A stretch of 64,000 bases of DNA from Tersicoccus sp. Bi-70 (GTDB lineage Bacteria > Actinomycetota > Actinomycetes > Actinomycetales > Micrococcaceae), in NCBI RefSeq assembly GCF_001968825.1, contig NZ_MIEU01000018.1, forward strand, positions 62,001-126,000. Reading direction: 5' to 3'. Below are positions 1 through 64,000 of the stretch, piece after piece. Below the pieces are notes generated by a model that saw only the letters and a list, made by a program, of their open reading frames with translations, did not search any database and had not been told where the DNA came from. Position 1 is the first letter of the stretch; each line of letters begins with the position of its first letter. Made by a program: the position numbers and the translations under genes.

Positions 1-1
1 G

Positions 2-2026
2 TACCGCCGGTTGCGCGAGCAGATCCTCGCCGTCCTGGACGACACCGCGAAGATTCCGGACGTCACCAAGCGCGGCCCGTTCTACTACAACTTCTGGCGG
101 GACGAGACGAACCCGCGCGGCCTGTGGCGGCGTACCACCTGGGCGTCCTATCAGCAGGAGCAGCCGGAGTGGGAGGTGCTGCTCGACATCGACGCCCTCG
201 CCGCGGCCGACGGCACCCCGTGGGTCTTCGCCGGCGCGAGCCTGCTCCGGCCCGAGCCGGGTGAGCCCTGGCGGCGCGGCCTGGTCAAGCTCTCCCCCGA
301 CGGCGGCGACGCGGTGCGGGTTCGCGAGTTCGACGTCGAGGACAAGGCGTTCGTCGCCGAGGGCTTCGACCTGCCGACCGCGAAGACGCAGGTCAGCTGG
401 GTGGATGCGGACACGATCTTCGTGGGCACCGAGGTGGGGCCGGGGTCGATGACGACGTCGTCCTACCCGCGCACCGGCCGGCGGCTCACCCGCGGGCAGG
501 ACCTCGCCGAGGCGCCCGTGCTGTGGGAGGTGCCCGAGGAACATCTGATGGCCGTCCTCGCCCACGACCGCACGCCCGGCTTCGAGCGGGACATCGCCGT
601 CGACGTCATCGACTTCTTCCGCAGCCGCACGCATGTCGCCGGCGACGTTAGCAGCGACGGTCACAACGACACTGACGGCGACGCGAACAACGGCTCCGCC
701 GTCGCCTGGCGGCACGTCGACGTGCCCGACGACGTCAACGTCGACCTGCACCGGCAGTGGCTGCTGTTCCGTCCGCAGACCGACTGGAATCACGACGGCA
801 CCACCGTCCCGGCCGGCACCTTGGCCGTCGCCCCCCTGGAGGACTTCCTCGCGGGGCAGCGCGACCTGACCGTCGTCTTCGCCCCGGACGAGCGCACGTC
901 GCTTCAGGGCTGGAGCTGGACGGCGAACCACCTGATCCTGACCCTGCTCACCGACGTCGCCTCCCGGGTGGTCGTCCTCGATCCGGCCGCCGGCTTCACC
1001 GGCACGGAGCTGCCGGACGCCCCGGCTCTGAGCACCGTGAGCGCGTCGGCGGTCGACGACGAGGACCCCGAGGAGGGCGACGACTACTGGCTGACCGTCT
1101 CGGGCTTCCTCACCCCGACCACGCTGCAGCGCGGCCGGCTGGCCGGTGCCGGCACCGGCGGCGAGGGCGTGCCCGCCCGCACCGTCAAGACCTCGCCGTC
1201 GTTCTTCGCCGCCGAGGATCTGCAGGTCGAGCAGCACTTCGTCGTCTCGGCGGACGGCACCCGCGTGCCCTACTTCCAGATCGGGCCGAAGGACCTCGTC
1301 CTGGACGGTGCCAACCCGACACTGCTCAACGGGTACGGCGGCTTCGAGATCTCCCGCACCCCCGCGTACAGCGGCGCGATCGGACGGAGCTGGCTGACCA
1401 GGCGCACGACGTCGGGCCGTTCCGGGGTCTACGTGGTCGCGAACATCCGCGGCGGCGGCGAGTACGGGCCCGCGTGGCACCGCGCCGCCCTCCAGGCGAA
1501 TCGGCCGCGCGCCTACGAGGACTTCGCGGCCGTCGCGCAGGACCTGATCGACCGGGGCGTCACCACCCGGGAGCACCTGGGCTGCTCGGGCGGGTCCAAC
1601 GGCGGGCTGCTGGTCGGCAACATGCTCACCACCTACCCGCAGTTGTTCGGCGCCATCTCGTGTGGGGTGCCGCTGCTGGACATGCGCCGCTACACGAAGC
1701 TCTCCGCGGGCTACTCGTGGATCGCCGAGTACGGCGACCCGGACGATCCCGAGCAGTGGGCGTTCATCCGCACCTTCTCGCCGTACCACAACCTCGTTCC
1801 CGGGACCGACTACCCGGCGACGCTCATCTACACCGCCACGTCCGACGACCGGGTGGGCCCGGTGCAGGCCCGGAAGATGGCCGCCCGCATGGAGGCGATG
1901 GGCGTGGACGACGTGTGGTTCTACGAGGCCCTCGAGGGTGGGCACGCGGCGGCGTCGGACAACCGGCAGGCGGCGCAGATGGCGGCCCTGAGCAGCCAGT
2001 TCCTGTGGACGCACCTCGCCGACTGA
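2..2026 (+). CDS. S9 prolyl oligopeptidase family serine peptidase (5' end outside window)
   Basis: This is a cytoplasmic-type prolyl oligopeptidase, which cleaves short proline-containing peptides. The reading frame is open to the first bases of the window, so the start codon lies upstream; the visible 674 residues fit a family size of about 700-730. The N-terminal two thirds look like the beta-propeller. The C-terminal alpha/beta-hydrolase domain has the nucleophile elbow GCSGGSNGG (Ser codon at 1595), the acid loop TSDDRVGP (Asp codons at 1844 and 1847) and the catalytic His in EGGHAAAS (codon at 1943). There is no sign of damage. The next gene begins almost immediately downstream. Confidence 0.93.
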   Translation, partial: YRRLREQILAVLDDTAKIPDVTKRGPFYYNFWRDETNPRGLWRRTTWASYQQEQPEWEVLLDIDALAAADGTPWVFAGASLLRPEPGEPWRRGLVKLSPDGGDAVRVREFDVEDKAFVAEGFDLPTAKTQVSWVDADTIFVGTEVGPGSMTTSSYPRTGRRLTRGQDLAEAPVLWEVPEEHLMAVLAHDRTPGFERDIAVDVIDFFRSRTHVAGDVSSDGHNDTDGDANNGSAVAWRHVDVPDDVNVDLHRQWLLFRPQTDWNHDGTTVPAGTLAVAPLEDFLAGQRDLTVVFAPDERTSLQGWSWTANHLILTLLTDVASRVVVLDPAAGFTGTELPDAPALSTVSASAVDDEDPEEGDDYWLTVSGFLTPTTLQRGRLAGAGTGGEGVPARTVKTSPSFFAAEDLQVEQHFVVSADGTRVPYFQIGPKDLVLDGANPTLLNGYGGFEISRTPAYSGAIGRSWLTRRTTSGRSGVYVVANIRGGGEYGPAWHRAALQANRPRAYEDFAAVAQDLIDRGVTTREHLGCSGGSNGGLLVGNMLTTYPQLFGAISCGVPLLDMRRYTKLSAGYSWIAEYGDPDDPEQWAFIRTFSPYHNLVPGTDYPATLIYTATSDDRVGPVQARKMAARMEAMGVDDVWFYEALEGGHAAASDNRQAAQMAALSSQFLWTHLAD

Positions 2027-2043
2027 GGCAGTCGCCCCGCCGC

Positions 2044-3525
2044 CTGACGTTCGCGGACCGGCGCCGGGTCCGGCATGCCCTCGCCTCCGGGGCGAGCGAC
2101 GTCGTCGCGATCACCCTGGACCTGGACGAGCTCGACCTCGCAGTCGCCACGGTCACCGGCGCGACGGGTGGCCACGCGGTCGGTGACCACGCCGATCGGG
2201 CGGTCGGGGACGACGCCGGTGACCGGGCCGCCGGTGACGAGGCCGCCGGTGACGAGGCCGTCGCGGGGCGAGAGCCGACACCGCTCGACGTCGTCGCCCT
2301 CGCCCGGCGGGTGGACCGGCGGCTCCGTGTCCTCGCCCGGCGGGAGACGGTGCTGCGGGGACGGCTGGAGGACCGGTCGACCCGGACCACCGCCCTGCGC
2401 GCCCCGGCCGCCGAGTTCGCCCGCCGGGCTTCGGCCATCCGCCAGGAGTGCCTCGCCGTGCTCGCCGTCGCCTCCCTGCAGACCCGCGCGCCGGGGTGGG
2501 AGCGCATCTGGGACGAGCACGTCGCTCCGGTGCTGAGCGCGCCGGAGGAGTTCGCCGCCCTGGCCGCGAGGGCCGGGGTGGTCGGCGCCGCCGCCGCTCC
2601 CGTCATCGCCCGGCTGGACGAGCACCGTCGCGCCCTGCTCGCCGTCGATGCCGAGGTCCGTGCGGGCAGCCTCACCCCGGCCTCCGCCCTGCGCACCGTC
2701 GCGACGGCCACGGCGGCGGTGGCCGACGTCCTGGACGAGGCCGTCGACGCGCTGCTGGTCACGCGGTTCAGCCCCCGGCACCGGCGCTCCGATCCGACCT
2801 ACCGGGGCCGGCAGGAACGCCGCCACCTGGTGACGGCAACGCGGTCCGCGGCGCGGCTGCCCCCGGTCACCGCGGTGCTGCTCGACCGGGACGGTGAGAC
2901 GGCCGACGAGGTGCTCACCGTCGGGGCGCTCTCCGACTGGTGGACCGGCGTGCTGCTGCGCGACCGCTCCCGCGGGGCGCTCCGATCCCGGCATCGTCGG
3001 AACAGCGTGAACGGCGACGCCCTCGCCTCCGTGGGCATCAGCGTCGGGGTGACGCTGCTCCTGCTCGCCGTCCTCCTCGGCTCGGGCCTCGTCTGGTCGC
3101 TGCTGCTCTCCCGCGACTGGGCCTTCCTGTCCATCCCGACCACGTTCGGCGTCGCCCTCGTGCTGCCGCACGCCGTCGGCGCCGAGCGGCGTGCGGCGAT
3201 CCGTTCCCGGCGGTCGACGAGGCGGCGGCTGGCCGCGGTCGGCCGGCGGATCCGCGCGCTCTACACCGCGGAGGACGCCCTCACCCTCGACGCGCTGGTC
3301 GCGCAGACCCGGGACCGGCACGCCCTGAGCGAGCGGGAGCGGCTCGCCCGCACCACCCTGCTCGCCTTCCGCCGCCACGAGGAGCTGACGGCCCGGCCGC
3401 GCATCGCGCAGGCGACGGACCGGCACGCCCGCGACGTCGAGGCGCTGGCGCTGCAGGTCGAGGCGGTGCACCGGCGCGGCCGTGCCCTCACCGCGGAGGC
3501 GCCGGTCGCCGTCGTCGTGCGGTGA
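2044..3525 (+). CDS. Unrecognised membrane-associated protein with two TM segments
   Basis: I do not recognise the family. The frame closes at 3525 and is open far upstream through the peptidase gene. No good ATG or GTG with a ribosome binding site is visible near 2030-2170, so the start is uncertain; 2044 (CTG) is only the earliest codon clear of the preceding stop. The protein is Arg- and Ala-rich with long helical stretches. It has two adjacent hydrophobic segments, one around VGISVGVTLLLLAVLLGSG and one around PTTFGVALVLPHAVG (about nt 3030-3175), followed by a basic helical C-terminal region. The codon bias supports real coding in this frame. Confidence 0.5.
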   Translation: MTFADRRRVRHALASGASDVVAITLDLDELDLAVATVTGATGGHAVGDHADRAVGDDAGDRAAGDEAAGDEAVAGREPTPLDVVALARRVDRRLRVLARRETVLRGRLEDRSTRTTALRAPAAEFARRASAIRQECLAVLAVASLQTRAPGWERIWDEHVAPVLSAPEEFAALAARAGVVGAAAAPVIARLDEHRRALLAVDAEVRAGSLTPASALRTVATATAAVADVLDEAVDALLVTRFSPRHRRSDPTYRGRQERRHLVTATRSAARLPPVTAVLLDRDGETADEVLTVGALSDWWTGVLLRDRSRGALRSRHRRNSVNGDALASVGISVGVTLLLLAVLLGSGLVWSLLLSRDWAFLSIPTTFGVALVLPHAVGAERRAAIRSRRSTRRRLAAVGRRIRALYTAEDALTLDALVAQTRDRHALSERERLARTTLLAFRRHEELTARPRIAQATDRHARDVEALALQVEAVHRRGRALTAEAPVAVVVR

Positions 3526-3588
3526 GCGCGATGAGGGCGCCGACCGTCGACATCGTCGAACGCGACGAGGTGTTCGGGACCGACGACG

Positions 3589-5544
3589 TCAGGGCAGGTA
3601 CCAGACCACGTCGTCCTTGAACCCGTTGGCGTAGGCGACGCGGGCCTGGCCGAGGTCGCCGTCGAGGTCGTACGTCAGCTTCCCCTGCGTGCACTGGCCG
3701 CGGGCCAGCGTCATCGTCCCGAGTTCGCCCGAGCCGACCGGCACCCTCGTGCCCCGGGAGGCCCCGGCGCTCCAGAGGGCGAAGTCGCCGGGCCCCACGC
3801 GCTGCTGCACGCTCGGGCTGACGTCCTTGCCCCGGCTGTCCTCGCCCGCGCAGAACTCCACGGTGAAGGTCGTGCGCGTGCGGTGGGCGGCGGCACGCAC
3901 GCTGTCGACGTCGCGCACGGTGACGGTGGACCCGTTGCCGAGGGTGACCTTCTCCCCCACCGAGACCCGGGACTGCACGGGACCGGAGGCACCGGTCGCC
4001 TGCGTGATCGCCATGATGCCGACGAAGGCGAGCATCAGGATCCCGAAGACGAGCAGAGGGCGCAGCCAGCGACGCGAACGGAACGCCACGGTGCGGATCG
4101 CCGCGGCGCGGGCGGCGTCCGCCGCCTTCGCTCGCGGCACCCCCGCCAGCCGGCGGTCGAGCAGGGAACGGAGCGCCCGACGGCGCTGGAACGTGTCCAC
4201 GACGAAGGACACCCGGCGCATCGCCGCGTCGACGACCGTCACGCCGGAGGCCTCGTCCTCGACGACGAACACCGCATCGGCCAGGCTGACCCCCGTGGCG
4301 GTCCCGGGACCGACCTCCCCGTGGTAGGCGGCGCGGAGCGTGGTTCCACCGATCAGCAGCTTCGCCGGGGGGTCCGCGACGCCGGGGTCGCGCTGCCGGG
4401 CGATCCAGGTGCTGAACGTGCGGTGACGTTCCTGCGGCAGCTCGGCCGTCAGCGGCTCGAAGCCCGGCATCGGCTCGGCCGCGCGGGGCCGGGCCAGGTG
4501 AACCGACCGCAGCGCCACGCCGAGCGCGGCCCGCACGTCGCTCGCGGTGAGCGACCGCTCCTCCGGCAGACCGAGCACGCGCCGCTCGCGCACCCACGTC
4601 GGCGACGGCGCCTCGGCCCGCGCGACGACGGCCTCGTCGATGACGCGGTCCGGGACCGGCAGCGGGGAGACGACCAGCCGGCCGATCGCCCGGTCCCGCT
4701 GGTCCGCCGTCAGGGTCTGGCCCACCTGCAGCGTCAGGATGAGGTGCTCCCGCAGCGCGGTGACCTGGGTTCCGACCCGGATCTGTGGCCCGACCAGCTC
4801 CTCGACCGTCTCGTCCAGGCGACGCGTCAGCACGTCCGCCGCGGCCAGGCCGGCGAGGCCCCGTGGCACGACGACGGAGAACAGGACGGGTCCCTCGGGG
4901 GCCTCGAGCGAGCCCGGGCGGGCGACGGCGTCGCCGTCGCCCCGGCGGGCCGGCAGCGCGGACCGGACCGGGCGGGTGAATCTGCCGGCCAGGAGGGCGG
5001 GCAGCTCCGCGTCGTCGGTGAAGAAGGCACCGGGCACCTCACCGGCGAATGGCGAGAGCCGGCGCAGCAGCGCCCGTCCCCGGTTCAGCGCGTCGGGCAC
5101 CGTGACGCCGAGCCAGGTCAGGGCAAGCCCGTTGACGCCGCATCGTGCCGCCACGTCGGTGCCCCAGACGGACACCCGCACCGGCACGGGATCGACGTCG
5201 TCCTCCAGGGGCGGCGACGCGGGCGTCGGACCGGCCGGCGCGTCGACCACCCCGGGCAACCGCTCCCAGGCGGCCAGGACCGCGTCCCGCCGCCCGCGCA
5301 CGGTCACCGTCAGCGTGGTCTCCGCGACCTGTGCGAGGACCTCGGGCACGGCGACGTCGCCCGGCGCGATCTCGACCGGGCGGCCCAGCTCCCGCCGGAG
5401 CAGCCCCGCCGCGTACCGCAGGGCACCCAGGTCCTCGGCGGACTCGTCGAGGAGTCCGTGGGCCACCGTCCAGCCGACCGTCGTGTCCGTGGCCTCACCG
5501 TCGAGCACCTGCCAGTCGACACCGTCGATCCGCACCCACGCCAT
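3589..5544 (-). CDS. Unrecognised 651-aa protein with one C-terminal-half TM helix
   Basis: The start is ATG at 5544, preceded on the coding strand by a GGGGGAC purine-rich site; the frame extends further upstream but without a better start. The first ~510 residues are soluble and acidic, with no motif I can name. Basic residues then precede one TM helix (around RPLLVFGILMLAFVGIMAI, about residues 525-545). A ~105-residue C-terminal domain follows with two cysteines (FCAGED, GQCTQG) that could form a disulfide outside the cell. It may be a membrane-anchored sensor or secretion-associated protein, but that is inference. It converges with the gene ending at 3525. Confidence 0.6.
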   Translation of the reverse strand: MAWVRIDGVDWQVLDGEATDTTVGWTVAHGLLDESAEDLGALRYAAGLLRRELGRPVEIAPGDVAVPEVLAQVAETTLTVTVRGRRDAVLAAWERLPGVVDAPAGPTPASPPLEDDVDPVPVRVSVWGTDVAARCGVNGLALTWLGVTVPDALNRGRALLRRLSPFAGEVPGAFFTDDAELPALLAGRFTRPVRSALPARRGDGDAVARPGSLEAPEGPVLFSVVVPRGLAGLAAADVLTRRLDETVEELVGPQIRVGTQVTALREHLILTLQVGQTLTADQRDRAIGRLVVSPLPVPDRVIDEAVVARAEAPSPTWVRERRVLGLPEERSLTASDVRAALGVALRSVHLARPRAAEPMPGFEPLTAELPQERHRTFSTWIARQRDPGVADPPAKLLIGGTTLRAAYHGEVGPGTATGVSLADAVFVVEDEASGVTVVDAAMRRVSFVVDTFQRRRALRSLLDRRLAGVPRAKAADAARAAAIRTVAFRSRRWLRPLLVFGILMLAFVGIMAITQATGASGPVQSRVSVGEKVTLGNGSTVTVRDVDSVRAAAHRTRTTFTVEFCAGEDSRGKDVSPSVQQRVGPGDFALWSAGASRGTRVPVGSGELGTMTLARGQCTQGKLTYDLDGDLGQARVAYANGFKDDVVWYLP

Positions 5545-5599
5545 CGGCGTCCCCCGTTCGATCCGATCGCCGCCGTTGCGGCCCTGTCGATTCAACCAT

Positions 5600-5650
5600 C
5601 GGCACGACGGAGTACCCCGTCGGCACGACGGAGTACCCCGTCGGCACGGC
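5600..5650. repeat. 21-bp tandem repeat, about 2.4 copies
   Basis: The 21-bp unit CGGCACGACGGAGTACCCCGT occurs at 5600-5620 and 5621-5641, followed by a partial copy to 5650. It lies in the promoter-side intergenic region of the 3589-5544 gene. Its function is unknown; copy number could vary between strains. Confidence 0.85.
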
Positions 5651-5713
5651 GAGAGAGCGGCGAGGGCGGGCACCAAGGAGGAGTCCGGATCCACACGAGG
5701 GCCCGGAAACGAC

Positions 5714-5747
5714 GAACGGCCCGGACCACGAGGGGTCCGGGCCGTTC
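5714..5747 (-). terminator. Terminator-like hairpin downstream of tRNA-Ser
   Basis: A perfect 14-bp GC-rich stem (arms 5714-5727 and 5734-5747) with a 6-nt loop. It lies just 3' of the leftward tRNA-Ser gene and probably ends its transcript. Confidence 0.75.
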
Positions 5748-5784
5748 CCGGTGCTGCAACCGACGTCCTGACGGACATCGTTCG

Positions 5785-5874
5785 CGGAGACGGGGGGATT
5801 TGAACCCCCGGTCGAGTTTTAAGCCCGACCCTTCATTAGCAGTGAAGTCCATTCGGCCGCTCTGGCACGTCTCC
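5785..5874 (-). tRNA. tRNA-Ser(GCU)
   Basis: The minus-strand transcript folds as a class II tRNA: 7-bp acceptor GGAGACG/CGTCTCC, anticodon stem CTTCA/TGAAG around loop CTGCTAA (anticodon GCU), a long variable arm, and T loop TTCAAAT. The length is about 90 nt including the discriminator base. CCA is not encoded. Confidence 0.93.
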
Positions 5875-5968
5875 AGCGCTGTCACCAGCCTCCCTAGGGT
5901 AACCAGAACCGGTCAGCCTGCACAAAACACCGAACCGGGGCCGGGTGTCGCAAATCACAAACTTATCT

Positions 5969-5997
5969 TTGCAAACAAGTCTTTGCATAGCTAGGAT
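5969..5997 (+). promoter_or_regulatory. Promoter and likely operator for the ArsR-like gene (leaderless)
   Basis: A -35 TTGCAA (5969-5974) and a -10 TAGGAT (5992-5997) are separated by 17 bp. The expected transcription start falls at or next to the ATG at 6004, so the mRNA is probably leaderless. The octamer TCTTTGCA is repeated at 5966-5973 and 5980-5987. A GCAAA/TTTGC inverted pair (5950-5954, 5968-5972) overlaps the -35, consistent with autoregulation. Confidence 0.65.
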
Positions 5998-6003
5998 GGA
6001 GTC

Positions 6004-6657
6004 ATGTCCGAGATCCCTCCCACCGACGCCCTGCCCGTGCTGGCCGGTCCGGTGCGGGACGTCGGCGTCGAATCCCTCAAGGCCCTCGGCCACCCGCTCC
6101 GGGTCCAGATCCTCAACACGCTCAGCCAGTTCGGTCCGCAGACCGCCAGCTCGCTCGCCGAGCGACTCGGCGGCACCAGCGGATCATTCAGCTACCACCT
6201 GCGCCAGCTGGCGCGGCACGACTTCATCCGGGACGTCCCGGACCGGGGCAACGCCCGCGACCGCTGGTGGGAGCGCACGCCCGGGTCCATCAACGTCAAC
6301 CCGCTCGCCGTCGCCGACAACCCGGCCGGCGTCGAGGCCGCCCACGTGATCCTGCGGGAGTGGGGCCGCAATCGCGCCGCCCTGCTCGCCGCCTTCGAGG
6401 AGCGCGGGGAGCAGGAACTCCCGCGCCCCTGGTTCGAGGCGAGCGTCCTGGAGGCGGCCAACGTCCGGGTCACCGCCGAGGAGCTGGATCGCATCAGCCA
6501 CCGGGTCACCCGTGCCGTGGAGGCGATCATCGCCCCCTACCGGAACCGGGAGCCGGCCGAGGACGCCCGCGCCGTCCAGGTCCAGCTCAACGTGTTCCCC
6601 CTTCTCGATCCCCCCGTCATCCCCACCCCCACTACCTCCGAAGGAGAAGACCGATGA
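6004..6657 (+). CDS. ArsR-like winged-helix transcriptional regulator
   Basis: A 217-residue regulator with a winged HTH near the N-terminus. The segment ALGHPLRVQILNTLSQFG is the typical ArsR/HTH_20 first helix, and TASSLAERLGGTSGSFSYHL is the recognition region (about residues 40-75). The C-terminal half is a helical ligand or dimerisation domain ending in a Pro-rich tail. No CxC metal site is seen, so the signal is not obviously a metal. The start is ATG 6004 on a probably leaderless transcript. The stop overlaps the start of the next small gene by 4 bases (ATGA), so the two are likely co-translated. Confidence 0.85.
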   Translation: MSEIPPTDALPVLAGPVRDVGVESLKALGHPLRVQILNTLSQFGPQTASSLAERLGGTSGSFSYHLRQLARHDFIRDVPDRGNARDRWWERTPGSINVNPLAVADNPAGVEAAHVILREWGRNRAALLAAFEERGEQELPRPWFEASVLEAANVRVTAEELDRISHRVTRAVEAIIAPYRNREPAEDARAVQVQLNVFPLLDPPVIPTPTTSEGEDR

Positions 6658-6869
6658 GCGTCCTCGACACCAGCGCCCTCATGACCGTTCGCCCCACCAC
6701 CCCGAGCACCCGCGCCACGCTGCTCACGCGGCTGCTGAAGCCGGCCACCACCGGCCGGACGGTCGCCCGCCGCGAGCGCTACCTGCAGCAGGTGGAGGCG
6801 TTCCGCACCACGCACAGCGACCACAGCACGCTGCGCACCGGCGGCAGCGCCTGGCCCGACTTCAACTGA
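6654..6869 (+). CDS. Small basic protein coupled to the ArsR-like regulator
   Basis: A 71-residue ORF starting at the ATGA overlap with the regulator, with AAGGAGAAG 9 bases upstream. It is Thr/Arg-rich (RPTTPSTRATLLTRLL, TVARRERYLQQVEAFRTTH) and has no TM helix or signal peptide. I do not recognise a family. Translational coupling and a strong Shine-Dalgarno make it likely to be real. A strong terminator follows within 40 bases. Confidence 0.6.
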   Translation: MSVLDTSALMTVRPTTPSTRATLLTRLLKPATTGRTVARRERYLQQVEAFRTTHSDHSTLRTGGSAWPDFN

Positions 6870-6905
6870 CGCCCGTCCGTTCCGGACGTCACACACCCGG
6901 GCATG

Positions 6906-6943
6906 ACGAAGCCCCGGCACCCTGAGGGGTGCCGGGGCTTCGT
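6906..6943. terminator. Bidirectional terminator between convergent genes
   Basis: A perfect 17-bp stem (6906-6922 with 6927-6943) and a 4-nt loop, lying between the rightward regulator operon and the leftward transporter gene. Confidence 0.88.
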
Positions 6944-6971
6944 CGTGTCGTGGGGCGCGAGCGGCGGCCCG

Positions 6972-8426
6972 TCAGCGGCCCTGGACCGCGGGCTGCTGGG
7001 AGGAGACCGGCGCCGCGATGTCCTCGAGCGACTTCCGCGCCGCGTCGACGCCGAGGAAGATCTCCACCACGCCCGCGGCGATCATCAGGCCCGCGCCGAT
7101 GAAGTACCCGACGGCCACCGCGCCGATCCCCTGCTCGACGAACTTCCCGAACAGCAGCGGGCCGATGATGCCGCCGAGGCCGGTGCCCACCGCGTAGAAG
7201 AAGGCGATCGCCATCGCGCGCGTCTCCATCGGGAAGATCTCACTGACCGTCAGGTAGGCGGAGCTCGCGCCGGCGGAGGCGAAGAAGAAGACGATGCACC
7301 AGCACACGGTCAGGGCGACGGCGTCGAGCACCTGCGCCTGGAACAGCAGCGCGGTCACCACCAGCAGCACGCCGGAGCCGATGTAGCTGCCCGCGATCAT
7401 GGGGCGGCGGCCCAGGGTGTCGAAGAGCCGGCCGAGGACGAGCGGGCCGGCGAAGTTGCCCAGGGCGATCGGTACGAGGAACCACGGGGCGGCGCCGCCC
7501 GAGACCCCGAGCAGCTTGGTGAGCACGAGCGCGTAGGTGAAGAAGACCGCGTTGTAGAGGAACGCCTGGCCGACGAACAGGCTCAGCCCGAGGACGGAGC
7601 GCTTCGGGTACTGGCCGAAGGCGACCTTGATGATGGTGCCGAAGCCGGTCGACTTCCGCTGCTGGATCGTCAGGGACTGCTGCACCGGCTCGAGCGTCTT
7701 CCCGGTCTCGCCCTCGACCCGGTGCTCGATGTCGTCGACCAGCGTCTCGGCGTCCCGGTCATGGCCGTGGATGAACATCCACCGGGGCGACTCGGGCACG
7801 TGCCGCCGCACCAGCAGGATGACCAGGCCGAGCACCGCGCCGAGCCCGAACGCGAGCCGCCAGCCGATGTCGGCCGCGAAGAGGTGGGTATTGAGCAGGA
7901 CGACCGAGAGCACAGCGCCGGCCGCCGCACCGAGCCAGTAGGACCCGTTGATGGCCAGATCGACGATGCCGCGGTGCCGGGCCGGGATCAGCTCGTCGAT
8001 CGCGGAGTTGATCGCGGCGTACTCGCCGCCGATGCCGGCGCCGGTGAAGAAGCGGCAGATGAAGAAGAAGATCGGGTTGAACGAGAACGCGGTGGCGACC
8101 GTGGCCGCCAGGTAGAGCAGCAGCGTGATCATGAACAGGCGCTTCCGGCCCCAGCGGTCGGTCAGGTACCCGAACACGAGCGAGCCCACACAGGCTCCGG
8201 CCACGTAGATCGCCGCCGCGAGTCCGATGTCCGCCGGCGTCAGGCCGAGCCCGGAGGCGCCCTCGGTCAGCCGGTCACTGATCGAGCCGATGATCGTGAC
8301 CTCGAGGCCATCGAGGATCCACACGGTCCCCAGCCCGACGACGATCATCCAGTGCCAGCCCGCCCACGGCAGCCGGTCCAGCCGGCCCGGGATCCGGGTC
8401 TCGATCGTCTGCAACTGCTGCGCCAT
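6972..8426 (-). CDS. MFS transporter, sugar-porter-like
   Basis: A 484-residue polytopic inner-membrane protein with about 12 hydrophobic helices. The MFS loop 2-3 signature is present as GYLTDRWGRKR, with its loop 8-9 counterpart GRLFDTLGRRP. The mid-sequence motif RRHVPESPRWMF is the PESPR(W/F)L signature of the sugar-porter group. ATG 8426 is preserved behind AAGGGAGC; an ATG a few codons upstream is less well placed. The substrate cannot be read from sequence; sugars or organic acids are likely. A second MFS gene lies immediately upstream in the same direction. Confidence 0.88.
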   Translation of the reverse strand: MAQQLQTIETRIPGRLDRLPWAGWHWMIVVGLGTVWILDGLEVTIIGSISDRLTEGASGLGLTPADIGLAAAIYVAGACVGSLVFGYLTDRWGRKRLFMITLLLYLAATVATAFSFNPIFFFICRFFTGAGIGGEYAAINSAIDELIPARHRGIVDLAINGSYWLGAAAGAVLSVVLLNTHLFAADIGWRLAFGLGAVLGLVILLVRRHVPESPRWMFIHGHDRDAETLVDDIEHRVEGETGKTLEPVQQSLTIQQRKSTGFGTIIKVAFGQYPKRSVLGLSLFVGQAFLYNAVFFTYALVLTKLLGVSGGAAPWFLVPIALGNFAGPLVLGRLFDTLGRRPMIAGSYIGSGVLLVVTALLFQAQVLDAVALTVCWCIVFFFASAGASSAYLTVSEIFPMETRAMAIAFFYAVGTGLGGIIGPLLFGKFVEQGIGAVAVGYFIGAGLMIAAGVVEIFLGVDAARKSLEDIAAPVSSQQPAVQGR

Positions 8427-8512
8427 CGATGTGCTCCCTTGCATTCGCGTCCTGAGCGGCAGCTTAGACCTCAGCGGGGAGTCGACACCCACGTCACACC
8501 GGACATCCGTGG

Positions 8513-9733
8513 TCAGGCGGTGACCGGGGCCGGACCCTCCGCCCTCGGCAGCACCACGACGGCCAGGACGGCGGCGAGGCCGGCGAGGACGACGACGAGG
8601 CCGGCGGTCCCGAGCCAGCCCCACCAGCCGAACAGGACGCCGCCCACCCAGCCGAAGACGCTGGACCCCAGGTAGTACGCGAGGTTGTAGAGGGAGGTGG
8701 CCTGGGCCCGGCCGGTCGTCGCCTGGAAGCCGGCCCAGCCCGAGGCGATCGAGTGCGCCCCGAAGAAGCCGGCCGTGAGCACGAGGACGCCCGCGAGGAT
8801 CACCGGCAGCCACGGCGTCGTCGTCATCAGCACGCCTGCGATCATCACCGCCGTCGAGGCGAGCAGCACGGTGCGCCGGCCGAACCGGGCCGCGAGCCGG
8901 CCGGCCGCCGGCGAGGAGATCGTGCCCGCGAGATACGCCACGAAGATCGCGCTGATCACCGCGTGCGGCAGGAGCCACGGCGGCCCCTCGAGCCGGAACC
9001 CGAGGTAGTTGTAGATGGCCACGAATCCGCCCATCAGGAGCATGCCCTGGGCGAAGACGGTGAGCATCCGCGGGTTGCGCAGGTGCATCAGCAGCAGCGC
9101 GAGCACCCCGTCGGTCCGGTCCCGCCGGCGGACGGCGACGAAGCCGCGCGGCCGGGGCGCGAGCAGCACGAAGCCGACGGCGGCGATCGCGGCGAGCACG
9201 GAGACGGTCAGCATGCCGGCCCGCCAGCCCAGCCATTCCCCGACCGGCCCGGCGACGATCCGCCCGAGCAGGCCGCCGACCGTCGTCCCCGCGACGTACG
9301 TGCCGGCCGCGAGCGCCGCGTGGAACGGGTGGACCTCCTCGTTCAGGTACGCGACGGCGAGCGCCGGCACCCCGCCGAGGGCCACGCCCTCGAGCACCCG
9401 CAGGGTCAGCAGGACCCCGTAGTCGGGTGTGACGGCGACGGCGAGACCGAGCGCGGTGGCGAGCACGATGGCGGCGCGCATGGTCTGCACCCGGCCGAAC
9501 CGGTCGGCCACGAAGGACCAGACGACGACGGAGAGGGCGAGCCCGGCGGTGGCGGCCGAGATGGTCAGGCCGGCGTCGGAGGCGCTGATGTGCAGGTCGG
9601 CGGCGATCAGCGGGAGCACGCCCTGCGGGGAGTAGAGCTGGGCGAACGTGACGACACCCGCGCAGGCCAGTGCCGCGATGACGCGTCGGTAGCCCGGGGT
9701 GCCCCGCAGGTACCCGGCGAACTCAGCGGTCAT
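8513..9733 (-). CDS. MFS transporter, drug-efflux-like (YnfM/Bcr type)
   Basis: A 406-residue protein with about 12 TM helices. It has the motif A form SFVADRFGRVQTMR and the early helix LYSPQGVLPLIAADLHIS, which resembles YnfM-type arabinose/drug efflux proteins. It is encoded upstream of the 6972-8426 transporter, separated by about 85 bases, and may be co-transcribed with it. The substrate is unknown. The start ATG 9733 faces the divergent mutase gene. Confidence 0.85.
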   Translation of the reverse strand: MTAEFAGYLRGTPGYRRVIAALACAGVVTFAQLYSPQGVLPLIAADLHISASDAGLTISAATAGLALSVVVWSFVADRFGRVQTMRAAIVLATALGLAVAVTPDYGVLLTLRVLEGVALGGVPALAVAYLNEEVHPFHAALAAGTYVAGTTVGGLLGRIVAGPVGEWLGWRAGMLTVSVLAAIAAVGFVLLAPRPRGFVAVRRRDRTDGVLALLLMHLRNPRMLTVFAQGMLLMGGFVAIYNYLGFRLEGPPWLLPHAVISAIFVAYLAGTISSPAAGRLAARFGRRTVLLASTAVMIAGVLMTTTPWLPVILAGVLVLTAGFFGAHSIASGWAGFQATTGRAQATSLYNLAYYLGSSVFGWVGGVLFGWWGWLGTAGLVVVLAGLAAVLAVVVLPRAEGPAPVTA

Positions 9734-9829
9734 CGGTCTCGCTCACCGGTCCACGGTAGCCCGACGCGCGGGTCGGCCCGTCCACCGGGTGCGCCATCGG
9801 CCGCGCCGGCGGTTCGTTACCCTTGTCGC

Positions 9830-11266
9830 GTGAACCAGCAGACTCCCGTGAACCAGCAGACGCCCGAGACGATCGACCTCTCCGCGTCCTTCAAGGCCTA
9901 CGACGTGCGCGGCATCGTCGGTGAGACCATCACGGAGGAGACGGTGCGCGCCACGGGTGCCGCCTTCGTCGACGTCCTCGGTCTGACCGGGCAGACGGTC
10001 CTGGTCGGCGGCGACATGCGGCCCTCCTCCCCCGCCTTCGCGAAGGCCTTCGCGGACGGTGCGGCCACCCGCGGCGCCGACGTGCAGCTGCTGGATCTGA
10101 TCTCCACGGACGAGCTCTACTTCGCCTCCGGCACCCTGAACGCCGCCGGCGTCACGTTCACCGCCTCGCACAACCCGGCCGAGTACAACGGCATCAAGAT
10201 GTCCCGCGCGGGCGCCGTCCCCGTCTCCTCCGAGTCGGGGCTGACCGAGATCCGCCAGGCCGCCGAGCAGTACCTCGTCGCGGGTACCGTCGAGGCGGTC
10301 GAGCGCCGCGGCGTCATCGGCCTGAGCGACGTGCTCCCCGACTACGCGGCGTACCTGCGCTCCCTCGTGGACCTGAGCGGCATCCGGCCGTTGAAGGTCG
10401 TGGTCGACGCGGGCAACGGGATGGCCGGGATGACGACGCCGGCGGTGCTCGGCGACGCGATGCTCCCCGCCCTGCCCCTGACGCTCGTCCCGCTGTACTT
10501 CGAACTGGACGGCAGCTTCCCGAACCACCCGGCCAACCCGCTCGAGCCGGAGAACCTGGCCGACCTGCAGGCCGCCGTCGTCGACCACGGCGCGGACCTG
10601 GGCCTGGCCTTCGACGGCGACGCCGACCGCTGTTTCGTGATCGACGAGACGGGCGCGCCCGTCTCGCCGTCCGCGGTCACGGGCCTGGTGGCGAGGCGGG
10701 AGATCGCTCGCGCGCAGGCCGCCGGGGAGGAGCACCCCGTCATCATCCACAACCTCATCGCCTCCCGGGCGGTGCCCGAACTGGTGGAGCGGGAGGGCGG
10801 CCGGCCGGTGCGCACCCGCGTGGGGCACTCGTTCATCAAGGCGGTGATGGCGTCCGAGGGCGCCGTCTTCGGCGGTGAGCACTCGGCGCACTACTACTTC
10901 CGCGACTTCTTCAACGCCGACACCGGCATGCTCGCCGCGATGCACGTCCTGGCGGCGCTGGGCGAGCAGGACCGGCCGCTCTCCGAGCTCGGCGCCGAGT
11001 ACGAGCCGTACGTCTCCTCCGGGGAGATCAACTCGACGGTCGAGGACAAGGCCGGCGCCGTGGACCGGGTGCGGGCGGACCTGGCCGGCGACGACGTCAC
11101 CGTCGACGAGCTCGACGGCACCACGTTCAGCGCGGCCGACGGCTCCTGGTGGTTCAACCTGCGGCCCTCGAACACCGAGCCGTTCCTGCGGTACAACGGG
11201 GAGGCCGCGGACCGGGCGCTGATGGAGCAGGTCCGGGACCGGGTCCTCGCCCTCGTCCGGGCGTAG
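9830..11266 (+). CDS. manB: Phosphomannomutase/phosphoglucomutase
   Basis: An alpha-D-phosphohexomutase that interconverts hexose 6-phosphates and 1-phosphates for nucleotide-sugar and glycan synthesis. All four family blocks are visible: AYDVRG at the N-terminus, the phosphoserine loop TASHNPAEYNG, the Mg-binding loop DGDADR, the sugar-binding GGEHSAHYYF, and the phosphate-binding RPSNTEPFLRY. The length is about 478 aa. The start is GTG at 9830 or 9848: an 18-bp direct duplication (GTGAACCAGCAGACnCCC) puts two identical GTG starts in a row, so the N-terminus reads VNQQTPVNQQTP. No ribosome binding site is seen before the first GTG, suggesting leaderless translation. Confidence 0.93.
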   Translation: MNQQTPVNQQTPETIDLSASFKAYDVRGIVGETITEETVRATGAAFVDVLGLTGQTVLVGGDMRPSSPAFAKAFADGAATRGADVQLLDLISTDELYFASGTLNAAGVTFTASHNPAEYNGIKMSRAGAVPVSSESGLTEIRQAAEQYLVAGTVEAVERRGVIGLSDVLPDYAAYLRSLVDLSGIRPLKVVVDAGNGMAGMTTPAVLGDAMLPALPLTLVPLYFELDGSFPNHPANPLEPENLADLQAAVVDHGADLGLAFDGDADRCFVIDETGAPVSPSAVTGLVARREIARAQAAGEEHPVIIHNLIASRAVPELVEREGGRPVRTRVGHSFIKAVMASEGAVFGGEHSAHYYFRDFFNADTGMLAAMHVLAALGEQDRPLSELGAEYEPYVSSGEINSTVEDKAGAVDRVRADLAGDDVTVDELDGTTFSAADGSWWFNLRPSNTEPFLRYNGEAADRALMEQVRDRVLALVRA

Positions 11267-11303
11267 CCGCCTCCGGCGGGTCGTGCCGGTCCGTCCCTCG
11301 GGC

Positions 11304-11386
11304 GTGATCGGGACCGTTGTTGCCGTTGGCGCAGATTCTTCCCGGCGCAGTAGCAAGAGCGGTCCCGATCACCGTTCGCGCGACAC
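11304..11386. repeat. Intergenic inverted-repeat element, copy 1
   Basis: The ends are a perfect 13-bp inverted repeat, GTGATCGGGACCG (11304) and its complement (ending 11372). The interior contains TTGCCGTTGGCGCAG and CGGCGCAGTAGCAAGA, which extend the pairing (TTGC/GCAA). About 85 bp is shared with copy 2. It behaves like a REP or small MITE-type palindrome and codes for nothing convincing. Confidence 0.8.
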
Positions 11387-11466
11387 GTCGTCGAGCCGAG
11401 TCGTCAGACGGATCCGGCCACGACAACGGACGAGGCGCCGACCGCCTCCGCTCCCCCTCCGGCACC

Positions 11467-11545
11467 ATCGGGACCGTCGTTGCCGTTGGCGCAGGTTGTT
11501 CCCGGCGCAGTAGCAAGATCGGTCCCGATCACCGTCAGCGCGACA
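11467..11545. repeat. Intergenic inverted-repeat element, copy 2
   Basis: This is nearly identical to the element at 11304-11386, with terminal arms ATCGGGACCG and CGGTCCCGAT and the same internal CGGCGCAGTAGCAAGA. It lies directly downstream of the DUF559-type gene. Confidence 0.8.
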
Positions 11546-11560
11546 TGCCGTCGGACCGAG

Positions 11561-12490
11561 TCAGGCCGCGGGAGCCGCCAGCGCGCTGAACAGCAGCCGG
11601 CGCAGCGCTTCGCAGTCGCGCGTCACGTCCGACCAGCCAATGCGGATGACGCGCCAGCCGGCGTTGACCAGGGCCTTCTCCCGACGTCGCTCCTCGTAGA
11701 GGGCCTTGGCGGTCGGCCGGTAGTCGAAGTACTTCCCGCGCCCGTCGAATTCGAGGACGACGCGGAGACCCGGCCACGCGAAGTCCACCCGGTGGGCTCC
11801 GATGGCCGTCGGGATCCAGCACTGGCTGACCGGGAGGGGCACTGCCCACTCGTGCAGGAGTACCCGGGTCAGGGTCTCTCCTGCGGACTCGGCGGCCGGG
11901 TCCAGCCGATCGATGACGAGAGCGAGACGGCGCACGCCGTGCCGCCCCGGGTTGTCAGCGATCCAGGACCGGAGGACGTCGGTGTCCAGGCCCTGCGCGG
12001 CCGCCTGGTCGGCGATGACGAGAGCGCCGCGGTGGGTGAGGGTGCCGGCGACGTCGCGCACCACGTCCTCCAGACCGGCGACCCGGACGCCATGGATGGT
12101 CCGATCGTCACTCAGCGTGACGGCGTTCCGGTGGTGGACGACGCCACGGCGCGGACCGCGCCCTCCGTGTTCGGCTGCGGGCCGGAGATGGACGTCTGGA
12201 GGGATGGCCAGGAGGTCGAGCCCAGACAGGACGGCGGCCGATTCGTGGCTGACCACCGTCGACTCGGACAGGGGCAGCCCGACGGCATAGACACGGACGA
12301 GATAGCGGTGCTCGGGGCTCAGCCGTTGCCACCGCTCGTCGGCGATGTACCAACCCCGCCGCACCCGGCGCAGGATCCCGCTCTCCACCAACCGCCCCAC
12401 TCGTCCGGGTGAGTAGCCCGACCGTTCGAGTGACCTCGACGAGCGCAGCCCGAGATCGGACGCAGAAGGGACCGGCCGGCGTTCTCGCAT
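11561..12490 (-). CDS. AbiEi-like HTH plus DUF559/Vsr-like nuclease-fold protein
   Basis: A 309-residue protein of a type common in actinobacteria. The N-terminal ~60 residues (SLERSGYSPGRVGRLVESGI, LRRVRRGWYI) look like the AbiEi antitoxin wing-HTH. The C-terminal ~90 residues carry the DUF559 PD-(D/E)xK-like core: RVDFAWPGLRVVLEFDGRGK, then ERRREKALVNAGWRVIRIGW. No partner toxin gene is adjacent. The biochemical role is not established for this group. The start is ATG 12490. The gene is bracketed by copies of the intergenic palindrome family. Confidence 0.75.
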   Translation of the reverse strand: MRERRPVPSASDLGLRSSRSLERSGYSPGRVGRLVESGILRRVRRGWYIADERWQRLSPEHRYLVRVYAVGLPLSESTVVSHESAAVLSGLDLLAIPPDVHLRPAAEHGGRGPRRGVVHHRNAVTLSDDRTIHGVRVAGLEDVVRDVAGTLTHRGALVIADQAAAQGLDTDVLRSWIADNPGRHGVRRLALVIDRLDPAAESAGETLTRVLLHEWAVPLPVSQCWIPTAIGAHRVDFAWPGLRVVLEFDGRGKYFDYRPTAKALYEERRREKALVNAGWRVIRIGWSDVTRDCEALRRLLFSALAAPAA

Positions 12491-12630
12491 GGCGCCACTG
12501 TCCCAGTCCCCGAGTGCACGCGGACAGAGGACAGCTCAGCCTGTGGACAACCGCGGGCACACGGACCGGGGAGCCGTGACACGCCGCCTGGTCAGCTGAA
12601 CGGGGCACCCGCCGTCGAATCACTCGCCGT

Positions 12631-12689
12631 CGGGACCGTTGTCACCGTTGAGCCGCGAACAAGCCGCGCCGACGGCAACAACGGTCCCG
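12631..12689. repeat. Intergenic inverted-repeat element, copy 3 (divergent)
   Basis: Arms 12631-12648 and 12672-12689 are an 18-bp inverted repeat with two mismatches (CGGGACCGTTGT...ACAACGGTCCCG). It shares the GGGACCGTTGTTGCCGT core with copies 1 and 2 but has a shorter, different loop. Confidence 0.7.
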
Positions 12690-12692
12690 ATG

Positions 12693-12775
12693 GCGGCGAC
12701 ACGAGTCGCTTCGGCGCCGTCCCGGGAGTCCCGGCGGCGACACGACTCACGTTGGCGCTGCCCCGAGAATCCTGG
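12693..12775. repeat. Imperfect ~43-bp direct repeat
   Basis: Two adjacent degenerate copies begin with GGCGACACGA(G/C)TC and continue through GGCGC and a C-rich run to G(G/A)GA(G/A)TCC. They lie next to palindrome copy 3. Function unknown. Confidence 0.55.
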
Positions 12776-12861
12776 ATGGGCGGCGACCGCACGACGTCCG
12801 ACCTCGATCGTGCCGGCACCAGCCGCCCCCCGGACGGGGGCGGATGACGCCGGACACGACA

Positions 12862-12892
12862 GCGGCGGCCTCCCCGAGGGGAAGGCCGCCGC
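12862..12892 (-). terminator. Terminator of pckG
   Basis: A GC-rich hairpin, GCGGCGGCCTCCCC (12862-12875) pairing with 12878-12892 with one bulged base, lying just 3' of the leftward pckG gene. Confidence 0.75.
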
Positions 12893-12909
12893 GGTGAGCC
12901 GGTGAGGCG

Positions 12910-14778
12910 TCACACCTCCAGGCGGACCTCCAGGCGGTGGTACTGCCGGATCATCTCCGGGGGCAGGGTGTCGTGCAGCACGTTGAACCACTGGTGGATG
13001 CCCGGCAGCTCCCGGACCCACTCGTCGACGTCGACCTTCAGCGCATCGCCGAGCTGCTGCTCCGAGATGTCCAGGCCGGTCAGGTCCAGATCCTCGGGCC
13101 GGGGCACGATGCCGATCGGCGTCTGCTCACCCGAGGCCTCTCCTTCGAGCCGGCCGACGATCCACTTGAGCACCCGAGAGTTCTCCCCGAAGCCGGGCCA
13201 TGCGAACTTCCCGTCCCGGTCCCGCCGGAACCAGTTGACGTAGAAGATCTTCGGCATCTTGCCCGGATGCGCCTTGCCGAGCTTCACCCAGTGCGCAAGG
13301 TAGTCGCCGGCGTTGTAGCCGATGAACGGCAGCATCGCCATCGGGTCGCGACGCACGACACCGACGGCCCCGGAGGCCGCGGCCGTCGTCTCGGAGGAGA
13401 GCGTCGCACCCTCGAAGACGCCGTGCTCCCAGTCGAAGGACTCGTGCACCAGCGGCACCGTCGTCTTGCGCCGGCCACCGAAGATGATCGCCGACAGGGG
13501 CACGCCGTCCGGGTCGTCGTACTCGGGCGCGAGGATGTCGACCTGCTTGATCGGCGTGCAGAAGCGCGAGTTCGGGTGCGCCGCGGGGTTCTTGGACCCC
13601 GGCGTCCAGGACCGGCCGCGCCAGTCGGTCAGGTGTGCGGGCACCTCGTCGGTCATGCCCTCCCACCAGACGCCGCCGTCGTCGGTCAGAGCCACGTTGG
13701 TGAAGATCGTGTTGCCCTTGGCGACGGCGCGCATCGCGTTCGGGTTCGTCGACCAACCGGTGCCGGGCGCGACGCCGAACAGCCCGGCCTCGGGGTTGAC
13801 CACCCGCAGAGTGCCGGCGTCGTCGAACCGCATCCAGGCGATGTCGTCGCCCACCATCTCGGCCTTCCAGCCCTCGACGGTCGGCTCGATCATGGCGAAG
13901 TTCGTCTTGCCGCAGGCGGACGGGAAGGCGCCGGCCACGTAGTGCGCGCGCTGCTGCGGGTCGGTGATCTTCAGGACGAGCATGTGCTCGGCGAGCCAGC
14001 CCTCGTCGTGCGCGATGGCCGACGCGATGCGCAGCGCGTAGCACTTCTTGCCCAGCAGCGCGTTGCCGCCGTAGCCGGACCCGTAGGACCAGATGGCCCG
14101 GTCCTCGGGGAACTGGACGATGTACTTGGTCTCGTTGCAGGGCCACGGGACGTCGGTCTGCCCGTCGTCGAGCGGGAAGCCGACCGAGTGCAGCGCCTCG
14201 ACGAAGAACGCGTCCGTCGCCGTCATCTTCTCCAGGACCGCGGAGCCGATCGTCGCCATGATCCGCATCGAGCAGACGACGTAGGGGCTGTCGGTGAGCT
14301 CGACGCCGAACTTGGGGTCCGTCGCGTCGAGGCTGCCCATCACGAAGGGGATGACGTACATGGTGCGCCCGTGCATGCTGCCCCGGTAGAGGCCGCGCAG
14401 GGTGGCCTTCATCTCCTCGGGGTCCATCCAGTTGTTGGTCGGCCCGGAGCCGCGCTCCTCCTTCGAGCAGATGAACGTCTGCTCCTCGACGCGGGCCACA
14501 TCCTCGGGATCGGAGAACGCCGCGAAGGAGTTGGGGAACTTGTCCTCGGCCAGCCGGACGAAGGTGCCGGACTCGACCATCCCGTCGGTCAGCCGGGTCC
14601 ACTCGGCCTCACTGCCGTCGACCCACACCACCGCGTCCGGCTCCGTCAGGTCGGCGACCTCGCGGACCCAGGCCAGCAGCCGGGCGTGCGTGGTCGGCGC
14701 GTTCTCGAGCGCGTCCCTGACGGCGGCGTTCCCGCCGTTCGGACTCGTCGTGCTCGTGTCCTGAACCGTACCGGCCAT
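12910..14778 (-). CDS. pckG: Phosphoenolpyruvate carboxykinase (GTP)
   Basis: Converts oxaloacetate plus GTP to PEP plus CO2, the entry step of gluconeogenesis. The 622 residues match the GTP-dependent family. The kinase-1a P-loop with reactive Cys is [15 protein letters not shown] (about residues 275-290). Other visible elements are the substrate loop [11 protein letters not shown], the guanine-binding WFRRD with nearby [13 protein letters not shown], and IIFGGRR. The start ATG 14778 follows AAGGGAA at normal spacing; the frame extends 18 codons upstream but with a worse start. Terminator at 12862-12892. Confidence 0.97.
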
Positions 14779-15082
14779 GGCGTTTCCCTTCGTTGGGATC
14801 TGGGGTGACCTCATCGTAGGGGGACGCTTCACGTGCTCCCCCCGACGGACGAGCGTCGGTGGACCGAGACCGGGCCACCGACACGCCGCCGCTGGGGCGA
14901 GCGTAGTGGGTCGTGATCCAGGTCACGTAGACCGGTATAGACGTGTGACGCCCGATCACGCACCCCGCGGCCATCGCCGGCCACCCCCGGATTTGGGCGT
15001 GAACCCGGCCCCGGTGTATGGTTCTATCCGGCCCGTTCGCCGTTGTCACCTCCGATTCCGGAGCCTCAGCACGGCGGGCCAC
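14779..15082. other. Intergenic region between pckG and tRNA-Arg
   Basis: There are no ORFs I would support. It must hold the leftward pckG promoter, for which I see no clear -10, and the rightward tRNA promoter listed separately. Confidence 0.6.
14993..15022 (+). promoter_or_regulatory. Candidate promoter of tRNA-Arg
   Basis: TTGGGC (14993-14998), an 18-bp spacer and TATGGT (15017-15022), about 60 bp upstream of the tRNA. A plausible sigma-70-type promoter. Confidence 0.45.
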
Positions 15083-15155
15083 GCGCCCGTAGCTCAACGG
15101 ATAGAGCATCTGACTACGGATCAGAAGGTTGGGGGTTCGAATCCCTTCGGGCGCA
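15083..15155 (+). tRNA. tRNA-Arg(ACG), prophage attachment gene; 3' half supplied by the phage
   Basis: A complete cloverleaf: acceptor GCGCCCG/CGGGCGC, anticodon loop CTACGGA (ACG), T loop TTCGAAT, discriminator A. Bases 15122 onward are the att core, so the 3' part of the gene is phage-derived. After the discriminator A the sequence is CACCA, so CCA is not encoded in register. At attR the displaced host 3' end reads A-CCA, so the uninterrupted gene encoded CCA and integration removed it. The tRNA should still work because CCA can be added by nucleotidyltransferase. Confidence 0.95.
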
Positions 15156-15450
15156 CACCATCATGAATGCCCTCCGGCCCATCGGGCCGGGGGGCATTCT
15201 GCTTGCCCGTCATGATCCAGTAGTCGTCAACGCCGGTGCGCTCGCTGATCTGCTGCGCGATCTCGGCGAAGTGTCGAGGGCTGCGGTTGTGTAGCTCCCA
15301 CCCTCGCCAGACCTGCTGCGGGAACCCGCACGCCAGGGCCGCCTCCTTCATGTTCCAGCCCATCCGCCAGCGGATCAGGGCAAGTCGCGCAGCGAACGTC
15401 TCCGTCGTTGGTATCCACATCTCGGCCACCTGTGTACTCATGCGCGTCAT
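15121..15450 (-). CDS. Phage immunity repressor (XRE-type HTH), truncated by integration at attL
   Basis: A 109-aa product. An XRE/lambda-type HTH is visible in FAARLALIRWRMGWNMKEAA and the following CGFPQQVWRGWEL (about residues 19-52), followed by SPRHFAEIAQQISERTGV. The start is ATG 15450 or, nearly leaderless, ATG 15441. The 3' end is inside the att core: the final residues GFEPPTF are the reverse strand of the tRNA T arm. The TGA stop uses core bases 15122-15123 and host base 15121. In circular phage DNA the stop is absent and the frame runs 41 codons further (see 59763-59886). It probably represses the divergent promoter at 15596-15624. Confidence 0.85.
   Translation of the reverse strand: MTRMSTQVAEMWIPTTETFAARLALIRWRMGWNMKEAALACGFPQQVWRGWELHNRSPRHFAEIAQQISERTGVDDYWIMTGKQNAPRPDGPEGIHDGVRPKGFEPPTF
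15122..15156. other. attL core (35 bp)
   Basis: Identical to 59887-59921. It spans the anticodon-stem 3' side to one base past the tRNA discriminator. It also encodes the last residues and part of the stop codon of the repressor on the opposite strand. Confidence 0.97.
15165..15199 (+). terminator. Phage-borne terminator behind tRNA-Arg at attL
   Basis: A 16-bp stem with one G-T pair, arms 15165-15180 and 15184-15199, ATC loop. It replaces the native tRNA terminator now stranded at 59930-59959. It lies inside the repressor coding region, on the opposite strand. Confidence 0.7.
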
Positions 15451-15478
15451 AGTCGCACAAGTCGCGCATAACGCGCAA
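15449..15478 (-). promoter_or_regulatory. Candidate repressor promoter
   Basis: On the minus strand, -35 TTGCGC (15473-15478), an 18-bp spacer and -10 GACTAT (15449-15454). The start would fall within a few bases of ATG 15441, so translation may be leaderless from Met-4. The region holds repeated TGCGCG/TGTGCG half-sites that could be operators. Confidence 0.45.
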
Positions 15479-15589
15479 GAGTGTTCCTAGCGTGTCGTGC
15501 GGGGCATTTCCCCACGTCACGCCACTGGTGACCGTCACGAGACCAGCCCCCGTCCCGCGGATGGACGGCCTTCAACGTCGCGCTGCATA

Positions 15590-15624
15590 TGGTGTTTGAC
15601 ACCACATGCAGCGCATGGTGTCAT
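15590..15624 (+). promoter_or_regulatory. Early rightward promoter with overlapping operator
   Basis: A perfect -35 TTGACA (15596-15601), a 17-bp spacer and -10 TGTCAT (15619-15624). The expected start is at about ATG 15631, so the first gene is probably leaderless. The inverted repeat TGGTGT-TTG-ACACCA (15590-15604) covers the -35, and a second half-site TGGTGT lies at 15616-15621. This is the expected layout of a repressor-controlled lytic promoter. Confidence 0.6.
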
Positions 15625-15630
15625 TGGTCC

Positions 15631-15831
15631 ATGCCAACAAAAAGCGTGTATCTCACCACATCTGATGTGGCTGGCGAGTTCGGGGTACTGCCTTCGACCG
15701 TTCGTCGCTGGGTAAGCGCTGGCACGATCTCCCCGACGGTCACGACGCCTGGCGGCCAGTACAAGTTCAGCCGCGAATCGGTCGACCAGCTGAAGGCCGA
15801 CACCGCGGCGTCAAAGGCGGTCGCCTCGTGA
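15631..15831 (+). CDS. MerR-type HTH protein, excisionase or Cro-like
   Basis: A 66-aa protein. The segment YLTTSDVAGEFGVLPSTVRR followed by WVSAGTISPTVTTPGGQYKF is a MerR/excisionase winged HTH with the typical GGQxRF-like wing. It is the first gene rightward and divergent from the repressor, so it is either the Cro-equivalent or an Xis-type directionality factor. The start is ATG 15631 from a leaderless transcript; the frame extends upstream to 15589 but through the promoter. Confidence 0.75.
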   Translation: MPTKSVYLTTSDVAGEFGVLPSTVRRWVSAGTISPTVTTPGGQYKFSRESVDQLKADTAASKAVAS

Positions 15832-15847
15832 GGGGTTGCCGGGGAGT

Positions 15848-16273
15848 TCAGATTGCTCTCTCAGGGTCGGGTCGAGCTGTGACGTCCGTCGTGCGCGTCC
15901 AGAGCCGCCCGACGCCGCGAACGGGGTGCCAAGTAAGCCTTACCGTCTGCCCCTCGAAGCCGACCGCACGCCAGTCGGCTTGGAAGCGTGTCCGGGAATG
16001 CTTCGACTTCGGGGCTCCAGCACCTTGCGTCACGAGTCGGATCTGGGCGTCGGCGCTGATGATCCAAGCGTCGTCGATGATCAGCGTGCCGTCTCCGACC
16101 ATGTCCACTTCGACGACCCACAGGCGATCGGTTTCGGTGCCGGTCGCGCCTTCTTGCGACCAGATGACGGCGCTAAAGCTGTACTGGCGATCGCGTTCTT
16201 TCCTGAGCGACACCCACAAGGCGGCGAGGGCGATCAGAGCGGCTGCGATCGCAATCCAATCGGAGGGTTGCAT
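15848..16273 (-). CDS. Small single-TM phage membrane protein
   Basis: A 141-aa protein. The N-terminal helix DWIAIAAALIALAALWVSLR is a clear TM anchor followed by basic residues. The rest is a predicted beta-rich domain (WVVEVDMVGDGTLIIDDAWI) facing the cytoplasm or periplasm. ATG 16273 has AGGGGC just upstream. No family is recognised. It is convergent with the 15631-15831 gene and may be expressed from the prophage. Confidence 0.6.
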   Translation of the reverse strand: MQPSDWIAIAAALIALAALWVSLRKERDRQYSFSAVIWSQEGATGTETDRLWVVEVDMVGDGTLIIDDAWIISADAQIRLVTQGAGAPKSKHSRTRFQADWRAVGFEGQTVRLTWHPVRGVGRLWTRTTDVTARPDPERAI

Positions 16274-16417
16274 GCCCCTGATCGTACGGGCGGCGGCCTC
16301 GTGAAGCCCTTCTTGGCGGACGCGCCGATGCGCGGTGTCGATGTTGACCCGATCCTGCCGGCCGAGCTCCGGCCCCGTCAGGAGCGCCTGCTCGAAGCGA
16401 TCCTGACTGAGCAGCGG

Positions 16418-16624
16418 TCACTGGTGAGGCAGTGGCTTCTTCTTACTCAGCGCGAGGGGAACTCCCGGAGCAACCCACAGATCGACGGCCACGCCGACCA
16501 ACTCGACGTGGAGGAATCGGCCGCCGGCTCCGATCGCTCCGGTGATCTCGCGATGAAGCGCTTCCTCGAGGGCGTCCGGCAGGTAGCCGAGCAGTTCGCC
16601 GCCGTAGTGCAGGCCAATGGCCAT
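16418..16624 (-). CDS. Small phage protein, 68 aa, prophage-strand orientation
   Basis: Starts at ATG 16624 behind an excellent AGGAGAGGAAG site. The sequence (LHYGGELLGYLPDALEEALH, FLHVELVGVAVDLWVAPGVP) resembles small actinophage proteins whose C-terminal strand ends in a P-G-(V/I)-P turn. No function is known. A competing plus-strand frame (open 16301-16942) covers the same bases; I prefer this one for its ribosome binding site and residue pattern. Confidence 0.5.
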   Translation of the reverse strand: MAIGLHYGGELLGYLPDALEEALHREITGAIGAGGRFLHVELVGVAVDLWVAPGVPLALSKKKPLPHQ

Positions 16625-16690
16625 GGTTCTTCCTCTCCTGTGGGTGGTGCGCCGGCGTCTGCCGGCGCGGGTTTCAGCACCCCTGAGCCT

Positions 16691-16942
16691 ATGGGCGAGG
16701 ACGCCGGCGCGGGCACGACCCCAACCGTGTCCCAGCCGGACGGCGCCGCGGACGGGTCCCCCACCGGATCCGCGGCGTCGGACGGGTCGCGGGGCGGCGA
16801 CGAGACCTCGTCGCCCCGCGTCCACGTCCACTGGACCGGTCAGCTCGGCCCGGCGTCCATGCACTTCGATAAGGCGGTCTTGGTCAACGCCATCGAGGAG
16901 CAGTGGCGCAGAGACGGCGACCAGAGGTCGCTGTACCGATGA
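16691..16942 (+). CDS. Hypothetical early phage protein
   Basis: The C-terminal half (PRVHVHWTGQLGPASMHFDK, then AVLVNAIEEQWRRDGDQ) is convincingly protein-like, and the stop overlaps the ATG of the next gene (ATGA at 16939). The start is uncertain: the frame is open back to about 16301, but the upstream part overlaps the minus-strand ORF 16418-16624, so ATG 16691 is used here. The N-terminal part is a Ser/Gly/Asp-rich linker. No family recognised. Confidence 0.5.
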   Translation: MGEDAGAGTTPTVSQPDGAADGSPTGSAASDGSRGGDETSSPRVHVHWTGQLGPASMHFDKAVLVNAIEEQWRRDGDQRSLYR

Positions 16943-17199
16943 GCGCCGGACAGATCCTCGCCGCCGCGGCCATCGTCGGTGGCGGCGTGCTCGCCGCCGG
17001 CTTCCTCGCCGGGGCCGCGCTCGCGGGCTGGGTGTGGGTGGCGTGGCGGCGGGAGTGCCGCGACCAAGCGCGTCAGGAGGCGCAGCGCGCAGCTGAGAAG
17101 GCCCGCTCCGAGACGGTCGCGTTCTGGGGGCCGTTGTCGGTAGCTGAGGCCGAGGCGATCGTGCGGAGGGCCGCACGCGGCATGCATCTTCCGGGCTGA
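16939..17199 (+). CDS. Small single-TM protein
   Basis: An 86-aa protein. The N-terminal hydrophobic helix (ILAAAAIVGGGVLAAGFLAG through GWVWVAW) is followed by a basic, helical, probably coiled-coil cytoplasmic tail (RRECRDQARQEAQRAAEKAR). It overlaps the upstream gene by 4 bases. Function unknown. Confidence 0.65.
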   Translation: MSAGQILAAAAIVGGGVLAAGFLAGAALAGWVWVAWRRECRDQARQEAQRAAEKARSETVAFWGPLSVAEAEAIVRRAARGMHLPG

Positions 17200-17277
17200 G
17201 CCCGGGCACAGAAGAAGCGGGCCACCTCTCCGGTCAGAGCTCGGCGACCCGCTTCCACCTACCACCGAAGGATACCA

Positions 17278-17721
17278 ATGAGCACCGATACCCACGATCA
17301 GCGCGCGTCCGTGCCGGTCCCGCGGATCCCGTCCGAGGATCTGCCGGCGTCCTGGTTCTTCGAGGCCCGCGACCTGGACACGTTCGCCCGTGATCGTCGG
17401 CAGACCCCGCTGGGTGAGAAGCAGCGGGCGTTCTCCTCGGAGCGTTACCGGCTGTCGATCCAGGCGGAGAAGACGGCCCGCGCTGTCCTGCACGCGTTGC
17501 AGGACCTCGGCGTCGACGACCGGGCCGGCGTGCTCGCCCCGTCCCTGGAACGGATCCGTGGGCAGCTGGACCAGCTCGTCCGGATCAACGACCTGCTGTA
17601 CCGGCGTGCGGCGGAGGCCGCAGACCGGCACCACGAGCAGGTGTGCAGCCGCCTCGGCGTCGACACGGTGCACGCCGCCCACGAGCACGAGGAGGGCAGC
17701 GGAGATGCCGTACCCGCGTAA
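17278..17721 (+). CDS. Hypothetical early protein
   Basis: A 147-aa, highly charged, helical protein (YRLSIQAEKTARAVLHALQD, SLERIRGQLDQLVRINDLLY) with a His/Glu-rich C-terminus. ATG 17278 follows GAAGGAT. A hairpin with arms around 17213-17225 and 17243-17255 precedes it and may attenuate the operon. No family recognised. Confidence 0.65.
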   Translation: MSTDTHDQRASVPVPRIPSEDLPASWFFEARDLDTFARDRRQTPLGEKQRAFSSERYRLSIQAEKTARAVLHALQDLGVDDRAGVLAPSLERIRGQLDQLVRINDLLYRRAAEAADRHHEQVCSRLGVDTVHAAHEHEEGSGDAVPA

Positions 17722-17971
17722 GCACGCCCGCCGCTGGGACACGGTGTCGATGTCGACAGCGGCCGGCCGCCGCAGCAAGGCGTTCCGGGACTTCACCGTC
17801 TCCTACACCTCAGCACCCGAGCGCCGCGACCAGATCCGCAACGCGGCCCGCCGCAACTTCGGCACCGACGTGCACGTCGACCCGGACACCGGGCAGATCG
17901 CCGACGCGCGCACCGCGGAGATCGTCGGCCACTTCACGACCCAGACCATGCAGAGAGGAAGCACCCGATGA
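17705..17971 (+). CDS. Hypothetical basic protein
   Basis: An 88-aa, Arg-rich protein overlapping the previous gene by 17 bases. The motif FGTDVHVDPDTGQIADARTA recalls small DUFs of actinophages, with a conserved VDPxTG turn. It could bind nucleic acid because of its charge, but no named motif is present. Confidence 0.6.
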   Translation: MPYPRKHARRWDTVSMSTAAGRRSKAFRDFTVSYTSAPERRDQIRNAARRNFGTDVHVDPDTGQIADARTAEIVGHFTTQTMQRGSTR

Positions 17972-18177
17972 TCCGCCCGACCCCGACCGTCGCCGCCCGT
18001 CGACGCCGCACGGTCCTTTGGCTGCCGATCGGCTTGCTCGGCGCCGTCGTCGCCCTGTTCGCGACGCCGTCGGCCCTGATGCTCGCCCCGAACGGGGCGT
18101 GGCTCCTCGGGGCCGGCGTCGCCCTGGTCGGCTGCATCGGCGCCGTCCTCGACGACGGGAAGGTCGGCGACCGATGA
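17968..18177 (+). CDS. Small two-TM membrane protein
   Basis: A 69-aa protein. A basic N-terminus (RRRRTV) precedes two hydrophobic helices, LWLPIGLLGAVVALFATPSA and WLLGAGVALVGCIGAVL. ATGA overlap upstream. It lies in the early operon, so a lysis role is unlikely. Function unknown. Confidence 0.6.
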   Translation: MIRPTPTVAARRRRTVLWLPIGLLGAVVALFATPSALMLAPNGAWLLGAGVALVGCIGAVLDDGKVGDR

Positions 18178-18419
18178 GCCTGCGCAGCATCGTGACCAAG
18201 GAGCAGCGCTGCGAGTGGATCCGCGACGGGCGCGGCGCGGCCGCCCGCATCGACCGGATCGACGGTTTCCACCCGAACCAGTCGGAGCCGGCCAACCGGA
18301 CCACCGTGCTCGTCAACGGCCTCGCCATCACCTTCGCCCTGCCCGCCGCCCGCGTGCAGGAGCTCATCGAGAAGGCCACCGCCGAGCGCGTCGAGACCAT
18401 GCAGGGAAGGCAGGGCTGA
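18174..18419 (+). CDS. Hypothetical early protein
   Basis: An 81-aa soluble protein (WIRDGRGAAARIDRIDG, TTVLVNGLAITFALPAARVQ) in the overlapping early operon. It contains neither TM nor Cys clusters. No family recognised. Confidence 0.6.
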   Translation: MSLRSIVTKEQRCEWIRDGRGAAARIDRIDGFHPNQSEPANRTTVLVNGLAITFALPAARVQELIEKATAERVETMQGRQG

Positions 18420-18676
18420 TGGGCGACATCGTGAGCGAGCAGCAGTACCTGGGCAACACGACGAGCGGCCTGCTCGACGCCGACGCCGTCGACGCGCCGG
18501 TCGACGAGCTGCAGAAGACGCGCCTCGAAGCGGACGCGGAGCTGCACCTGGCGCTGGGCCTGACGGCGCAGCAGGACGGGGACTGGGAGTCCGCGGCCGA
18601 GCACACCGCAGCGGCCGCCGCGATCTACACGGCGATCACCGCATGGGCGCGGGCGCAAGAGGAGGTGCCGTGCTGA
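18419..18676 (+). CDS. Hypothetical early protein
   Basis: An 85-aa protein starting at a TGATG junction. It is acidic and helical (KTRLEADAELHLALGLTAQQ, SAAEHTAAAAAIYTAITAWA), suggesting a short TPR-like hairpin. Function unknown. Confidence 0.6.
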   Translation: MGDIVSEQQYLGNTTSGLLDADAVDAPVDELQKTRLEADAELHLALGLTAQQDGDWESAAEHTAAAAAIYTAITAWARAQEEVPC

Positions 18677-19791
18677 TGGCTTCGATCACCTGCAAGGAGT
18701 GCGGACACACGACGACGGCGCGCACCCTGCCGATCGCTGAGTACGGGATCCGCCGGCACTCGTGCGAGCGGACCCGGGCTCTGGCGGATGCCGCGGCCCG
18801 CGCGGCCGCACGGCGAACGAGCTCGGGCGTGCGCCGCGACTGCCAGCACAAGATTGCCCACCATGAGCACGGCACCCGCACGGCGTACGTCCTGGACCGG
18901 TGCCGGTGCCGGCCATGCCGGGACGCGCAGGCCGCTGACGCTGCTGTGCGGGCCCGCAGTGAGGCGTACGGGCGGCCGACGACGACGTACGTCGACGCCG
19001 AGCCCGTCCGCGCGCACCTGCGCATGCTGCTGGCCCACGGGATGGGGCTGAAAACCATCTCCAAGCAGTCCGGGATCTCGAATGCGACTTTCGGCCGGAT
19101 GCTCTACGGAGACCGACGCAGCGGCCGCGGCGCGCAACAGCGGACCATGCCCCACGTCGCCACCGCAGTACTCGCCGTCCAGGCCACCCGCGACACCCTC
19201 GCCGACGGCGCGAAGGTCGACGGCACGGGCACCACCCGCCGCCTGCAGTCGCTCGCATGCCTGGGCTACTCGACGGAGGTCCTTGCGGCCCGCCTCGGGC
19301 TGGCCCAGCGGAGCAAGTTCGGCGACCTCGTGTTCGGCCGGCGGGGCGTCACAGCCGGGACCGAGCGGAAGGTGCGCGTCCTGTACAACGAGCTGTGGTG
19401 CACGCCGGCGCCGTCCGAGAACCGGTGGCAGGAGGCCGCGGTCACCCGCACCCGGAACGCGGCGGCAGCACGCGGGTGGCTGCCCCCGATGGCGTGGGAC
19501 GACGACGCGATCGACGACCCGGAGGCGTCGCCGTCGGTGACGGTGCTTCCGACCGCCGGCCGGGCGCTCGGTGGTCGGCCCGCCCGTTACCACCACGTCG
19601 CCGAGGACGCCGAGGACCTGCTGCGGGCGGGCGAGAACTGGGAAACGGTCCAGTCACGCCTGGGGCTGAGCGCGAACGCGCTCGAGAAGAACCTGAGCCG
19701 CGCGGGCCGGAGTGACCTGGTGACCGCGCTCAAGAACGCCCAGGACCTCCGCGGCGGCCCCCGCCAAGCGCACAGCCGGAGGGCCTCGTGA
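18676..19791 (+). CDS. Zinc-finger and HTH DNA-binding protein
   Basis: A 371-aa protein. An N-terminal Zn site is formed by CKECGHTT with H..C around residues 28-29, and a second cluster reads RCRCRPCRDAQ. HTH segments follow: LKTISKQSGISNATFGRML (about residues 120-138) and YSTEVLAARLGL. A final HTH-like stretch is WETVQSRLGLSANALEKNLS. This domain set is typical of large actinophage early regulators. The start is ATG 18676 with GAGGAGG about 10 bases upstream. Confidence 0.7.
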   Translation: MASITCKECGHTTTARTLPIAEYGIRRHSCERTRALADAAARAAARRTSSGVRRDCQHKIAHHEHGTRTAYVLDRCRCRPCRDAQAADAAVRARSEAYGRPTTTYVDAEPVRAHLRMLLAHGMGLKTISKQSGISNATFGRMLYGDRRSGRGAQQRTMPHVATAVLAVQATRDTLADGAKVDGTGTTRRLQSLACLGYSTEVLAARLGLAQRSKFGDLVFGRRGVTAGTERKVRVLYNELWCTPAPSENRWQEAAVTRTRNAAAARGWLPPMAWDDDAIDDPEASPSVTVLPTAGRALGGRPARYHHVAEDAEDLLRAGENWETVQSRLGLSANALEKNLSRAGRSDLVTALKNAQDLRGGPRQAHSRRAS

Positions 19792-20099
19792 AGGACGAAT
19801 GGCACGGCGAGCTCTGGCCGGCCGTGCCTGACCGCCCCGTGCTCGACCAGCTGTACCGGTGCGTGTGGGAGGTGCAGGACCCGCACGTCGGCCGGAAGCA
19901 GCTGCTCGGCATGGCGGCCGCCGACTTCCCCCTGGTGCTCGCCGCCGACGGCCTGGAGCTGGCCGGCGACCCGCAGATCTACCCGAAGCCCGGGATCCGG
20001 GAACCGAACTACGAGGACGTGCAGACCGTGATCATCGGCCTGGCGCCCGTCAGACGAATGGAGGTGGCCAGCGATGGCGACGAGAAGCAAGAAGGCTGA
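19788..20099 (+). CDS. Hypothetical protein upstream of parB
   Basis: A 103-aa acidic protein with GTG start at a 4-base overlap. Its last 26 bases overlap parB, so translation is probably coupled. Conserved-looking segments are WPAVPDRPVLDQLYRCVWEV and QIYPKPGIREPNYE. No family recognised. Confidence 0.6.
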   Translation: MKDEWHGELWPAVPDRPVLDQLYRCVWEVQDPHVGRKQLLGMAAADFPLVLAADGLELAGDPQIYPKPGIREPNYEDVQTVIIGLAPVRRMEVASDGDEKQEG

Positions 20100-21456
20100 C
20101 CAGGCCGCGCCCGCGCTCGCAGCGCACGCGGCGGTGTTCGACTACGTGCCGGCCGCGGCGATCCGCCCGCACCCGCGGAACGTGCGCGTCGACGTCGGCG
20201 ACGTCCGCGAGCTCGCCGAGTCGATCCGCTCCCAGGGCGTGCTCCAGCCCTTGACTGTGGCCCCGCACCCCGACGGCGTCGAAGGCGAGTGGATCGTGAT
20301 CGCCGGGCACCGTCGCCTCACCGCGGCCAGGGTCGCGGGCCTGACCGAGATCCCGGTCATCATCCGCCGTGACCTCACTGGCGAGGACCAGCAGATCAGC
20401 GCGATGCTCGTCGAGAACCTGCAGCGCACCGACCTGACCGTCATGGAGGAGGCCGACGGCTACCAGGCCCTCCTCGACTTCAACTGGGACGTCAAGCGCG
20501 TCGCCAAGTCCGCCGGCCGCTCCCAGACCCTCGTCCGCGACCGCCTCAAGCTCCGCAAGCTCCCCGACACCGCCCAGGACCGCGTCGCGTCCGGCTCCCT
20601 CACCATCGAGCACGCGCTCGCGTCCCTGGAGTTCGAGGGCGACGAGCAGACGCAGGAGCGGATCCTCAACGCCCGGAAGGCGGACCTCGAATACGAGATC
20701 CGCCGTGCCCGGACGGCGAAGGAGGAAGCCGCGCTCCAGGCCCTCGTCGAGGCCCTGCTCGTGAAGCTCGACGCCGGCGTCACCGACCTCGATCTCGAGG
20801 CGTGGGCTCTGCGGTCGAACGGCTGGACCGACATCGAGAGCGTCGGCACCGACCTCGCCGCGGTCGAGGCGGGCGTCAAGGACGGTCGCCTCATAGTCCG
20901 CACCAAGGGCGGCCGCCTCTGGTGGGCCGTCCGAGTCGGCGCTGTCGACGACGAAGAAACCGAGGAGCAGCGCGGCGCCCGCGAAGAAGAAGAGCGGAGG
21001 GCGCAGCGCGAGGCCGACCTGGACGCCGGACTCGCCATCGCAGGCGAAGCCCGCGAGGTGTTCCTCCTCGACGTCGTCAAGAAGGCGACATCAGAGCTCG
21101 CCACCGAGATCGCCCACCACGCCGCGGTGCACGAGTGGATGCGTGACTACGCGTCACACGAGAAGCGGGGCATGGCCCATCTCCTCGACGTCGCACTGCC
21201 CGACGATGCCGGCTACAGCACCACCAACGACATCGTCCTGGCCGCGCTCGCGGAAGCCGAGCCGGCCCGAGCGCTCGCGGTGATGGCGATCGCCGACCTG
21301 CAGCTCGCGAGCCTGCGCTACCACCGAGAGTGGATGCCCTGCGCTGTCCTGGATAGCCAGCTGAAGGCGCTCGACATCCTCGGCTACCAGCTGACCGACA
21401 TCGAGCGCGAGGCCATGGCGCACTGGGCCGCCGACGAGACGGAGCGGGCGTCGTGA
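20074..21456 (+). CDS. ParB/Srx-fold domain protein, orphan
   Basis: A 460-aa protein with an N-terminal ParB nuclease/CTPase-type domain: IRPHPRNVR, LAESIRSQGVLQPLTVAPH, the C-motif-like IAGHRRLTAARVAGL, and ENLQRTDLTVMEEADGYQAL. A ParB HTH follows (VAKSAGRSQTLVRDRLKLRK). The C-terminal half is a charged helical region. No parA or recognisable parS lies nearby, so plasmid-type partition is unlikely. Phage ParB-like proteins are usually DNA-binding regulators or nucleases. ATG 20074 is behind GGAGG. Confidence 0.8.
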   Translation: MATRSKKADQAAPALAAHAAVFDYVPAAAIRPHPRNVRVDVGDVRELAESIRSQGVLQPLTVAPHPDGVEGEWIVIAGHRRLTAARVAGLTEIPVIIRRDLTGEDQQISAMLVENLQRTDLTVMEEADGYQALLDFNWDVKRVAKSAGRSQTLVRDRLKLRKLPDTAQDRVASGSLTIEHALASLEFEGDEQTQERILNARKADLEYEIRRARTAKEEAALQALVEALLVKLDAGVTDLDLEAWALRSNGWTDIESVGTDLAAVEAGVKDGRLIVRTKGGRLWWAVRVGAVDDEETEEQRGAREEEERRAQREADLDAGLAIAGEAREVFLLDVVKKATSELATEIAHHAAVHEWMRDYASHEKRGMAHLLDVALPDDAGYSTTNDIVLAALAEAEPARALAVMAIADLQLASLRYHREWMPCAVLDSQLKALDILGYQLTDIEREAMAHWAADETERAS

Positions 21457-21779
21457 TGGCCGACGAGATGCCGGGCCTCGACGCCGTGAGCGCTTTGGTC
21501 GACGAGCTCGAGCCGGTGTGCACGATCGCGGACGCGATCACCCTGCGCGCCGGCCAGCCGGAGCCCTGTGCGATCCGCCCGGGCTACTCGGTGCGGCTGC
21601 ACCGCTGCGGCGACCCGGCCGGCAGCCTGGTCACCGCCTGCCGGCCCCACCTGAACTCGCTCGCGGGCGTCATGGAGCACCTGATCTTGGCGCACCACCT
21701 GGCTGCGATCGGATGTCCGCGGTGCGAGGAGCGTCTGATGCTGCCCGACGGCGTCCTGTGGGAGGTGACCGACCTGTGA
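21456..21779 (+). CDS. Hypothetical zinc-binding protein
   Basis: A 107-aa protein. Metal ligands are suggested by LHRCGDPAG, TACRPHL and a terminal CPRCEERLMLPDG. It begins at TGATG after parB (GTG 21453 is an alternative). No family recognised; it is the first of three consecutive Cys-rich small genes. Confidence 0.6.
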   Translation: MADEMPGLDAVSALVDELEPVCTIADAITLRAGQPEPCAIRPGYSVRLHRCGDPAGSLVTACRPHLNSLAGVMEHLILAHHLAAIGCPRCEERLMLPDGVLWEVTDL

Positions 21780-21904
21780 GCGACGACGAGCGCACGCGCC
21801 GGCCGCGGCCGCTGCGGGAACGGCATGACCGGCCGGTGGTGCTGTGCGAGTCGTGCAGCAAGCCGATCAATCCGGCGACGGGCGAGTGCCCGGGGTGCTC
21901 GTGA
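21776..21904 (+). CDS. Mini zinc-ribbon protein, 42 aa
   Basis: GTGA overlap on both sides. The protein ends in VVLCESCSKPINPATGECPG-C-S, a complete CxxC...CxxC zinc ribbon after a basic Arg-rich N-terminus. It is real by coupling and motif. Function unknown. Confidence 0.6.
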   Translation: MSDDERTRRPRPLRERHDRPVVLCESCSKPINPATGECPGCS

Positions 21905-22056
21905 GCGTCCCGCGGCGGGAGGACGGGCGGGGCGTGTGCCCGGTCTGCGGTGAGCAGAAGGCGATCCAGACGATCGCGGACGAGTGCGAGGCCCGGCACG
22001 CCGCCGAGGCCGAGCAGAGCAACAACGAGAACGGAACGAGAGGGGAGCGGGCATGA
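21901..22056 (+). CDS. Mini zinc-finger protein, 51 aa
   Basis: Begins at GTG 21901, overlapping the previous stop. CPVCGEQKAIQ with C..H further on (DECEARHAAE) forms a likely CxxC-x-CxxxH zinc site. An acidic, Asn-rich tail follows. It precedes the clamp-like gene with a 4-base overlap. Confidence 0.55.
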   Translation: MSVPRREDGRGVCPVCGEQKAIQTIADECEARHAAEAEQSNNENGTRGERA

Positions 22057-22790
22057 GCGTCACGATCGACGTGGACACCCGGGATCTGCGGCAGGCGCTG
22101 ACGGCGGTGCTGCCGCACGCGGGCACCGACGAGAACGTGCAGGACCACCACCGGGTGTACTTCCTGCCGGCACCGGACCAGATGCTGGTGTGCGCGACGA
22201 ACGGGTGGTCCGCGGGCATGGCCACCGTGTCGGTGTACGACCAGGACGGGCTGACCGCGGACGCGGAGACCGACGCGTTCACCCTGATGCCGGGCACGGC
22301 GCGGGAGCTGCTCGGCTTGTTCCCCGCGTCGTCGCAGCGGGACGAGAACGACATGGGCGGCGCGCTGCGCTTCACGATCACCGGTGAGGACCTCGTCGTC
22401 CTCGACGTGTCGGGCCTGTGGCCCGGCAAGGAGCTGAAGCTGCCGGGCACGAACAGCTACGAGACGGTCCTCAACCTGCCCCTGACGTTCCTCCGCGCCG
22501 TCGCAGCGCCCCGGGCGCTCCCGGGCCGGGTGCCGACGAACGGGAAGCTCCTGAAGGCGTTCACGTCGGCGGCCGCCGCGTACGGCAAGCCGCTGGTGAT
22601 CGAGCCGACGGGGCGGACCACGAGCATCCTGATCCGCTGCGGGGCGAGCTTCCTCGGCCTCCTCACCCCGACCCGCTTCGACGACTACGAGCAGACCGAG
22701 CACGACACGTGGGCGGACGCTTGGCCGGACCGCCTCGACGGTCCCGCCCGCGGCCTCCGCCAGCCCCAGAAGGACGGAGCAGCAGCATGA
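22053..22790 (+). CDS. Possible DNA sliding clamp-like protein
   Basis: A 245-aa protein. The N-terminus (VTIDVDTRDLRQALTAVLPH) and the pattern of strands after it (QMLVCATNGWSAGMATVSVY, GGALRFTITGEDLVVLDVSG) resemble the repeating fold of DnaN beta clamps, though at about two thirds of bacterial DnaN length. If correct, it is a phage processivity factor. The assignment rests on pattern only; no catalytic residues exist to check. Confidence 0.45.
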   Translation: MSVTIDVDTRDLRQALTAVLPHAGTDENVQDHHRVYFLPAPDQMLVCATNGWSAGMATVSVYDQDGLTADAETDAFTLMPGTARELLGLFPASSQRDENDMGGALRFTITGEDLVVLDVSGLWPGKELKLPGTNSYETVLNLPLTFLRAVAAPRALPGRVPTNGKLLKAFTSAAAAYGKPLVIEPTGRTTSILIRCGASFLGLLTPTRFDDYEQTEHDTWADAWPDRLDGPARGLRQPQKDGAAA

Positions 22791-23224
22791 GCACCATCCG
22801 AGAGTTACAGCAGCTCGCCTACGAGCAGTCCGCAGCTAAGGGCTTCCACGATGACGAGCCGACCGACCCGCGTGAGGTCGCCTGGCTGAACGGCCAGCGC
22901 ATCGCACTGATCCACTCCGAGCTGTCCGAGGCGCTCGAGGAGCTGCGCAGCGGCCACGCTCCGAGCGAGATCTACTATCCGAAGCCGTGCCTCCCGGACT
23001 CGCTCGTCGCCGAGGTGGGTGTCGCTCGCGCCGAGGAACTCATGGAGCGCAACTCCGCCGGCAAGCCCCGCAAACCCGAGGGCGTTCCGGCCGAGATGGC
23101 CGACGTCGTGATCCGCGTCATGGACTTCTGCGGCGCGAACGGCATCGACCTCGAGGCCGCCATCACCGAGAAGCTCGAGTACAACGCCACCCGCTCGCAC
23201 AAGCACGGCGGGAGGGCGTTCTGA
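22787..23224 (+). CDS. MazG-like nucleotide pyrophosphohydrolase
   Basis: A 145-aa protein. The alpha-helical MazG/dUTPase-like core is visible: LNGQRIALIHSELSEALEEL carries the ExxE metal motif (about residues 44-55), and VPAEMADVVIRVMDFCGANG carries the ExxD motif. Such phage enzymes hydrolyse (d)NTPs or ppGpp-like alarmones. ATGA coupling with the clamp-like gene puts it in the replication cluster. Confidence 0.8.
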   Translation: MSTIRELQQLAYEQSAAKGFHDDEPTDPREVAWLNGQRIALIHSELSEALEELRSGHAPSEIYYPKPCLPDSLVAEVGVARAEELMERNSAGKPRKPEGVPAEMADVVIRVMDFCGANGIDLEAAITEKLEYNATRSHKHGGRAF

Positions 23225-23703
23225 TGGCCGGCGGCCGGTACGCCGAGGGCACGTCCGTCGACTCAGGGCGCTCGCGGCAGGAGATCGAGAAGACGCTGGC
23301 CAGGTACGGGGCGACGTCGTTCGCGTACGGGTGGGAGCCGACCCGCGCCGTGATCCAGTTCGAGATCGACGGCCGCCGGGTGCGATTCGTGCTGCCGATG
23401 CCGGACCGGCAGGAGCGCCGCTTCACGCACACCCCGACGACGGACAAGCCCCGCTCCTCGTCGGCCGCGGAGAACGAGTACGAGCAGGCCGTCCGGCAGG
23501 CGTGGCGGGCGCTCGCCCTCGTGGTGAAGGCGAAGCTCGAAGCGGTCGCCGCCGGCATCGTCACCTTCGACGAGGAGTTCCTCGCCCACTTGGTCCTCCC
23601 GACCGGGGAGACCGTGTTCCAGCACGCCGGCGAGGCGGTCCAGGCGTCGATCGCCACCGGCCGACTCCGCCCCATGCTGCAGTTGGAGGCCGACGATGCA
23701 TGA
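23224..23703 (+). CDS. Conserved actinophage hypothetical protein
   Basis: A 159-aa protein. The pattern IEKTLARYGATSFAYGWEP, IQFEIDGRRVRFVLPMPD, then QAWRALALVVKAKLEAV is a recurring unnamed actinophage family that I recognise by shape but cannot name. It is a soluble alpha+beta protein. It overlaps the next gene by 8 bases. Confidence 0.65.
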   Translation: MAGGRYAEGTSVDSGRSRQEIEKTLARYGATSFAYGWEPTRAVIQFEIDGRRVRFVLPMPDRQERRFTHTPTTDKPRSSSAAENEYEQAVRQAWRALALVVKAKLEAVAAGIVTFDEEFLAHLVLPTGETVFQHAGEAVQASIATGRLRPMLQLEADDA

Positions 23704-24349
23704 CCCGATGACCATGGTGTGGAGCGTGCGCCTGCCGATCCCGTCGAGAGTGTGCCGGATGACCTCGCTGCAGAGGTCTTCGCGCCGCAAGGGCTGGTCC
23801 TGGCCTTACGTGAGGGTGGCCGGCCGCGAGCTCTACTTCGGTCACGCCCTCATCGACGTCTGGCACGTCGAGCCGGGCGGCCGTGACGCCGGCGAGGTGT
23901 GCCGTTACCGGGATCACTGGAAGCACCCGGGTCACTGGCGGCTCCGCTACCCGATGGCGCACAGGCTGCAGAGACGCCTGTTCACGGTGTGCTCCTGGTG
24001 CAGTGAGCCGGGATCGAAGGGGGATTCCGTGAACACCGGCCACGGCTGGGACGAGGACCACTCGCCGGCGCACTGGTGGCAGTCGGAGAGGGGGCTGTAC
24101 CACTCGGCGTGCAGCAGCGCACAGCATGCACACCAGATGTGCAGCTGTAGGACACCCAGTCCGAACCCCGCCCCGGGTCGCCACGCCTGCACTGTATGCG
24201 GGCTGTTCCTCAAGTACGACGGCAACCCGGAGCGCGACGTCTACCGGCTGACGAAGCGACTTGTTCTACCCGGTCGCCGCCCCAGCCCGGAGGCACGGGA
24301 CGCCATCCGAACCGCATGGGAAGAGCAGCGGAGGTCCGGCCGTGGCTGA
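23696..24349 (+). CDS. Hypothetical Cys/His/Trp-rich protein
   Basis: A 217-aa protein. It is unusually rich in Trp, His and Cys (CSWCSEPGSKG, DHSPAHWWQSERGLYHSACS, HQMCSCRTP, HACTVCGLFLKYDG), pointing to two or more zinc sites. The DNA is slightly AT-richer than its neighbours. No family recognised; a nucleic-acid-binding role is a guess. Confidence 0.6.
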   Translation: MHDPMTMVWSVRLPIPSRVCRMTSLQRSSRRKGWSWPYVRVAGRELYFGHALIDVWHVEPGGRDAGEVCRYRDHWKHPGHWRLRYPMAHRLQRRLFTVCSWCSEPGSKGDSVNTGHGWDEDHSPAHWWQSERGLYHSACSSAQHAHQMCSCRTPSPNPAPGRHACTVCGLFLKYDGNPERDVYRLTKRLVLPGRRPSPEARDAIRTAWEEQRRSGRG

Positions 24350-24794
24350 CCTCCGCAACGTCGTGCTGCACCTGCAGACGGCCGCGGTCCGCGCGGAGCG
24401 GGAGGCCGCTTCGTCGACGTCTTCGGCTGACCGTGAGTTCTGTGAGCAGAGGGCCGCCGAGTTCGTGCTTGCCGCCGCGGCCCTGGAGCAGCTCGCCGGC
24501 CAGCCGATGGTGCTGTCCGTCCGTGCCGCGCTCGCGGACCGGAACCCCGAGCCCTCAACGGCGCTGGACCGGATGCTCGCCGACCCGCCCCGTCGGGCTC
24601 ACGAGGTGGACAAGACCTATGACGAGAAGACGGACGCCTGGGACCGCGTCGGCGGCGACATCGTCCTGACCAATCCCGAGTGCCGAGCCGACAAGCACGA
24701 CAGCTGCGACGGCCGCGGATGGAACGAGACGCGGGACCGGTACGAGGGCTGCCCGTGCGGCTGCCACAAGACGCACGTGGGCGGTCGGTCGTGA
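24342..24794 (+). CDS. Hypothetical protein with C-terminal zinc-binding motif
   Basis: A 150-aa protein with GTG start overlapping the previous gene by 8 bases. A helical N-terminal half (LQTAAVRAEREAASSTSSAD) is followed by a C-terminal NPECRADKHDSCDGRGW...CPCGCHKTH cluster of Cys and His, likely a zinc knuckle. Confidence 0.6.
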   Translation: MADLRNVVLHLQTAAVRAEREAASSTSSADREFCEQRAAEFVLAAAALEQLAGQPMVLSVRAALADRNPEPSTALDRMLADPPRRAHEVDKTYDEKTDAWDRVGGDIVLTNPECRADKHDSCDGRGWNETRDRYEGCPCGCHKTHVGGRS

Positions 24795-25039
24795 GCTCGC
24801 GGCTGGTGTTCACGTGCGACGGCTGCGACCGCCGCTACGCGGCACACACCGCCGACCGGTCCGCCGCCGCGGCTGAGGCACGGAACCACGGCTGGTCCAT
24901 CGGCTGGGCCGCGGACCGCTGCCCAGCATGCAAACCAGAGGAGGTCTGGACGCGGCGCTCGTCGAGCACGGAGACGTCGACGCCTGCCCAGACCCATGAC
25001 CACCAGCCGCGCGGCCCGCCCACGCGCACCGACCCCTGA
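24791..25039 (+). CDS. Small zinc-ribbon protein
   Basis: An 82-aa protein. FTCDGCDRRY and RCPACKPEE form a CxxC...CxxC ribbon across a helical linker. The Thr/Pro-rich tail is probably disordered. GTGA overlap upstream. Confidence 0.6.
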   Translation: MSSRLVFTCDGCDRRYAAHTADRSAAAAEARNHGWSIGWAADRCPACKPEEVWTRRSSSTETSTPAQTHDHQPRGPPTRTDP

Positions 25040-25074
25040 TCGCGCTACCGCACCCAACCAGGAGGAGAGACCTC

Positions 25075-26268
25075 GTGTTCTTCCAAGTCGACGACCAGTT
25101 TCAGGTGAACGCCAAGGCGCAACACCTGGCACGCGAAGCGATGATGAAGAGCATCGACGGACTCGCCGCCCTCGGAGTGTGGACGATGGCCGGCTCCCTC
25201 TGCCAAGCGAAGCTCACCGACGGCGTCGTCACAGTCGAGGATCTCGTCTCGATCCTCCTGAATCACGACGTCGCCCTCGCGCTCGCGGGCAAGCTGGTGG
25301 CCGCCGGCCTGTGGCATGCGCCTGGTCATTCCTGCGACCGGTGTGACGTCGTGCCCGACGGGGCGTGGCGGTTCCACGACTGGTATGCGATGGGCTACGA
25401 CCAGGGCGCCGCGGTGAAGCTGAAGCGGCGGAAGGCCGCGGAGTTGAAGGACCCTGCTGTGCGCGCAGCGGTGTGGGCCAGAGACGCCGTGGACGCCGCC
25501 AACCCGACGTCGGCGCACTGCCGGTACTGCGGGACCCTGGTGAAGCAGAAGGACGGCCGCAGTGAGAGCCGCCCCGAGCTGGACCACGTGGACCCCCTGG
25601 TGGTGTGCGGGCCGTCGAACATCGTGGTCGCGTGCCACACGTGCAACCGGGCGAAGGGCAACCGGACCCCGGAGGCAGCTGGGATGACGCTGCTACCTGC
25701 CCCCCGCGGCTCGTCCGCTGAACCCTCGCCTCGATCACCGCTCAGCGTTGCTGGTCGGCAGAGGAGTTCGCACGAGCCGTCGGGCGCGGCGGAGAAGCCG
25801 TCTCCTGCTGCCGAGCACGCCGGCGATCGCACCGGACCAGACCGGGAACCACCCCCGATCACACCCGGAACCACCCCCGATCACACCCCGGACCACGCCT
25901 CGGGAGCTATCCCGGGCGCACGTACGCGGGCGGCAGGGCAGGGCAGGGCAGGGGAAGGTTCCGTTGAGGTACCGGCTGGGTCGGGCAAGGTCAGCCCGAC
26001 CCAGCCCACCTCATCGTCTGGTCGGAAGCGTCGTCGCCGCCGTCGTGCTCGTGGTGAGTCCAGCCAGGTGAGTGAGCAGGTGGTGAGCCAGGAACAGGGC
26101 CCAGCCCGTGAACCCGGCCGGGCTGGGTCTGCCCCACCCGTCCCGGTCGACGGCCGGTTCGGGTCACCGTTCCACGGGCAGCACCGCCGGGTCGACGACC
26201 CTGACGATGCGCGCTGCGGCGAGCACGGCGAGCACCTGCCGTGCCGGCGCTGCCGGGTGGACCCGTGA
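25075..26268 (+). CDS. HNH endonuclease with N-terminal helical domain
   Basis: A 397-aa protein. The N-terminal ~120 residues are helical with a CxxC (SCDRCDVVPDG). The HNH domain at about residues 145-205 has CRYCGTL, the catalytic-type PELDHVDPLVVCGPSNI, and CHTCNRAKGNRTPE. The remaining ~190 residues are a Pro/Ser/Gly-rich, probably disordered tail encoded by repetitive DNA (22-bp repeat at 25845-25888, GGGCA run near 25931-25953). GTG 25075 follows AGGAGGAGAG. It probably nicks DNA in replication or recombination. Confidence 0.8.
   Translation: MFFQVDDQFQVNAKAQHLAREAMMKSIDGLAALGVWTMAGSLCQAKLTDGVVTVEDLVSILLNHDVALALAGKLVAAGLWHAPGHSCDRCDVVPDGAWRFHDWYAMGYDQGAAVKLKRRKAAELKDPAVRAAVWARDAVDAANPTSAHCRYCGTLVKQKDGRSESRPELDHVDPLVVCGPSNIVVACHTCNRAKGNRTPEAAGMTLLPAPRGSSAEPSPRSPLSVAGRQRSSHEPSGAAEKPSPAAEHAGDRTGPDREPPPITPGTTPDHTPDHASGAIPGARTRAAGQGRAGEGSVEVPAGSGKVSPTQPTSSSGRKRRRRRRARGESSQVSEQVVSQEQGPAREPGRAGSAPPVPVDGRFGSPFHGQHRRVDDPDDARCGEHGEHLPCRRCRVDP
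25845..25888. repeat. 22-bp direct repeat, two copies, in the HNH gene tail
   Basis: The unit starting GGAACCACCCCCGATCACAC is repeated exactly (25845-25866, 25867-25888), encoding a Thr/Pro-rich linker. Confidence 0.8.
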
Positions 26269-26609
26269 GCGGGCCGAACCCGCTCGAGCGGGCGGTGCTG
26301 GCCTGGCCGGAGGCGGAGTTGCAGTCGAACGTGGTCGCGCTGGTCAAGGCGCTGCGGGGCCGGTACTTCCACGTCTACGACAGCCGTCGCAGCGTTCCGG
26401 GCTACCCCGACCTGCACGTGTGGTTCCCGAACTGCCGGCACCCAGTCGGGCTGTTCCGGGAGTTGAAGACCGAGCGGGGCCGACTGTCCGACGAGCAGGC
26501 AGTGATCATCGAGCAGTTCCGGGCGTGCGGGTACGACGTCGGGGTGTGGCGGCCGCGGGACTGGGTGAGTGGACGGATTCAGAACGAGCTGCGGGAGGCG
26601 GCAAGGTGA
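26265..26609 (+). CDS. VRR-NUC domain nuclease
   Basis: A 114-aa protein matching a minimal virus-type replication-repair nuclease of the PD-(D/E)xK superfamily. VPGYPDLHVWFP holds the metal Asp and FRELKTERGRLSDEQ holds ExK, with a preceding helix containing the conserved Glu and Gln (EAELQSNVVALVKAL). Stand-alone VRR-NUC proteins in phages often sit near recombination genes and may resolve branched DNA. Confidence 0.85.
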   Translation: MSGPNPLERAVLAWPEAELQSNVVALVKALRGRYFHVYDSRRSVPGYPDLHVWFPNCRHPVGLFRELKTERGRLSDEQAVIIEQFRACGYDVGVWRPRDWVSGRIQNELREAAR

Positions 26610-27382
26610 TGGTCGAGGAGAAGAAGCCAGTGCCGGGCGAGCGGCTGTACACCGTCGTCGTCGACGGGCGGGTGCGGCGGCTGCCGTACACCCTGGCGAA
26701 GAAGGCGCTGCTCGTGCCGCGGGGCGCGTGCCGGTCGGGCCTGCACCGCGGCGAGCCGCCCGAGGCCGAGCGGGGCACGTGGTGGTGCACGACGTGCACG
26801 GATCGGGTGCGCGGGTGGTTCCGGGAGATCGCTGACGCATGGCCTCAGCTGCAGGAGCTGGTGTTCACCGGGACCGGCGAGAAGCGGGAGGGTGGCCGCG
26901 CGACGGTGACCGGTTCGCCGGCGCCGCTGGACGTGTCCGTCGTCGACGTCCTGGTCGACGTCGAGCAGTGGATGCGGGACCAGGCGGCCCACCTGCTCGA
27001 GGACCGTCCGAAGGCGCAGCTGCCGGATGACCGGTCGGGCGGGTCGCTGGCGCAGTGGTTCGCGTGGTGGCATGTGCTCTACGTCGCGACGCACCCGGAG
27101 GCGTCGCTGGCCGAGGCGCTGCCGACAGAGGTGCAGGAGCGTGCCGCGCAGGTGCGCCGGGTGACCGAGGCGACTGGCCGACGCCGCGAGTGGGTCGGCC
27201 GACCGTGCGCCGAGATCGTCTCCACCGTCGATGAGCTCGGCGACGGTGCGCGCGTGCACTGCCGGCTCCCGCTGTACTTCGTGCACCCGGGGTGCGAGGC
27301 CGACGACGTGCAGCTGGAGCTGAGGTGCGACGCCGGCCACAGGACGCCGCTGCCCACGACGACGACGAGGAAGCCAGCGTGA
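26609..27382 (+). CDS. Hypothetical Cys-containing early protein
   Basis: A 257-aa protein with ATG at a TGATG junction. A Cys/His cluster near the N-terminus (RGACRSGLHRGEPPE, WWCTTCTDRVRGWF) is probably a zinc site. The middle is helical (WMRDQAAHLLED) and the C-terminus has further CAE/CRLP/CDAGH cysteines. It resembles widespread unnamed actinophage proteins. Confidence 0.6.
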   Translation: MVEEKKPVPGERLYTVVVDGRVRRLPYTLAKKALLVPRGACRSGLHRGEPPEAERGTWWCTTCTDRVRGWFREIADAWPQLQELVFTGTGEKREGGRATVTGSPAPLDVSVVDVLVDVEQWMRDQAAHLLEDRPKAQLPDDRSGGSLAQWFAWWHVLYVATHPEASLAEALPTEVQERAAQVRRVTEATGRRREWVGRPCAEIVSTVDELGDGARVHCRLPLYFVHPGCEADDVQLELRCDAGHRTPLPTTTTRKPA

Positions 27383-27612
27383 GCGCTTCGGCAGGGTGGC
27401 TGACGGCAGCTGAGGTGGCGAAGCTGACGGGCCGGTCCGTGTCTGCGGTGTACTTCGCGGCGTCGAAGCACGGGTGGCGGCGTGAGCGATCTCGGACGGT
27501 GCGGTACGCGTCCGCCGACGTGGTCGCCACATTCGGCCAGGAGATGGCCGCGACACGCCGCACAGAGGCCGTCAAGCGACACCTGCTCGCGAAGTACGGG
27601 ACAGTGCGCTAA
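27379..27612 (+). CDS. Small HTH DNA-binding protein
   Basis: A 77-aa protein. GWLTAAEVAKLTGRSVSAVY followed by FAASKHGWRRE and VRYASADV is a MerR/excisionase-type winged HTH. It is the last gene of the early operon and is followed by a hairpin, so it could be a late-gene activator. Confidence 0.65.
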   Translation: MSASAGWLTAAEVAKLTGRSVSAVYFAASKHGWRRERSRTVRYASADVVATFGQEMAATRRTEAVKRHLLAKYGTVR

Positions 27613-27647
27613 GGTCTGAGACTGATGGTGGTGTAGTGCACCCGAGG

Positions 27648-27677
27648 GAAGGCCGGACGCTGATGCGCCCGGCCTTC
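27648..27677 (+). terminator. Terminator-like hairpin after the early operon
   Basis: Arms GAAGGCCGG (27648-27656) and CCGGCCTTC (27669-27677), with further CGC/GCG pairing inside. It separates the early operon from the packaging genes. Confidence 0.65.
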
Positions 27678-27744
27678 GCTGTGTGTGCTGCTCTCCAGAG
27701 GCCGAGGAGGCGAGTGCGATGTAGGTGCTCCGGAGGTGGTCGTC

Positions 27745-28059
27745 GTGGACAACGGTCTGACGATCCCGGCCTGGTCGGGACGACGCCGCGCCGAGGCGTT
27801 GCGCCTGGTCAAGGCGATCGGCCGGCGCACCAACGCGCCGTGCTGCATCTGCGACCAGCCCATCGACTACAGCCTGGAGTACCCGGACCCGTGGTCGTGC
27901 TCGGTGCAGCACCTCAAGTCGCGGTTCCTGTTCCCTGCGCTGACGTGGGACCGCAGCAACTGGGCGCCGGCTCACATTTCGTGCAACAAGTCGGCCGGCG
28001 CGGGTGAGGCATCCGACGTCGCGCCCGCCGGCCTCGGGGTGACGTCGGACGACTGGTGA
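27745..28059 (+). CDS. HNH endonuclease of the packaging module
   Basis: A 104-aa protein. CCICDQPIDYSLEYPDPWSC followed by SVQHLKSRFLFPALTWDRSN and WAPAHISCNKSAG is the small HNH typically encoded beside the terminase in cos-type phages, where it assists genome-end cleavage. GTG 27745 is preceded by GGAGG. Together with the large terminase it suggests cos packaging rather than headful. Confidence 0.85.
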   Translation: MDNGLTIPAWSGRRRAEALRLVKAIGRRTNAPCCICDQPIDYSLEYPDPWSCSVQHLKSRFLFPALTWDRSNWAPAHISCNKSAGAGEASDVAPAGLGVTSDDW

Positions 28060-28089
28060 CCCGAACCTGTGAGGAAGCTGGGAAATCCT

Positions 28090-28104
28090 TAATCTGACAG
28101 ATTA
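28090..28104. promoter_or_regulatory. Perfect palindrome in packaging intergenic region
   Basis: TAATCTG-A-CAGATTA, unusually AT-rich for this genome. It is a candidate operator or terminase/cos-region recognition site. Confidence 0.6.
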
Positions 28105-28214
28105 GGGGCGACCGTGCTCGTCGAGGTGTTAGCCGGAAAAAATCCAGCTCGGCGACCGGCCGGCCTCTCCGCGCCGCCACCGACCTCTCCCCCCGGCGCT
28201 GACGTGCCGAAACG

Positions 28215-28230
28215 CTGCATAGCTATGCAG
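28215..28230. promoter_or_regulatory. 16-bp palindrome CTGCATAGCTATGCAG
   Basis: A perfect palindrome 31 bp upstream of ATG 28261. Its 10-bp centre CATAGCTATG also forms the centre of the palindrome at 58923-58940. Confidence 0.65.
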
Positions 28231-28260
28231 AGTTGCCGCGAAAACGGACCCGGGGGTGCC

Positions 28261-28680
28261 ATGCACGACCGTCGAGCGATCCGCAGCGAGCACGCCGAGG
28301 GCGGCACGATCCGCGGGATCGCGCGGACTCGAGAGGCGTCGCGCAACGCGGTGCGCCGGGCGCTCGTCACCGGCGCGCGGGAGCGGTACTGGCGGCCATC
28401 GGCGACGGAGGACGCCGAGCCTGGCGTCCGTGACGTCCTCGCCGACTACCCGCACATGAAGACGTCGGACGTCGCCGTCCTGATCGGCTGGGATCGCTCC
28501 TACCGGGCGCTGGCCGTGCTGGTGGCGAGGATCCGCCCCGAGTACACGGAGGGCCGGGCGCTGCGCGCTCGCCCGATGTCGTCGCTGCGCCGCGGCCGCC
28601 TGGTCGCAGTGGGGACGCTGCAGGCAGGGAAGGTGGTTCGCTGTGGCCAAGCGCGTGCAGGAGCCACCGCAGCCGGTTGA
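28261..28680 (+). CDS. HTH protein before the small terminase
   Basis: A 139-aa protein. IRSEHAEGGTIRGIARTREA with SRNAVRRAL is a transposase/resolvase-like HTH (as in IstA-type proteins), and a second HTH-like segment is HMKTSDVAVLIGWDRSYRAL. The frame is open upstream to 28114, but ATG 28261 follows a GGGGG site and clears the palindromes. It overlaps the small terminase by 38 bases. It may bind the nearby palindromes. Confidence 0.6.
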   Translation: MHDRRAIRSEHAEGGTIRGIARTREASRNAVRRALVTGARERYWRPSATEDAEPGVRDVLADYPHMKTSDVAVLIGWDRSYRALAVLVARIRPEYTEGRALRARPMSSLRRGRLVAVGTLQAGKVVRCGQARAGATAAG

Positions 28681-29323
28681 GCCGCCCGAGGGGATGCCAG
28701 CCGACGTCGCCGGGGTGTGGCGGGAGATCGTCGCGTCGAACGACCTGGCCGGCCGGGTGGACCGTGCCGCGCTCGAGGCGTTCGCCACCCTGGTCGCCCG
28801 CATGCGCGAGGCACGGGACCGGGTCGCCGAGGAGGGCCTCATCGTCGAGGACTCCCGCGGCCGGACCGTCCCGCACCCGGCGCTGCTCGTCGAGCGGCAG
28901 ACCGCGGAGCAGATCCGCGCCTGGGGCGACCGGTTCGCTCCCCTGGTCAAGCCGGTCCGCCGCCGCGGGTACATGGCCGACGCCACAGCCTCGGCGATCG
29001 CCGGGGCGAAGCACCTGCAGGATGAGTCGGGCAAGAAGTTCGCCGGCGCGGTCGCCGCGGCGAAGACGTTGGCGTGGCTGATCGACGAGGCGCAGCGGAC
29101 GAGCATGGACGCGCTGATGAAGGCGTCCTCGACGTCCGGCATCGTGCCTTCCTACCTGAAGGTGTGCGCCGAGCTGCAGATCACGCCGGCGTCCGTCGCA
29201 GACGCCGTGGGAGCCACCGGCAAGGGCAAGCCCAAGTCCGGGGGTACCGGCGGCCGCCGTGGCCACCTGCAGGCGATGCAGGGCGGCGCGGTCGGCGTCG
29301 CCGGCGCGAGCACGGGGGCCTGA
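28643..29323 (+). CDS. Terminase small subunit (P27-like)
   Basis: A 226-aa protein. The helical core VAGVWREIVASNDLAGRVDR, LEAFATLVARMREARDRVAE and EEGLIVEDSRGRTVPHPALL matches the P27/Terminase_4 family, in which the small subunit recognises the packaging site. GTG 28643 is preceded by GGGAAGG. It lies directly before the large subunit. Confidence 0.85.
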   Translation: MAKRVQEPPQPVEPPEGMPADVAGVWREIVASNDLAGRVDRAALEAFATLVARMREARDRVAEEGLIVEDSRGRTVPHPALLVERQTAEQIRAWGDRFAPLVKPVRRRGYMADATASAIAGAKHLQDESGKKFAGAVAAAKTLAWLIDEAQRTSMDALMKASSTSGIVPSYLKVCAELQITPASVADAVGATGKGKPKSGGTGGRRGHLQAMQGGAVGVAGASTGA

Positions 29324-29326
29324 CCG

Positions 29327-31075
29327 GTGACCACGGCGATGCTCGTGGATACCGGCCCCGGCACCCTGTACTACGAGACCGTCCACGACGGCGACGTCGC
29401 GCTGACCGACACCGGGACACGGTACGGCTGCGCCGAGCCGCGGTTGAGCACGCCGCCGCTGCGGCCGCTGACGCCGGAGACGTCGATGGGGTTCTCGGTC
29501 ATCGAGTTCGCCACGAACATCCTGCGCGTCACGCTGATGCCGTGGCAGCGGGCCCTGCTGATCCGCATGCTTGAGCTCCGGCCAGATGGCGGGCTCCGGT
29601 TCGCGACGGTCGTCGTGCTCGTGGCCCGGCAGAACGGGAAGAGCACGCTCTCCCAGGTGCTCGCGCTGTGGTTCATGCTCGTGGCCGGCTGGCCGCTGGT
29701 GCTGGGGACGGCGCAGGACCTGGAGACGGCCGAGGAGGTCTGGGAGGGAGCGGTCAGCCTCCTCGAGGACAGCGACGACGAGGACGACGACGATGATTCC
29801 CTCGCGGATCTCATCTCGCGTGTGGTGAAGGTCAACGGCAAGAAGTCGCTAATCCTGACCAACGGCACCCGGTACAAGGTGAAGGCCGCGAACCGGCGCG
29901 CCGGCCGAGGGTTCTCGGGCAACCTCGTGCTGCTCGACGAGCTTCGCGAGCACCAGAACTGGCTCGCGTGGGGCGCGATCACGAAGACCACGCAGGCTCA
30001 GGTGTTCTCCCTGATCCTGGCCCTGTCGAACGCCGGTGACCTGACGTCCGTGGTGCTGCGCTACCTGCGCAAGATGGCGCACAAGGCGATCGGCGACCCG
30101 GACGGGATCTGCAAGGACGACGACGACCTCGGACCGACGCAGCTCGACCTCGAGGACGACGGCGACGAGGGCGACTCCGCCGACGACTGGGCGCAGGACG
30201 GCGAGTCGCTGGCCGTGTTCGAGTGGTCCGCCGCTCCCGGCCTGAGCAAGTGGGACCGGGACGGCTGGGCGCAGGGCAACCCCGCGCTCGGCTACCGCAT
30301 CAAGGAGCGCAAGATCGCCTCAGACTGCCGGATCGACCCCGAGTGGGTGTTCCGCACCGAGGTGCTGTGCCAGTGGTCCGACGGCGTCGTCGACGGGCCG
30401 TTCCCTCCGGGGTCGTGGGAGAAGGGCGTCAACGAGACGACCGAGGGCCCAGACGACAAGCTGGTGCTGAAGAACGACGCGGACCGCATCGTCGGCGACG
30501 TATGGGCGTGCGTGGACACCGCGCACGACCGGGAGCAGACCTACATCGCGTTCGCCGGCCGCCGCGCCGACGGAGCCGCCCAGGTCGAGGTCGTCGCCGG
30601 CCGCTACGGCCAGGACTGGGTCAAGGCCTGGCTGATGGACGACAAGCGCCGCGGCCGCATCAAGGCCGTCACGGGCCAGACCCGCGGCGCGCCGGTCTCG
30701 TCGCTGATGTCGAACATGGCCGAGGACGTCGCTTTCACGATCCCGGTCCGGGAGTGGGCGGGCTCGGACATCATGGGCGCCTTCGGCGACCTGTTCGACG
30801 CCGTCCGGGACGTGAAGGTCAAGCACAACCCGCAGGGCCCGCTCGACGCCGCGGCGAAGGTCGCGGTCACCAAGGCGCTCGGTGACGGCAAGGCCCTGGA
30901 CCGGCAGCACTCGCCGACCGACATCGCCCCGCTGGTGGCGTTCGAGGGCGCGCTGTGGCTGCTCCTGAAGTACAAGCCCCCGCCACCGCCCGCATCCGCC
31001 CCGCCCATGGCGGTCACCACCGATGACGACGACGACGAGTACGGCACCGCGGACCTGATGACCATGGGCTTCTGA
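29327..31075 (+). CDS. Terminase large subunit
   Basis: The 582-aa DNA-packaging motor. The ATPase domain has Walker A VLVARQNGKSTLSQVLAL (about residues 95-112), Walker B-like NLVLLDELREHQNW (about 200-213) and a C-motif region around SLILALSNAG. The C-terminal nuclease has Asp clusters around VWACVDTAHDREQTYIAF. An Asp/Glu-rich insertion (DSDDEDDDDD) sits after the Walker region. The start is GTG 29327. Confidence 0.93.
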   Translation: MTTAMLVDTGPGTLYYETVHDGDVALTDTGTRYGCAEPRLSTPPLRPLTPETSMGFSVIEFATNILRVTLMPWQRALLIRMLELRPDGGLRFATVVVLVARQNGKSTLSQVLALWFMLVAGWPLVLGTAQDLETAEEVWEGAVSLLEDSDDEDDDDDSLADLISRVVKVNGKKSLILTNGTRYKVKAANRRAGRGFSGNLVLLDELREHQNWLAWGAITKTTQAQVFSLILALSNAGDLTSVVLRYLRKMAHKAIGDPDGICKDDDDLGPTQLDLEDDGDEGDSADDWAQDGESLAVFEWSAAPGLSKWDRDGWAQGNPALGYRIKERKIASDCRIDPEWVFRTEVLCQWSDGVVDGPFPPGSWEKGVNETTEGPDDKLVLKNDADRIVGDVWACVDTAHDREQTYIAFAGRRADGAAQVEVVAGRYGQDWVKAWLMDDKRRGRIKAVTGQTRGAPVSSLMSNMAEDVAFTIPVREWAGSDIMGAFGDLFDAVRDVKVKHNPQGPLDAAAKVAVTKALGDGKALDRQHSPTDIAPLVAFEGALWLLLKYKPPPPPASAPPMAVTTDDDDDEYGTADLMTMGF

Positions 31076-31097
31076 CTCAGACGGACGGGGGTGCGCC

Positions 31098-32405
31098 GTG
31101 GCGGATTCGACCTCGGAGAAGGGCTACTCCTCGGGTGCATCGGCATGGTGGGCCGCCCCAGACGAGGAGGAGACCCCGGAACTCCGGTGGCCCCACAACG
31201 TCGAGGTCTACGACCGGATGCGCCGCCAGGACGCCCAGGTCATGTCCGTCATGCGGGCCGTCACCCTGCCGATCCGGCGCACCGCGTGGCGGATCGACCC
31301 GAACGGCGCTCGCGACGAGGTGGTCGCTCTAGTGGCGCACGACCTCGGGCTGCCGGTCGTGGGCCAGGGCGAGGAGCAGGTGCTCCGCACCCGGGACCGC
31401 TTCTCGTGGCCGGACTACCTGCGGCTCTCGTTGCTCAAGCTCACGTTCGGGCACTCGTTCTTCGAGCAGGTGTACCGCATCGACGAGCAGGGCTACGCGC
31501 GACTGCGGAAGCTCGGATGGCGGCCACCACGGACCATCAGCAAGGTCGACGTCGCCGCCGACGGCGGCCTGGTCGCGATCGAGCAGCACGGCGTCGGCGT
31601 CGGCGCCGACGCTCGCATGGATGTTGACCGGCTCGTCGCCCACGTCAACGACCGCGAGGGCGGCAACTGGCTGGGTGCATCCCTGCTGCGGCCGGCGTAC
31701 AAGTTCTGGTTGCTGAAGGACCGGCTGTTGCGGATCCAGGCGCAGACCGTGGACCGCAACGGCATGGGCGTGCCCGTCTACGAGTCCGCCGAGCAGCCGA
31801 AGGAACTTGAGCCGGAGAAGCAGATCGAGCGCCAGAAGGACGAGCTGCGGGAGGGCAAGCGGCTGGCCCAGGGCTTCCGGTCCGGGGACAACGCCGGCGC
31901 CGCCATCCCGAACGGCGCGAAGCTGACGCTGAAGGGCGTCGAGGGCAACCTGCCCGACGCCGAGAAGCCGATCCGCTACTACGACGAGCAGATCGCCCGC
32001 GCCGTCCTCGCCCACTTCCTGAACCTCGGCACCGAGACCGGGTCCTGGGCGCTGGGTTCCACGTTCGCGGACTTCTTCACCCTGTCGCTGCAGACGGTGG
32101 CCATGGAGATCGCGGACACCACCACGCAGCACGTCGTCGAGGACCTGGTCGACCAGAACTGGGGCGAACAGGAACCGGCCCCGCGTGTCGTATTCGACGA
32201 GATCGGGTCCCGGCACCCCGCCACCGCCGAGGCGATCAAGGCACTCGTCGACTGCGGCGCGATCACCCCCGACGAGAAGCTCGAGCAGTGGTCGCGCGGG
32301 ACGTTCGGCATGCCGGCCGCCGATCTGGAAACGCGTCGGGAGCCTCCGGCCAGCAGCAACCCGCCAGCGCCGAGCACGAACGAGCCCCCACGGAGGGAAC
32401 GATGA
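31098..32405 (+). CDS. Portal protein (DUF935/Mu gp29-like)
   Basis: A 435-aa protein. Conserved portal segments are ELRWPHNVEVYDRMRRQDAQ, VTLPIRRTAWRIDP, KLTFGHSFFEQVYRID and YYDEQIARAVLAHFLNLGTE. It forms the dodecameric DNA channel and terminase dock. The C-terminal ~40 residues are Pro/Ser-rich. The stop overlaps the protease ATG by 4 bases. Confidence 0.88.
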   Translation: MADSTSEKGYSSGASAWWAAPDEEETPELRWPHNVEVYDRMRRQDAQVMSVMRAVTLPIRRTAWRIDPNGARDEVVALVAHDLGLPVVGQGEEQVLRTRDRFSWPDYLRLSLLKLTFGHSFFEQVYRIDEQGYARLRKLGWRPPRTISKVDVAADGGLVAIEQHGVGVGADARMDVDRLVAHVNDREGGNWLGASLLRPAYKFWLLKDRLLRIQAQTVDRNGMGVPVYESAEQPKELEPEKQIERQKDELREGKRLAQGFRSGDNAGAAIPNGAKLTLKGVEGNLPDAEKPIRYYDEQIARAVLAHFLNLGTETGSWALGSTFADFFTLSLQTVAMEIADTTTQHVVEDLVDQNWGEQEPAPRVVFDEIGSRHPATAEAIKALVDCGAITPDEKLEQWSRGTFGMPAADLETRREPPASSNPPAPSTNEPPRRER

Positions 32406-33703
32406 CTGAGCCCCGATACCGCTTCCGCGGCGGCGTCCGGCCCGCAGCCGGCCTGCGCGCCTCCATCCTCGCGTCCCCAAACGAGGACGGCACCGCAACC
32501 CTGGCGATCTACGACCCGATCGACAGCTGGGGCGGCGACTGGGGCGTCTCGGCGAAGGAGTTCACCGCGGCGCTCGCGGCCCTGCCGGACACCACCACCG
32601 AGATCCGCCTGCACCTGAACTCGCCCGGCGGCGAGGTGTTCGAGGCCGTCACCATGCTCAACCAGCTCCGTGCGCACCCGGCGCGCGTCGTCGCCGTCGT
32701 CGACGGCCTGGCGGCCTCCGCGGCCTCGTTCCTCGCCGCCGGCGCGGACGAGGTCGTCATGGGCCGCAACACGCAGCTGATGGTCCACGACGCCTCGGGT
32801 CTCGTCATCGGCAACGCCGGCGATATGCATCAGATGGCCGGCGTCCTCGACAAGCTCTCCGACAACATCGCCTCGATCTACGCCGAGCGCGCCGGCGGCG
32901 AGATCAAGGACTGGCGGGACGTCATGCTCGCCGAGACCTGGTTCACCGCCGAAGAAGCCGTCGCGGCCGGCCTCGCCGACCGCGTCGACACCGGCGATGA
33001 CGCTGCCGCCGGCACCGAGCCGGCGCCGACGAACCGCTTCGACCTGTCGATCTTCGCCCACGCCGGCCGCGCCGACGCGCCCGCCCCGCGGATCGCGGCG
33101 CGCCACCGGCCCAGTGGGAACGCCAAGGGCGGCATCTTGCCGCCGCTGCCCGCCTCCGTGCGCGCAGCCCTCACGCCTCCGGCCGAGCCGGCGGACATCA
33201 CCACCCCCAACCAGGAAGGAACCGGTGCCATGCCGGACATCACCCAGGGGCTCCGCGATCGGCTCGGCATCTCGGCCGACGCCGACCTGACGGACGAGCA
33301 GCTGCTCGCCGCCGTCGACGAAGCCCTCGACGAGCGGGCCGGAGACCAGCCCACCGCCCGCACCACGGTCCCCGAGGGCGCCGTCCTCGTGGACCAGGCC
33401 GAGTACGCCGACCTGCGCGCCGCTGCCCAGGAGGGCCGCGAAGCCCGCCAGCAGCAGGCCGCCGACCAGCGCAACGCCATCGTCGACCAGGCCGTCCGAG
33501 ACGGGCGGATCCCGCGGGCTCGGGCCGACTACTGGCGGAACCAGCTCGAGGCAGATCCGGGCGCGGCCGACGTGCTCGGCAGCTTCGAGAAGGGCGGCGC
33601 GCTGCCGCTCAACTCCCACGGGTACACCGGCGGCGTGGACGAGTCCTCGGACGACGACCGCCTGTACTCGAAGATCTACGGCGACGACAAGAAGGAGGCC
33701 TGA
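32402..33703 (+). CDS. ClpP-like head maturation protease fused to scaffold domain
   Basis: A 433-aa protein. The N-terminal ~210 residues are a ClpP/S14-type protease: LHLNSPGGEVFEAVTMLNQL, the nucleophile region DGLAASAASFLAAG, and the catalytic His in QLMVHDASGLVIGNA. The C-terminal part is a coiled-coil scaffold-like region (AAAQEGREARQQQAADQRNA) ending in a basic/acidic capsid-binding tail. This is the lambda C/Nu3 arrangement. An internal start at 33230 probably makes free scaffold. Confidence 0.88.
   Translation: MTEPRYRFRGGVRPAAGLRASILASPNEDGTATLAIYDPIDSWGGDWGVSAKEFTAALAALPDTTTEIRLHLNSPGGEVFEAVTMLNQLRAHPARVVAVVDGLAASAASFLAAGADEVVMGRNTQLMVHDASGLVIGNAGDMHQMAGVLDKLSDNIASIYAERAGGEIKDWRDVMLAETWFTAEEAVAAGLADRVDTGDDAAAGTEPAPTNRFDLSIFAHAGRADAPAPRIAARHRPSGNAKGGILPPLPASVRAALTPPAEPADITTPNQEGTGAMPDITQGLRDRLGISADADLTDEQLLAAVDEALDERAGDQPTARTTVPEGAVLVDQAEYADLRAAAQEGREARQQQAADQRNAIVDQAVRDGRIPRARADYWRNQLEADPGAADVLGSFEKGGALPLNSHGYTGGVDESSDDDRLYSKIYGDDKKEA
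33230..33703 (+). CDS. Nested scaffold protein from internal start
   Basis: ATG 33230 in the protease frame is preceded 9 bases upstream by AGGAAGGA, an unusually good ribosome binding site inside an ORF, at the domain junction. The product would be 157 aa, beginning MPDITQGLRDRLGI. This parallels lambda Nu3 inside C. Confidence 0.6.
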   Translation: MPDITQGLRDRLGISADADLTDEQLLAAVDEALDERAGDQPTARTTVPEGAVLVDQAEYADLRAAAQEGREARQQQAADQRNAIVDQAVRDGRIPRARADYWRNQLEADPGAADVLGSFEKGGALPLNSHGYTGGVDESSDDDRLYSKIYGDDKKEA

Positions 33704-33706
33704 GCC

Positions 33707-34060
33707 ATGGCGGACTACCTGCCCCTGTTCCGTGCCGGGGAGAGCCCCACGCACGCCGTCTCGGCCGCCGTGACCGGCGGCCAGCTGGTCGAGGTCACCG
33801 GCGACCGCGTCGTCGGCCCCGCGACCGCCGACTCGGCGAAGGTCGTCGGCGTCGCCAGCGCCGATACCCCGCTCGGTGAGCGCGTGGCCGTGTTCCGCGG
33901 CGGCGTCCAGCGCCTGACCGCATCCGGCGCGATCGCCGCCGGCGACCGGGTCGCCGCCGCGGCCGACGGCAAGGTCTCCACCACGGGCACCAACAAGATC
34001 GGCACCGCGCTCGCCGCGGCCGCCGACGGTGCCCTCGCCCCCATCCAGATGGACCGCTGA
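33707..34060 (+). CDS. Capsid decoration protein (DUF2190)
   Basis: A 117-aa beta-rich protein. The pattern LFRAGESPTHAVSAAVTGGQ, VVGVASADTPLGERVAVFRG and GDRVAAAADGKVSTTGTN is the DUF2190/gpD-like decoration fold. It stabilises the head and lies between protease and capsid, as usual. Confidence 0.85.
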   Translation: MADYLPLFRAGESPTHAVSAAVTGGQLVEVTGDRVVGPATADSAKVVGVASADTPLGERVAVFRGGVQRLTASGAIAAGDRVAAAADGKVSTTGTNKIGTALAAAADGALAPIQMDR

Positions 34061-34070
34061 GGAGGATCCT

Positions 34071-34997
34071 GTGGCATACACCTACCCCGCGCCTCCGGCG
34101 ACCGTCACCCAGGGTGGCACCGCCGTCGAGACGCACCAGTTCCTGCGGACGCCCACGCTGATCAGCCGGCGTCTGCAGACCCTGCTCGCGCAGAAGTACA
34201 TCGCGGACTTCCTGCTGCCGGCCCGCTTCCAGGCCGTCGGCGGAGCGATCCTGTACGAGACGGGCGAGTCGATCTTCCCCGACGACGACCCCGAGGCGAT
34301 CGCCCCGCTGGGCGACTACCCGAAGACGGTCATGTCCGCCGGCGAGCTCGCCGCGGCGAAGACCGTCAAGTGGGGCCGCGACACCGAGGTGTCCGACGAG
34401 TCGATCGCACGGATGCAGATGAACCCCGTCGAGCGGGCACTGACGAAGCTGGCCAACGGCAACGTCCGGTACGTCGACTCGGTCGCGCTCGGCGTCATCG
34501 CCTCCAAGCTCACGCAGACCTACACCGGGTCGGGCTGGACGTCTGCGGAGGCGATCATCGACGACGTGCTCGGCGCGAAGGCGAAGGTCGAGGAGGACAA
34601 CGTCGGTGAGGGCTTCGACCTCAGCGTGGTCGTCCTCAAGCCGACCCAGTACGCCAAGGTGATGGCGAAGCTGATCGTCGACGGCCTCCTGCCCCGCGAG
34701 GCGGCGAACCCGCTCAACAGCGGCCAGTTCCCGAACTACCTCGGGCTGACGTGGACGACCACCACGCACTCGCCGGTCTCGGACCCGCTGCTCGTGGACA
34801 ACATGCAGCTCGGCGGCATGGCCGACGAGGACCTGCAGTCGCCGGGCTACACCCGCTCCCGCGGCGGGGTCGGGGTCGAGGTCAAGTCCATCCGCGACGA
34901 TGACATCGACGGCTGGAAGCTGCGCGCCCGCCGCGTCACCGTGCCCGTGGTCCTCGAGGGCCGCGCGGGTGTCCGCATCACCGGAACGGGGGTCTGA
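34071..34997 (+). CDS. Major capsid protein
   Basis: 308 aa from GTG 34071, with GGAGGA 5 bases upstream; the frame extends to 34029 but inside the previous gene. Typical segments are FLRTPTLISRRLQTLLAQKY, GGAILYETGESIFPDDDPEA and VDGLLPREAANPLNSGQFP. It is an HK97-fold capsid of the gpE/Mu-T-like group with a separate scaffold. Confidence 0.88.
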   Translation: MAYTYPAPPATVTQGGTAVETHQFLRTPTLISRRLQTLLAQKYIADFLLPARFQAVGGAILYETGESIFPDDDPEAIAPLGDYPKTVMSAGELAAAKTVKWGRDTEVSDESIARMQMNPVERALTKLANGNVRYVDSVALGVIASKLTQTYTGSGWTSAEAIIDDVLGAKAKVEEDNVGEGFDLSVVVLKPTQYAKVMAKLIVDGLLPREAANPLNSGQFPNYLGLTWTTTTHSPVSDPLLVDNMQLGGMADEDLQSPGYTRSRGGVGVEVKSIRDDDIDGWKLRARRVTVPVVLEGRAGVRITGTGV

Positions 34998-34999
34998 TC

Positions 35000-35365
35000 G
35001 TGGCGACGACGAAGCAGCATCGAGTGAAGGCGGCGTGCGCCGTGGTCCCGGTCGGCGGGTCCGAGCGGTACCTCTACCGTGGGGCGATCCTGCCCGACGG
35101 CGTGAAGGCCGCGGACCTGAAGCGGTTCACGGAGCTCGGCCTGATCGAGGAGGTCGACATCGTGACCGCCGTGCTCGAGGAATCCGACCCCTCGACCACG
35201 TCCGACGGGCAGAACGCCCCGGAGACGGCCGCCGAGAGGAAGGCGCGCCTCGCCGCGGAGAAGGCGGAGGCCGACCAGGCCGCGGCGGACAAGGTGGCGG
35301 CCGAGAAGGTGGCGGCCGAGAAGGCGGCTGCCGACGCCGCGGCCGCCAAGGCCGCCGGCAAGTAA
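35000..35365 (+). CDS. Hypothetical head protein with Ala/Glu/Lys-rich tail
   Basis: A 121-aa protein with GTG start. A short folded N-terminal part (VPVGGSERYLYRGAILPDGV, FTELGLIEEVDIV) precedes a repetitive helical tail of alternating AAEKVAAEKAAAD residues. It lies between capsid and connector genes and may be a head-interior or head-tail protein. Confidence 0.6.
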   Translation: MATTKQHRVKAACAVVPVGGSERYLYRGAILPDGVKAADLKRFTELGLIEEVDIVTAVLEESDPSTTSDGQNAPETAAERKARLAAEKAEADQAAADKVAAEKVAAEKAAADAAAAKAAGK

Positions 35366-35379
35366 CGGGAGGGGGCGTC

Positions 35380-35823
35380 ATGGCGGAACGCGCCGCACTG
35401 GCCACGGCCGACAACGTCGCGAACGCGTGGCGTCCCCTCACCCCGGCCGAGCAGGCCCGCGCGGACTACCTGGCCGGCTTCGCCTCCCGGCAGCTGCGCC
35501 GGCGCTGGCGGGATCTCGACGACCGGCTCGCCGACGGCCGCCTCGACAGCGAGGACGTCCGCGACGTCGTCGTCGGCATGGTCCTGCAGGCAATCGAGCT
35601 GACCCCCGTGATGGGCGCCCGCTCGTGGCAGATCAGCTCCGGCACCGAATCCCGGCAGGTCACCCTCGCCGCCGCCGGCGGCGACCCGAACCGGATGGAG
35701 ATCGTCGACTGGATGCTCGACATCCTCGACCCGGCGCGCTCGCCGGTGGTGCCGCTGTTCTCCATGCCGCCGTCGGGCCGGTACGAGCGGATCTTTCGTG
35801 AGTGGCCGGAGGGCGGGCTGTGA
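35380..35823 (+). CDS. Head-to-tail adaptor/connector
   Basis: A 147-aa helical protein: WRPLTPAEQARADYLAGFAS, RRRWRDLDDRLADGRLDSED, VVVGMVLQAIELTPVMGARS. It matches the position and all-helical character of gp15/gp6-type adaptors. ATG 35380 is preceded by GGGAGGGGG. GTGA overlap with the next gene. Confidence 0.75.
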   Translation: MAERAALATADNVANAWRPLTPAEQARADYLAGFASRQLRRRWRDLDDRLADGRLDSEDVRDVVVGMVLQAIELTPVMGARSWQISSGTESRQVTLAAAGGDPNRMEIVDWMLDILDPARSPVVPLFSMPPSGRYERIFREWPEGGL

Positions 35824-36437
35824 CCTGGTGGGGTCTGCACACCGAGGGCCTGACGGTCGTCGGCGACGGCGGACCGGACCGCGAGGTGTTCGGCTACAAC
35901 GTCCAGCAGGTCAGCGCCGGCGGGGCAACGGCGGTCGGCGTGGAGTCGGTCGCTGCGACCCGTGTGCGCGTCTCAGGGCCGTCAACGGACGCCGTGATCG
36001 ACGGAGCCACGGTCGTGCACCGCGGGACCGTCTACGAGGTCAACGGCCCGCCGGCGGTGTTCGGCTCCGGCGTGCTCGATCACGTCGAGTTCGAGCTGAT
36101 CGAGCGGTTCCCACCGAAGTGGCTGACGTCCGTCGTCGTGGTCCGCTCCGGCGGCCGCGACGCGCGCGGCAACCCACGGCCCGCGCAGCGGATCCCGGTA
36201 GACAGGTGCCTGGTGCGGTGGACGGGGTCAGGCGACCTGGTCGACCGGACGGACGTGTCCACGGGCACCGCGGTGCTGTACCGGCGCCGCTCGTCGTCGT
36301 TCGCGTTCGTGCCGACGGACCGGATCGAGATTCCGGACAGCGCGCTCGTGCCGGGTGTCTGGGCGGTCGATGGGGCGCCGAAGCTCTGGCCGAACTCGGT
36401 CGAGCTCACGCTGAAGAAGGAAGCGGGGTCGACCTGA
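35820..36437 (+). CDS. Head-tail stopper-like protein
   Basis: A 205-aa protein with GTG 35820 overlapping the adaptor stop. It is a beta-rich protein (TVVHRGTVYEVNGPPAVF, GTAVLYRRRSSSFAFVPTDR) with the small SH3-like barrel pattern of stopper/neck proteins. The assignment is mainly from position. Confidence 0.6.
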   Translation: MTWWGLHTEGLTVVGDGGPDREVFGYNVQQVSAGGATAVGVESVAATRVRVSGPSTDAVIDGATVVHRGTVYEVNGPPAVFGSGVLDHVEFELIERFPPKWLTSVVVVRSGGRDARGNPRPAQRIPVDRCLVRWTGSGDLVDRTDVSTGTAVLYRRRSSSFAFVPTDRIEIPDSALVPGVWAVDGAPKLWPNSVELTLKKEAGST

Positions 36438-36712
36438 TGGCCAAGGCCTACCGTCCCGACAATGCCGGCCTGAGCCGTGTCGCCCGCTCCAGTCAGATGC
36501 AGGCCGTGTGCCTGGACATCGCGAAGCAGATCGCGAGCTCGGCCAACGAGTCCGGCCGGTCCACGTACGAGGCCGCTGCGGAGAAGGTCCGGACCGGCTG
36601 GAAGAACGAGGCCCGCGCCGGCGCCGTGGTGCGCGAGAAGACGCACCACGTCAAGGACTCCCTCGACAGGCGCCTGATCGAAGTCACCAACCTGATGGCA
36701 AGGAGGAAGTAG
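36437..36712 (+). CDS. HK97 gp10-like neck/tail component
   Basis: A 91-aa helical, basic protein (VCLDIAKQIASSANESGRS, EAAAEKVRTGWKNEARAGAV). It occupies the gp10 position between stopper and tail terminator. ATGA overlap upstream. Confidence 0.6.
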   Translation: MAKAYRPDNAGLSRVARSSQMQAVCLDIAKQIASSANESGRSTYEAAAEKVRTGWKNEARAGAVVREKTHHVKDSLDRRLIEVTNLMARRK

Positions 36713-37128
36713 TGCCCGCCGACGTCCTCGTCTTCCCGAACACTCGCGCCGCGATCACCGACCTGATCAACGGCACGATCCACCTCGGCGAGAAGGTCAC
36801 CGCGGTGTGGTGGCTGCCGACCAACGACTACGGCCAGCTGGAGGGCCCGTACCCGCTCGCTGTGGTCACGGCCCTGCCCGGCACCCAGGGCGACTACGAC
36901 CGCGTCGACCGGATCACGCTCGAGGTGTACGCGCCGGGCGAGGACGCGGTCAACACCCTGGAGTCGATCACCGGCGTCATCGTCGGTGACGGCATCGAGA
37001 CGGAGGACGGCACCTACCTCGACGAGGTCGGCGTGCTCTCCACCCCGGTGGATACGCCCAGCCAGTACGCCTCCGACACGCTCAACCACGCCGTGGCGAC
37101 CTACGAGGTCACCGTCCGGCCCCTCTGA
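36712..37128 (+). CDS. Tail terminator protein
   Basis: A 138-aa protein with GTG at a TAGTG overlap. The alpha/beta pattern (FPNTRAAITDLINGTIHLGE, DYDRVDRITLEVYAPGEDA, AVATYEVTVRPL) is that of lambda gpU-like terminators, which cap the tail tube. Confidence 0.7.
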   Translation: MPADVLVFPNTRAAITDLINGTIHLGEKVTAVWWLPTNDYGQLEGPYPLAVVTALPGTQGDYDRVDRITLEVYAPGEDAVNTLESITGVIVGDGIETEDGTYLDEVGVLSTPVDTPSQYASDTLNHAVATYEVTVRPL

Positions 37129-37188
37129 TCCCGCCCGGGACCACCACCACCAGCACCTCCCCGAGACCCTTGAAAGGGGTACTTCGCC

Positions 37189-37863
37189 ATGCCCACTCCC
37201 GCTGAGCTGCAGCAGTCGGCCGACAACCGCTCGCTGATCCGCAAGATCAAGAAGGCGATGGCCTTCGTCGGCGGCGACGACGCCGTCCTGCCCGAGACCC
37301 TCTTCGAGACCGCCACCTCGCTGGTGGACCTGAAGGAGGCCAACTACAAGTCCCTCGGCATCGTCACCGCCGACGGCTGGACGTTCGGCCGCGACGTCTC
37401 CAAGGAGGACGTCGACGCCCTCGGCTACGCGTCCCCGGTGCGTTCGGACACCACCGCGGTGGCCCGCACGGTGTCCTCGACGTTCCTCGAGCACGGGCGC
37501 CGGCACATGCTCGAGATCGCCTTGGGCACGGACCTGTCCGATGTCGAGCAGGATCCCGTGACCGGCGAGATCGTCTTCGACGAGCAGGACCTGCCCGTCG
37601 ACAAGGAGTACAAGCTCGTCATCCTCGGCGTCGACGGCCCGGCCGACAACCAGTGGCTGGTCGGCCGCGGCTACGGCGCGGCCAAGGTCGCCTCCACCGA
37701 CGACGTCTCGTGGGGCAAGTCCGACCCCCTGCAGAACGCCATCACCTGGGACATCTTCAACGACGAGCTGACCGGCACCCCGACCCGCCACTACCTGGGC
37801 GGCACCGGTGCGCTGAAGCAGAAGGACGCTCTCGGCTTCAAGCTCGCCGCCGCCGGCGCCTGA
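37189..37863 (+). CDS. Major tail tube protein
   Basis: A 224-aa protein with a strong GAAAGGGG ribosome binding site, as expected of an abundant protein. Typical tube features are AGDGWT-like strands around TADGWTFGRDVSKEDVDALG, SSTFLEHGRRHMLEIALGTD and YKLVILGVDGPADNQWLVGR. It is followed by a small Ser/Thr-rich ORF and the tail chaperones. Confidence 0.85.
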   Translation: MPTPAELQQSADNRSLIRKIKKAMAFVGGDDAVLPETLFETATSLVDLKEANYKSLGIVTADGWTFGRDVSKEDVDALGYASPVRSDTTAVARTVSSTFLEHGRRHMLEIALGTDLSDVEQDPVTGEIVFDEQDLPVDKEYKLVILGVDGPADNQWLVGRGYGAAKVASTDDVSWGKSDPLQNAITWDIFNDELTGTPTRHYLGGTGALKQKDALGFKLAAAGA

Positions 37864-37982
37864 CCGGCCGGCGTCACCGACTGGTGGGCCGTCTTCCTTT
37901 CCGGGTGGGGGGAGGCGGCCCACCGGCACGCCGCTGTGCGTGCCGTTCCCATCACCGCCCGGTCACCGAGGGAGGAACCCCC

Positions 37983-38219
37983 ATGGCGAAGAAATCCACC
38001 GAGCAGGACGCCGGCCCGACGAAGGTCAGCCTGTCCAAGGGCGACGTCACCGTCGAGACCACCATCCCCGGCGAGGTCGCCGAGCTGAAGGCGAACGGCT
38101 TCACCGTCGACACCGGCACGAAGACCAACGCACCGTCGACGTCGGGCGCCTCCGCGTCGTCGGACTCCTCGCGTACGTCGCGCACGTCGTCGACGTCGTC
38201 GGGCACCAGCGACAGCTGA
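37983..38219 (+). CDS. Small Ser/Thr-rich tail-region protein
   Basis: A 78-aa protein. A short basic/acidic part (TKVSLSKGDVTVETTIPGEV) is followed by a tail of Ser and Thr (SSDSSRTSRTSSTSSGTSDS), probably disordered. It resembles small ORFs placed after the tube gene in actinophages. Function unknown. Confidence 0.6.
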   Translation: MAKKSTEQDAGPTKVSLSKGDVTVETTIPGEVAELKANGFTVDTGTKTNAPSTSGASASSDSSRTSRTSSTSSGTSDS

Positions 38220-38262
38220 CCCACTCCATCCATCCGTTCCACCACCACCCGGAGGAAACACC

Positions 38263-38601
38263 ATGGCTGACAAGCCGAGCAACATCACCGCGACCCTGAA
38301 GTCTCTCGCTGCCGAGGCGGGTGACCCGGACCCGTTCAAGATCTCGCTGTCCGACAGCAAGGTCGTCACGTTCCCGGACCCCCTCGCGATGGATCCCGAC
38401 GAGGCCGAGATCTTCATTGAGGAGCTGCAGACACGGAAGCCCAGCTACGTGCTGGCCAAGTGGCTGCCGGCCGAGGACGTCGAGGCGATCCGCGCGCAGA
38501 AGCTGAACTACCGGCAGCAGCGCCACCTCCTGCAGAGCGTCGTCCGCTACTACGAGGGCGGCCTCGCTGACGCGGGGGAAGGGCCCGGCTCCGCGCGCTG
38601 A
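38263..38601 (+). CDS. Tail assembly chaperone, short form (gpG-like)
   Basis: A 112-aa protein. The sequence FKISLSDSKVVTFPDPLAMD...FIEELQTRKPSYVLAKWL matches actinophage gpG chaperones that coat the tape measure. It ends at 38601 unless ribosomes shift at 38574-38580 to make the long form. Confidence 0.85.
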   Translation: MADKPSNITATLKSLAAEAGDPDPFKISLSDSKVVTFPDPLAMDPDEAEIFIEELQTRKPSYVLAKWLPAEDVEAIRAQKLNYRQQRHLLQSVVRYYEGGLADAGEGPGSAR

Positions 38602-39035
38602 TCGGCCGGTTCCGCGGCGATCTCCGGTATGACCTGCACACCAAGTGCGGTGTTGACCTCGCGGAGTGGTACGTGGGCAGGCGGTGGGCTGGTCTGCTCG
38701 AGCTGATCGACAGGCTGCCTGCCGCCTCCCACTACAACGACGCGGTCGTCAACGATCCGGAGATCGCCGCGGAGTTGGCGAAGTTGCCGGAGCCCACTGA
38801 GCCGTGGGCCCCGCGGGTCGCAGAGTTCGATCTGACCGCCAAGCTCCTGACGGATGTCCTCGATGCCGTGAAGGTTCTCACCGCCACGACCATCGCCGCA
38901 GCGGGTGAGAAGCCGGACCGGCCGGAGCCGTCGGCTCGCCCGCACCCGCTCCTGCTGAAGCTGAAGGAGGAGCTCGATCGCCAGTGGGCGGTCGAGTTCG
39001 CCGCCCTGTTCGGGTTCGACGAATCGGACCTCTGA
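38263..39035 (+). CDS. Tail assembly chaperone, frameshifted long form (gpGT-like)
   Basis: A -1 slip at GGGGGAA (38574-38580) lets translation leave the gpG frame and continue LRALIGRFRGDLRYDLHTKC...LDRQWAVEFAALFGFDESDL to 39035, giving about 257 aa. The second ORF has no good start of its own near the junction. This organisation is universal in long-tailed phages, just before the tape measure. Confidence 0.85.
38574..38580 (+). promoter_or_regulatory. Probable -1 ribosomal frameshift site
   Basis: GGGGGAA, read in zero frame as G GGG GAA. The downstream frame is -1. The last zero-frame codons before the stop at 38599-38601 follow within 20 bases. A GC-rich segment downstream could form a stimulatory stem. 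Confidence 0.75.
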
Positions 39036-39074
39036 CCAGCGATCACAACTGAATCACATGACGGGGGGTGGCCC

Positions 39075-42000
39075 ATGCCTGTTGTCGGTCTCGCCGAGGT
39101 CCTGGTCACCCCCGTGTTCACCGGCGCCCAGGCGAAGATCTCCAAGGAGATCGACCGCTCGGCGTCCACCGCTGGCCGGTCGGCCGGCGCCCGCATGGGC
39201 ACCGGCCTGGCCGACGGCTTCAAGGACGAGACGAAGGGCTTCGAAGCCGAGGTCGCTCGCCTGGAGACCGCGGTCACGAAGTCGCAGGACCGGGTCGCGG
39301 CGGGCAAGACGAAGCTCACGGCGGCGTCGGCCGCGGAGTCGAAGGCCCTCGGTGATCTGCGGGTGGCGGAGCTGCGACTGCAGGAGGCGCGGGACTCGTC
39401 CTCGGCGAAGGCATCTGCGGTCGCTACGGCCGAGGAGCGGGTGAAGACGACCCGTGACCGGGTGTCGGCTGCAACGTCGAAGCGGGAGACCGCCGAGCGG
39501 GCACTGACGAAGGCTCACGCCGAGCTGGACTCGGTGCAGAAGCGCTCCACCGCGGCGTCCCAGAACCTCGAGACGCACCTGCGCAACGTCGGCAACGAGT
39601 CCGCGACGACGGAGCGGAACGTGACCCGCCTCGGCGCGGCACTCTCCCGGATCTCCGCGCTCAACCCGTTCTCCGGCCTGTCGACGAGCATGCACCGCGA
39701 CTCGGACCGCATCAGCAACGACCTGACGCGGATGGCGCAGCAGGCGTCCCTGTTCGGCAACGGCGGCGGGAAGGCTGTGGCTCGGGCCGCCGGGCTGATG
39801 ACCGCTGGCCTCACGGCCGTGGGTCCGGCCGTCGGCGCCGCCGGCGCAGGTCTGATCGCCGGAGCGGGCAACGCGCTGACCTTGGCGTCGTCCCTCACGT
39901 CCCTGGGCGGGGTCGCCGCCCTGATCCCGGCCGGCCTGATCTCCGTCGGCGCGGGGGCCGGGGTGCTGGCGACGGCGTTCCTCGGCGTCGGTGACGCACT
40001 GAAGGCTGTCAACGACCAGCAGTCCGTGTTCGTGGCCAACCCGCGGATCGCAGCGATGGCCGTGCAGGACGCGACCCAGGCGATCACCGTGGCCGAGCAG
40101 AACGCCACTCGCGTCCAGGTCGACTCGTCGCGCCGCGTCTCCGACGCGAAGCGGTCCCTGCAGGATGCGATCGCCGGCGCCGCTCAGGCCGAGCAGGACG
40201 CGGCGAAGACGTCGGAGCAGGCCGCGCGCCGGGTGAGCGAAGCGCAGCAGTCGCTGCAGGACGCCGTTGACGCCGCAGCCCGCGCCCAGCAGGACGCGGC
40301 GAAGGCGTCGGAGCAGGCCGCCCGCCGGGTCCAGGATGCCCAGCGCAACCTGACCGATGCAGTGAAGGCCGCCGCACGTGCTGAGCAGGACTCCTCCGAC
40401 GCGATCGTCGAGGCGACCCGCCGGGTCCGCGACGCGAAGCTCGACCTGCAGAGCACCATCGAGTCCGTCGCCGACGCCCAGAAGGCCGCGGCCCGCGCGG
40501 TGCAACGCGCCGAACAGCAGGAAGCGTCCACCGCCCGCGACGTCACCAAGGCCCAGACGGAGCTCACGCAGGCCCGCGCGGCCGCGGCCGCGCAGGTCTC
40601 CGTCGTCGAGCAGCGCTTGCAGGACGCGAACCTGGCGGCCACGGACTCGGCGCTCGCGTACCAGGGCGCCATGGCCGCGTACAACAACGCCCAGCTCGAC
40701 CCGGGCGCGGGAGCCGGTCAGCTCGCCCAGCTGCAGAACAACGCCGAGAAGGCGCGGGTCGCGAACGTCCGCGCCCAGCAGTCCGTCGTGGACCTGCGCA
40801 AGGAGCAGGCCAAGGCGCTCGCCGACGCCAAGACCGGCGGCGCCGCCGTTCTCGATGCCGAGCAGCGTCTCGCCGACGCCCAGCAGTCTCAGACCAACGC
40901 GGTCCAGGACCGGCAGGACGCCCAGCAGAAGGTCGTCCGCCAGCAGCGCGACGGCGCCCGCCAGGTCGCCACCGCCCAGGAGACCGTCGCCGACGCGGTG
41001 AAGGCGCAGAAGGCCGCGCAGACCGACGCGGGGACCAGCGCGGAGCAGTCCGCCCGCCGGGTCGCCGACGCGCAGCAGTCCGTCACCGACGCCGTGGACG
41101 CCCAGCGGGGCGCCCAGGCGGCCGCGGTGAGGGCTGCCGAAGACGGCGCCCGGCGGGTCGCGGACGCGCAGCAGTCGGTCACCGATGCCGTCGCGGCGGA
41201 GCGGGATGCCCGCGCCGAAGCGGTCAAGGCCGGGACCGACGGCGCCCGCCGGGTCGCTGACGCCCAGCAGGCCGTGACCGACGCGACTCGGGACGCCGAG
41301 CAGTCGCAGATGGACGCGGCCCGGGCGGTGGATCAGGCGTACCGGAACCTGGAGCGGGTCCAGCTGCAGCAGGCCGACTCGGCGGCTCAGGCCGGGTCGA
41401 AGGCCGCGCAGGCGATGGACAAGCTCACCCCGTCGGCACAGGAAGCGGTGCGCACCCTCCTGACCCTGCGAGACACCCTCGACGGGGTCCGCCGTATCGC
41501 GCAGGAGAACTTCTTCACGGGGCTCTCCGCGGGGGCCACGAACCTGGTGACCACGCTGCTGCCGCAGCTGAAGACCGGGGTCGGCGCGATCGCCACGGCC
41601 TTCAACGGGTCCGCGAAGCAGCTGCTGACCTCGGTGGATTCCGCTCTCGGCGGTGGGGTCCTGAACCAGCTGCTGCAGGGCGTGGCCACGAGCGTCACGA
41701 TCCTGAACCGGGCGATCGACCCGATCGTGCAGTCCTTCGTGACCCTCGGCGTGGTCGGCATGCGCTACATGCCGCTGCTGGCGCAGTGGGTGGCGGACGT
41801 CGCGGCCCGCTTCAACAACTGGATCCAGGACACGGCCGCCGATGGGCGGCTGGTGGGCTGGATCGACGCTGGGATCCAGGGGCTGCAGGACCTGTGGTCG
41901 ATCGCGGGTTCCGTGATCGGGATCTTCAACGACCTGTCCCGGGCGGCCGCGACCGGCGGCGCCGTCGCCACCCTCGGTGGCCTGGCCGCCGGGATGCGGG

Positions 42001-45000
42001 ATCTGGACGCGGCGATGAGCGGCTCGGACTTCCAGACGACGATGTCCACGATCTTCGCCGGCGCGCAGCAGGGCGCCGACGGGCTCCTGAAGGCCCTCGG
42101 TCCGATCGGCGCCGCGTTCGAGCGTGGAGCCCGGGCCATGGCCGAGTTCCTCCGCCTCGGCGGGGAGATCGCCGGCACCTTCGTCGGCGGGGTCTTCACG
42201 GCCCTGTCGGACCCGTCGTTCGGTGCAGGCCTGACCGGCTTCATGGTCGACCTGCAGCACGGCGCGGAGGCCGTGGCCCCGCTGATGCCCGGCCTGTCCG
42301 ACGCGTTCGGCCGGATCCTGACCGTGCTCGGCCCGATCGTAGCGCAGCTCGGTCCGACCCTGGTCGAGGTGTTTACCGGGATCGCCACCGCGGTCGGCGG
42401 GATCCTCACGGTGCTGCAGCCGACCCTCAAGCTGATCGCGGGCAGCCCGGTGGCCATCGGCCTGATGATCGGTGCCGTCGCTGCCCTGTCCGCGACGGTG
42501 GTCGGCCTGAAGGTCGTCGGCGGCATCATGAACGCCTGGACGGTGGCGACGACCCTCGCCACCGGGGCCCAGAAGCTCCTGAACCAGGCGCTCAAGGACA
42601 ACCCGGTTGGCCTGGTGGTGACCGCGGTCGGGCTGCTCGTCGGTGCCCTGGTGTGGTTCTTCACCGAGACGGAGTGGGGCCGGAACATCGTGGCCGCCGC
42701 GTGGGCGGGCATCCAGGTCGCGATCGGTGCGGTCGTGTCCTGGTGGCAGACCACGGTGATGCCGGTCCTGCAGGTCGGCCTGCAGATCCTCGGCCGGGCG
42801 TTCACCTGGCTCAACGAGAACGTCATCCAGCCGGTGTTCCGTGGGATCGGCGCGGTGATCTCGTGGTGGTGGCGCAGCGTCGTCACCCCGGTGTTCTCCG
42901 CCGTGGTCTGGTACGTCCGCAACATCCTGGCCCCGGTCTACACGTGGCTCTGGAACAACGTCGTGGTGCCCGTGTTCCGGGGCATCGGCGCGGTCATCTC
43001 GTGGGTGTGGACCTCGATCATCCGGCCCGCGTTCTCGGCCCTGGTCGGCTTCGTCCGCAACGTCATCGCCCCGGCACTGGGCTGGCTGTGGCACAACGCC
43101 GTCGAGCCAACCTTCCGAGGCATCGGCGCAGTGATCTCGTGGGTGTGGACCTCGATCATCCGGCCCGCGTTCTCGGCCCTGGTCGGCTTCATGCGCAACG
43201 TGATCGCCCCGGCGGTCGGGTGGCTGTGGCACAACGTCATCGAGCCCGGCTTCCGTGGCGCCGGCGGCGCGATCTCGTGGGTGTGGGAGCACATCATCTC
43301 CCCCGCCTTCAACCTCCTGCACGACGCCATCACCAAGACGATCCCGAACGCCTTCCAGACCGGTGTCGCCGCGGTGAAGAAGTGGTGGGACGGGCTGCAG
43401 GACATCGCGAAGGCCCCCATCCGCTTCGTGGTCAATACCGTCATCAACGACGGACTGATCGGCGCCTTCAACACCGTGGCGGGCTTCCTGCCAGGCGTGA
43501 AGAAGCTCGACCGGGTCAAGCTGCCCGACGGGTTCGCCCGTGGCGGCATCCTGCCCGGACGGTCGACGTGGCGACAGGGCGATGACCAGCTCATCCAGGC
43601 TCGCCGCGGCGAGGGCATCACCATGACCGAGGTGCTCGCAGACCCGTACGAGCGGGCTCGCCTGCTGCACATGAACGCCGAAGCGCGGAAGGGCCGGTCC
43701 GCTGCGGCCGCCCGCGAGTCCTTCGCTTCACACGGACACGCAGATGGAGCGTTCGCTGCAGGTCCCCCGGGCGGTCCGTCCGGGGGCATCTGGTCGGCGC
43801 TGCAGCAGGCGGCCAGCGCGGCCGGCCACATCTACTTCCCGAAGCGGTCCTTCCTCGGTGTCGACACCGAGAAGGCCGCGAAGGCGTGGATGGGCCAGTC
43901 CGCTCTCGACGTCCGCGTCGGCGACGGCAACCCGGGCATCAAGCAGTACGTGCCCGGCGGCCCGGGCGGGTGGGGCTACTACTCCGGCGACACCATCTGG
44001 ATGCAGCCCGGTGGCCCGAAGTCGTCCGGCGACAAGCTCGGTGTGCTGGTGCACGAGATGGGGCACGCCCTCTCCCTCGCGCACACGGCGCTCGCGGACA
44101 CGTCGTCGGTGATGAACCCGATGCAGCGGGGCGGCAACTGGCCGCACCCCGGGGACTACTCGACGCTGCGCAGCATCTGGGGTAACCCCGGAGACGGCGT
44201 GAAGCGGTACTCGGCGTCCGAGGTTGGCATCGACGCTGGCGGCATGTTCAACCCGCTCACGGCCCTGGCCAGCCTGATGGAGGCGAAATTCCGGGCGGCC
44301 TTCCCCGCCGGCGGGATGCTCGCCGACGTCGCGATCGGCACGGGCAAGAAGCTGATCGACACCGCACGGGACTGGGTTGGCGATCGGCTCGGGTCCGTCG
44401 TCGGTGGCGCACAGCAGGTCATCACCGGCGCGGTGGACCGGGCGAAGGTCACCGCCTGGATGACCGAGGCGCTCATCAAGAAGGGCGAGCTCAACCCGGC
44501 CAACCTGATCTCCGGCGTCAACCGGGCGTTCAAGGAGTCCGGAGGCAACCCCAACGCGGTCAACGGCTGGGACGTCAACGCCAAGAACGGCGACCCGTCC
44601 CGCGGCCTGATGCAGGTCATCGGCGCCACCTTCCGGCAGTACATGGAGCCCGGGCACGGCAACGTGCTCGACCCGGTGGACAACATCCTCGCCAGCATCA
44701 ACTACACCCGGGCCCGCTACGGGTCGCTGCAGGCGGGGTGGAACCTGCCCGGCGGGTACGCCGTCGGCGGCATCGTCGGCAGCCTTCTCGGAGCCACCCG
44801 GGCCCGCCCGGCACAGCCGCGCGGGTCGCTGGCGGATGCCCCGTTCAAGTACGACCAAGGCGGGGTGCTGTCTCCGGGCCTGTCCCAGGTGGTGAACCTG
44901 ACCCGGAAGCCGGAGCACATCTTCACGGCCGGCCAGTCTGAGGCGCTGCAGCAGCTCGCCGCCCGGGGTGCTCGGCAGAGGGCCGCCGGGGTGCACATCG

Positions 45001-45098
45001 ACCAGGTGATGCTGCCGCAGCGGGCGTCGGTCGATGACCTGGTCGACGCGCTCGGCTTCCAGCAGCGGGTAGCGGCGAGAGGGGGTGCACGGCGATGA
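39075..45098 (+). CDS. Tape measure protein with embedded metzincin-like and lytic transglycosylase motifs
   Basis: A 2007-aa protein setting tail length. Long coiled coil (about residues 30-770) includes many QDA(A/V)..A(A/S)RRV repeats. Hydrophobic segments lie around GLIAGAGNALTLASSLTSLG (about 260). At about 1215-1430 there is a tandem Trp repeat (VISWVWTSIIRPAFSALVGF). A metalloprotease-like motif HEMGHALSLAH is at 1660-1670 with Met-turn SVMNP (Met1680). An SLT-type transglycosylase follows, with catalytic Glu1821 in FKESGGNPNAV and SRGLMQVIG. The enzymatic parts probably open peptidoglycan during DNA injection. The stop overlaps the next ATG. Confidence 0.92.
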   Translation: MPVVGLAEVLVTPVFTGAQAKISKEIDRSASTAGRSAGARMGTGLADGFKDETKGFEAEVARLETAVTKSQDRVAAGKTKLTAASAAESKALGDLRVAELRLQEARDSSSAKASAVATAEERVKTTRDRVSAATSKRETAERALTKAHAELDSVQKRSTAASQNLETHLRNVGNESATTERNVTRLGAALSRISALNPFSGLSTSMHRDSDRISNDLTRMAQQASLFGNGGGKAVARAAGLMTAGLTAVGPAVGAAGAGLIAGAGNALTLASSLTSLGGVAALIPAGLISVGAGAGVLATAFLGVGDALKAVNDQQSVFVANPRIAAMAVQDATQAITVAEQNATRVQVDSSRRVSDAKRSLQDAIAGAAQAEQDAAKTSEQAARRVSEAQQSLQDAVDAAARAQQDAAKASEQAARRVQDAQRNLTDAVKAAARAEQDSSDAIVEATRRVRDAKLDLQSTIESVADAQKAAARAVQRAEQQEASTARDVTKAQTELTQARAAAAAQVSVVEQRLQDANLAATDSALAYQGAMAAYNNAQLDPGAGAGQLAQLQNNAEKARVANVRAQQSVVDLRKEQAKALADAKTGGAAVLDAEQRLADAQQSQTNAVQDRQDAQQKVVRQQRDGARQVATAQETVADAVKAQKAAQTDAGTSAEQSARRVADAQQSVTDAVDAQRGAQAAAVRAAEDGARRVADAQQSVTDAVAAERDARAEAVKAGTDGARRVADAQQAVTDATRDAEQSQMDAARAVDQAYRNLERVQLQQADSAAQAGSKAAQAMDKLTPSAQEAVRTLLTLRDTLDGVRRIAQENFFTGLSAGATNLVTTLLPQLKTGVGAIATAFNGSAKQLLTSVDSALGGGVLNQLLQGVATSVTILNRAIDPIVQSFVTLGVVGMRYMPLLAQWVADVAARFNNWIQDTAADGRLVGWIDAGIQGLQDLWSIAGSVIGIFNDLSRAAATGGAVATLGGLAAGMRDLDAAMSGSDFQTTMSTIFAGAQQGADGLLKALGPIGAAFERGARAMAEFLRLGGEIAGTFVGGVFTALSDPSFGAGLTGFMVDLQHGAEAVAPLMPGLSDAFGRILTVLGPIVAQLGPTLVEVFTGIATAVGGILTVLQPTLKLIAGSPVAIGLMIGAVAALSATVVGLKVVGGIMNAWTVATTLATGAQKLLNQALKDNPVGLVVTAVGLLVGALVWFFTETEWGRNIVAAAWAGIQVAIGAVVSWWQTTVMPVLQVGLQILGRAFTWLNENVIQPVFRGIGAVISWWWRSVVTPVFSAVVWYVRNILAPVYTWLWNNVVVPVFRGIGAVISWVWTSIIRPAFSALVGFVRNVIAPALGWLWHNAVEPTFRGIGAVISWVWTSIIRPAFSALVGFMRNVIAPAVGWLWHNVIEPGFRGAGGAISWVWEHIISPAFNLLHDAITKTIPNAFQTGVAAVKKWWDGLQDIAKAPIRFVVNTVINDGLIGAFNTVAGFLPGVKKLDRVKLPDGFARGGILPGRSTWRQGDDQLIQARRGEGITMTEVLADPYERARLLHMNAEARKGRSAAAARESFASHGHADGAFAAGPPGGPSGGIWSALQQAASAAGHIYFPKRSFLGVDTEKAAKAWMGQSALDVRVGDGNPGIKQYVPGGPGGWGYYSGDTIWMQPGGPKSSGDKLGVLVHEMGHALSLAHTALADTSSVMNPMQRGGNWPHPGDYSTLRSIWGNPGDGVKRYSASEVGIDAGGMFNPLTALASLMEAKFRAAFPAGGMLADVAIGTGKKLIDTARDWVGDRLGSVVGGAQQVITGAVDRAKVTAWMTEALIKKGELNPANLISGVNRAFKESGGNPNAVNGWDVNAKNGDPSRGLMQVIGATFRQYMEPGHGNVLDPVDNILASINYTRARYGSLQAGWNLPGGYAVGGIVGSLLGATRARPAQPRGSLADAPFKYDQGGVLSPGLSQVVNLTRKPEHIFTAGQSEALQQLAARGARQRAAGVHIDQVMLPQRASVDDLVDALGFQQRVAARGGARR

Positions 45099-45952
45099 GG
45101 TTCCGCTTCGGCGGGGTCGACTTCGGCGGCCTCAGCTCCCTGCTCGTCACCGGATTCGACCCGGGCGCTGCGGATGTCCGCGACGGTGACGCACCCCGAC
45201 CCCAACGGGACGGGGTGCTCACCGGCCGCGACTACCTCGGCGGAGCGACGTGGGCGTTCGACATCATCACGAACACCAGGACGCTGGGTACCGCGCTCGC
45301 GGCGGCCGCGGCACTGGAGGCGGCGTGGAAGGACCGGAAGGTCCGGCTGTCGCCGTTGGCGGCGGTCCCGCTGTCGTACGAGATGGATGGCCGGTGGCGG
45401 CGCGTCTACGGGCGGCCAGGCAAGTTCGTGGGCCCGACCGGTACCGTGCGGGCGCTGCAGGGCGGAGGGTCGGTCACAGCAGACTTCCGGGTGACCAACC
45501 CGCTGTCCTTCGACGACGACCTGTCCTCGGTGACGCTGACGATCGTGCCGGCGTCCACCGGTGGCCTCGAGGCACCGCTGGTGGCCCCGTTGTCGACGGT
45601 CCGCTCCTCGGCCCCGCGCGCTGGCCTGGTGGTCAACACCGGGGACGCACCGTCGCCACTGGGCGTGACGTTCTACGGGCCAGTCACGGACCCGTGGGTG
45701 CGGGCAGCGGCCGGGTGGGAGGTTGGACTGACCGGGTCCCTGGCCTACGACCAGGCAGTGACGGTGGACCCGCTGGCGGGCACGGTGACCCGCCAGGACG
45801 GGGCGCCGGCACTGGGGATGCTGACTCGGGCGACTCGCCTCTCGGGTACCGAGCTCGCGCCGGGCGTTAACGAGCTCACGTTCGGCGGCACTGACCCGAC
45901 CGGGACAGCGCGGGCGGTCCTCTCGTGGCGCAACGCCCACTACTCGATCTGA
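45095..45952 (+). CDS. Distal tail protein / minor tail protein (Dit-like)
   Basis: A 285-aa protein starting at an ATGA overlap with the tape measure. The N-terminal half (DGVLTGRDYLGGATWAFDII, YEMDGRWRRVYGRPGKFVGP) has the Dit-type N-terminal ring fold; the C-terminal half is a galectin-like beta domain. It links the tube to the baseplate. Confidence 0.75.
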   Translation: MRFRFGGVDFGGLSSLLVTGFDPGAADVRDGDAPRPQRDGVLTGRDYLGGATWAFDIITNTRTLGTALAAAAALEAAWKDRKVRLSPLAAVPLSYEMDGRWRRVYGRPGKFVGPTGTVRALQGGGSVTADFRVTNPLSFDDDLSSVTLTIVPASTGGLEAPLVAPLSTVRSSAPRAGLVVNTGDAPSPLGVTFYGPVTDPWVRAAAGWEVGLTGSLAYDQAVTVDPLAGTVTRQDGAPALGMLTRATRLSGTELAPGVNELTFGGTDPTGTARAVLSWRNAHYSI

Positions 45953-45970
45953 TCTGAAGGAGAAGGCACC

Positions 45971-46954
45971 ATGCTGGATTCGACCCCCTGGTTCGTCGGT
46001 GGCGGCGCTCAGCACTCCCCCGAGGTGGCCCGGCTGCTCGCGTTCGCTACCTCCCGTGGGTCAGAGGGCATCGTCGGTGTCGGTGATCTGATGGTCGAGG
46101 CGCAGCCCATCCCGAACGGGACGGTCAGGGTGCGCCCGGGCTCCTGCCTCCTGCTGAACCGGTACGCCGGCGGCGGTCAGCAGACCTACGTCCTGCGCAA
46201 CCCGACGTCCACGGACGTCCCTGTCGTCGCGACGGGCTCCGGTGGCGGACGGACGGACCTGGTGATCGCCCGCGTCCTCGACCCCCAGTACGAGGGCAGC
46301 GCGCCGGCTAACCCGGTGACGTTCTCCTACGCGCGCCTGCAGATCATCCAGGGCGTGCCGGCCGGCACGAAGACCGCGAAGGAGCTCGGCCTCGGATACC
46401 CGGCGGTCGCCCTCGCGCGCATCACCATCCCGGCGTCGACGGGCACGATCACTCCCGGCATGATCACGGACCTGCGGCGGGTGGCGAACCCGCGGCGGGA
46501 ACGAGCCATGGTGACGGTGTTCCCGACCGGGAACTTCCGGGCTGGGACGGCGCAGGCGATGCCCACGGGGGCGTACACGTCCTGGCCGATCACCCCGGAT
46601 CAGCGGCCCGTGGTCGCGGTCCCGGAGTGGGCGACCCGCCTCGACATCGTCGCGCACCTGTCCGGGGTCATCTACCGTCGCAGCAACTCCCCGGCAGACA
46701 CGGTCGCCGGCGTGCGCACCGGCTTCGCGAACACGACGCCGGGCCAGAACGGGATCCTCGTCCAGGACGCGGAGGACGCGGACGGCCGGTACCACTACAC
46801 GGTGATCGGTACCCACCTGGTCGACGCCACGCTGCGGGGCACCGACCAGCGCATCAACCTGCAGGGCTCCCGCTCGGCCGGCAACGGGTACTGGTACGCC
46901 GACTCCCAGTCGTCCATCGTCATCGACTGGGAGTTCTCCGAGGGCGCCCAGTGA
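45971..46954 (+). CDS. Minor tail protein
   Basis: A 327-aa protein. FVGGGAQHSPEVARLLAFAT, IPNGTVRVRPGSCLLLNRYA and LGLGYPAVALARITIPAST form a common actinophage minor-tail family. The C-terminal half is beta-rich with Asn/Gly turns, possibly contacting the host surface. The order after Dit supports a tail-tip place. Confidence 0.75.
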   Translation: MLDSTPWFVGGGAQHSPEVARLLAFATSRGSEGIVGVGDLMVEAQPIPNGTVRVRPGSCLLLNRYAGGGQQTYVLRNPTSTDVPVVATGSGGGRTDLVIARVLDPQYEGSAPANPVTFSYARLQIIQGVPAGTKTAKELGLGYPAVALARITIPASTGTITPGMITDLRRVANPRRERAMVTVFPTGNFRAGTAQAMPTGAYTSWPITPDQRPVVAVPEWATRLDIVAHLSGVIYRRSNSPADTVAGVRTGFANTTPGQNGILVQDAEDADGRYHYTVIGTHLVDATLRGTDQRINLQGSRSAGNGYWYADSQSSIVIDWEFSEGAQ

Positions 46955-48045
46955 CCGACGCCGCGCCGTGGCGGTTCCACCTGCAGGAGATGCCCTCGGG
47001 CCGGTGGCTGGACCGTGACCTGCCCCTCATGGGCGGGACGGTCACGACGGCAGTCAACGCGCCGGCGTCGATCAGCGGTGCCCTCTCCCTCGGGTACCCC
47101 GCGCTCACCAGCGTCCGGGAGTGGGGGTGCGCGGTGATCGCAGAGCAGGAGGGCCGGCCCCCCGTGTTCGGCATCGTCGACCACGTCAGCCTCGACGGCG
47201 GGCAGGTCCGGGTCGAGGCCGGCGGGTTCACCATGTACCCGACCGGAATCCCTTGGCTGGCCGCGGACTACGCCGGCATCGGCGTCGACCCCCTCGACGT
47301 CGTCCGCATGGTCTGGGACGAGGTGCAGTCCTACCCCGGCGGGGATCTCGGCGTCACCGTCGACTCCCTGCGCTCGCCGGTGCGGGTGGGCACCCCGGAG
47401 CGGAACGTGAACTTCACGACCAGCGCCGGTGAGGACGTCTCCTTCGACGCCGGCCCGTTCCGGTTGGCGTGGTGGCAGACCGACGACGTCGGCAAGACGA
47501 TCACCGACCTGGCCGCCTCCACCCCGTTCGGGTACGCGGAGCGGTCAGCGTGGGATGGGGAGGACATCGTCCACCGCCTCGAGCTCGGCTACCCGGGCAT
47601 CGGTGCGCGGCGCGACGGGTTGCTCTTCGAGATCGGGGTCAACGTCACCGTGGTCCCCGCGGTCTCGGCCAGCGAGTACGCGTCCGAGGTGCTGTTGTAC
47701 GGGTCCGGTGAGGGGCGCACGAAGATCCGCTCTGATCGTCTGACGGCGTCGACGGGCCGGTTGCGTCGGGTGCATGTGGCCACCGAGAAGGCCTTCACCT
47801 CGCGCAAGGCGGCGACGGACGCGGCCCGCCCGATCCTGGCCCAGGTCTCCGGCGCGGCCACGATCGACTCCCTGACCGTCGTCGATCACCCCATGGCCCC
47901 GGCCGGGTCCTTCGGGCCCGGCGACCAGATCCGCGTGCAGGGCGACCCCGGTTGGGGCGACCTCGACCTGTGGATGCGGATCACCGAGCTCACCGTCAAC
48001 TGCGACGCCGGGAGCATCGAGCTGAAAGTGGAGGAGGCGGTGTGA
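46951..48045 (+). CDS. Minor tail protein, baseplate hub/Tal-like
   Basis: 364 aa from GTG 46951 (overlapping the previous stop). Segments WRFHLQEMPSGRWLDRDLPL and VNAPASISGALSLGYPALTS suit the hub domain that follows Dit in siphoviruses. No catalytic motif. Coupled to the fibre gene by a GTGA overlap. Confidence 0.7.
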   Translation: MTDAAPWRFHLQEMPSGRWLDRDLPLMGGTVTTAVNAPASISGALSLGYPALTSVREWGCAVIAEQEGRPPVFGIVDHVSLDGGQVRVEAGGFTMYPTGIPWLAADYAGIGVDPLDVVRMVWDEVQSYPGGDLGVTVDSLRSPVRVGTPERNVNFTTSAGEDVSFDAGPFRLAWWQTDDVGKTITDLAASTPFGYAERSAWDGEDIVHRLELGYPGIGARRDGLLFEIGVNVTVVPAVSASEYASEVLLYGSGEGRTKIRSDRLTASTGRLRRVHVATEKAFTSRKAATDAARPILAQVSGAATIDSLTVVDHPMAPAGSFGPGDQIRVQGDPGWGDLDLWMRITELTVNCDAGSIELKVEEAV

Positions 48046-50816
48046 CGGATCGAGTGCAGGCACAGGCGCGCGCGCTCGCCACACAGCTGCGCGACCTCGA
48101 CGAGCGGGTCACGAACTTGGCCAACAAGCCCGGCTTGGCGTACTCCTCGATCGAGGGTGGCCGCATCGAGGACTACGACACGACCGGCACCCTGCGCGGC
48201 ATGGTCGGCACCCAGCCAGACGGCACGCACACCGTCGCGTCGGTCAACGGCCCGACCCCGCCCCGCCCCACCGCGCCGACGTGCGCGGGCGGTCAGGGCA
48301 CGATCAAGGCCCGCTGGGATGGACTGTTCCTCAACGACGCCGGCGACCCGGACGAGCTCGTCTACGTCCCCTCCGACTTCGCCCGCGTCGAGGCGCACGC
48401 ATCGCAGGAACCCGACTTCACCGCCCTGTTCGCTGACACGCTCCTCGGCACGATCGAGACCCCGCGCGGCGCGGACGTGACCACGCTCCGCGCCCCCGGC
48501 ACCTGGTACGTCAAGCTCGTCGCCCGCTCCCAGTCCGGGAAGGCGTCGGCCGCCTCACCCGCCATACAGGTGCAGGTCCAGGACCTCGTCGACGTCGCCG
48601 AGGTCGACGCCCAGCTGGCGAAGGCAGCCGAGGACCTCGCCGCCGCGAGCACCCGGCTCGACGACGACGAGGCTCGCCTGGACGACGTGTTCGGTCAGGT
48701 CGCCGCAATCCCGGGCGACATCGACGCCGCCCGGTCGGCGGCGATCGCCGCCGCAGCGGCGGACGCCCAGACGAAGGCGGACGCCGCGCTCGCAGCGGCG
48801 AACGCCCAGGTGGCGCAGGTCATCGCACGCGGGATCTCGCTGGTGCGCAACGGTGACTTCGAGGCCGGGCAGGACGGGTGGCAGGCCGGCGCCTCGAGCG
48901 CCGTCGAGGTTGGCGTGTCCCGCTCGGGTGGCCGCTCGCTGCGGATCGGCCCGAACCCGGGCGGCGACGTCTACCCAGTCTCGGACCTGGTGCCGGCCTC
49001 GAGTGGTCGGACGTGGTACCTCGAGGCGTGGGTGCAGCGCTCCGGCACGGAGGCGGTCTCGCCCGGGGTGGGGTTCCTCATCCAGGCGAAGACCGCGGCT
49101 GGCGGGACGAGCAATACGGTGGTCGGGCAGGTCGCAGCGATGGCGGTCGGCACGGCCGGGTGGACGAAGCTCACGGCCACGGCCTCGGTGGCCACGGCCG
49201 ATGTCGTCGCGGTCCGCTTCGCGCCCTGGGTCGCGGCCGGGAGCAACGTCTTCCACGTCGACGACATGCTCGTCGTGGATGTGACGGAAGCGAAGGTGGC
49301 ACTCGACTCTGCCGCGTCGGCCGGGTCCGCCGCGTCGGCGGCCCAGGCGGCGGCCGGCAGCGCCCAGTCGACGGCGGATAGCGCGCTGACGATGGCCGGG
49401 TCCAAGGGCCGGGTGTTCTACTCGACGTCGGCCCCGTCGGGGTCCGGCACCGCGACCGGTGACCTGTGGCGCCAGGTCGATGCCTCGAGCAACGTGATCG
49501 CCGAGTGGTACTGGACGAAGGACGGCGCGTGGCAGGCGACGGCGATCTCCTCGTCGGCGATCAGCAACCTGGACGTCGGCAAGCTCACCGCCGGCACCGC
49601 GGTCATCGTGGACGTGGTGGCGCAGAAGATCGCCGCGTCCACAGCGACCTTCCAGAAGGCTGACGTCGCGAATCTGACGGCCGGCACGGGCACGATGGCG
49701 CAGGCGGTGATCGACCAGCTCTACGCCGACGTCGTGAAGTCGCGGAAGATCAGCACCGACATGCTCGCCGCGAACAGCGTGACGACGACGCAGCTCGCGG
49801 CGACCGCGATCGACGGCATGACGATCACGGGCGCCACCATCCAGACGGCCAAGACCACGACCGGCGTGAAGATCACCAGTCAGGGCATGTACGCCTATGA
49901 CGCGAACGGCGTGCAGACGGTCCGGCTGAACGGGTCGGACAACAAGGTGGTCGGCCGGTTCTCGACCGCCCCGGACGGCAAGCCCGGCATGATCCTGACC
50001 CCTACCGCGGACGGTGGTGCGGGGTTGTGGTTCTCGCCCACCGGGTCGACGGCCGGCACGGAGGCGGCCCTCTTCACGGATCCGTCGTCGCAGAACATCA
50101 CCATCCGCCCGCAGAAGCGCACCACGCCGAACGGCTCGATCTATTTCGACGGCAACACGTTCATCAACGACGGATTCGACCTCGGTGGCCAGGCCTGGAC
50201 GCTGCCGGCGAACGGGTTCGCGACGTTCGTCGGCCTGTACGCGAAGTCGTTGGCCGCCCCGTACGGCCAGGACCTGACGATGTCGGCGATCGACAGCACC
50301 AAGTCCGTGCAGGTCAACTCGAACCTGTACGCCAACGCTGACCTGTGGATGCGCAACGCGCCGACGACGTCGGCGGCGGCGAACATGCTGATTGCGACCA
50401 ACCCGGCCGGCCGCGTCTACCGGTCTACGTCCTCGCGCCGGTACAAGAAGTACGTCCAGGACTATGGCCAAAACCCGCTCGCGGTGATGGGTCTGCGGCC
50501 TCGCACGTGGGTCAGCAAGAAGCAGCCCGGCGAGGAGCAGGACCCCCGCCGCTACACCGGGTTCATCGCCGAGGAGATGGCCGAGGTCGCGCCGGAGTTC
50601 GTGTCCTACTGCGACTACGACGACGGTGCCGGCCCGATCCCCGAGTCCGTGGACTACGACCGGATCACCGCACTGCTTGTCCGCCACAACCAGGCGCTCC
50701 AGACCACCCTCGACCAGGTGCGGGCGGAGAAGGACGAGCTCGCTGCCAAGGTCGCCTTGCTCGAGGACCGCCTCACCGCGATCGACGCCCGACTCGCCGC
50801 CATACCCGCGGCCTGA
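48042..50816 (+). CDS. Tail fibre/spike with C-terminal S74 intramolecular chaperone
   Basis: 924 aa from GTG 48042. It has an N-terminal attachment region, Ala-rich helical parts, a carbohydrate-binding-like module (about residues 265-410, LVRNGDFEAGQDGWQAG), beta-repeat fibre, and a C-terminal Peptidase_S74 chaperone. In the last, SSRRYKK (residues 797-803) contains the Ser-Lys autocleavage pair, followed by GFIAEEMAEVAPEFV and SVDYDRITALLVRH. After trimerisation the ~125-residue chaperone should be cut off. It is the likely host-recognition protein. Confidence 0.88.
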   Translation: MTDRVQAQARALATQLRDLDERVTNLANKPGLAYSSIEGGRIEDYDTTGTLRGMVGTQPDGTHTVASVNGPTPPRPTAPTCAGGQGTIKARWDGLFLNDAGDPDELVYVPSDFARVEAHASQEPDFTALFADTLLGTIETPRGADVTTLRAPGTWYVKLVARSQSGKASAASPAIQVQVQDLVDVAEVDAQLAKAAEDLAAASTRLDDDEARLDDVFGQVAAIPGDIDAARSAAIAAAAADAQTKADAALAAANAQVAQVIARGISLVRNGDFEAGQDGWQAGASSAVEVGVSRSGGRSLRIGPNPGGDVYPVSDLVPASSGRTWYLEAWVQRSGTEAVSPGVGFLIQAKTAAGGTSNTVVGQVAAMAVGTAGWTKLTATASVATADVVAVRFAPWVAAGSNVFHVDDMLVVDVTEAKVALDSAASAGSAASAAQAAAGSAQSTADSALTMAGSKGRVFYSTSAPSGSGTATGDLWRQVDASSNVIAEWYWTKDGAWQATAISSSAISNLDVGKLTAGTAVIVDVVAQKIAASTATFQKADVANLTAGTGTMAQAVIDQLYADVVKSRKISTDMLAANSVTTTQLAATAIDGMTITGATIQTAKTTTGVKITSQGMYAYDANGVQTVRLNGSDNKVVGRFSTAPDGKPGMILTPTADGGAGLWFSPTGSTAGTEAALFTDPSSQNITIRPQKRTTPNGSIYFDGNTFINDGFDLGGQAWTLPANGFATFVGLYAKSLAAPYGQDLTMSAIDSTKSVQVNSNLYANADLWMRNAPTTSAAANMLIATNPAGRVYRSTSSRRYKKYVQDYGQNPLAVMGLRPRTWVSKKQPGEEQDPRRYTGFIAEEMAEVAPEFVSYCDYDDGAGPIPESVDYDRITALLVRHNQALQTTLDQVRAEKDELAAKVALLEDRLTAIDARLAAIPAA

Positions 50817-50845
50817 ACCACCACCTGATGAAGGAGGCAATGACC

Positions 50846-51286
50846 ATGCCGGATCGACTGATCCGCACCGCGGACGGTCTGACCGGGGGCATGCTGGTCG
50901 TCCTCGGCCTGTGCCAGGCCGTCGTCGGCGTCTCCTGGTGGGTGTGGCCCACCGCCGGCCGCCTCGCAGCCGTCGACTGGCTACCCGTCACGGCCGGCAC
51001 ATCCACCGGCCTCGGCTGGTGGCTCGTCAGCGCCGGCACGATCACCGCACTCGGCGGCGCACTGTCCCGACACCGCCGGCTCGAAGTGACCGCGTTCGTC
51101 GCGAACACCATCGGCCACTTCTGGGTCGCCTTCCTGTACGTCGTCGGTGGGGCGGCAGGTTCCGCCTCCGCCGCCACGGCCGGCCCCGGAGCGATCTGGT
51201 ACCTCGTGCTCCTCACCCTCGGCGTGTACGTGGCCGTCAGGTACCCCCGGGAGACCGCGCAGAACCGAGAGGAGCCGACCCGATGA
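50846..51286 (+). CDS. Four-TM membrane protein next to the lysis cassette
   Basis: 146 aa. Four hydrophobic helices are visible (MLVVLGLCQAVVGVSWWVWP, GLGWWLVSAGTITALGGAL, TIGHFWVAFLYVVGG, IWYLVLLTLGVYVAVRY). ATG 50846 is chosen because AAGGAGG ends 8 bases before it; ATG 50840 is too close. It may be a holin or holin regulator. Confidence 0.65.
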   Translation: MPDRLIRTADGLTGGMLVVLGLCQAVVGVSWWVWPTAGRLAAVDWLPVTAGTSTGLGWWLVSAGTITALGGALSRHRRLEVTAFVANTIGHFWVAFLYVVGGAAGSASAATAGPGAIWYLVLLTLGVYVAVRYPRETAQNREEPTR

Positions 51287-51711
51287 CCGAGTGGGCGGTG
51301 TGGGCGTCACTGGGGACCGCGCTCGCTGCCCTCCTCGGCGTGGGCGTCAGCTTCCTCCGCGGGCGCCAGGACCGGAAGACAGCCCGGGAAACCGCCGAGT
51401 CCGGCGACTACCAGTTCAACCTCACCGACGCCCGCAACGCGCTACGGGATCTGCGTGAGGACATCAAGACCCTGCAGGAGCAGGTCAAGCAGCTCGAGGA
51501 CGAAGCCCGCACCGACCACGCACAGATCGACGAGCTGCGCGGCATGGTCCGAGATCGTGACGAGGCGCTCGCCGACGTCGTCCCGATCCTCGACTGGGTG
51601 CGTGCCGGGGCGAAGCCGCCGCCGCCGGAGCTGACGTGGCGGCTCCGCCTGTTCATCGAGCAGCACGGGACGACGCTCCGAGAGGCGCAGGAGGAGACCG
51701 GACGTGGATGA
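51283..51711 (+). CDS. Single-TM coiled-coil protein (possible spanin/holin-like)
   Basis: 142 aa with an ATGA overlap. The N-terminal TM (WAVWASLGTALAALLGVGVS) is followed by a long coiled coil (ALRDLREDIKTLQEQVKQLE) and a Pro-rich C-terminus. This topology recurs in actinophage lysis cassettes. The exact role is unknown. Confidence 0.65.
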   Translation: MTEWAVWASLGTALAALLGVGVSFLRGRQDRKTARETAESGDYQFNLTDARNALRDLREDIKTLQEQVKQLEDEARTDHAQIDELRGMVRDRDEALADVVPILDWVRAGAKPPPPELTWRLRLFIEQHGTTLREAQEETGRG

Positions 51712-52039
51712 GGGGAACTACTTCGACACGATCAGGGCGATCAACATCGTGCTCGCCGGGCTGGACCTGGCGCTGATGCTGTTCCGGTTCCGGATGTGGG
51801 ACGCTGCCGCGCCGCGGTGGCGCCTCGTCGGCCTGTCCACGGGGGCGCTGACGCTGGCCCTGCTGATCGGGTCGGCGGAGGCGCTCACCAGGCACGAGCC
51901 GCCCGCGCTGCGGACCCTGATCAACACGGCGGCCCTGCTGCTCCTGCTGATCGCCCTGGTCCCATACCCGAGACGTCGACGCCGTCGACGAGCACACCGA
52001 ACCATCAAGGCCCCGCCCACCGCGGGGCCTTCTTCGTGA
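51704..52039 (+). CDS. Small membrane protein, three hydrophobic segments
   Basis: 111 aa from GTG 51704, overlapping the previous gene by 8 bases. Helices lie around IRAINIVLAGLDLALMLFRF, GLSTGALTLALLIGSAEAL and LINTAALLLLLIALVPY, followed by an Arg-rich tail. Its last codons form a terminator-like hairpin. A candidate holin. Confidence 0.6.
   Translation: MDEGNYFDTIRAINIVLAGLDLALMLFRFRMWDAAAPRWRLVGLSTGALTLALLIGSAEALTRHEPPALRTLINTAALLLLLIALVPYPRRRRRRRAHRTIKAPPTAGPSS
52007..52031 (+). terminator. Hairpin overlapping the end of 51704-52039
   Basis: A perfect 10-bp stem AAGGCCCCGC/GCGGGGCCTT with a 5-nt loop, directly before the endolysin gene. It could partly attenuate lysis expression. Confidence 0.65.
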
Positions 52040-52051
52040 GAGGCAGACGTC

Positions 52052-53566
52052 ATGACGATGAGCATGGAGCAGTGGCTGGCCACCGCCGCGGGCAACCGGT
52101 ACGACCTGGACTCCGTCGGCGGCGCGCAGTGCGTGGACGTCCCGAAGGCCGCTTTCGAGGTGCTGACGGGCCGCTCGTGGAGGCAGGGCTGGCCCAACGC
52201 CGGCAACGCGAAGGACATGCTGGACAACGCGTCGGCCGAGTGGTTCACGGTGATCCGGAACGACCCCAGCAGCCCCAGCCAGCTGCCGCTGCGGGGCGAC
52301 ATCCTGGTGTTCGGGCCGTCCCAGTACCGGGACGGCAAGGGAGAGTCGCTGAACCCGTACGGGCACATCGCCCAGGCGCTCACGCCGGTGGCCGCCGGAT
52401 CCCAGGTGATCCAGCAGGACGGCGGCACGGTTCTGCCGGACGGGCAGCACCCACCGACGGCGGTCGGCTGGCTGAACTGGGCCGGGGATCTCGGCTACGG
52501 GCCGGTGCTTGGATGGCTGCGGTTCCGGCCGGAGAAGCTCGCCGGCGCAACCGTGCCCGCACCGCCGCCGACGATGCTGCACGGCATCGACATCTCTGGG
52601 TACCAGGCGGGCATCCGCCTGGCCGGCGTCGCCCACGACTTCGTCGGGATCAAGGCCACCGGCGGCGGGTCGTTCGTCTCGATCGGATTCCACGACCAGA
52701 TCGAGCAGGCGATCGCCGCCGGCAAGCCGATCATCGCGTACCACTTCGCCGGTGAGGGCGCGAACATCGGCGCCACGTCAGACGTCGAGGCCGAGCACTT
52801 CTTCGACACCATCCGACCCTACCTCGGCTGCGGGCTCATCGTCCCCGCACTCGACAACGAGGACCCGCAGCTCGTCCACCGGGTGGACTGGCACTCCGAC
52901 TGGCTCGACCGGGTGCGGCAGCTCACCGGGGCCAAGTCCCTGTTCTACGCCAATCCGGCGACGCTGCAGGCCTACAACTGGGCGCCTGTGGTGTCCCGGT
53001 CCTCCGGGCTCTGGCTGCCCTCCTACGGCGCCGACCAGCAGGTCAACGGCTACGCCCCGCCCGGGCGACCCGCCGTGCGCTGGTGGCCGTCCGCGGACAT
53101 CCACCAGTACACCCAGCACGGACGCCTTCCCGGCTACGCCGCAGACCTGGACTTGAACGTCCACTACGGCACCGCCGACCGCCTCTACTCCCTCGCCGTC
53201 GGCGCCAAGACCGGCGGCCGTGGATCCACCACCAGCACGACCCCCACCGCCAACGACCTCGAGGAGTGGTTCGCCATGGCATCCGATGCCCAGATCAAGT
53301 CGATGTTCAAGTCCGCCGTCCGGGAGGTGCTGCAGGAGCAGTACGCCGGCGGCAAGGAGCCGTTCAAGGCCGGTTCCATCGGGTGGGCGATCTTCAACGG
53401 CCGCGCCCACGCGCTCGCCGCCAACCAGAAGGCCGGCGGAGCCCAGTCCGAGGCCACCAACGCGAAGGTCGCCGCCCGCGGTGTCGCGACCGTCGTGACC
53501 GGAATCCAGGCGGCGGTCACCGCCCTGCAGAAGACCGTCGCCACCATCACCCAGAAGGGGGCCTGA
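52052..53566 (+). CDS. Two-domain endolysin: CHAP-like plus GH25 muramidase
   Basis: 504 aa. N-terminal CHAP/NlpC-like amidase: catalytic Cys in GGAQCVDVPKAAFEVLTGRS (about residue 30) and His in YGHIAQAL. Then from about residue 172 a glycosyl hydrolase 25 domain: HGIDISGYQAGIRL, VGIKATGGG, the acidic catalytic region PALDNEDPQ, WLPSYGADQQV and DIHQYTQHGR. The C-terminal ~110 residues are helical and probably bind the cell wall. It cuts both peptide and glycan bonds. No signal peptide, so it needs a holin. Confidence 0.9.
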   Translation: MTMSMEQWLATAAGNRYDLDSVGGAQCVDVPKAAFEVLTGRSWRQGWPNAGNAKDMLDNASAEWFTVIRNDPSSPSQLPLRGDILVFGPSQYRDGKGESLNPYGHIAQALTPVAAGSQVIQQDGGTVLPDGQHPPTAVGWLNWAGDLGYGPVLGWLRFRPEKLAGATVPAPPPTMLHGIDISGYQAGIRLAGVAHDFVGIKATGGGSFVSIGFHDQIEQAIAAGKPIIAYHFAGEGANIGATSDVEAEHFFDTIRPYLGCGLIVPALDNEDPQLVHRVDWHSDWLDRVRQLTGAKSLFYANPATLQAYNWAPVVSRSSGLWLPSYGADQQVNGYAPPGRPAVRWWPSADIHQYTQHGRLPGYAADLDLNVHYGTADRLYSLAVGAKTGGRGSTTSTTPTANDLEEWFAMASDAQIKSMFKSAVREVLQEQYAGGKEPFKAGSIGWAIFNGRAHALAANQKAGGAQSEATNAKVAARGVATVVTGIQAAVTALQKTVATITQKGA

Positions 53567-53567
53567 C

Positions 53568-54020
53568 ATGGCCAACAGCATCGACCCCGCCGTCGCAACC
53601 GGCGCCGACCCCGCCGAGACCAGCCCGAAGGTGAAGGTCACGGCCTACATCGGGTACGCGCTGACGCTGCTCGCCGCGCTCGCGGCCGCGGTCGTCACCG
53701 TCAGCCCCGACGTGCTCGACCAGCTCAAGGCGCCCGTGTGGCTCTTGCCGGCCGCGCTGTTCGTGCAGACGGCGCTCGGCCGGTTCGCCGGCTACCAGAC
53801 CCCGGACCCGGCGCGCGAGCAGCACACCACCGCGGTGCCGGCCTCGACGATGACGATCACCAACGCGTCCACCGGTGAGACGACCACGGTCCCGTTCCCG
53901 TCGACGGATCCCACCGGCTCGGCGTCGGCGGTCGGCTCGACCGCGGTTGCCACGGCGCCGGGCGGCGTCGATCCCGACGACACGGCCGCCGTCCTGGGCA
54001 GCATCACCACGCCGGAATAG
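53568..54020 (+). CDS. Probable holin
   Basis: 150 aa directly after the endolysin. Two hydrophobic helices, YIGYALTLLAALAAAVVTVS and APVWLLPAALFVQTALGRFA, are followed by a long Ser/Thr/Pro-rich hydrophilic tail, a typical actinophage holin layout. Confidence 0.75.
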   Translation: MANSIDPAVATGADPAETSPKVKVTAYIGYALTLLAALAAAVVTVSPDVLDQLKAPVWLLPAALFVQTALGRFAGYQTPDPAREQHTTAVPASTMTITNASTGETTTVPFPSTDPTGSASAVGSTAVATAPGGVDPDDTAAVLGSITTPE

Positions 54021-54078
54021 GCTGGCCCTCTCCACCGTCCGAGATCCGAGCCCCGGCGTCACGCCGAGCTCGAAGCGA

Positions 54079-54112
54079 AGCGCCCCGTCACCCATTCGGG
54101 TGGCGGGGCGCT
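54079..54112 (+). terminator. Late-operon terminator
   Basis: A 15-bp stem with one G-T pair, arms 54079-54093 and 54098-54112, followed by a T-containing tract. It ends the structural/lysis transcript and separates the accessory block. Confidence 0.88.
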
Positions 54113-54199
54113 TTCGTCGTCTACCCACGCGTTCGGCGAAGTGCTGCAATCGCGTCACGGTACTGTGTGCTGGTCGTACGAAGGAGTCGGAGGGGGCCG

Positions 54200-55009
54200 G
54201 TGGCCAGCGATGCAATGGAAGATCTCGATCGATGGTCAGGAGTCTTGGCTGGCTTCAGCCGTCCCACGGCTGACCTAGACGTGTGGACGGTCTGGCAGGT
54301 AGCAGAGAGCGGGTCGCAGGCCTTCCTGGCGGACGCGGACGACGGGAATCGCTATTGGGTCAAGCACCGAGACAGCCCGCACGGCAGCTATTCCCTCGCC
54401 GTCGAAAGGATCGTGGCTGCTGTAGCGACCGTCGTCGACGCACCCATGCGACCAATCGCACTCGTGAACGTCCCCGAGGAACTCTGGAGCGTCGAGCCGC
54501 TGAAGATGCTCGGTATCCGGGAAGGTGTCGCGCACGCCTCGGCCAACTTGGCTCGGAACATCGAAGGGGAAGTGCTGGAGCACATTCCGATGGATGGCAA
54601 CAGCGGCCGCGCTCCCAGACTCATGGCGATGTGGGACTGGTTCTTCGGCGAAGACGAGCAGTGGCTGTACGCACTCGACGAGCACAACCAGGTGTGGTCA
54701 TTCGATCACGGGCTCTGGGTCATCGGCGGCGCCGAGCGGTGGGACGCCGGATCACTGCTGCACACCGTGGACCTCCCTTCTCCCCTCGACCGGCCTGTCC
54801 GCGGGATGGACCCGCGTGCGTTCCTCGACGTTGCCCAACGGATTGAGCAGATCGATCCGGTCACACTGCAACACTGCGTGGCGGACGTGCCCGTAGAATG
54901 GGAGATTCCCAACGAGGATCTTGAAGCGCTCGGCTGGTGGCTGTACGTTCGACGACGCAAGGTCGCGGATCGGATGAGAGCGCGCGCAGCCGAGGCGAGC
55001 CGACGGTAG
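54200..55009 (+). CDS. HipA-like kinase-fold protein (HipA_2 type)
   Basis: 269 aa from GTG 54200, with GGAGGGGG upstream. The N-terminal part (FLADADDGNRYWVKHRDSPH) has an ATP-lobe-like Lys. The C-lobe has WDWFFGEDEQWLYALDEH where HipA kinases carry the catalytic loop, and WSFDHGLWVI, whose DHG corresponds to the metal-binding DFD/DFG. It fits the HipA_2-type family rather than full HipA. The next gene is DUF3037, a recurrent neighbour of this family. The AT-richer composition and position after the lysis terminator mark it as accessory cargo, possibly anti-phage or toxin-like. Confidence 0.75.
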   Translation: MASDAMEDLDRWSGVLAGFSRPTADLDVWTVWQVAESGSQAFLADADDGNRYWVKHRDSPHGSYSLAVERIVAAVATVVDAPMRPIALVNVPEELWSVEPLKMLGIREGVAHASANLARNIEGEVLEHIPMDGNSGRAPRLMAMWDWFFGEDEQWLYALDEHNQVWSFDHGLWVIGGAERWDAGSLLHTVDLPSPLDRPVRGMDPRAFLDVAQRIEQIDPVTLQHCVADVPVEWEIPNEDLEALGWWLYVRRRKVADRMRARAAEASRR

Positions 55010-55020
55010 AAGGAGGGTTC

Positions 55021-55884
55021 ATGCTGTACACGTACTGGACCGTCCGCTACGTCCCCGATCCGGTCCGGCAGGAGTTCGCCAATATCGGGTTGCTCGTAGG
55101 ACGAGACGGCGCAGATTGGGCATTCCGCGGTGTCGCTTCGTTCGGCCGGGCCTCGAGTCTTGGCGGAGACGCCGCTGCCACGAAGGCCTGGCTAGACCGG
55201 CTCGCTACGATGGCACGCCGGACAACGGTGCAGACGACCGCGGAGCTGTCGTTGGACCTCGATGAGACTCTGAGCCACGGACTAATCAGCCGCTTGTCAG
55301 GCCGCCTAAACAACGTCGTGCAGTTCGCTCCAGCGCGCCCCATTCTCGTCGACAGCGCCGAACACGGCGTCGAGCGACTCTTCGACGAGTTGGTGAAAGA
55401 TCCCCCACCCGTGCAACGGGACCATTTCCGCAGTCAGGTGCGCCGTCAACTCGAGGAAAGCTTCAAGAGTGCGCTCAAGCCAGAGTCAGGCTTCTCAATC
55501 ACGAGACGGCCGAAGGTGAACATCGGCAGGTCCAATCAGCGGGCGGACCTCGCACTTACCAACGAACGAGTCGAGCAGCTGACTTCCGCCTGGTCGTTCA
55601 ACGTACGCGACACCGAGAAGCTGCAGAACGACATCCGGTCGTGGGCGTTCCTTATGAATCGGCTCCGCTCTCATGGCGGTCGACTCGTGTCAGACCAAGG
55701 CGGCACTGAGGTGCCGGCCGACGTCCAACTGCGAATCGTCTACGAACGACCCACTTCGAAGGGCCGTCTACCCGCGTTGGACATCGCACGCGAAGCTTGG
55801 GCGACGGTCGACGGACTCGAGTACTACGAGGCCGCTCACGCAGACCGAATCGTTCGTGATGGTTTAAGCCTCTTGGCCAGCTGA
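55021..55884 (+). CDS. DUF3037 protein, partner of the HipA-like kinase
   Basis: 287 aa; ATG 55021 has AGAAGGAGGG at ideal spacing, 11 bases after the kinase stop. The N-terminus YTYWTVRYVPDPVRQEFANI then GLLVGRDG is the DUF3037 hallmark; the rest is helical (LEESFKSALKPESGFSITRR). No enzymatic motif is visible. Co-transcription with the kinase is very likely, and it may be substrate, regulator or antitoxin. Confidence 0.75.
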   Translation: MLYTYWTVRYVPDPVRQEFANIGLLVGRDGADWAFRGVASFGRASSLGGDAAATKAWLDRLATMARRTTVQTTAELSLDLDETLSHGLISRLSGRLNNVVQFAPARPILVDSAEHGVERLFDELVKDPPPVQRDHFRSQVRRQLEESFKSALKPESGFSITRRPKVNIGRSNQRADLALTNERVEQLTSAWSFNVRDTEKLQNDIRSWAFLMNRLRSHGGRLVSDQGGTEVPADVQLRIVYERPTSKGRLPALDIAREAWATVDGLEYYEAAHADRIVRDGLSLLAS

Positions 55885-55893
55885 CGTCGCCGG

Positions 55894-56271
55894 TCAGCTC
55901 TTCACGATCTGGCCCACGCGCTGGTGGGAGACGCCGAGGACCTCGGCAGCGTCCCGCATCGGCAGCCCGGAGTTAAGTAGGGCCGCTGCCGCGGCGGCCT
56001 GCGCCTGGGCAGCACGGCGGGCGGCCTCCTGCGCCGCGGCCTGCGCCGCGACGACATCCCTGACGGCGGCTTCGAGGTCCTCGGACAGGTGGGGGGTGAC
56101 CGTCACCTCGAGGTCGGAGGCGTCGAGGTCATAGAGGGTGGCGACGGCGTCGGCGACCATGCCGGCCGCGTCCTTAAGGTGGCGGACCTGGGTGTACGCC
56201 TCGTACTGGCCGGCGGCGCGGAGGAACCACCACTTGCCGTCCCGCTCTGCGGTGGCGTGGATCGTGATCAC
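55894..56271 (-). CDS. hicB: HicB-family antitoxin
   Basis: 125 aa. The N-terminal partial RNase H-like fold (ATAERDGKWWFLRAAGQYEA, DAVATLYDLDASDLEVTVTP) binds the toxin; an Ala-rich helical linker leads to a C-terminal HTH (LPMRDAAEVLGVSHQRVGQI). The ATG overlaps the hicA stop by 4 bases. The Gln/Ala linker (AQAAAQEAARRAAQAQAAAA) is longer than usual. Confidence 0.85.
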   Translation of the reverse strand: MITIHATAERDGKWWFLRAAGQYEAYTQVRHLKDAAGMVADAVATLYDLDASDLEVTVTPHLSEDLEAAVRDVVAAQAAAQEAARRAAQAQAAAAAALLNSGLPMRDAAEVLGVSHQRVGQIVKS

Positions 56272-56468
56272 TTCTTCTTCTCCATCCCGATCTGCTTGCG
56301 AATGGCCTTCGCGAGATTCTCACCGATCTCGCTGTGGCGGGGAACCGTTGTGGTGTTCTCGCCCACGCGGAACTTAGTGTGGCTGCCACCCTCGGTGATC
56401 TGAGCGACGACGCCGCGGCTCTTGGCGAACTCGTCGATTTCCTTGAGGAGGGCTTTCCGCTTGACCAT
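56268..56468 (-). CDS. hicA: HicA-family mRNA interferase toxin
   Basis: 66 aa. A dsRBD-like toxin with the catalytic His in EGGSHTKFRVG and the strand TTTVPRHSEIGENLAKAIRK. It cleaves mRNAs when HicB is lost. Encoded first, as usual for hicAB. The transcript is probably leaderless (promoter at 56475-56504). Confidence 0.88.
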   Translation of the reverse strand: MVKRKALLKEIDEFAKSRGVVAQITEGGSHTKFRVGENTTTVPRHSEIGENLAKAIRKQIGMEKKK

Positions 56469-56474
56469 GAGAAT

Positions 56475-56516
56475 AGTCTACAGCGACTAGACAGAACAAG
56501 TCAAGCGGGGCTAGAC
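56475..56516 (-). promoter_or_regulatory. hicAB promoter and operator
   Basis: Minus strand: -35 TTGACT (56499-56504), an 18-bp spacer and -10 TAGACT (56475-56480), 6 bases before the hicA ATG. GTCTA boxes at 56476-56480 and inverted at 56488-56492, plus CTAGAC at 56511-56516, are likely HicB sites. Confidence 0.65.
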
Positions 56517-56524
56517 AAACCGTT

Positions 56525-56860
56525 TCAGGGGGTCGGACCGCCCGCGGGTCCACGCCGCCGCGGTTGAACCAGCACGGCAGCCGCGGCCGTGGCCCGCCGT
56601 GCGACGTCGACGTCTGCGCCGGCATCGACGCACAACCTGGTCGCGACGTCGGAGTACCAGAACGCACGGTCACCGCTGAGCGTTTGCGCTCGGTAGGTGC
56701 CGGCGGCCTGGCCGAGCAGGTCGGCCCGCCCGCGCGCGGCGCGCCGGACCTCGTCGACGGCGTGCGCGCGCTCGCCGGCCTGCCGCGCTGCGTGGCGGGA
56801 GACGCAGCCCATGATCTTCGCCAGCTCGAGCTGGTCCCGTGTGCTCACGGTCCGGATCAT
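56525..56860 (-). CDS. Hypothetical protein between hicAB and lipoprotein
   Basis: 111 aa from ATG 56860 with GGGGGCTGCC upstream (GTG 56848 is possible). It is helical and Ala/Arg-rich (RDQLELAKIMGCVSRHAARQ, RADLLGQAAGTYRAQTLSGD) with CVSRH and LCVDAG cysteines. No family recognised. Confidence 0.45.
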   Translation of the reverse strand: MIRTVSTRDQLELAKIMGCVSRHAARQAGERAHAVDEVRRAARGRADLLGQAAGTYRAQTLSGDRAFWYSDVATRLCVDAGADVDVARRATAAAAVLVQPRRRGPAGGPTP

Positions 56861-56880
56861 GGCAGCCCCCACCGTCAGCG

Positions 56881-57699
56881 TCAGTCGTGGCCGCCCGGGA
56901 CCTCGACGCCGCACGTCGGGCCTTGGTATCGCGGGCAGTTGTAGGTCGGCATCGAGGTCGAGATCTGATCGTTGAGCGCCTTCGGCAGCACCATCTGCTC
57001 ACTGTCGTATCCGCCGGGCATCGCCATGACGCGGGTGAACTCGGAGGGCAGCGCCTTGACCGGAGCGATGATCACGATGTTGCGCCGCTCCCCCGGCTCG
57101 ACCGCCTGCAGGTTGGCGTTGTTGAGCTCGACGCCCCGGTTGTACAGGCCACCGTCGCTCTCGCCGAGCACCGTGCCGTCGGAAAGCCGGTACTTCCCAT
57201 CGGATCCGTAGTCGGGGCTCCAGTCGGAGATGTGGGCGGAGGCGCCGGTGAACTCGATCTTCTTGCCGGCCTGGTCGAACACCTTGACGCTGGACATCGC
57301 GATGTTCTGGCTTCCCTGCCGGTTGTCGGCGTCCGCGACGATGTACGTGACCGGGGCCGCGTGCACCGCCTTCCGGTAGGCCTCGATCGGGGCCACGGCC
57401 GGGTCGGTTGCCAAGGTCGGCAACGCGAAGGTGACCTTGCCCCCGTCGACCGTGGTGAGGCTATACGTGTCCGCGTGGAAAAGCTGGTTGCCGCTTGTGT
57501 CGGTCGACGTCGAGGCGGTGCTGGTCGCTGCGGGAGTGCTCGCGGGCGGGTTGCTCTTCACCCATTCAGCCTGGGAGAGCGGCGTCGCCGTCGCGCTCGT
57601 GGGTGATGGTGTACTGCTGCTGGTGGCTGACGTTCCCCCGCATGCGGTGAGCGCGAGGACGCCGCCGACAACGAGAACGGCGAGATCGACTCGCTTCAT
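56881..57699 (-). CDS. Prophage-encoded lipoprotein
   Basis: 272 aa. Signal peptide KRVDLAVLVVGGVLALTACG contains the lipobox LTAC, so it is lipid-anchored outside the membrane. A Ser/Thr-rich linker follows, then a globular beta-rich domain (SSVKVFDQAGKKIEFTGASA, DGTVLGESDGGLYNRGVEL). ATG 57699 follows AGGGGGAA. Lysogen-expressed lipoproteins of phages commonly block superinfection; that role is inferred from class and location. Confidence 0.8.
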   Translation of the reverse strand: MKRVDLAVLVVGGVLALTACGGTSATSSSTPSPTSATATPLSQAEWVKSNPPASTPAATSTASTSTDTSGNQLFHADTYSLTTVDGGKVTFALPTLATDPAVAPIEAYRKAVHAAPVTYIVADADNRQGSQNIAMSSVKVFDQAGKKIEFTGASAHISDWSPDYGSDGKYRLSDGTVLGESDGGLYNRGVELNNANLQAVEPGERRNIVIIAPVKALPSEFTRVMAMPGGYDSEQMVLPKALNDQISTSMPTYNCPRYQGPTCGVEVPGGHD

Positions 57700-57754
57700 G
57701 ATTTCCCCCTGATGATCTTCGCGGACTGCGATCTGAGTGTAGGCACGTCGAGGG

Positions 57755-58636
57755 TCACGCGGCGATGGCTTCGATGGTCCGGCGGAGGGCTTCGCGGGGC
57801 ACATGGACGTAGACGCGGGTGGTGGCTGGAGATGCGTGGCCGAGCAGTTCCTGGACGGTGAACAGGTCCTTCTCATGGGCGTATGCGTTGGTGGCGAACC
57901 GGTGCCGGAGGGTGTGCATGGTCCAGTCACCGGGCAGCAGCCGGGTCATGAGCTTGCCGACCCATCGCGGTGAGAGGTGGCCGCCGTCGTCGCCGGGGAA
58001 GAAGTACCCGTGCGGCAGCTGGCGTAGCTCGGCGGCGATCGAGGCGAGCAGCGGGATGTCGCGGTCCTTCCCGCCCTTGCCGTGCACGGTCAGCGTCCAC
58101 CCGCCCAGGTCTTCCCACAGGTCGTCGGAGTGGCCGCAGGCGACCTCAGCGCGCCGGAGGCCGTGCTCGCACGCGAGGCGGAGCATGAGGCGCTCGCGGC
58201 GTGCGGCGGCGAGCAGGGCGGCCTTGTAGACGCGTGGCGGGCAGGGCCGGGGTCGCGGCTTGCCGGCCTTCACGGACGGCAGTCCCGCCGCTGGGGACGC
58301 GTCGATGTGTCCGGCGGTGACGGCCCAGGCGTAGAACGCTCTGAACGTGGACCGTCGGCCGCGCCTCGTCTCGGCTGACCAGCTCTGGCCGCCGCAGAAG
58401 GTGAGCAGCGTTTCGGTGGTGACGTCCCACGGCCCGCCCCCGATCCGTGCGCCCAGGTGGGCGAGGTGCTGCCGGCGGGTGGTGAGCGTCGTCGTCGGCG
58501 CCCCTCCGGCCCTCGCGGCCGTCGCCCAGTCGTCGATAGCGGTCCCCCAGTGATTTGTCAGCATGCTTTCTGAATAGCGCACGGCGCGGCGACTTGACCA
58601 ATCGGCAAGCGACGTCGTACCGGCGCGGCGGGTCAT
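57755..58636 (-). CDS. int: Tyrosine integrase
   Basis: 293 aa catalysing attP x attB recombination in tRNA-Arg. N-terminal SAM-like core-binding domain (TTTLTTRRQHLAHLGARIGG), then catalytic residues: Arg in CEHGLRRAEV, Lys in VHGKGGKDRDIP, HxxR in MHTLRHRFATNAYA, His in LLGHASPATTR, and Tyr in RVYVHVPRE. It starts at the ATGA overlap with the HTH gene (ATG 58564 possible). It has no arm-binding AP2-type domain. The C-terminus IEAIAA resembles a ClpXP-type degradation tag. Confidence 0.93.
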   Translation of the reverse strand: MTRRAGTTSLADWSSRRAVRYSESMLTNHWGTAIDDWATAARAGGAPTTTLTTRRQHLAHLGARIGGGPWDVTTETLLTFCGGQSWSAETRRGRRSTFRAFYAWAVTAGHIDASPAAGLPSVKAGKPRPRPCPPRVYKAALLAAARRERLMLRLACEHGLRRAEVACGHSDDLWEDLGGWTLTVHGKGGKDRDIPLLASIAAELRQLPHGYFFPGDDGGHLSPRWVGKLMTRLLPGDWTMHTLRHRFATNAYAHEKDLFTVQELLGHASPATTRVYVHVPREALRRTIEAIAA

Positions 58637-59430
58637 CGGGTCGCCTCTGCGTCGGGCCGATGGTCGCCCAGGTCGGTCCAGGACTTCGGCGGCAGGCCGG
58701 CGGCGCGGCGCTTCCGGTTCTCCCTGATGCGGGCCTGGAGCAGTTCGCCGCGGCGGTCGGCGCCGGCGTGCCCGCCTGTCGAGCCAGAAGCGGCGGCGGC
58801 TGGGGTGGCGGCCGCGTCGTCCGCCCCGCCGCCCGCGGCGGTGATCACCACGGTGTGCGCCGGGGCGCTCGTGGCGTGCTCGCCGGCGGCCGCGGTGGTT
58901 CTTGGGTGGTTCATTGGTTTGGGTGACATAGCTATGTCACCACTGATGTCACCCCTGGGCGTCGAAAATGTCACCCCTGAACCGCTCCCAGTGGTGTCGC
59001 TGGTGTCACCCCTGGGTCCTGTTTCAGTGGTGTCACGGGCGTCACCCCTGGAATCGGGCTTCTGACGGGTCTGTCTGGCCGGCCTGGTGCGCGGGGCGCG
59101 GACGGCGTCGCTGACGCGCTGGGTGACGTTCCTGGCCCGCTCGGAGGGTTCGAGTGCGAGGTCCCAGACGACGGGCCGGTAGCGGGCGTCGACGTGCGCT
59201 ACGTGCCGCTGGTCGCCGCGACGGATCAGTCCGAGTGTTTCGAGCTCGAGGACTTGACGCATGACCTGGCGGCGGGACAGGCCGACAGCGTCGGCGATCG
59301 TGGCGTAGCTGGGGAACGCGGCGGTGCCGTCGTTGTGGGCGTGGTCGGCGAGGACCAGGAGGATTAGGCGTTGGGCTGGGGCGAGGCCGTCGACGGAGTA
59401 CAGGGCCCAGGACGTGGCCTGGATGCTCAT
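58633..59430 (-). CDS. Replication-initiator-like winged-HTH protein carrying iterons
   Basis: 265 aa. N-terminal winged helix typical of DnaD-N/lambda O-like and RepA-like proteins: LAPAQRLILLVLADHAHND, PSYATIADAVGLSRRQVMRQ, VLELETLGLIRRGD. A disordered Gly/Asp/Thr linker (DTTETGPRGDTSDTTGSG) is encoded by four DNA repeats; the C-terminus is basic (RIRENRKRRAAGLPPKSW). ATG 59430 is at an ATGA overlap. The structure resembles lambda O, where ori lies inside the gene. An alternative is a transcriptional regulator. Confidence 0.65.
   Translation of the reverse strand: MSIQATSWALYSVDGLAPAQRLILLVLADHAHNDGTAAFPSYATIADAVGLSRRQVMRQVLELETLGLIRRGDQRHVAHVDARYRPVVWDLALEPSERARNVTQRVSDAVRAPRTRPARQTRQKPDSRGDARDTTETGPRGDTSDTTGSGSGVTFSTPRGDISGDIAMSPKPMNHPRTTAAAGEHATSAPAHTVVITAAGGGADDAAATPAAAASGSTGGHAGADRRGELLQARIRENRKRRAAGLPPKSWTDLGDHRPDAEATR
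58923..58940. promoter_or_regulatory. 18-bp palindrome GTGACATAGCTATGTCAC
   Basis: A perfect inverted repeat at the edge of the iteron cluster. Its centre CATAGCTATG is shared with the palindrome at 28215-28230. Confidence 0.75.
58947..59050. repeat. Four iteron-like repeats; candidate phage origin
   Basis: The minus-strand motif CAGGGGTGACA/G occurs four times (plus-strand positions 58947-58957, 58969-58979, 59004-59014, 59040-59050). Several copies are followed by a second repeated element ending GACACCACTG. They lie inside the initiator-like gene, as the lambda iterons lie inside O. Confidence 0.6.
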
Positions 59431-59681
59431 ACGGTCGCCTGCTGCGGGTCGAGCGCGCGGCGCGTGGGGCAGGGCCAGATCAGATAGTTGCCGTCGGAGT
59501 CGTGGCAGTGAGCGCACACGGGGTAGATCCCGCCGTCGAGGCGCCGGTGGATCGAGAGGACCTCAAGGATGCGGTACGCCAGGACGTCCGCCAGGCCGCC
59601 CGGGTCGTCGGTGTTGATCACCAGTTCCGCGGTGGGCTGGGGGCTGCGCTCGCGGGCGTCAGCGGGTAGATTGTGGTGCAT
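59427..59681 (-). CDS. Small zinc-binding protein, first gene of the int operon
   Basis: 84 aa. VCAHCHDSDGNYLIWPCPTR holds a CxxC/H cluster. ATG 59681 has AGGAGG about 9 bases upstream. It couples to the initiator gene by an ATGA overlap. No clear promoter is visible upstream in the integrated state. Confidence 0.6.
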   Translation of the reverse strand: MHHNLPADARERSPQPTAELVINTDDPGGLADVLAYRILEVLSIHRRLDGGIYPVCAHCHDSDGNYLIWPCPTRRALDPQQATV

Positions 59682-59703
59682 CAGGACTAGCCTCCTGGTC
59701 GTT

Positions 59704-59734
59704 CCCCCGGGCCTGTTGACGCAGGCTGCGGGGG
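59704..59734 (+). terminator. Terminator-like hairpin near attR
   Basis: CCCCCGGGCCTG (59704-59715) pairs with 59722-59734, followed by CTTTTC. Its plus-strand polarity would stop rightward transcription before attP in the circular phage. Confidence 0.6.
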
Positions 59735-59762
59735 CTTTTCGTTGTGGGTGCAGCGACGTGGC

Positions 59763-59886
59763 TCAGCTGGCTTCGGCGAGCTCGTATTCCTCGTCGCCGG
59801 TGGGTTCGATCGTCAGCGGCTCGACGTCCGCGTACCCCGAGCTTTCAGAGACCAGGCGGAGGAAAGGGCGATCTGGGGATCCAGAA
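59763..59886 (-). pseudogene. Orphaned 3' end of the repressor gene (viral-form C-terminal tag)
   Basis: Joining the base left of the attR core (59886) to the core of the repressor gene restores one open frame: TGT replaces the attL stop, and 41 codons follow to TGA at 59763-59765. The new residues begin CSGSPDRPFLRLVSESSGYA and end LTIEPTGDEEYELAEAS. The end resembles ssrA tags (E. coli tag ends DENYALAA). It has no start or promoter of its own here and is not expressed as repressor in the lysogen. Confidence 0.8.
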
Positions 59887-59921
59887 CAGAAGGTTGGGGG
59901 TTCGAATCCCTTCGGGCGCAC
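59887..59921. other. attR core (35 bp) with tRNA-Arg 3' fragment
   Basis: Identical to 15122-15156. It is followed by CA, so the displaced host tRNA end reads discriminator A-CCA, which is the ancestral gene end. Not a functional tRNA: the 5' half is absent. Confidence 0.97.
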
Positions 59922-59929
59922 CACGCATG

Positions 59930-59959
59930 ACAGCCCCGGTCCTCGCGGACCGGGGCTGT
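59930..59959 (+). terminator. Original tRNA-Arg terminator, now at attR
   Basis: A perfect 13-bp stem (59930-59942 with 59947-59959), loop TCGC, followed by TCTCG. It was directly behind the tRNA before integration. Confidence 0.8.
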
Positions 59960-60138
59960 TCTCGCTTCAGGGCCGGAATCCGACCCCGAGAAATGCGCGG
60001 AGCAATCCGACGCACCGCCCTCGGGAATGATCCCCTCCCCCGCCACCTTGGCACCGGTGAGAGGCCTCGTCATGATGGACGAGTGCCACCGGGAGGGCCG
60101 GCCGGTCCACCCGCCGCCACACGGAAGGTGCGTCACCC

Positions 60139-60564
60139 ATGGATTCCCTCTACACCGCCGAAGCGCTCTCGACCGGCGCCGGCCGCAACGGCCGCACCGC
60201 CACGCCCGACGGCACCATCGATCTGCAGCTGGCCGTTCCCACGAGCATGGGCGGGGACGGCAAGGGCGCCAACCCCGAGCAGCTGTTCGCCGCCGGGTAC
60301 GCGGCGTGCTTCCACAGCGCCCTCCAGGGCGTCGCCCGGAAGGCGAAGGTCGACCTCGGCGACTCCTCCGTCGGCGCCCGCGTCTCCATCGGGCGCAACG
60401 ACGACGGCGAGGGCTTCGGCCTCGCGGTCGAGCTCGAGGTGACCATCCCCGACCTGCCGCACGAGCAGGCCCAGGAACTCGCGGACGCCGCCCACCGGGT
60501 GTGCCCCTACTCGAACGCCACGCGCGGCAACATCCCCGTGACCGTCACCGTCTCGGACGACTGA
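60139..60564 (+). CDS. ohr: Organic hydroperoxide resistance protein (Ohr/OsmC family)
   Basis: 141 aa, a thiol peroxidase reducing organic hydroperoxides. Catalytic Cys pair: AAGYAACFHSALQGVA (about Cys56) and AHRVCPYSNATRGNI (about Cys120), with the Ohr-type GTNPEQLFAAG-like GANPEQLFAAGYAAC. Typical length. It is separated by 3 bases from a flavin disulfide reductase gene, which could regenerate it via a thiol carrier. Confidence 0.93.
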   Translation: MDSLYTAEALSTGAGRNGRTATPDGTIDLQLAVPTSMGGDGKGANPEQLFAAGYAACFHSALQGVARKAKVDLGDSSVGARVSIGRNDDGEGFGLAVELEVTIPDLPHEQAQELADAAHRVCPYSNATRGNIPVTVTVSDD

Positions 60565-60567
60565 GCC

Positions 60568-62001
60568 GTGGCGACGCAGAACACCCTCACCACCGACGTT
60601 GTCGTCATCGGCGCCGGGCCGGTCGGTGAGAACGCGGCGGACCGCGTGATCGCCGGCGGGCTGGAGGCCGTCGTCGTCGAGGCCGATCTGGCCGGCGGCG
60701 AGTGCTCCTACTGGGCGTGCATGCCGTCCAAGGCGCTGATCCGGCCGCTGACCGCGGTCCATGCCGCTCGCGCGGTCGACGGGGCGGCCCAGGCCGTGAC
60801 CGGCACGGTCGACGTCGAGAAGATCTTCGCGCGCCGCGACGAGTTCACCTCCCACTGGGACGACGCCGGGCAGGTCGAGTGGATCGAGGGCATCGGCGCG
60901 ACCTTCCTGCGCGGCCGCGGCCGGATCAGCGGTGAGCGCGAGGTCACGGTCACCGGCGCGGACGGCACGACCACGGTGATCACCGCGCGGCAGGCCGTCG
61001 TCCTGGCGACCGGCTCGACGCCCGTGACCCCGCCGATCGACGGGCTCGACGACGTCGACGCCTGGGGCACGCGCGAGGCCACGTCGGCCCACGAGGTGCC
61101 CGACCGGCTCGCCGTGCTCGGCGGCGGCGTCGCCGGCATGGAGCTGGCGCAGGCGTTCGCCCGCCTCGGCTCGACGGTCACCGTCATCGCCCGCTCGGGG
61201 GTGCTGGCCAAGTTCCCCCGGCCGGCCGTCGAGGTCCTCCTCGATGCCCTGCGCGGCGAGGGCATCACCATCCACGAGAACACGGCGACCACCCGCGTCG
61301 ACGCCGGCGAGGACGGCGCCATCACCGTCACCCTCGACGGCGCCGAGCCGGTGGTCGCGGACCGCCTGCTCGTCTCGACCGGCCGCCGGCCCGCTACCGA
61401 CGACCTCGGCCTCGAGCACGCCGGGGTGCAGCTGACGGAGAAGGGCGGCCTGCCCGAGGTCGCTCCGACCGGGCAGGTGACCGGCGCGGACTGGCTGTTC
61501 GCCGTCGGCGACGTCGCCGGGAAGGTGTTGCTGACCCACCAGGGCAAGTACGAGGCTCGCGCCACGGGTGACTTCATCGCGGCACGCGCCGCGGGCACCA
61601 CGCCGGACGCCGGACCGTTCAGCCGGTACGCGGCGACGGCGGACGAGGTGGCCGTGCCCCAGGCGGTGTTCACCGACCCGGAGCTGACGATGGTCGGCCG
61701 TACGGCCGAGCAGGCGCGCGACGCCGGCCTCGACGTGCGCACGGTCGAGCTGCCGATCGCCGTCGCCGGCTCCTCCCTGCACGCCGACGGGTACACCGGC
61801 TGGGCGCAGCTGGTGATCGACACGTCCGACGACACCCTCGCCGGGGTGACCTTCGCCGGCCCGGACGTCTCCGAGCTGCTGTACTCCGCGACCGTCGCGG
61901 TCGCGGGACAGGTGCCGCTGAGCCGGTTGTGGCACGCCGTTCCGGCCTACCCGACGATCAGTGAGGTGTGGCTGCGGCTGCTCGAGAAGGCCGGCCGCTG
62001 A
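60568..62001 (+). CDS. FAD-dependent pyridine nucleotide-disulfide oxidoreductase
   Basis: 477 aa of the lipoamide dehydrogenase/mercuric reductase class. FAD Rossmann VVVIGAGPVGENAADR; redox site GGECSYWACMPSKAL, with CxxxxC as in this class; NAD(P) motif LAVLGGGVAGMELAQAFARL; second FAD site DWLFAVGDVAG; C-terminal HAVPAYPTISEVW with the His. There are no merA heavy-metal or lipoyl-complex neighbours. Substrate unknown; linkage with ohr suggests thiol recycling. Confidence 0.88.
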   Translation: MATQNTLTTDVVVIGAGPVGENAADRVIAGGLEAVVVEADLAGGECSYWACMPSKALIRPLTAVHAARAVDGAAQAVTGTVDVEKIFARRDEFTSHWDDAGQVEWIEGIGATFLRGRGRISGEREVTVTGADGTTTVITARQAVVLATGSTPVTPPIDGLDDVDAWGTREATSAHEVPDRLAVLGGGVAGMELAQAFARLGSTVTVIARSGVLAKFPRPAVEVLLDALRGEGITIHENTATTRVDAGEDGAITVTLDGAEPVVADRLLVSTGRRPATDDLGLEHAGVQLTEKGGLPEVAPTGQVTGADWLFAVGDVAGKVLLTHQGKYEARATGDFIAARAAGTTPDAGPFSRYAATADEVAVPQAVFTDPELTMVGRTAEQARDAGLDVRTVELPIAVAGSSLHADGYTGWAQLVIDTSDDTLAGVTFAGPDVSELLYSATVAVAGQVPLSRLWHAVPAYPTISEVWLRLLEKAGR

Positions 62002-62094
62002 CGCGCAACACCGCCTGACACCCCCACCTGCACCGCTCGGCTCACCACGAGCCGGGCGGTGCTGTGTCTTGCGGGAATGTGAGGAACAAGCTAT

Positions 62095-62123
62095 TTGAAC
62101 TGACCAGTCAGTCTAATTATAAT
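62095..62123 (+). promoter_or_regulatory. Strong promoter with TetR-type operator (leaderless)
   Basis: -35 TTGAAC (62095-62100), 17-bp spacer, perfect -10 TATAAT (62118-62123), start expected near GTG 62130. The inverted repeat ACTGAC-CA-GTCAGT (62099-62112) fills the spacer, typical of a TetR-family operator. Confidence 0.8.
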
Positions 62124-62129
62124 GACTGC

Positions 62130-62966
62130 GTGCTCACTGCCCGGAACCTGTCCGTCGCCGGACGCCATCGCCCCCTCCTGCCTCCCACCTCCCTGACCGC
62201 CGAGGAGGGCATCCTCCATCTGGCCGTCGGCCGCACCATCGAGGAACGCACGGCGCTCGCCCTGACCCTGAGCGGCCGGATGCGCCCGGACGGCGGAACG
62301 GTCATGTGGGGTCACGACGACGCCATCGGCAAGCTGCGCGCCCGCGTCGGGCTGGTGGACTCCCCCGGCGTCAACGAGCCGGAGCGCCACCAGCGGATGC
62401 GCGACGTGATCGCCGAGGACCTCTCGCTGCTGCCCAAGCCCATCCGGCAGCGGCCCGCCGCCCGGGCGTGGGCAATCGAGCACGGCCACGGAGACATCCT
62501 GGACCGCTGGGCCGAGCAGCTCGACGCCGCGAGCCGCCTGCGGCTGCTGGCCGATCTGGCCCTGGCCGATGACCGGATGGCCGCGCTGGTGTTCGACGGA
62601 CCGGACCGGTTGACCTTCGACGACGCCGTGTGGCTGGACGTCCTGACCGACTACGCCGCCCGTGGTCTCGTGGTGGTCGCCGTCGTCACGGCAGTCCCGC
62701 CGGCGTGGGACGGGCCGATCACCGTCATCGGCGCCGCGGGGGACGCCGCCGGTACAGAATCCGACGGTGAGCCTGACGGCGACGCCAACGCTGCTACGGA
62801 GGACGCGGACGGCCCCGCGTTCATCCCGGGATTCGCCGAACCCGACGACGAGCCCGCGACCGAGCTCGAGCCGTCCCCTGACGAACACGCCCCGGAGTCC
62901 ACCGCCGAGCACCGGACCACCACGACCCACGAATCGACCGCCGACCCGGCGAAGGACGCCCGATGA
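62130..62966 (+). CDS. Degenerate ABC-ATPase-like protein of YhgE operon
   Basis: 278 aa. The overall order resembles an ABC ATPase (LTARNLSVAGRHRPLLPPTS, then the loop before LSGRMRPDGGTVMWG), but the Walker A lysine is missing (HLAVGRTIEERTALALTLSG), no LSGGQ is present, and the Walker B Glu is absent (MAALVFDGPDRL). The C-terminal ~70 residues are acidic and disordered. GTG 62130 on a leaderless transcript. ATGA overlap with the YhgE gene suggests a complex with it. Confidence 0.7.
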   Translation: MLTARNLSVAGRHRPLLPPTSLTAEEGILHLAVGRTIEERTALALTLSGRMRPDGGTVMWGHDDAIGKLRARVGLVDSPGVNEPERHQRMRDVIAEDLSLLPKPIRQRPAARAWAIEHGHGDILDRWAEQLDAASRLRLLADLALADDRMAALVFDGPDRLTFDDAVWLDVLTDYAARGLVVVAVVTAVPPAWDGPITVIGAAGDAAGTESDGEPDGDANAATEDADGPAFIPGFAEPDDEPATELEPSPDEHAPESTAEHRTTTTHESTADPAKDAR

Positions 62967-64000
62967 CCACCCTGAGACTTGCCCTGTCCGAACTGAAGCG
63001 CATGACGAGCGGGCGCCTGCCCGTCCTGGCGCTCGTGGCGATGCTCCTGGTGCCCCTGCTCTACGGCGCCATGTACCTCTACGCGAACTGGAACCCCTAC
63101 GGCAATCTCGGCAGCATCCGCGTCGCCCTCGTCGTCGACGACACGGGCGCGCAGATCGGCGGCAAGCAGCAGAACGTCGGTGACGAGGTCGCGAAGAACC
63201 TGGTCGACTCGAAGACGTTCGACTGGGCGCCCGTGGCCTCCGCCGAACAGGCGAACGCCGGCGTGGAATCGGGTGACTACGCCTTCGCCGTGACCATCCC
63301 GGCCGATTTCAGCACCCGCCTCGCCTCCCCGGCCAACCTGTCCACCGGCAAGCCGGCCCAGCAGGCGGCCCTGTCCATCACGACGAACGACGCCAACAAC
63401 TACCTGCTCGGCACGATCGCCGGGAAGGTGACGACGCAGATCCACGACTCCGTCGCCCGGCAGGTGAGCACGAGGACTGCCGACGGCCTGCTCACCTCCA
63501 TCGGGACGATCCACGACCAGCTCGGCAAGGCGGCCTCCGGCGCCGGGCAGCTGGAGGACGGCGCGCAGCAGCTGACGGACGGCGCCACGAAGCTGAAGGA
63601 CGGGACCGCGCAGGGCGCCAGTGGCACTGCCTCCCTCGTCGACGGCGAGAAGAAGCTGGTCGCAGGAACGGACCAGCTCAGCACCGGAGCCGCGCAGCTG
63701 AACAGCGGACTCGGCACCCTGGCCGAGAAGACCACCGCCCTGCCCGCCCAGACCCGGCAGCTCGCCGACGGCGCCGCGCAGCTGAACACCGGCCTCGGCA
63801 CCCTGGCCGAGAAGACCACCGACCTGCCCGCCCAGACCCGGCAACTGGCCGACGGCGCCGCCCAGCTGAACACCGGGCTCGGCACCCTGCAGAGCAGCAC
63901 CGCGAGCCTGCCGGCGCAGACCCGGCAGCTCGCCGACGGCGCCGCCCAGCTGAACACCGGGCTCGGCACCCTGCAGAGCAGCACCGCGAGCCTGCCGGCG
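62963..64000 (+). CDS. YhgE/Pip-family membrane protein (3' end outside window)
   Basis: 346 residues visible. N-terminal TM (LPVLALVAMLLVPLLYGAMY) and the YhgE signature ANWNPYGNLGSIRVALVVDD, then an extracellular domain (GDYAFAVTIPADFSTRLASP) and heptad-like GA(A/Q)QL(N/T)(S/T)G repeats. Family members end in several TM helices, which lie beyond the window. Some relatives act as phage receptors (Pip) or in export (EsaA-like). Confidence 0.88.
   Translation, partial: MTTLRLALSELKRMTSGRLPVLALVAMLLVPLLYGAMYLYANWNPYGNLGSIRVALVVDDTGAQIGGKQQNVGDEVAKNLVDSKTFDWAPVASAEQANAGVESGDYAFAVTIPADFSTRLASPANLSTGKPAQQAALSITTNDANNYLLGTIAGKVTTQIHDSVARQVSTRTADGLLTSIGTIHDQLGKAASGAGQLEDGAQQLTDGATKLKDGTAQGASGTASLVDGEKKLVAGTDQLSTGAAQLNSGLGTLAEKTTALPAQTRQLADGAAQLNTGLGTLAEKTTDLPAQTRQLADGAAQLNTGLGTLQSSTASLPAQTRQLADGAAQLNTGLGTLQSSTASLPA
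63686..64000 (+). repeat. 84-bp tandem repeat inside the YhgE gene
   Basis: 28-residue units (GAAQLNTGLGTL...LPAQTRQLAD) start at 63686, 63770, 63854 and 63938, with units 3 and 4 nearly identical. They form an extended coiled-coil stalk; copy number could vary. Confidence 0.9.

Follow-up and report, generated by a model that had tools for sequence, protein, structure and literature searches.

Integration-dependent immunity has been described, in those parts of the sources that are available, for mycobacteriophages, M. abscessus prophages, Gordonia phages and Bifidobacterium prophages. In mycobacteriophage BPs, the best comparison for the locus studied here, a Cys codon of the repressor is converted into a stop by the host base adjoining a 35-bp tRNA-Arg core (available text of PMC9262239). 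Among M. abscessus prophages, the attL stop comes from the first bacterial base in MabC, MabK, MabN and MabO, where the integrase may lie 3-5 genes away, and the tRNA faces the repressor in MabB and MabK (available text of PMC8092301). We report that a 44.8-kb prophage in the window (i.e., the whole stretch of 64,000 nucleotides analysed here) very probably carries an immunity system of this kind. The arrangement itself is already known, and the present locus adds another member.

The prophage, with a tyrosine integrase at its right end and HTH regulators at its left end, lies between two 35-bp cores at a tRNA-Arg(ACG) gene:

15083 to 15156, plus strand: host tRNA-Arg(acg) gene, the integration target, intact in the lysogen (ARAGORN)
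15122 to 15156, no strand: attL core, 35 bp, the 3' end of the tRNA gene, identical to 59887-59921
59887 to 59921, no strand: attR core, 35 bp, identical to 15122-15156

A search of the window with the core 23-mer, with up to 3 mismatches allowed, gave two matches, both exact (15134-15156 and 59899-59921; 0 expected by chance), and in the alignment of attL against attR the 35-bp identity stops at 15121 (T) vs 59886 (A). Both other genomes available for the genus (three in total) present an empty site in which the tRNA is followed directly by the host right flank (of 152 bases, 124 and 110 aligned at 92% identity). As both congeners carry the uninterrupted tRNA together with the host sequence that now lies beyond attR, the boundaries of the prophage are firm. 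The host tRNA is intact at attL and ARAGORN found no tRNA gene inside the prophage, i.e., the locus does not represent tRNA-dependent lysogeny. The CCA end of the tRNA differs between the two states, A-CCA being encoded at attB and A-CAC being read at attL (15155-15158 vs 59920-59923); as attL does not encode CCA, the tRNA-Arg of the lysogen would need to receive it from nucleotidyltransferase.

The attP site is located inside the repressor open reading frame, and integration shortens the C-terminus of the protein by a stop at attL. The features of this junction are as follows:

15121 to 15450, minus strand: repressor gene in the short form of the lysogen (109 aa); ATG 15441 is probably the real start (106 aa)
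15121 to 15123, minus strand: TGA stop created at attL by host base 15121 together with two bases of the core; attP reads TGT
59763 to 59888, minus strand: C-terminal extension of the long repressor encoded in attP, 41 codons plus stop, ending in LAEAS

The short open reading frame (15450 to 15121) has the C-terminus VRPKGFEPPTF and reads DGVRPKGFEPPTF followed by TGA; the third base of this stop is the complement of host base 15121, which by hand count falls in the anticodon stem of the tRNA. In attP the same codon is TGT (Cys), with phage base 59886 supplying the third position, and the frame continues for 41 further codons to a stop at 59765-59763, which yields a protein of 150 aa with the C-terminus GDEEYELAEAS. 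The earlier note had placed the end of the repressor in the attL core, with a TGA composed of core bases 15122-15123 and host base 15121, and this proved exact in every coordinate. It had also proposed a TGT codon and an open frame of about 150 aa in attP, so that only the prophage would encode the 109-aa form; the reconstructed attP gives precisely this codon and 150 aa, with attL reading TGA and attP reading through. The fourth codon of the repressor is Met in all six aligned homologues and coincides with the annotated start in Brujita; judging from this conserved Met and a promoter-like element, the real forms of the protein probably have 106 and 147 aa and are translated from a leaderless message. 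An AlphaFold2 model based on a 29-row alignment places five helices in residues 19-81 with high confidence, while the last 20 residues average 50-53 and the linker and core form a low-confidence tail. The att core as modelled thus fits a tail region that would be free to carry a stop or a degron.

The open frame in attP is weak evidence by itself, as at 62% of the positions and frames of the prophage a frame stays open for at least 41 codons by chance, and we rejected it as stand-alone evidence for this reason. The codon score of the extension was the best of the six frames, but narrowly so (0.064 vs 0.045 for the opposite strand), and its last 25 codons have a codon score of 0.42. No homologues of the 41-aa tail were found in phages, the sole matches being two records of one unrelated phage (E 8). 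As the openness and the codon score of the attP frame say little, the case must rest on relatives.

The same core in the same frame occurs in five phages, i.e., Barebow, UmaThurman, Liefie, Paito and Angel. At the position of the TGA supplied by the host tRNA, these five and viral contig L085 carry TGT or TGG; in Bakery, a related core is read in a different frame. The exact 28-base core pattern was present in 16 stretches of viral contigs, with T or G as the next base in six and A (i.e., TGA) in ten. Among the six T or G stretches, L085 encodes an HTH protein (identified by eye) whose long form ends in -GRAA, and the other five contain no HTH repressor in frame. The contig ends at the stop base in four of the ten TGA stretches (L084, which is the prophage's own contig, L092, L093 and L097); two continue as tRNA (L095 and L096) and four do not (L086, L088, L089 and L094). 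L092, L093 and L096 encode HTH proteins (again by eye) that terminate at the core, in the manner expected for the lysogen. L086 (8579-8894) encodes an HTH-like protein of another type that ends in KGFEPPTF, with TGA directly after the core; the 39 next bases agree with the tRNA at only 11 positions, and ARAGORN made no tRNA call at this place. L086 counts against the proposed switch: as it stops at the core in a non-tRNA context, probably not every such repressor opens in attP. It may represent an attP in which the core is directly followed by a stop or, alternatively, a tandem insertion. Two of the contigs showed further peculiarities. In L092 (12302-12647), where an HTH-like repressor of yet another type ends in KGFEPPTF, a terminator-like hairpin and seven Ts adjoin the core within the coding region. 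In L087, the core, located at the contig end, reads in frame and without a stop straight into the open reading frame of a tyrosine integrase, a possible repressor-tail/integrase fusion.

The C-termini of the long repressors were counted in 12 free phages, which are related to each other so that the rows are not independent. All 12 long repressors end in A or S, as compared to 42 of the 135 other genes of the same loci, and six of them end in -AA, as compared to 5 of 135. This count left out Grizzly (a sister of Angel), Nadezda (no repressor gene seen beside the integrase), prophage records, one YungMoney gene and genes truncated at the edge of a locus. Eight of the 12 phages have an integrase that ends in -AA, Angel, Liefie, Paito and Barebow being the exceptions (as annotated). 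The long repressor of the prophage ends in AEAS, which is within the A/S pattern of all 12 phages but is not the canonical -AA; comparable ends are found in Barebow (RRAS) and in Angel and Liefie of the BPs group (DKAS). The integrase of the prophage ends in EAIAA, which is ssrA-like by sequence, and the host tmRNA tag, ANSKRTDFALAA, ends in ALAA. For BPs, the available text of PMC4557955 ascribes the inactivity of the long form to degradation through an ssrA-like tag, while that of PMC8092301 groups BPs with the systems lacking such tags. Degradation of the long form thus appears likely, and its signal may or may not be an ssrA-like tag.

The strong bias in the C-termini of the relatives' tails is difficult to reconcile with a neutral tail. 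It would be neutral if the stop were a by-product of integration into a tRNA gene, with both forms of the repressor equally stable and active and with integration not being the lysogeny decision. This reading would account for an open frame that is cheap in GC-rich DNA, for a tail with neither a homologue nor a canonical -AA, and for L086, where the same core is followed by a stop in a non-tRNA context. Nevertheless, in addition to the biased tails, the long form of BPs is inactive through targeted degradation (PMC4557955, as far as available) and several repressor types have the same junction design, and we thus regard a by-product as improbable as compared to integration-dependent immunity.

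Upstream of the repressor gene, the following elements were identified:

15456 to 15478, minus strand: conserved repressor promoter/operator-like element (Prep)
15590 to 15604, no strand: palindrome TGGTGTTTGACACCA over the rightward TTGACA, a putative early-promoter operator
15589 to 15831, plus strand: divergent small HTH_17 gene, excisionase/Cro-like, whose start may be at 15631

Prep consists of TTGCGC-18-GACTAT and ends 7 nt before the ATG of the fourth codon, the distance being 5-7 nt in the nine relatives compared. Of 27 loci, 19 have the motif RYGTCAARYRY upstream of the repressor gene (in L030 and L034 it is about 270 bp away and reversed), vs one match per 12 kb overall, and 10 contain the Prep element with no more than one mismatch. 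These counts are descriptive, the patterns having been drawn by eye from some of the counted loci; of 45 loci, the control-motif count used 20 and another comparison 28. The palindrome and Prep are predicted, and likely, to function as operator and promoter, respectively. The 11-bp operator match was rejected as stand-alone evidence, since 0.50 matches are expected per window and only its position favours it. Apart from this site, a looser operator pattern is matched only once in the prophage (at 20489), and we therefore do not claim a multi-operator array. A consensus promoter and terminator scan of 15000-15700 found neither.

Homology of the repressor to characterized proteins carries the case. 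Its best PHROG is phrog_2328, transcriptional repressor (E 3e-23), which is also the best PHROG for Brujita gp34 (1e-39) and for gp33 of Angel, a member of the BPs group (3e-41), and over residues 1-105 the repressor is 45% identical to Brujita gp34. Homology, and not layout alone, thus supports the parallel to BPs and Brujita drawn in the earlier note. Together with this common PHROG, the published TGT to TGA change of the BPs Cys codon beside a 35-bp tRNA-Arg core is what the assignment rests upon. Using tblastn (E <= 1e-3), relatives were found in 57 phage records, many of them annotated as immunity repressor, including Elesar, Popper, Bowser, MagicMan, Brujita and M. abscessus prophages; two M. 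abscessus prophage records annotate attP within the immunity repressor. The DNA-binding domain is 51-64% identical, over the N-terminal part, to the repressors of Brujita (gp34), Bowser (gp40), Popper and Elesar, with which the locus also has the Prep and rightward promoter elements in common. The M. abscessus prophages (sequences compared for prophi91-3, 62-3, 108-1 and 53-3) differ in their host and their attB sites. Genome contigs contained 11 repressor loci, five of which have an opposite-strand tRNA at the 3' end of the repressor; in three of these five the stop lies inside the tRNA and in two (L022 and L027) the frame runs through it.

Pfam recognized no domain in the 109-aa repressor, and a close homologue in Arthrobacter phage Popper is annotated as Cro, a different Popper gene being called the immunity repressor. 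Both would fit a 109-aa gene that is a Cro-like or accessory regulator, with another gene holding immunity. We consider this quite unlikely, as the gene has the same best PHROG as Brujita gp34 and BPs-group gp33, is separated by an operator-like palindrome from a divergent, excisionase-like gene, and has homologues in Bowser, MagicMan and M. abscessus prophages that are annotated as immunity repressor. As for the Popper protein itself (gp41, L010:3989-4432), it is annotated as a Cro protein yet is a homologue of integration-dependent immunity repressors, and sequence comparison suggests that this annotation is probably wrong.

On the integrase side of the prophage, three genes follow the repressor tail on the same strand:

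59427 to 59681, minus strand: 84-aa open reading frame downstream of the repressor tail
58633 to 59517, minus strand: HTH_36 replication-initiator-like gene between the repressor tail and the integrase
57755 to 58636, minus strand: tyrosine integrase, no arm-binding domain seen, ending in TIEAIAA

Repressor and integrase have the same strand and order across attP, with the 84-aa open reading frame and the HTH_36 gene intervening, and they may be co-transcribed in the phage. None of 15 candidate relatives of the 84-aa open reading frame in viral contigs was confirmed. Integration would also disconnect the HTH_36 gene (58633-59517) from the repressor promoter. Between the repressor tail and the 84-aa open reading frame, a GC-rich hairpin (59704-59734, plus strand) followed by CTTTTCGTT (-23.8 kcal/mol, z -2.1) may shield attP from plus-strand transcription. 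In the integrase, Pfam sees the catalytic domain only, and the PHROG alignment begins at residue 32, so that an arm-binding domain would have little space.

The integrase shares 58% identity with that of Barebow and 48% with Angel gp32, as compared to 30% for Brujita and 26% for Elesar. For the repressor domain, on the other hand, the closest relatives are those of Elesar and Popper (64% identity in the N-terminal part), and BLASTP against Angel gp33 gave nothing significant (E 0.29). As repressor and integrase have different relatives, the cassette appears chimeric, i.e., a Brujita/Arthrobacter-type repressor domain joined in frame to a BPs/Barebow-type core and integrase. BPs and its relatives in cluster G (gp33, 136 aa shortened to 103 aa) likewise have a 35-bp tRNA-Arg core inside the 3' end of the repressor gene, a Cys codon that the first base of the host converts into TGA (PMC9262239, available text), a related integrase and, in Angel and Liefie, tails ending in -AS. 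They differ, by a comparison made through Angel rather than BPs itself, in the DNA-binding domain of the repressor, and also in that two genes lie between repressor tail and integrase in the prophage studied here. The group of Brujita, Bowser, Popper and Elesar has a different integrase (compared for Elesar and Brujita) and a different attP, and the attP of Popper and Elesar does not rebuild a tRNA. Curtobacterium phage Barebow (gp19/gp18) has the same core frame (GVRSKGLEPPTFCS), a tail ending in -RRAS, the related integrase and a hairpin (z -5.5), but its repressor is only 31% identical in the alignment and is followed directly by the integrase. That the prophage is a defective remnant incapable of excision, with the truncated gene being a product of decay, is very improbable, given that both cores are exact and that the integrase and the control elements are intact.

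The DNA next to the tRNA gene contains two hairpins, one in the lysogen at attL and one that belongs to the host:

15165 to 15199, plus strand: hairpin within the coding DNA of the repressor, 8 nt beyond the end of the tRNA; putative tRNA terminator supplied by the phage
59929 to 59960, plus strand: hairpin of the host, located behind the tRNA in attB and moved past attR by the prophage

The prophage hairpin has 16 bp (-34.9 kcal/mol, z -6.2) and the host hairpin, which starts 7 bases past the tRNA, has 14 bp (-31.9 kcal/mol, z -6.0); a similar hairpin sequence follows the tRNA in both congeners. A U-run terminator scan (15000-15700) did not call the prophage hairpin. Among 26 repressor genes whose tRNA end could be located, 17 had z <= -2 in the 50 nt adjoining the tRNA, as compared to 16 of 201 control windows in the same genes. 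For this test 28 genes were entered, of which L029 and L042 were dropped as the T-loop pattern failed; the near-pairs Liefie/Paito and Brujita/L044 were both counted, and 150 shuffles were used per test window and 60 per control window. A single long hairpin was recognized by eye in about nine of the 17, i.e., in the window, Barebow, UmaThurman, Bakery, YungMoney, L085, L086 and L092, and further off in EricDab. The hairpins of L092 and L086 have T-rich tails and resemble textbook terminators, while the tails of the prophage and host hairpins are weak. As nine of the 26 repressor genes, including Liefie and Paito of the BPs group, show no significant fold, the switch does not need the hairpin. 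Some contigs with the same core but without a repressor also have hairpins at this place (by eye, without a count), and the hairpin may be a general habit of tRNA-integrating elements. We infer that it serves as a replacement terminator for the tRNA and would also shield the repressor gene from antisense transcription. It seems about an even bet that such a terminator stops antisense tRNA transcription through a gene essential to the lysogen, and that varied repressor domains and integrases have been joined to att modules by recombination. No published description of such a replacement-terminator hairpin was found in the literature searched, as far as its texts were available; in one match the word terminator referred to a tail protein.

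A sister lineage was found in a prophage of Arthrobacter sp. Leaf141 (L020, L108 and L109), which has the closest repressor among the 11 genome loci (69%). This prophage appears to split tRNA-Arg(tct), with the 5' half at the repressor end and the 3' half at a distance of about 40 kb; a single further match in the Leaf141 genome, beside the prophage integrase, covers 65 of the 74 bases of a tRNA-Arg(tct). The first bases of this integrase-side copy lie under a run of N, and ARAGORN makes no call there. Phages Popper and Elesar (L010 and L011) carry a complete tRNA-Arg(tct) beside the integrase. In the sister lineage, a TAC (Tyr) codon of attP is read as TAG at attL, with loss of a tail that ends in EIAA, and by sequence this lineage looks like a combination of integration-dependent immunity and tRNA-dependent lysogeny in one phage. 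Popper and Elesar are not named in the available main text of a 2024 paper on tRNA-dependent lysogeny, and the word repressor is absent from the available text of a 2026 paper on the Popper/Elesar cluster.

Overall, these data are consistent with the following switch. In the free phage, the repressor gene would run through attP and encode the long protein, whose extra C-terminal tail would mark it for proteolysis, leaving the early promoter active. The integrase, whose own C-terminus is the ssrA-like -IAA, would recombine attP with the tRNA-Arg gene, and at attL the host tRNA base would turn the Cys codon into a stop, with loss of the tail. The short repressor could then accumulate, bind the palindrome at the rightward promoter and hold lysogeny. 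Integration would also cut the integrase side off from the repressor promoter, and would leave the tRNA intact with the phage-supplied hairpin as its new terminator.

The locus represents a BPs-type junction in an actinobacterial host other than Mycobacterium, with a repressor domain of another lineage, which suggests that DNA-binding domain and att-core tail can be exchanged as modules. The PEPCK of the host is 69% identical to that of an Arthrobacter genome, 66% to that of Dactylosporangium, 64% to those of four Mycobacterium genomes and 55-56% to those of Rathayibacter and Microcella (matches in 8 of 9 genomes), which places the host among the actinobacteria but in none of these genera; a search for 16S in the assembly gave no match. 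The hairpin offers a testable explanation of why the Pro-Gly-Asp linker recurs and of how a gene that converges on a tRNA gene avoids antisense transcription. We predict that other small HTH genes that end in KGFEPPTF beside tRNA-Arg may be truncated immunity repressors and not odd annotations.
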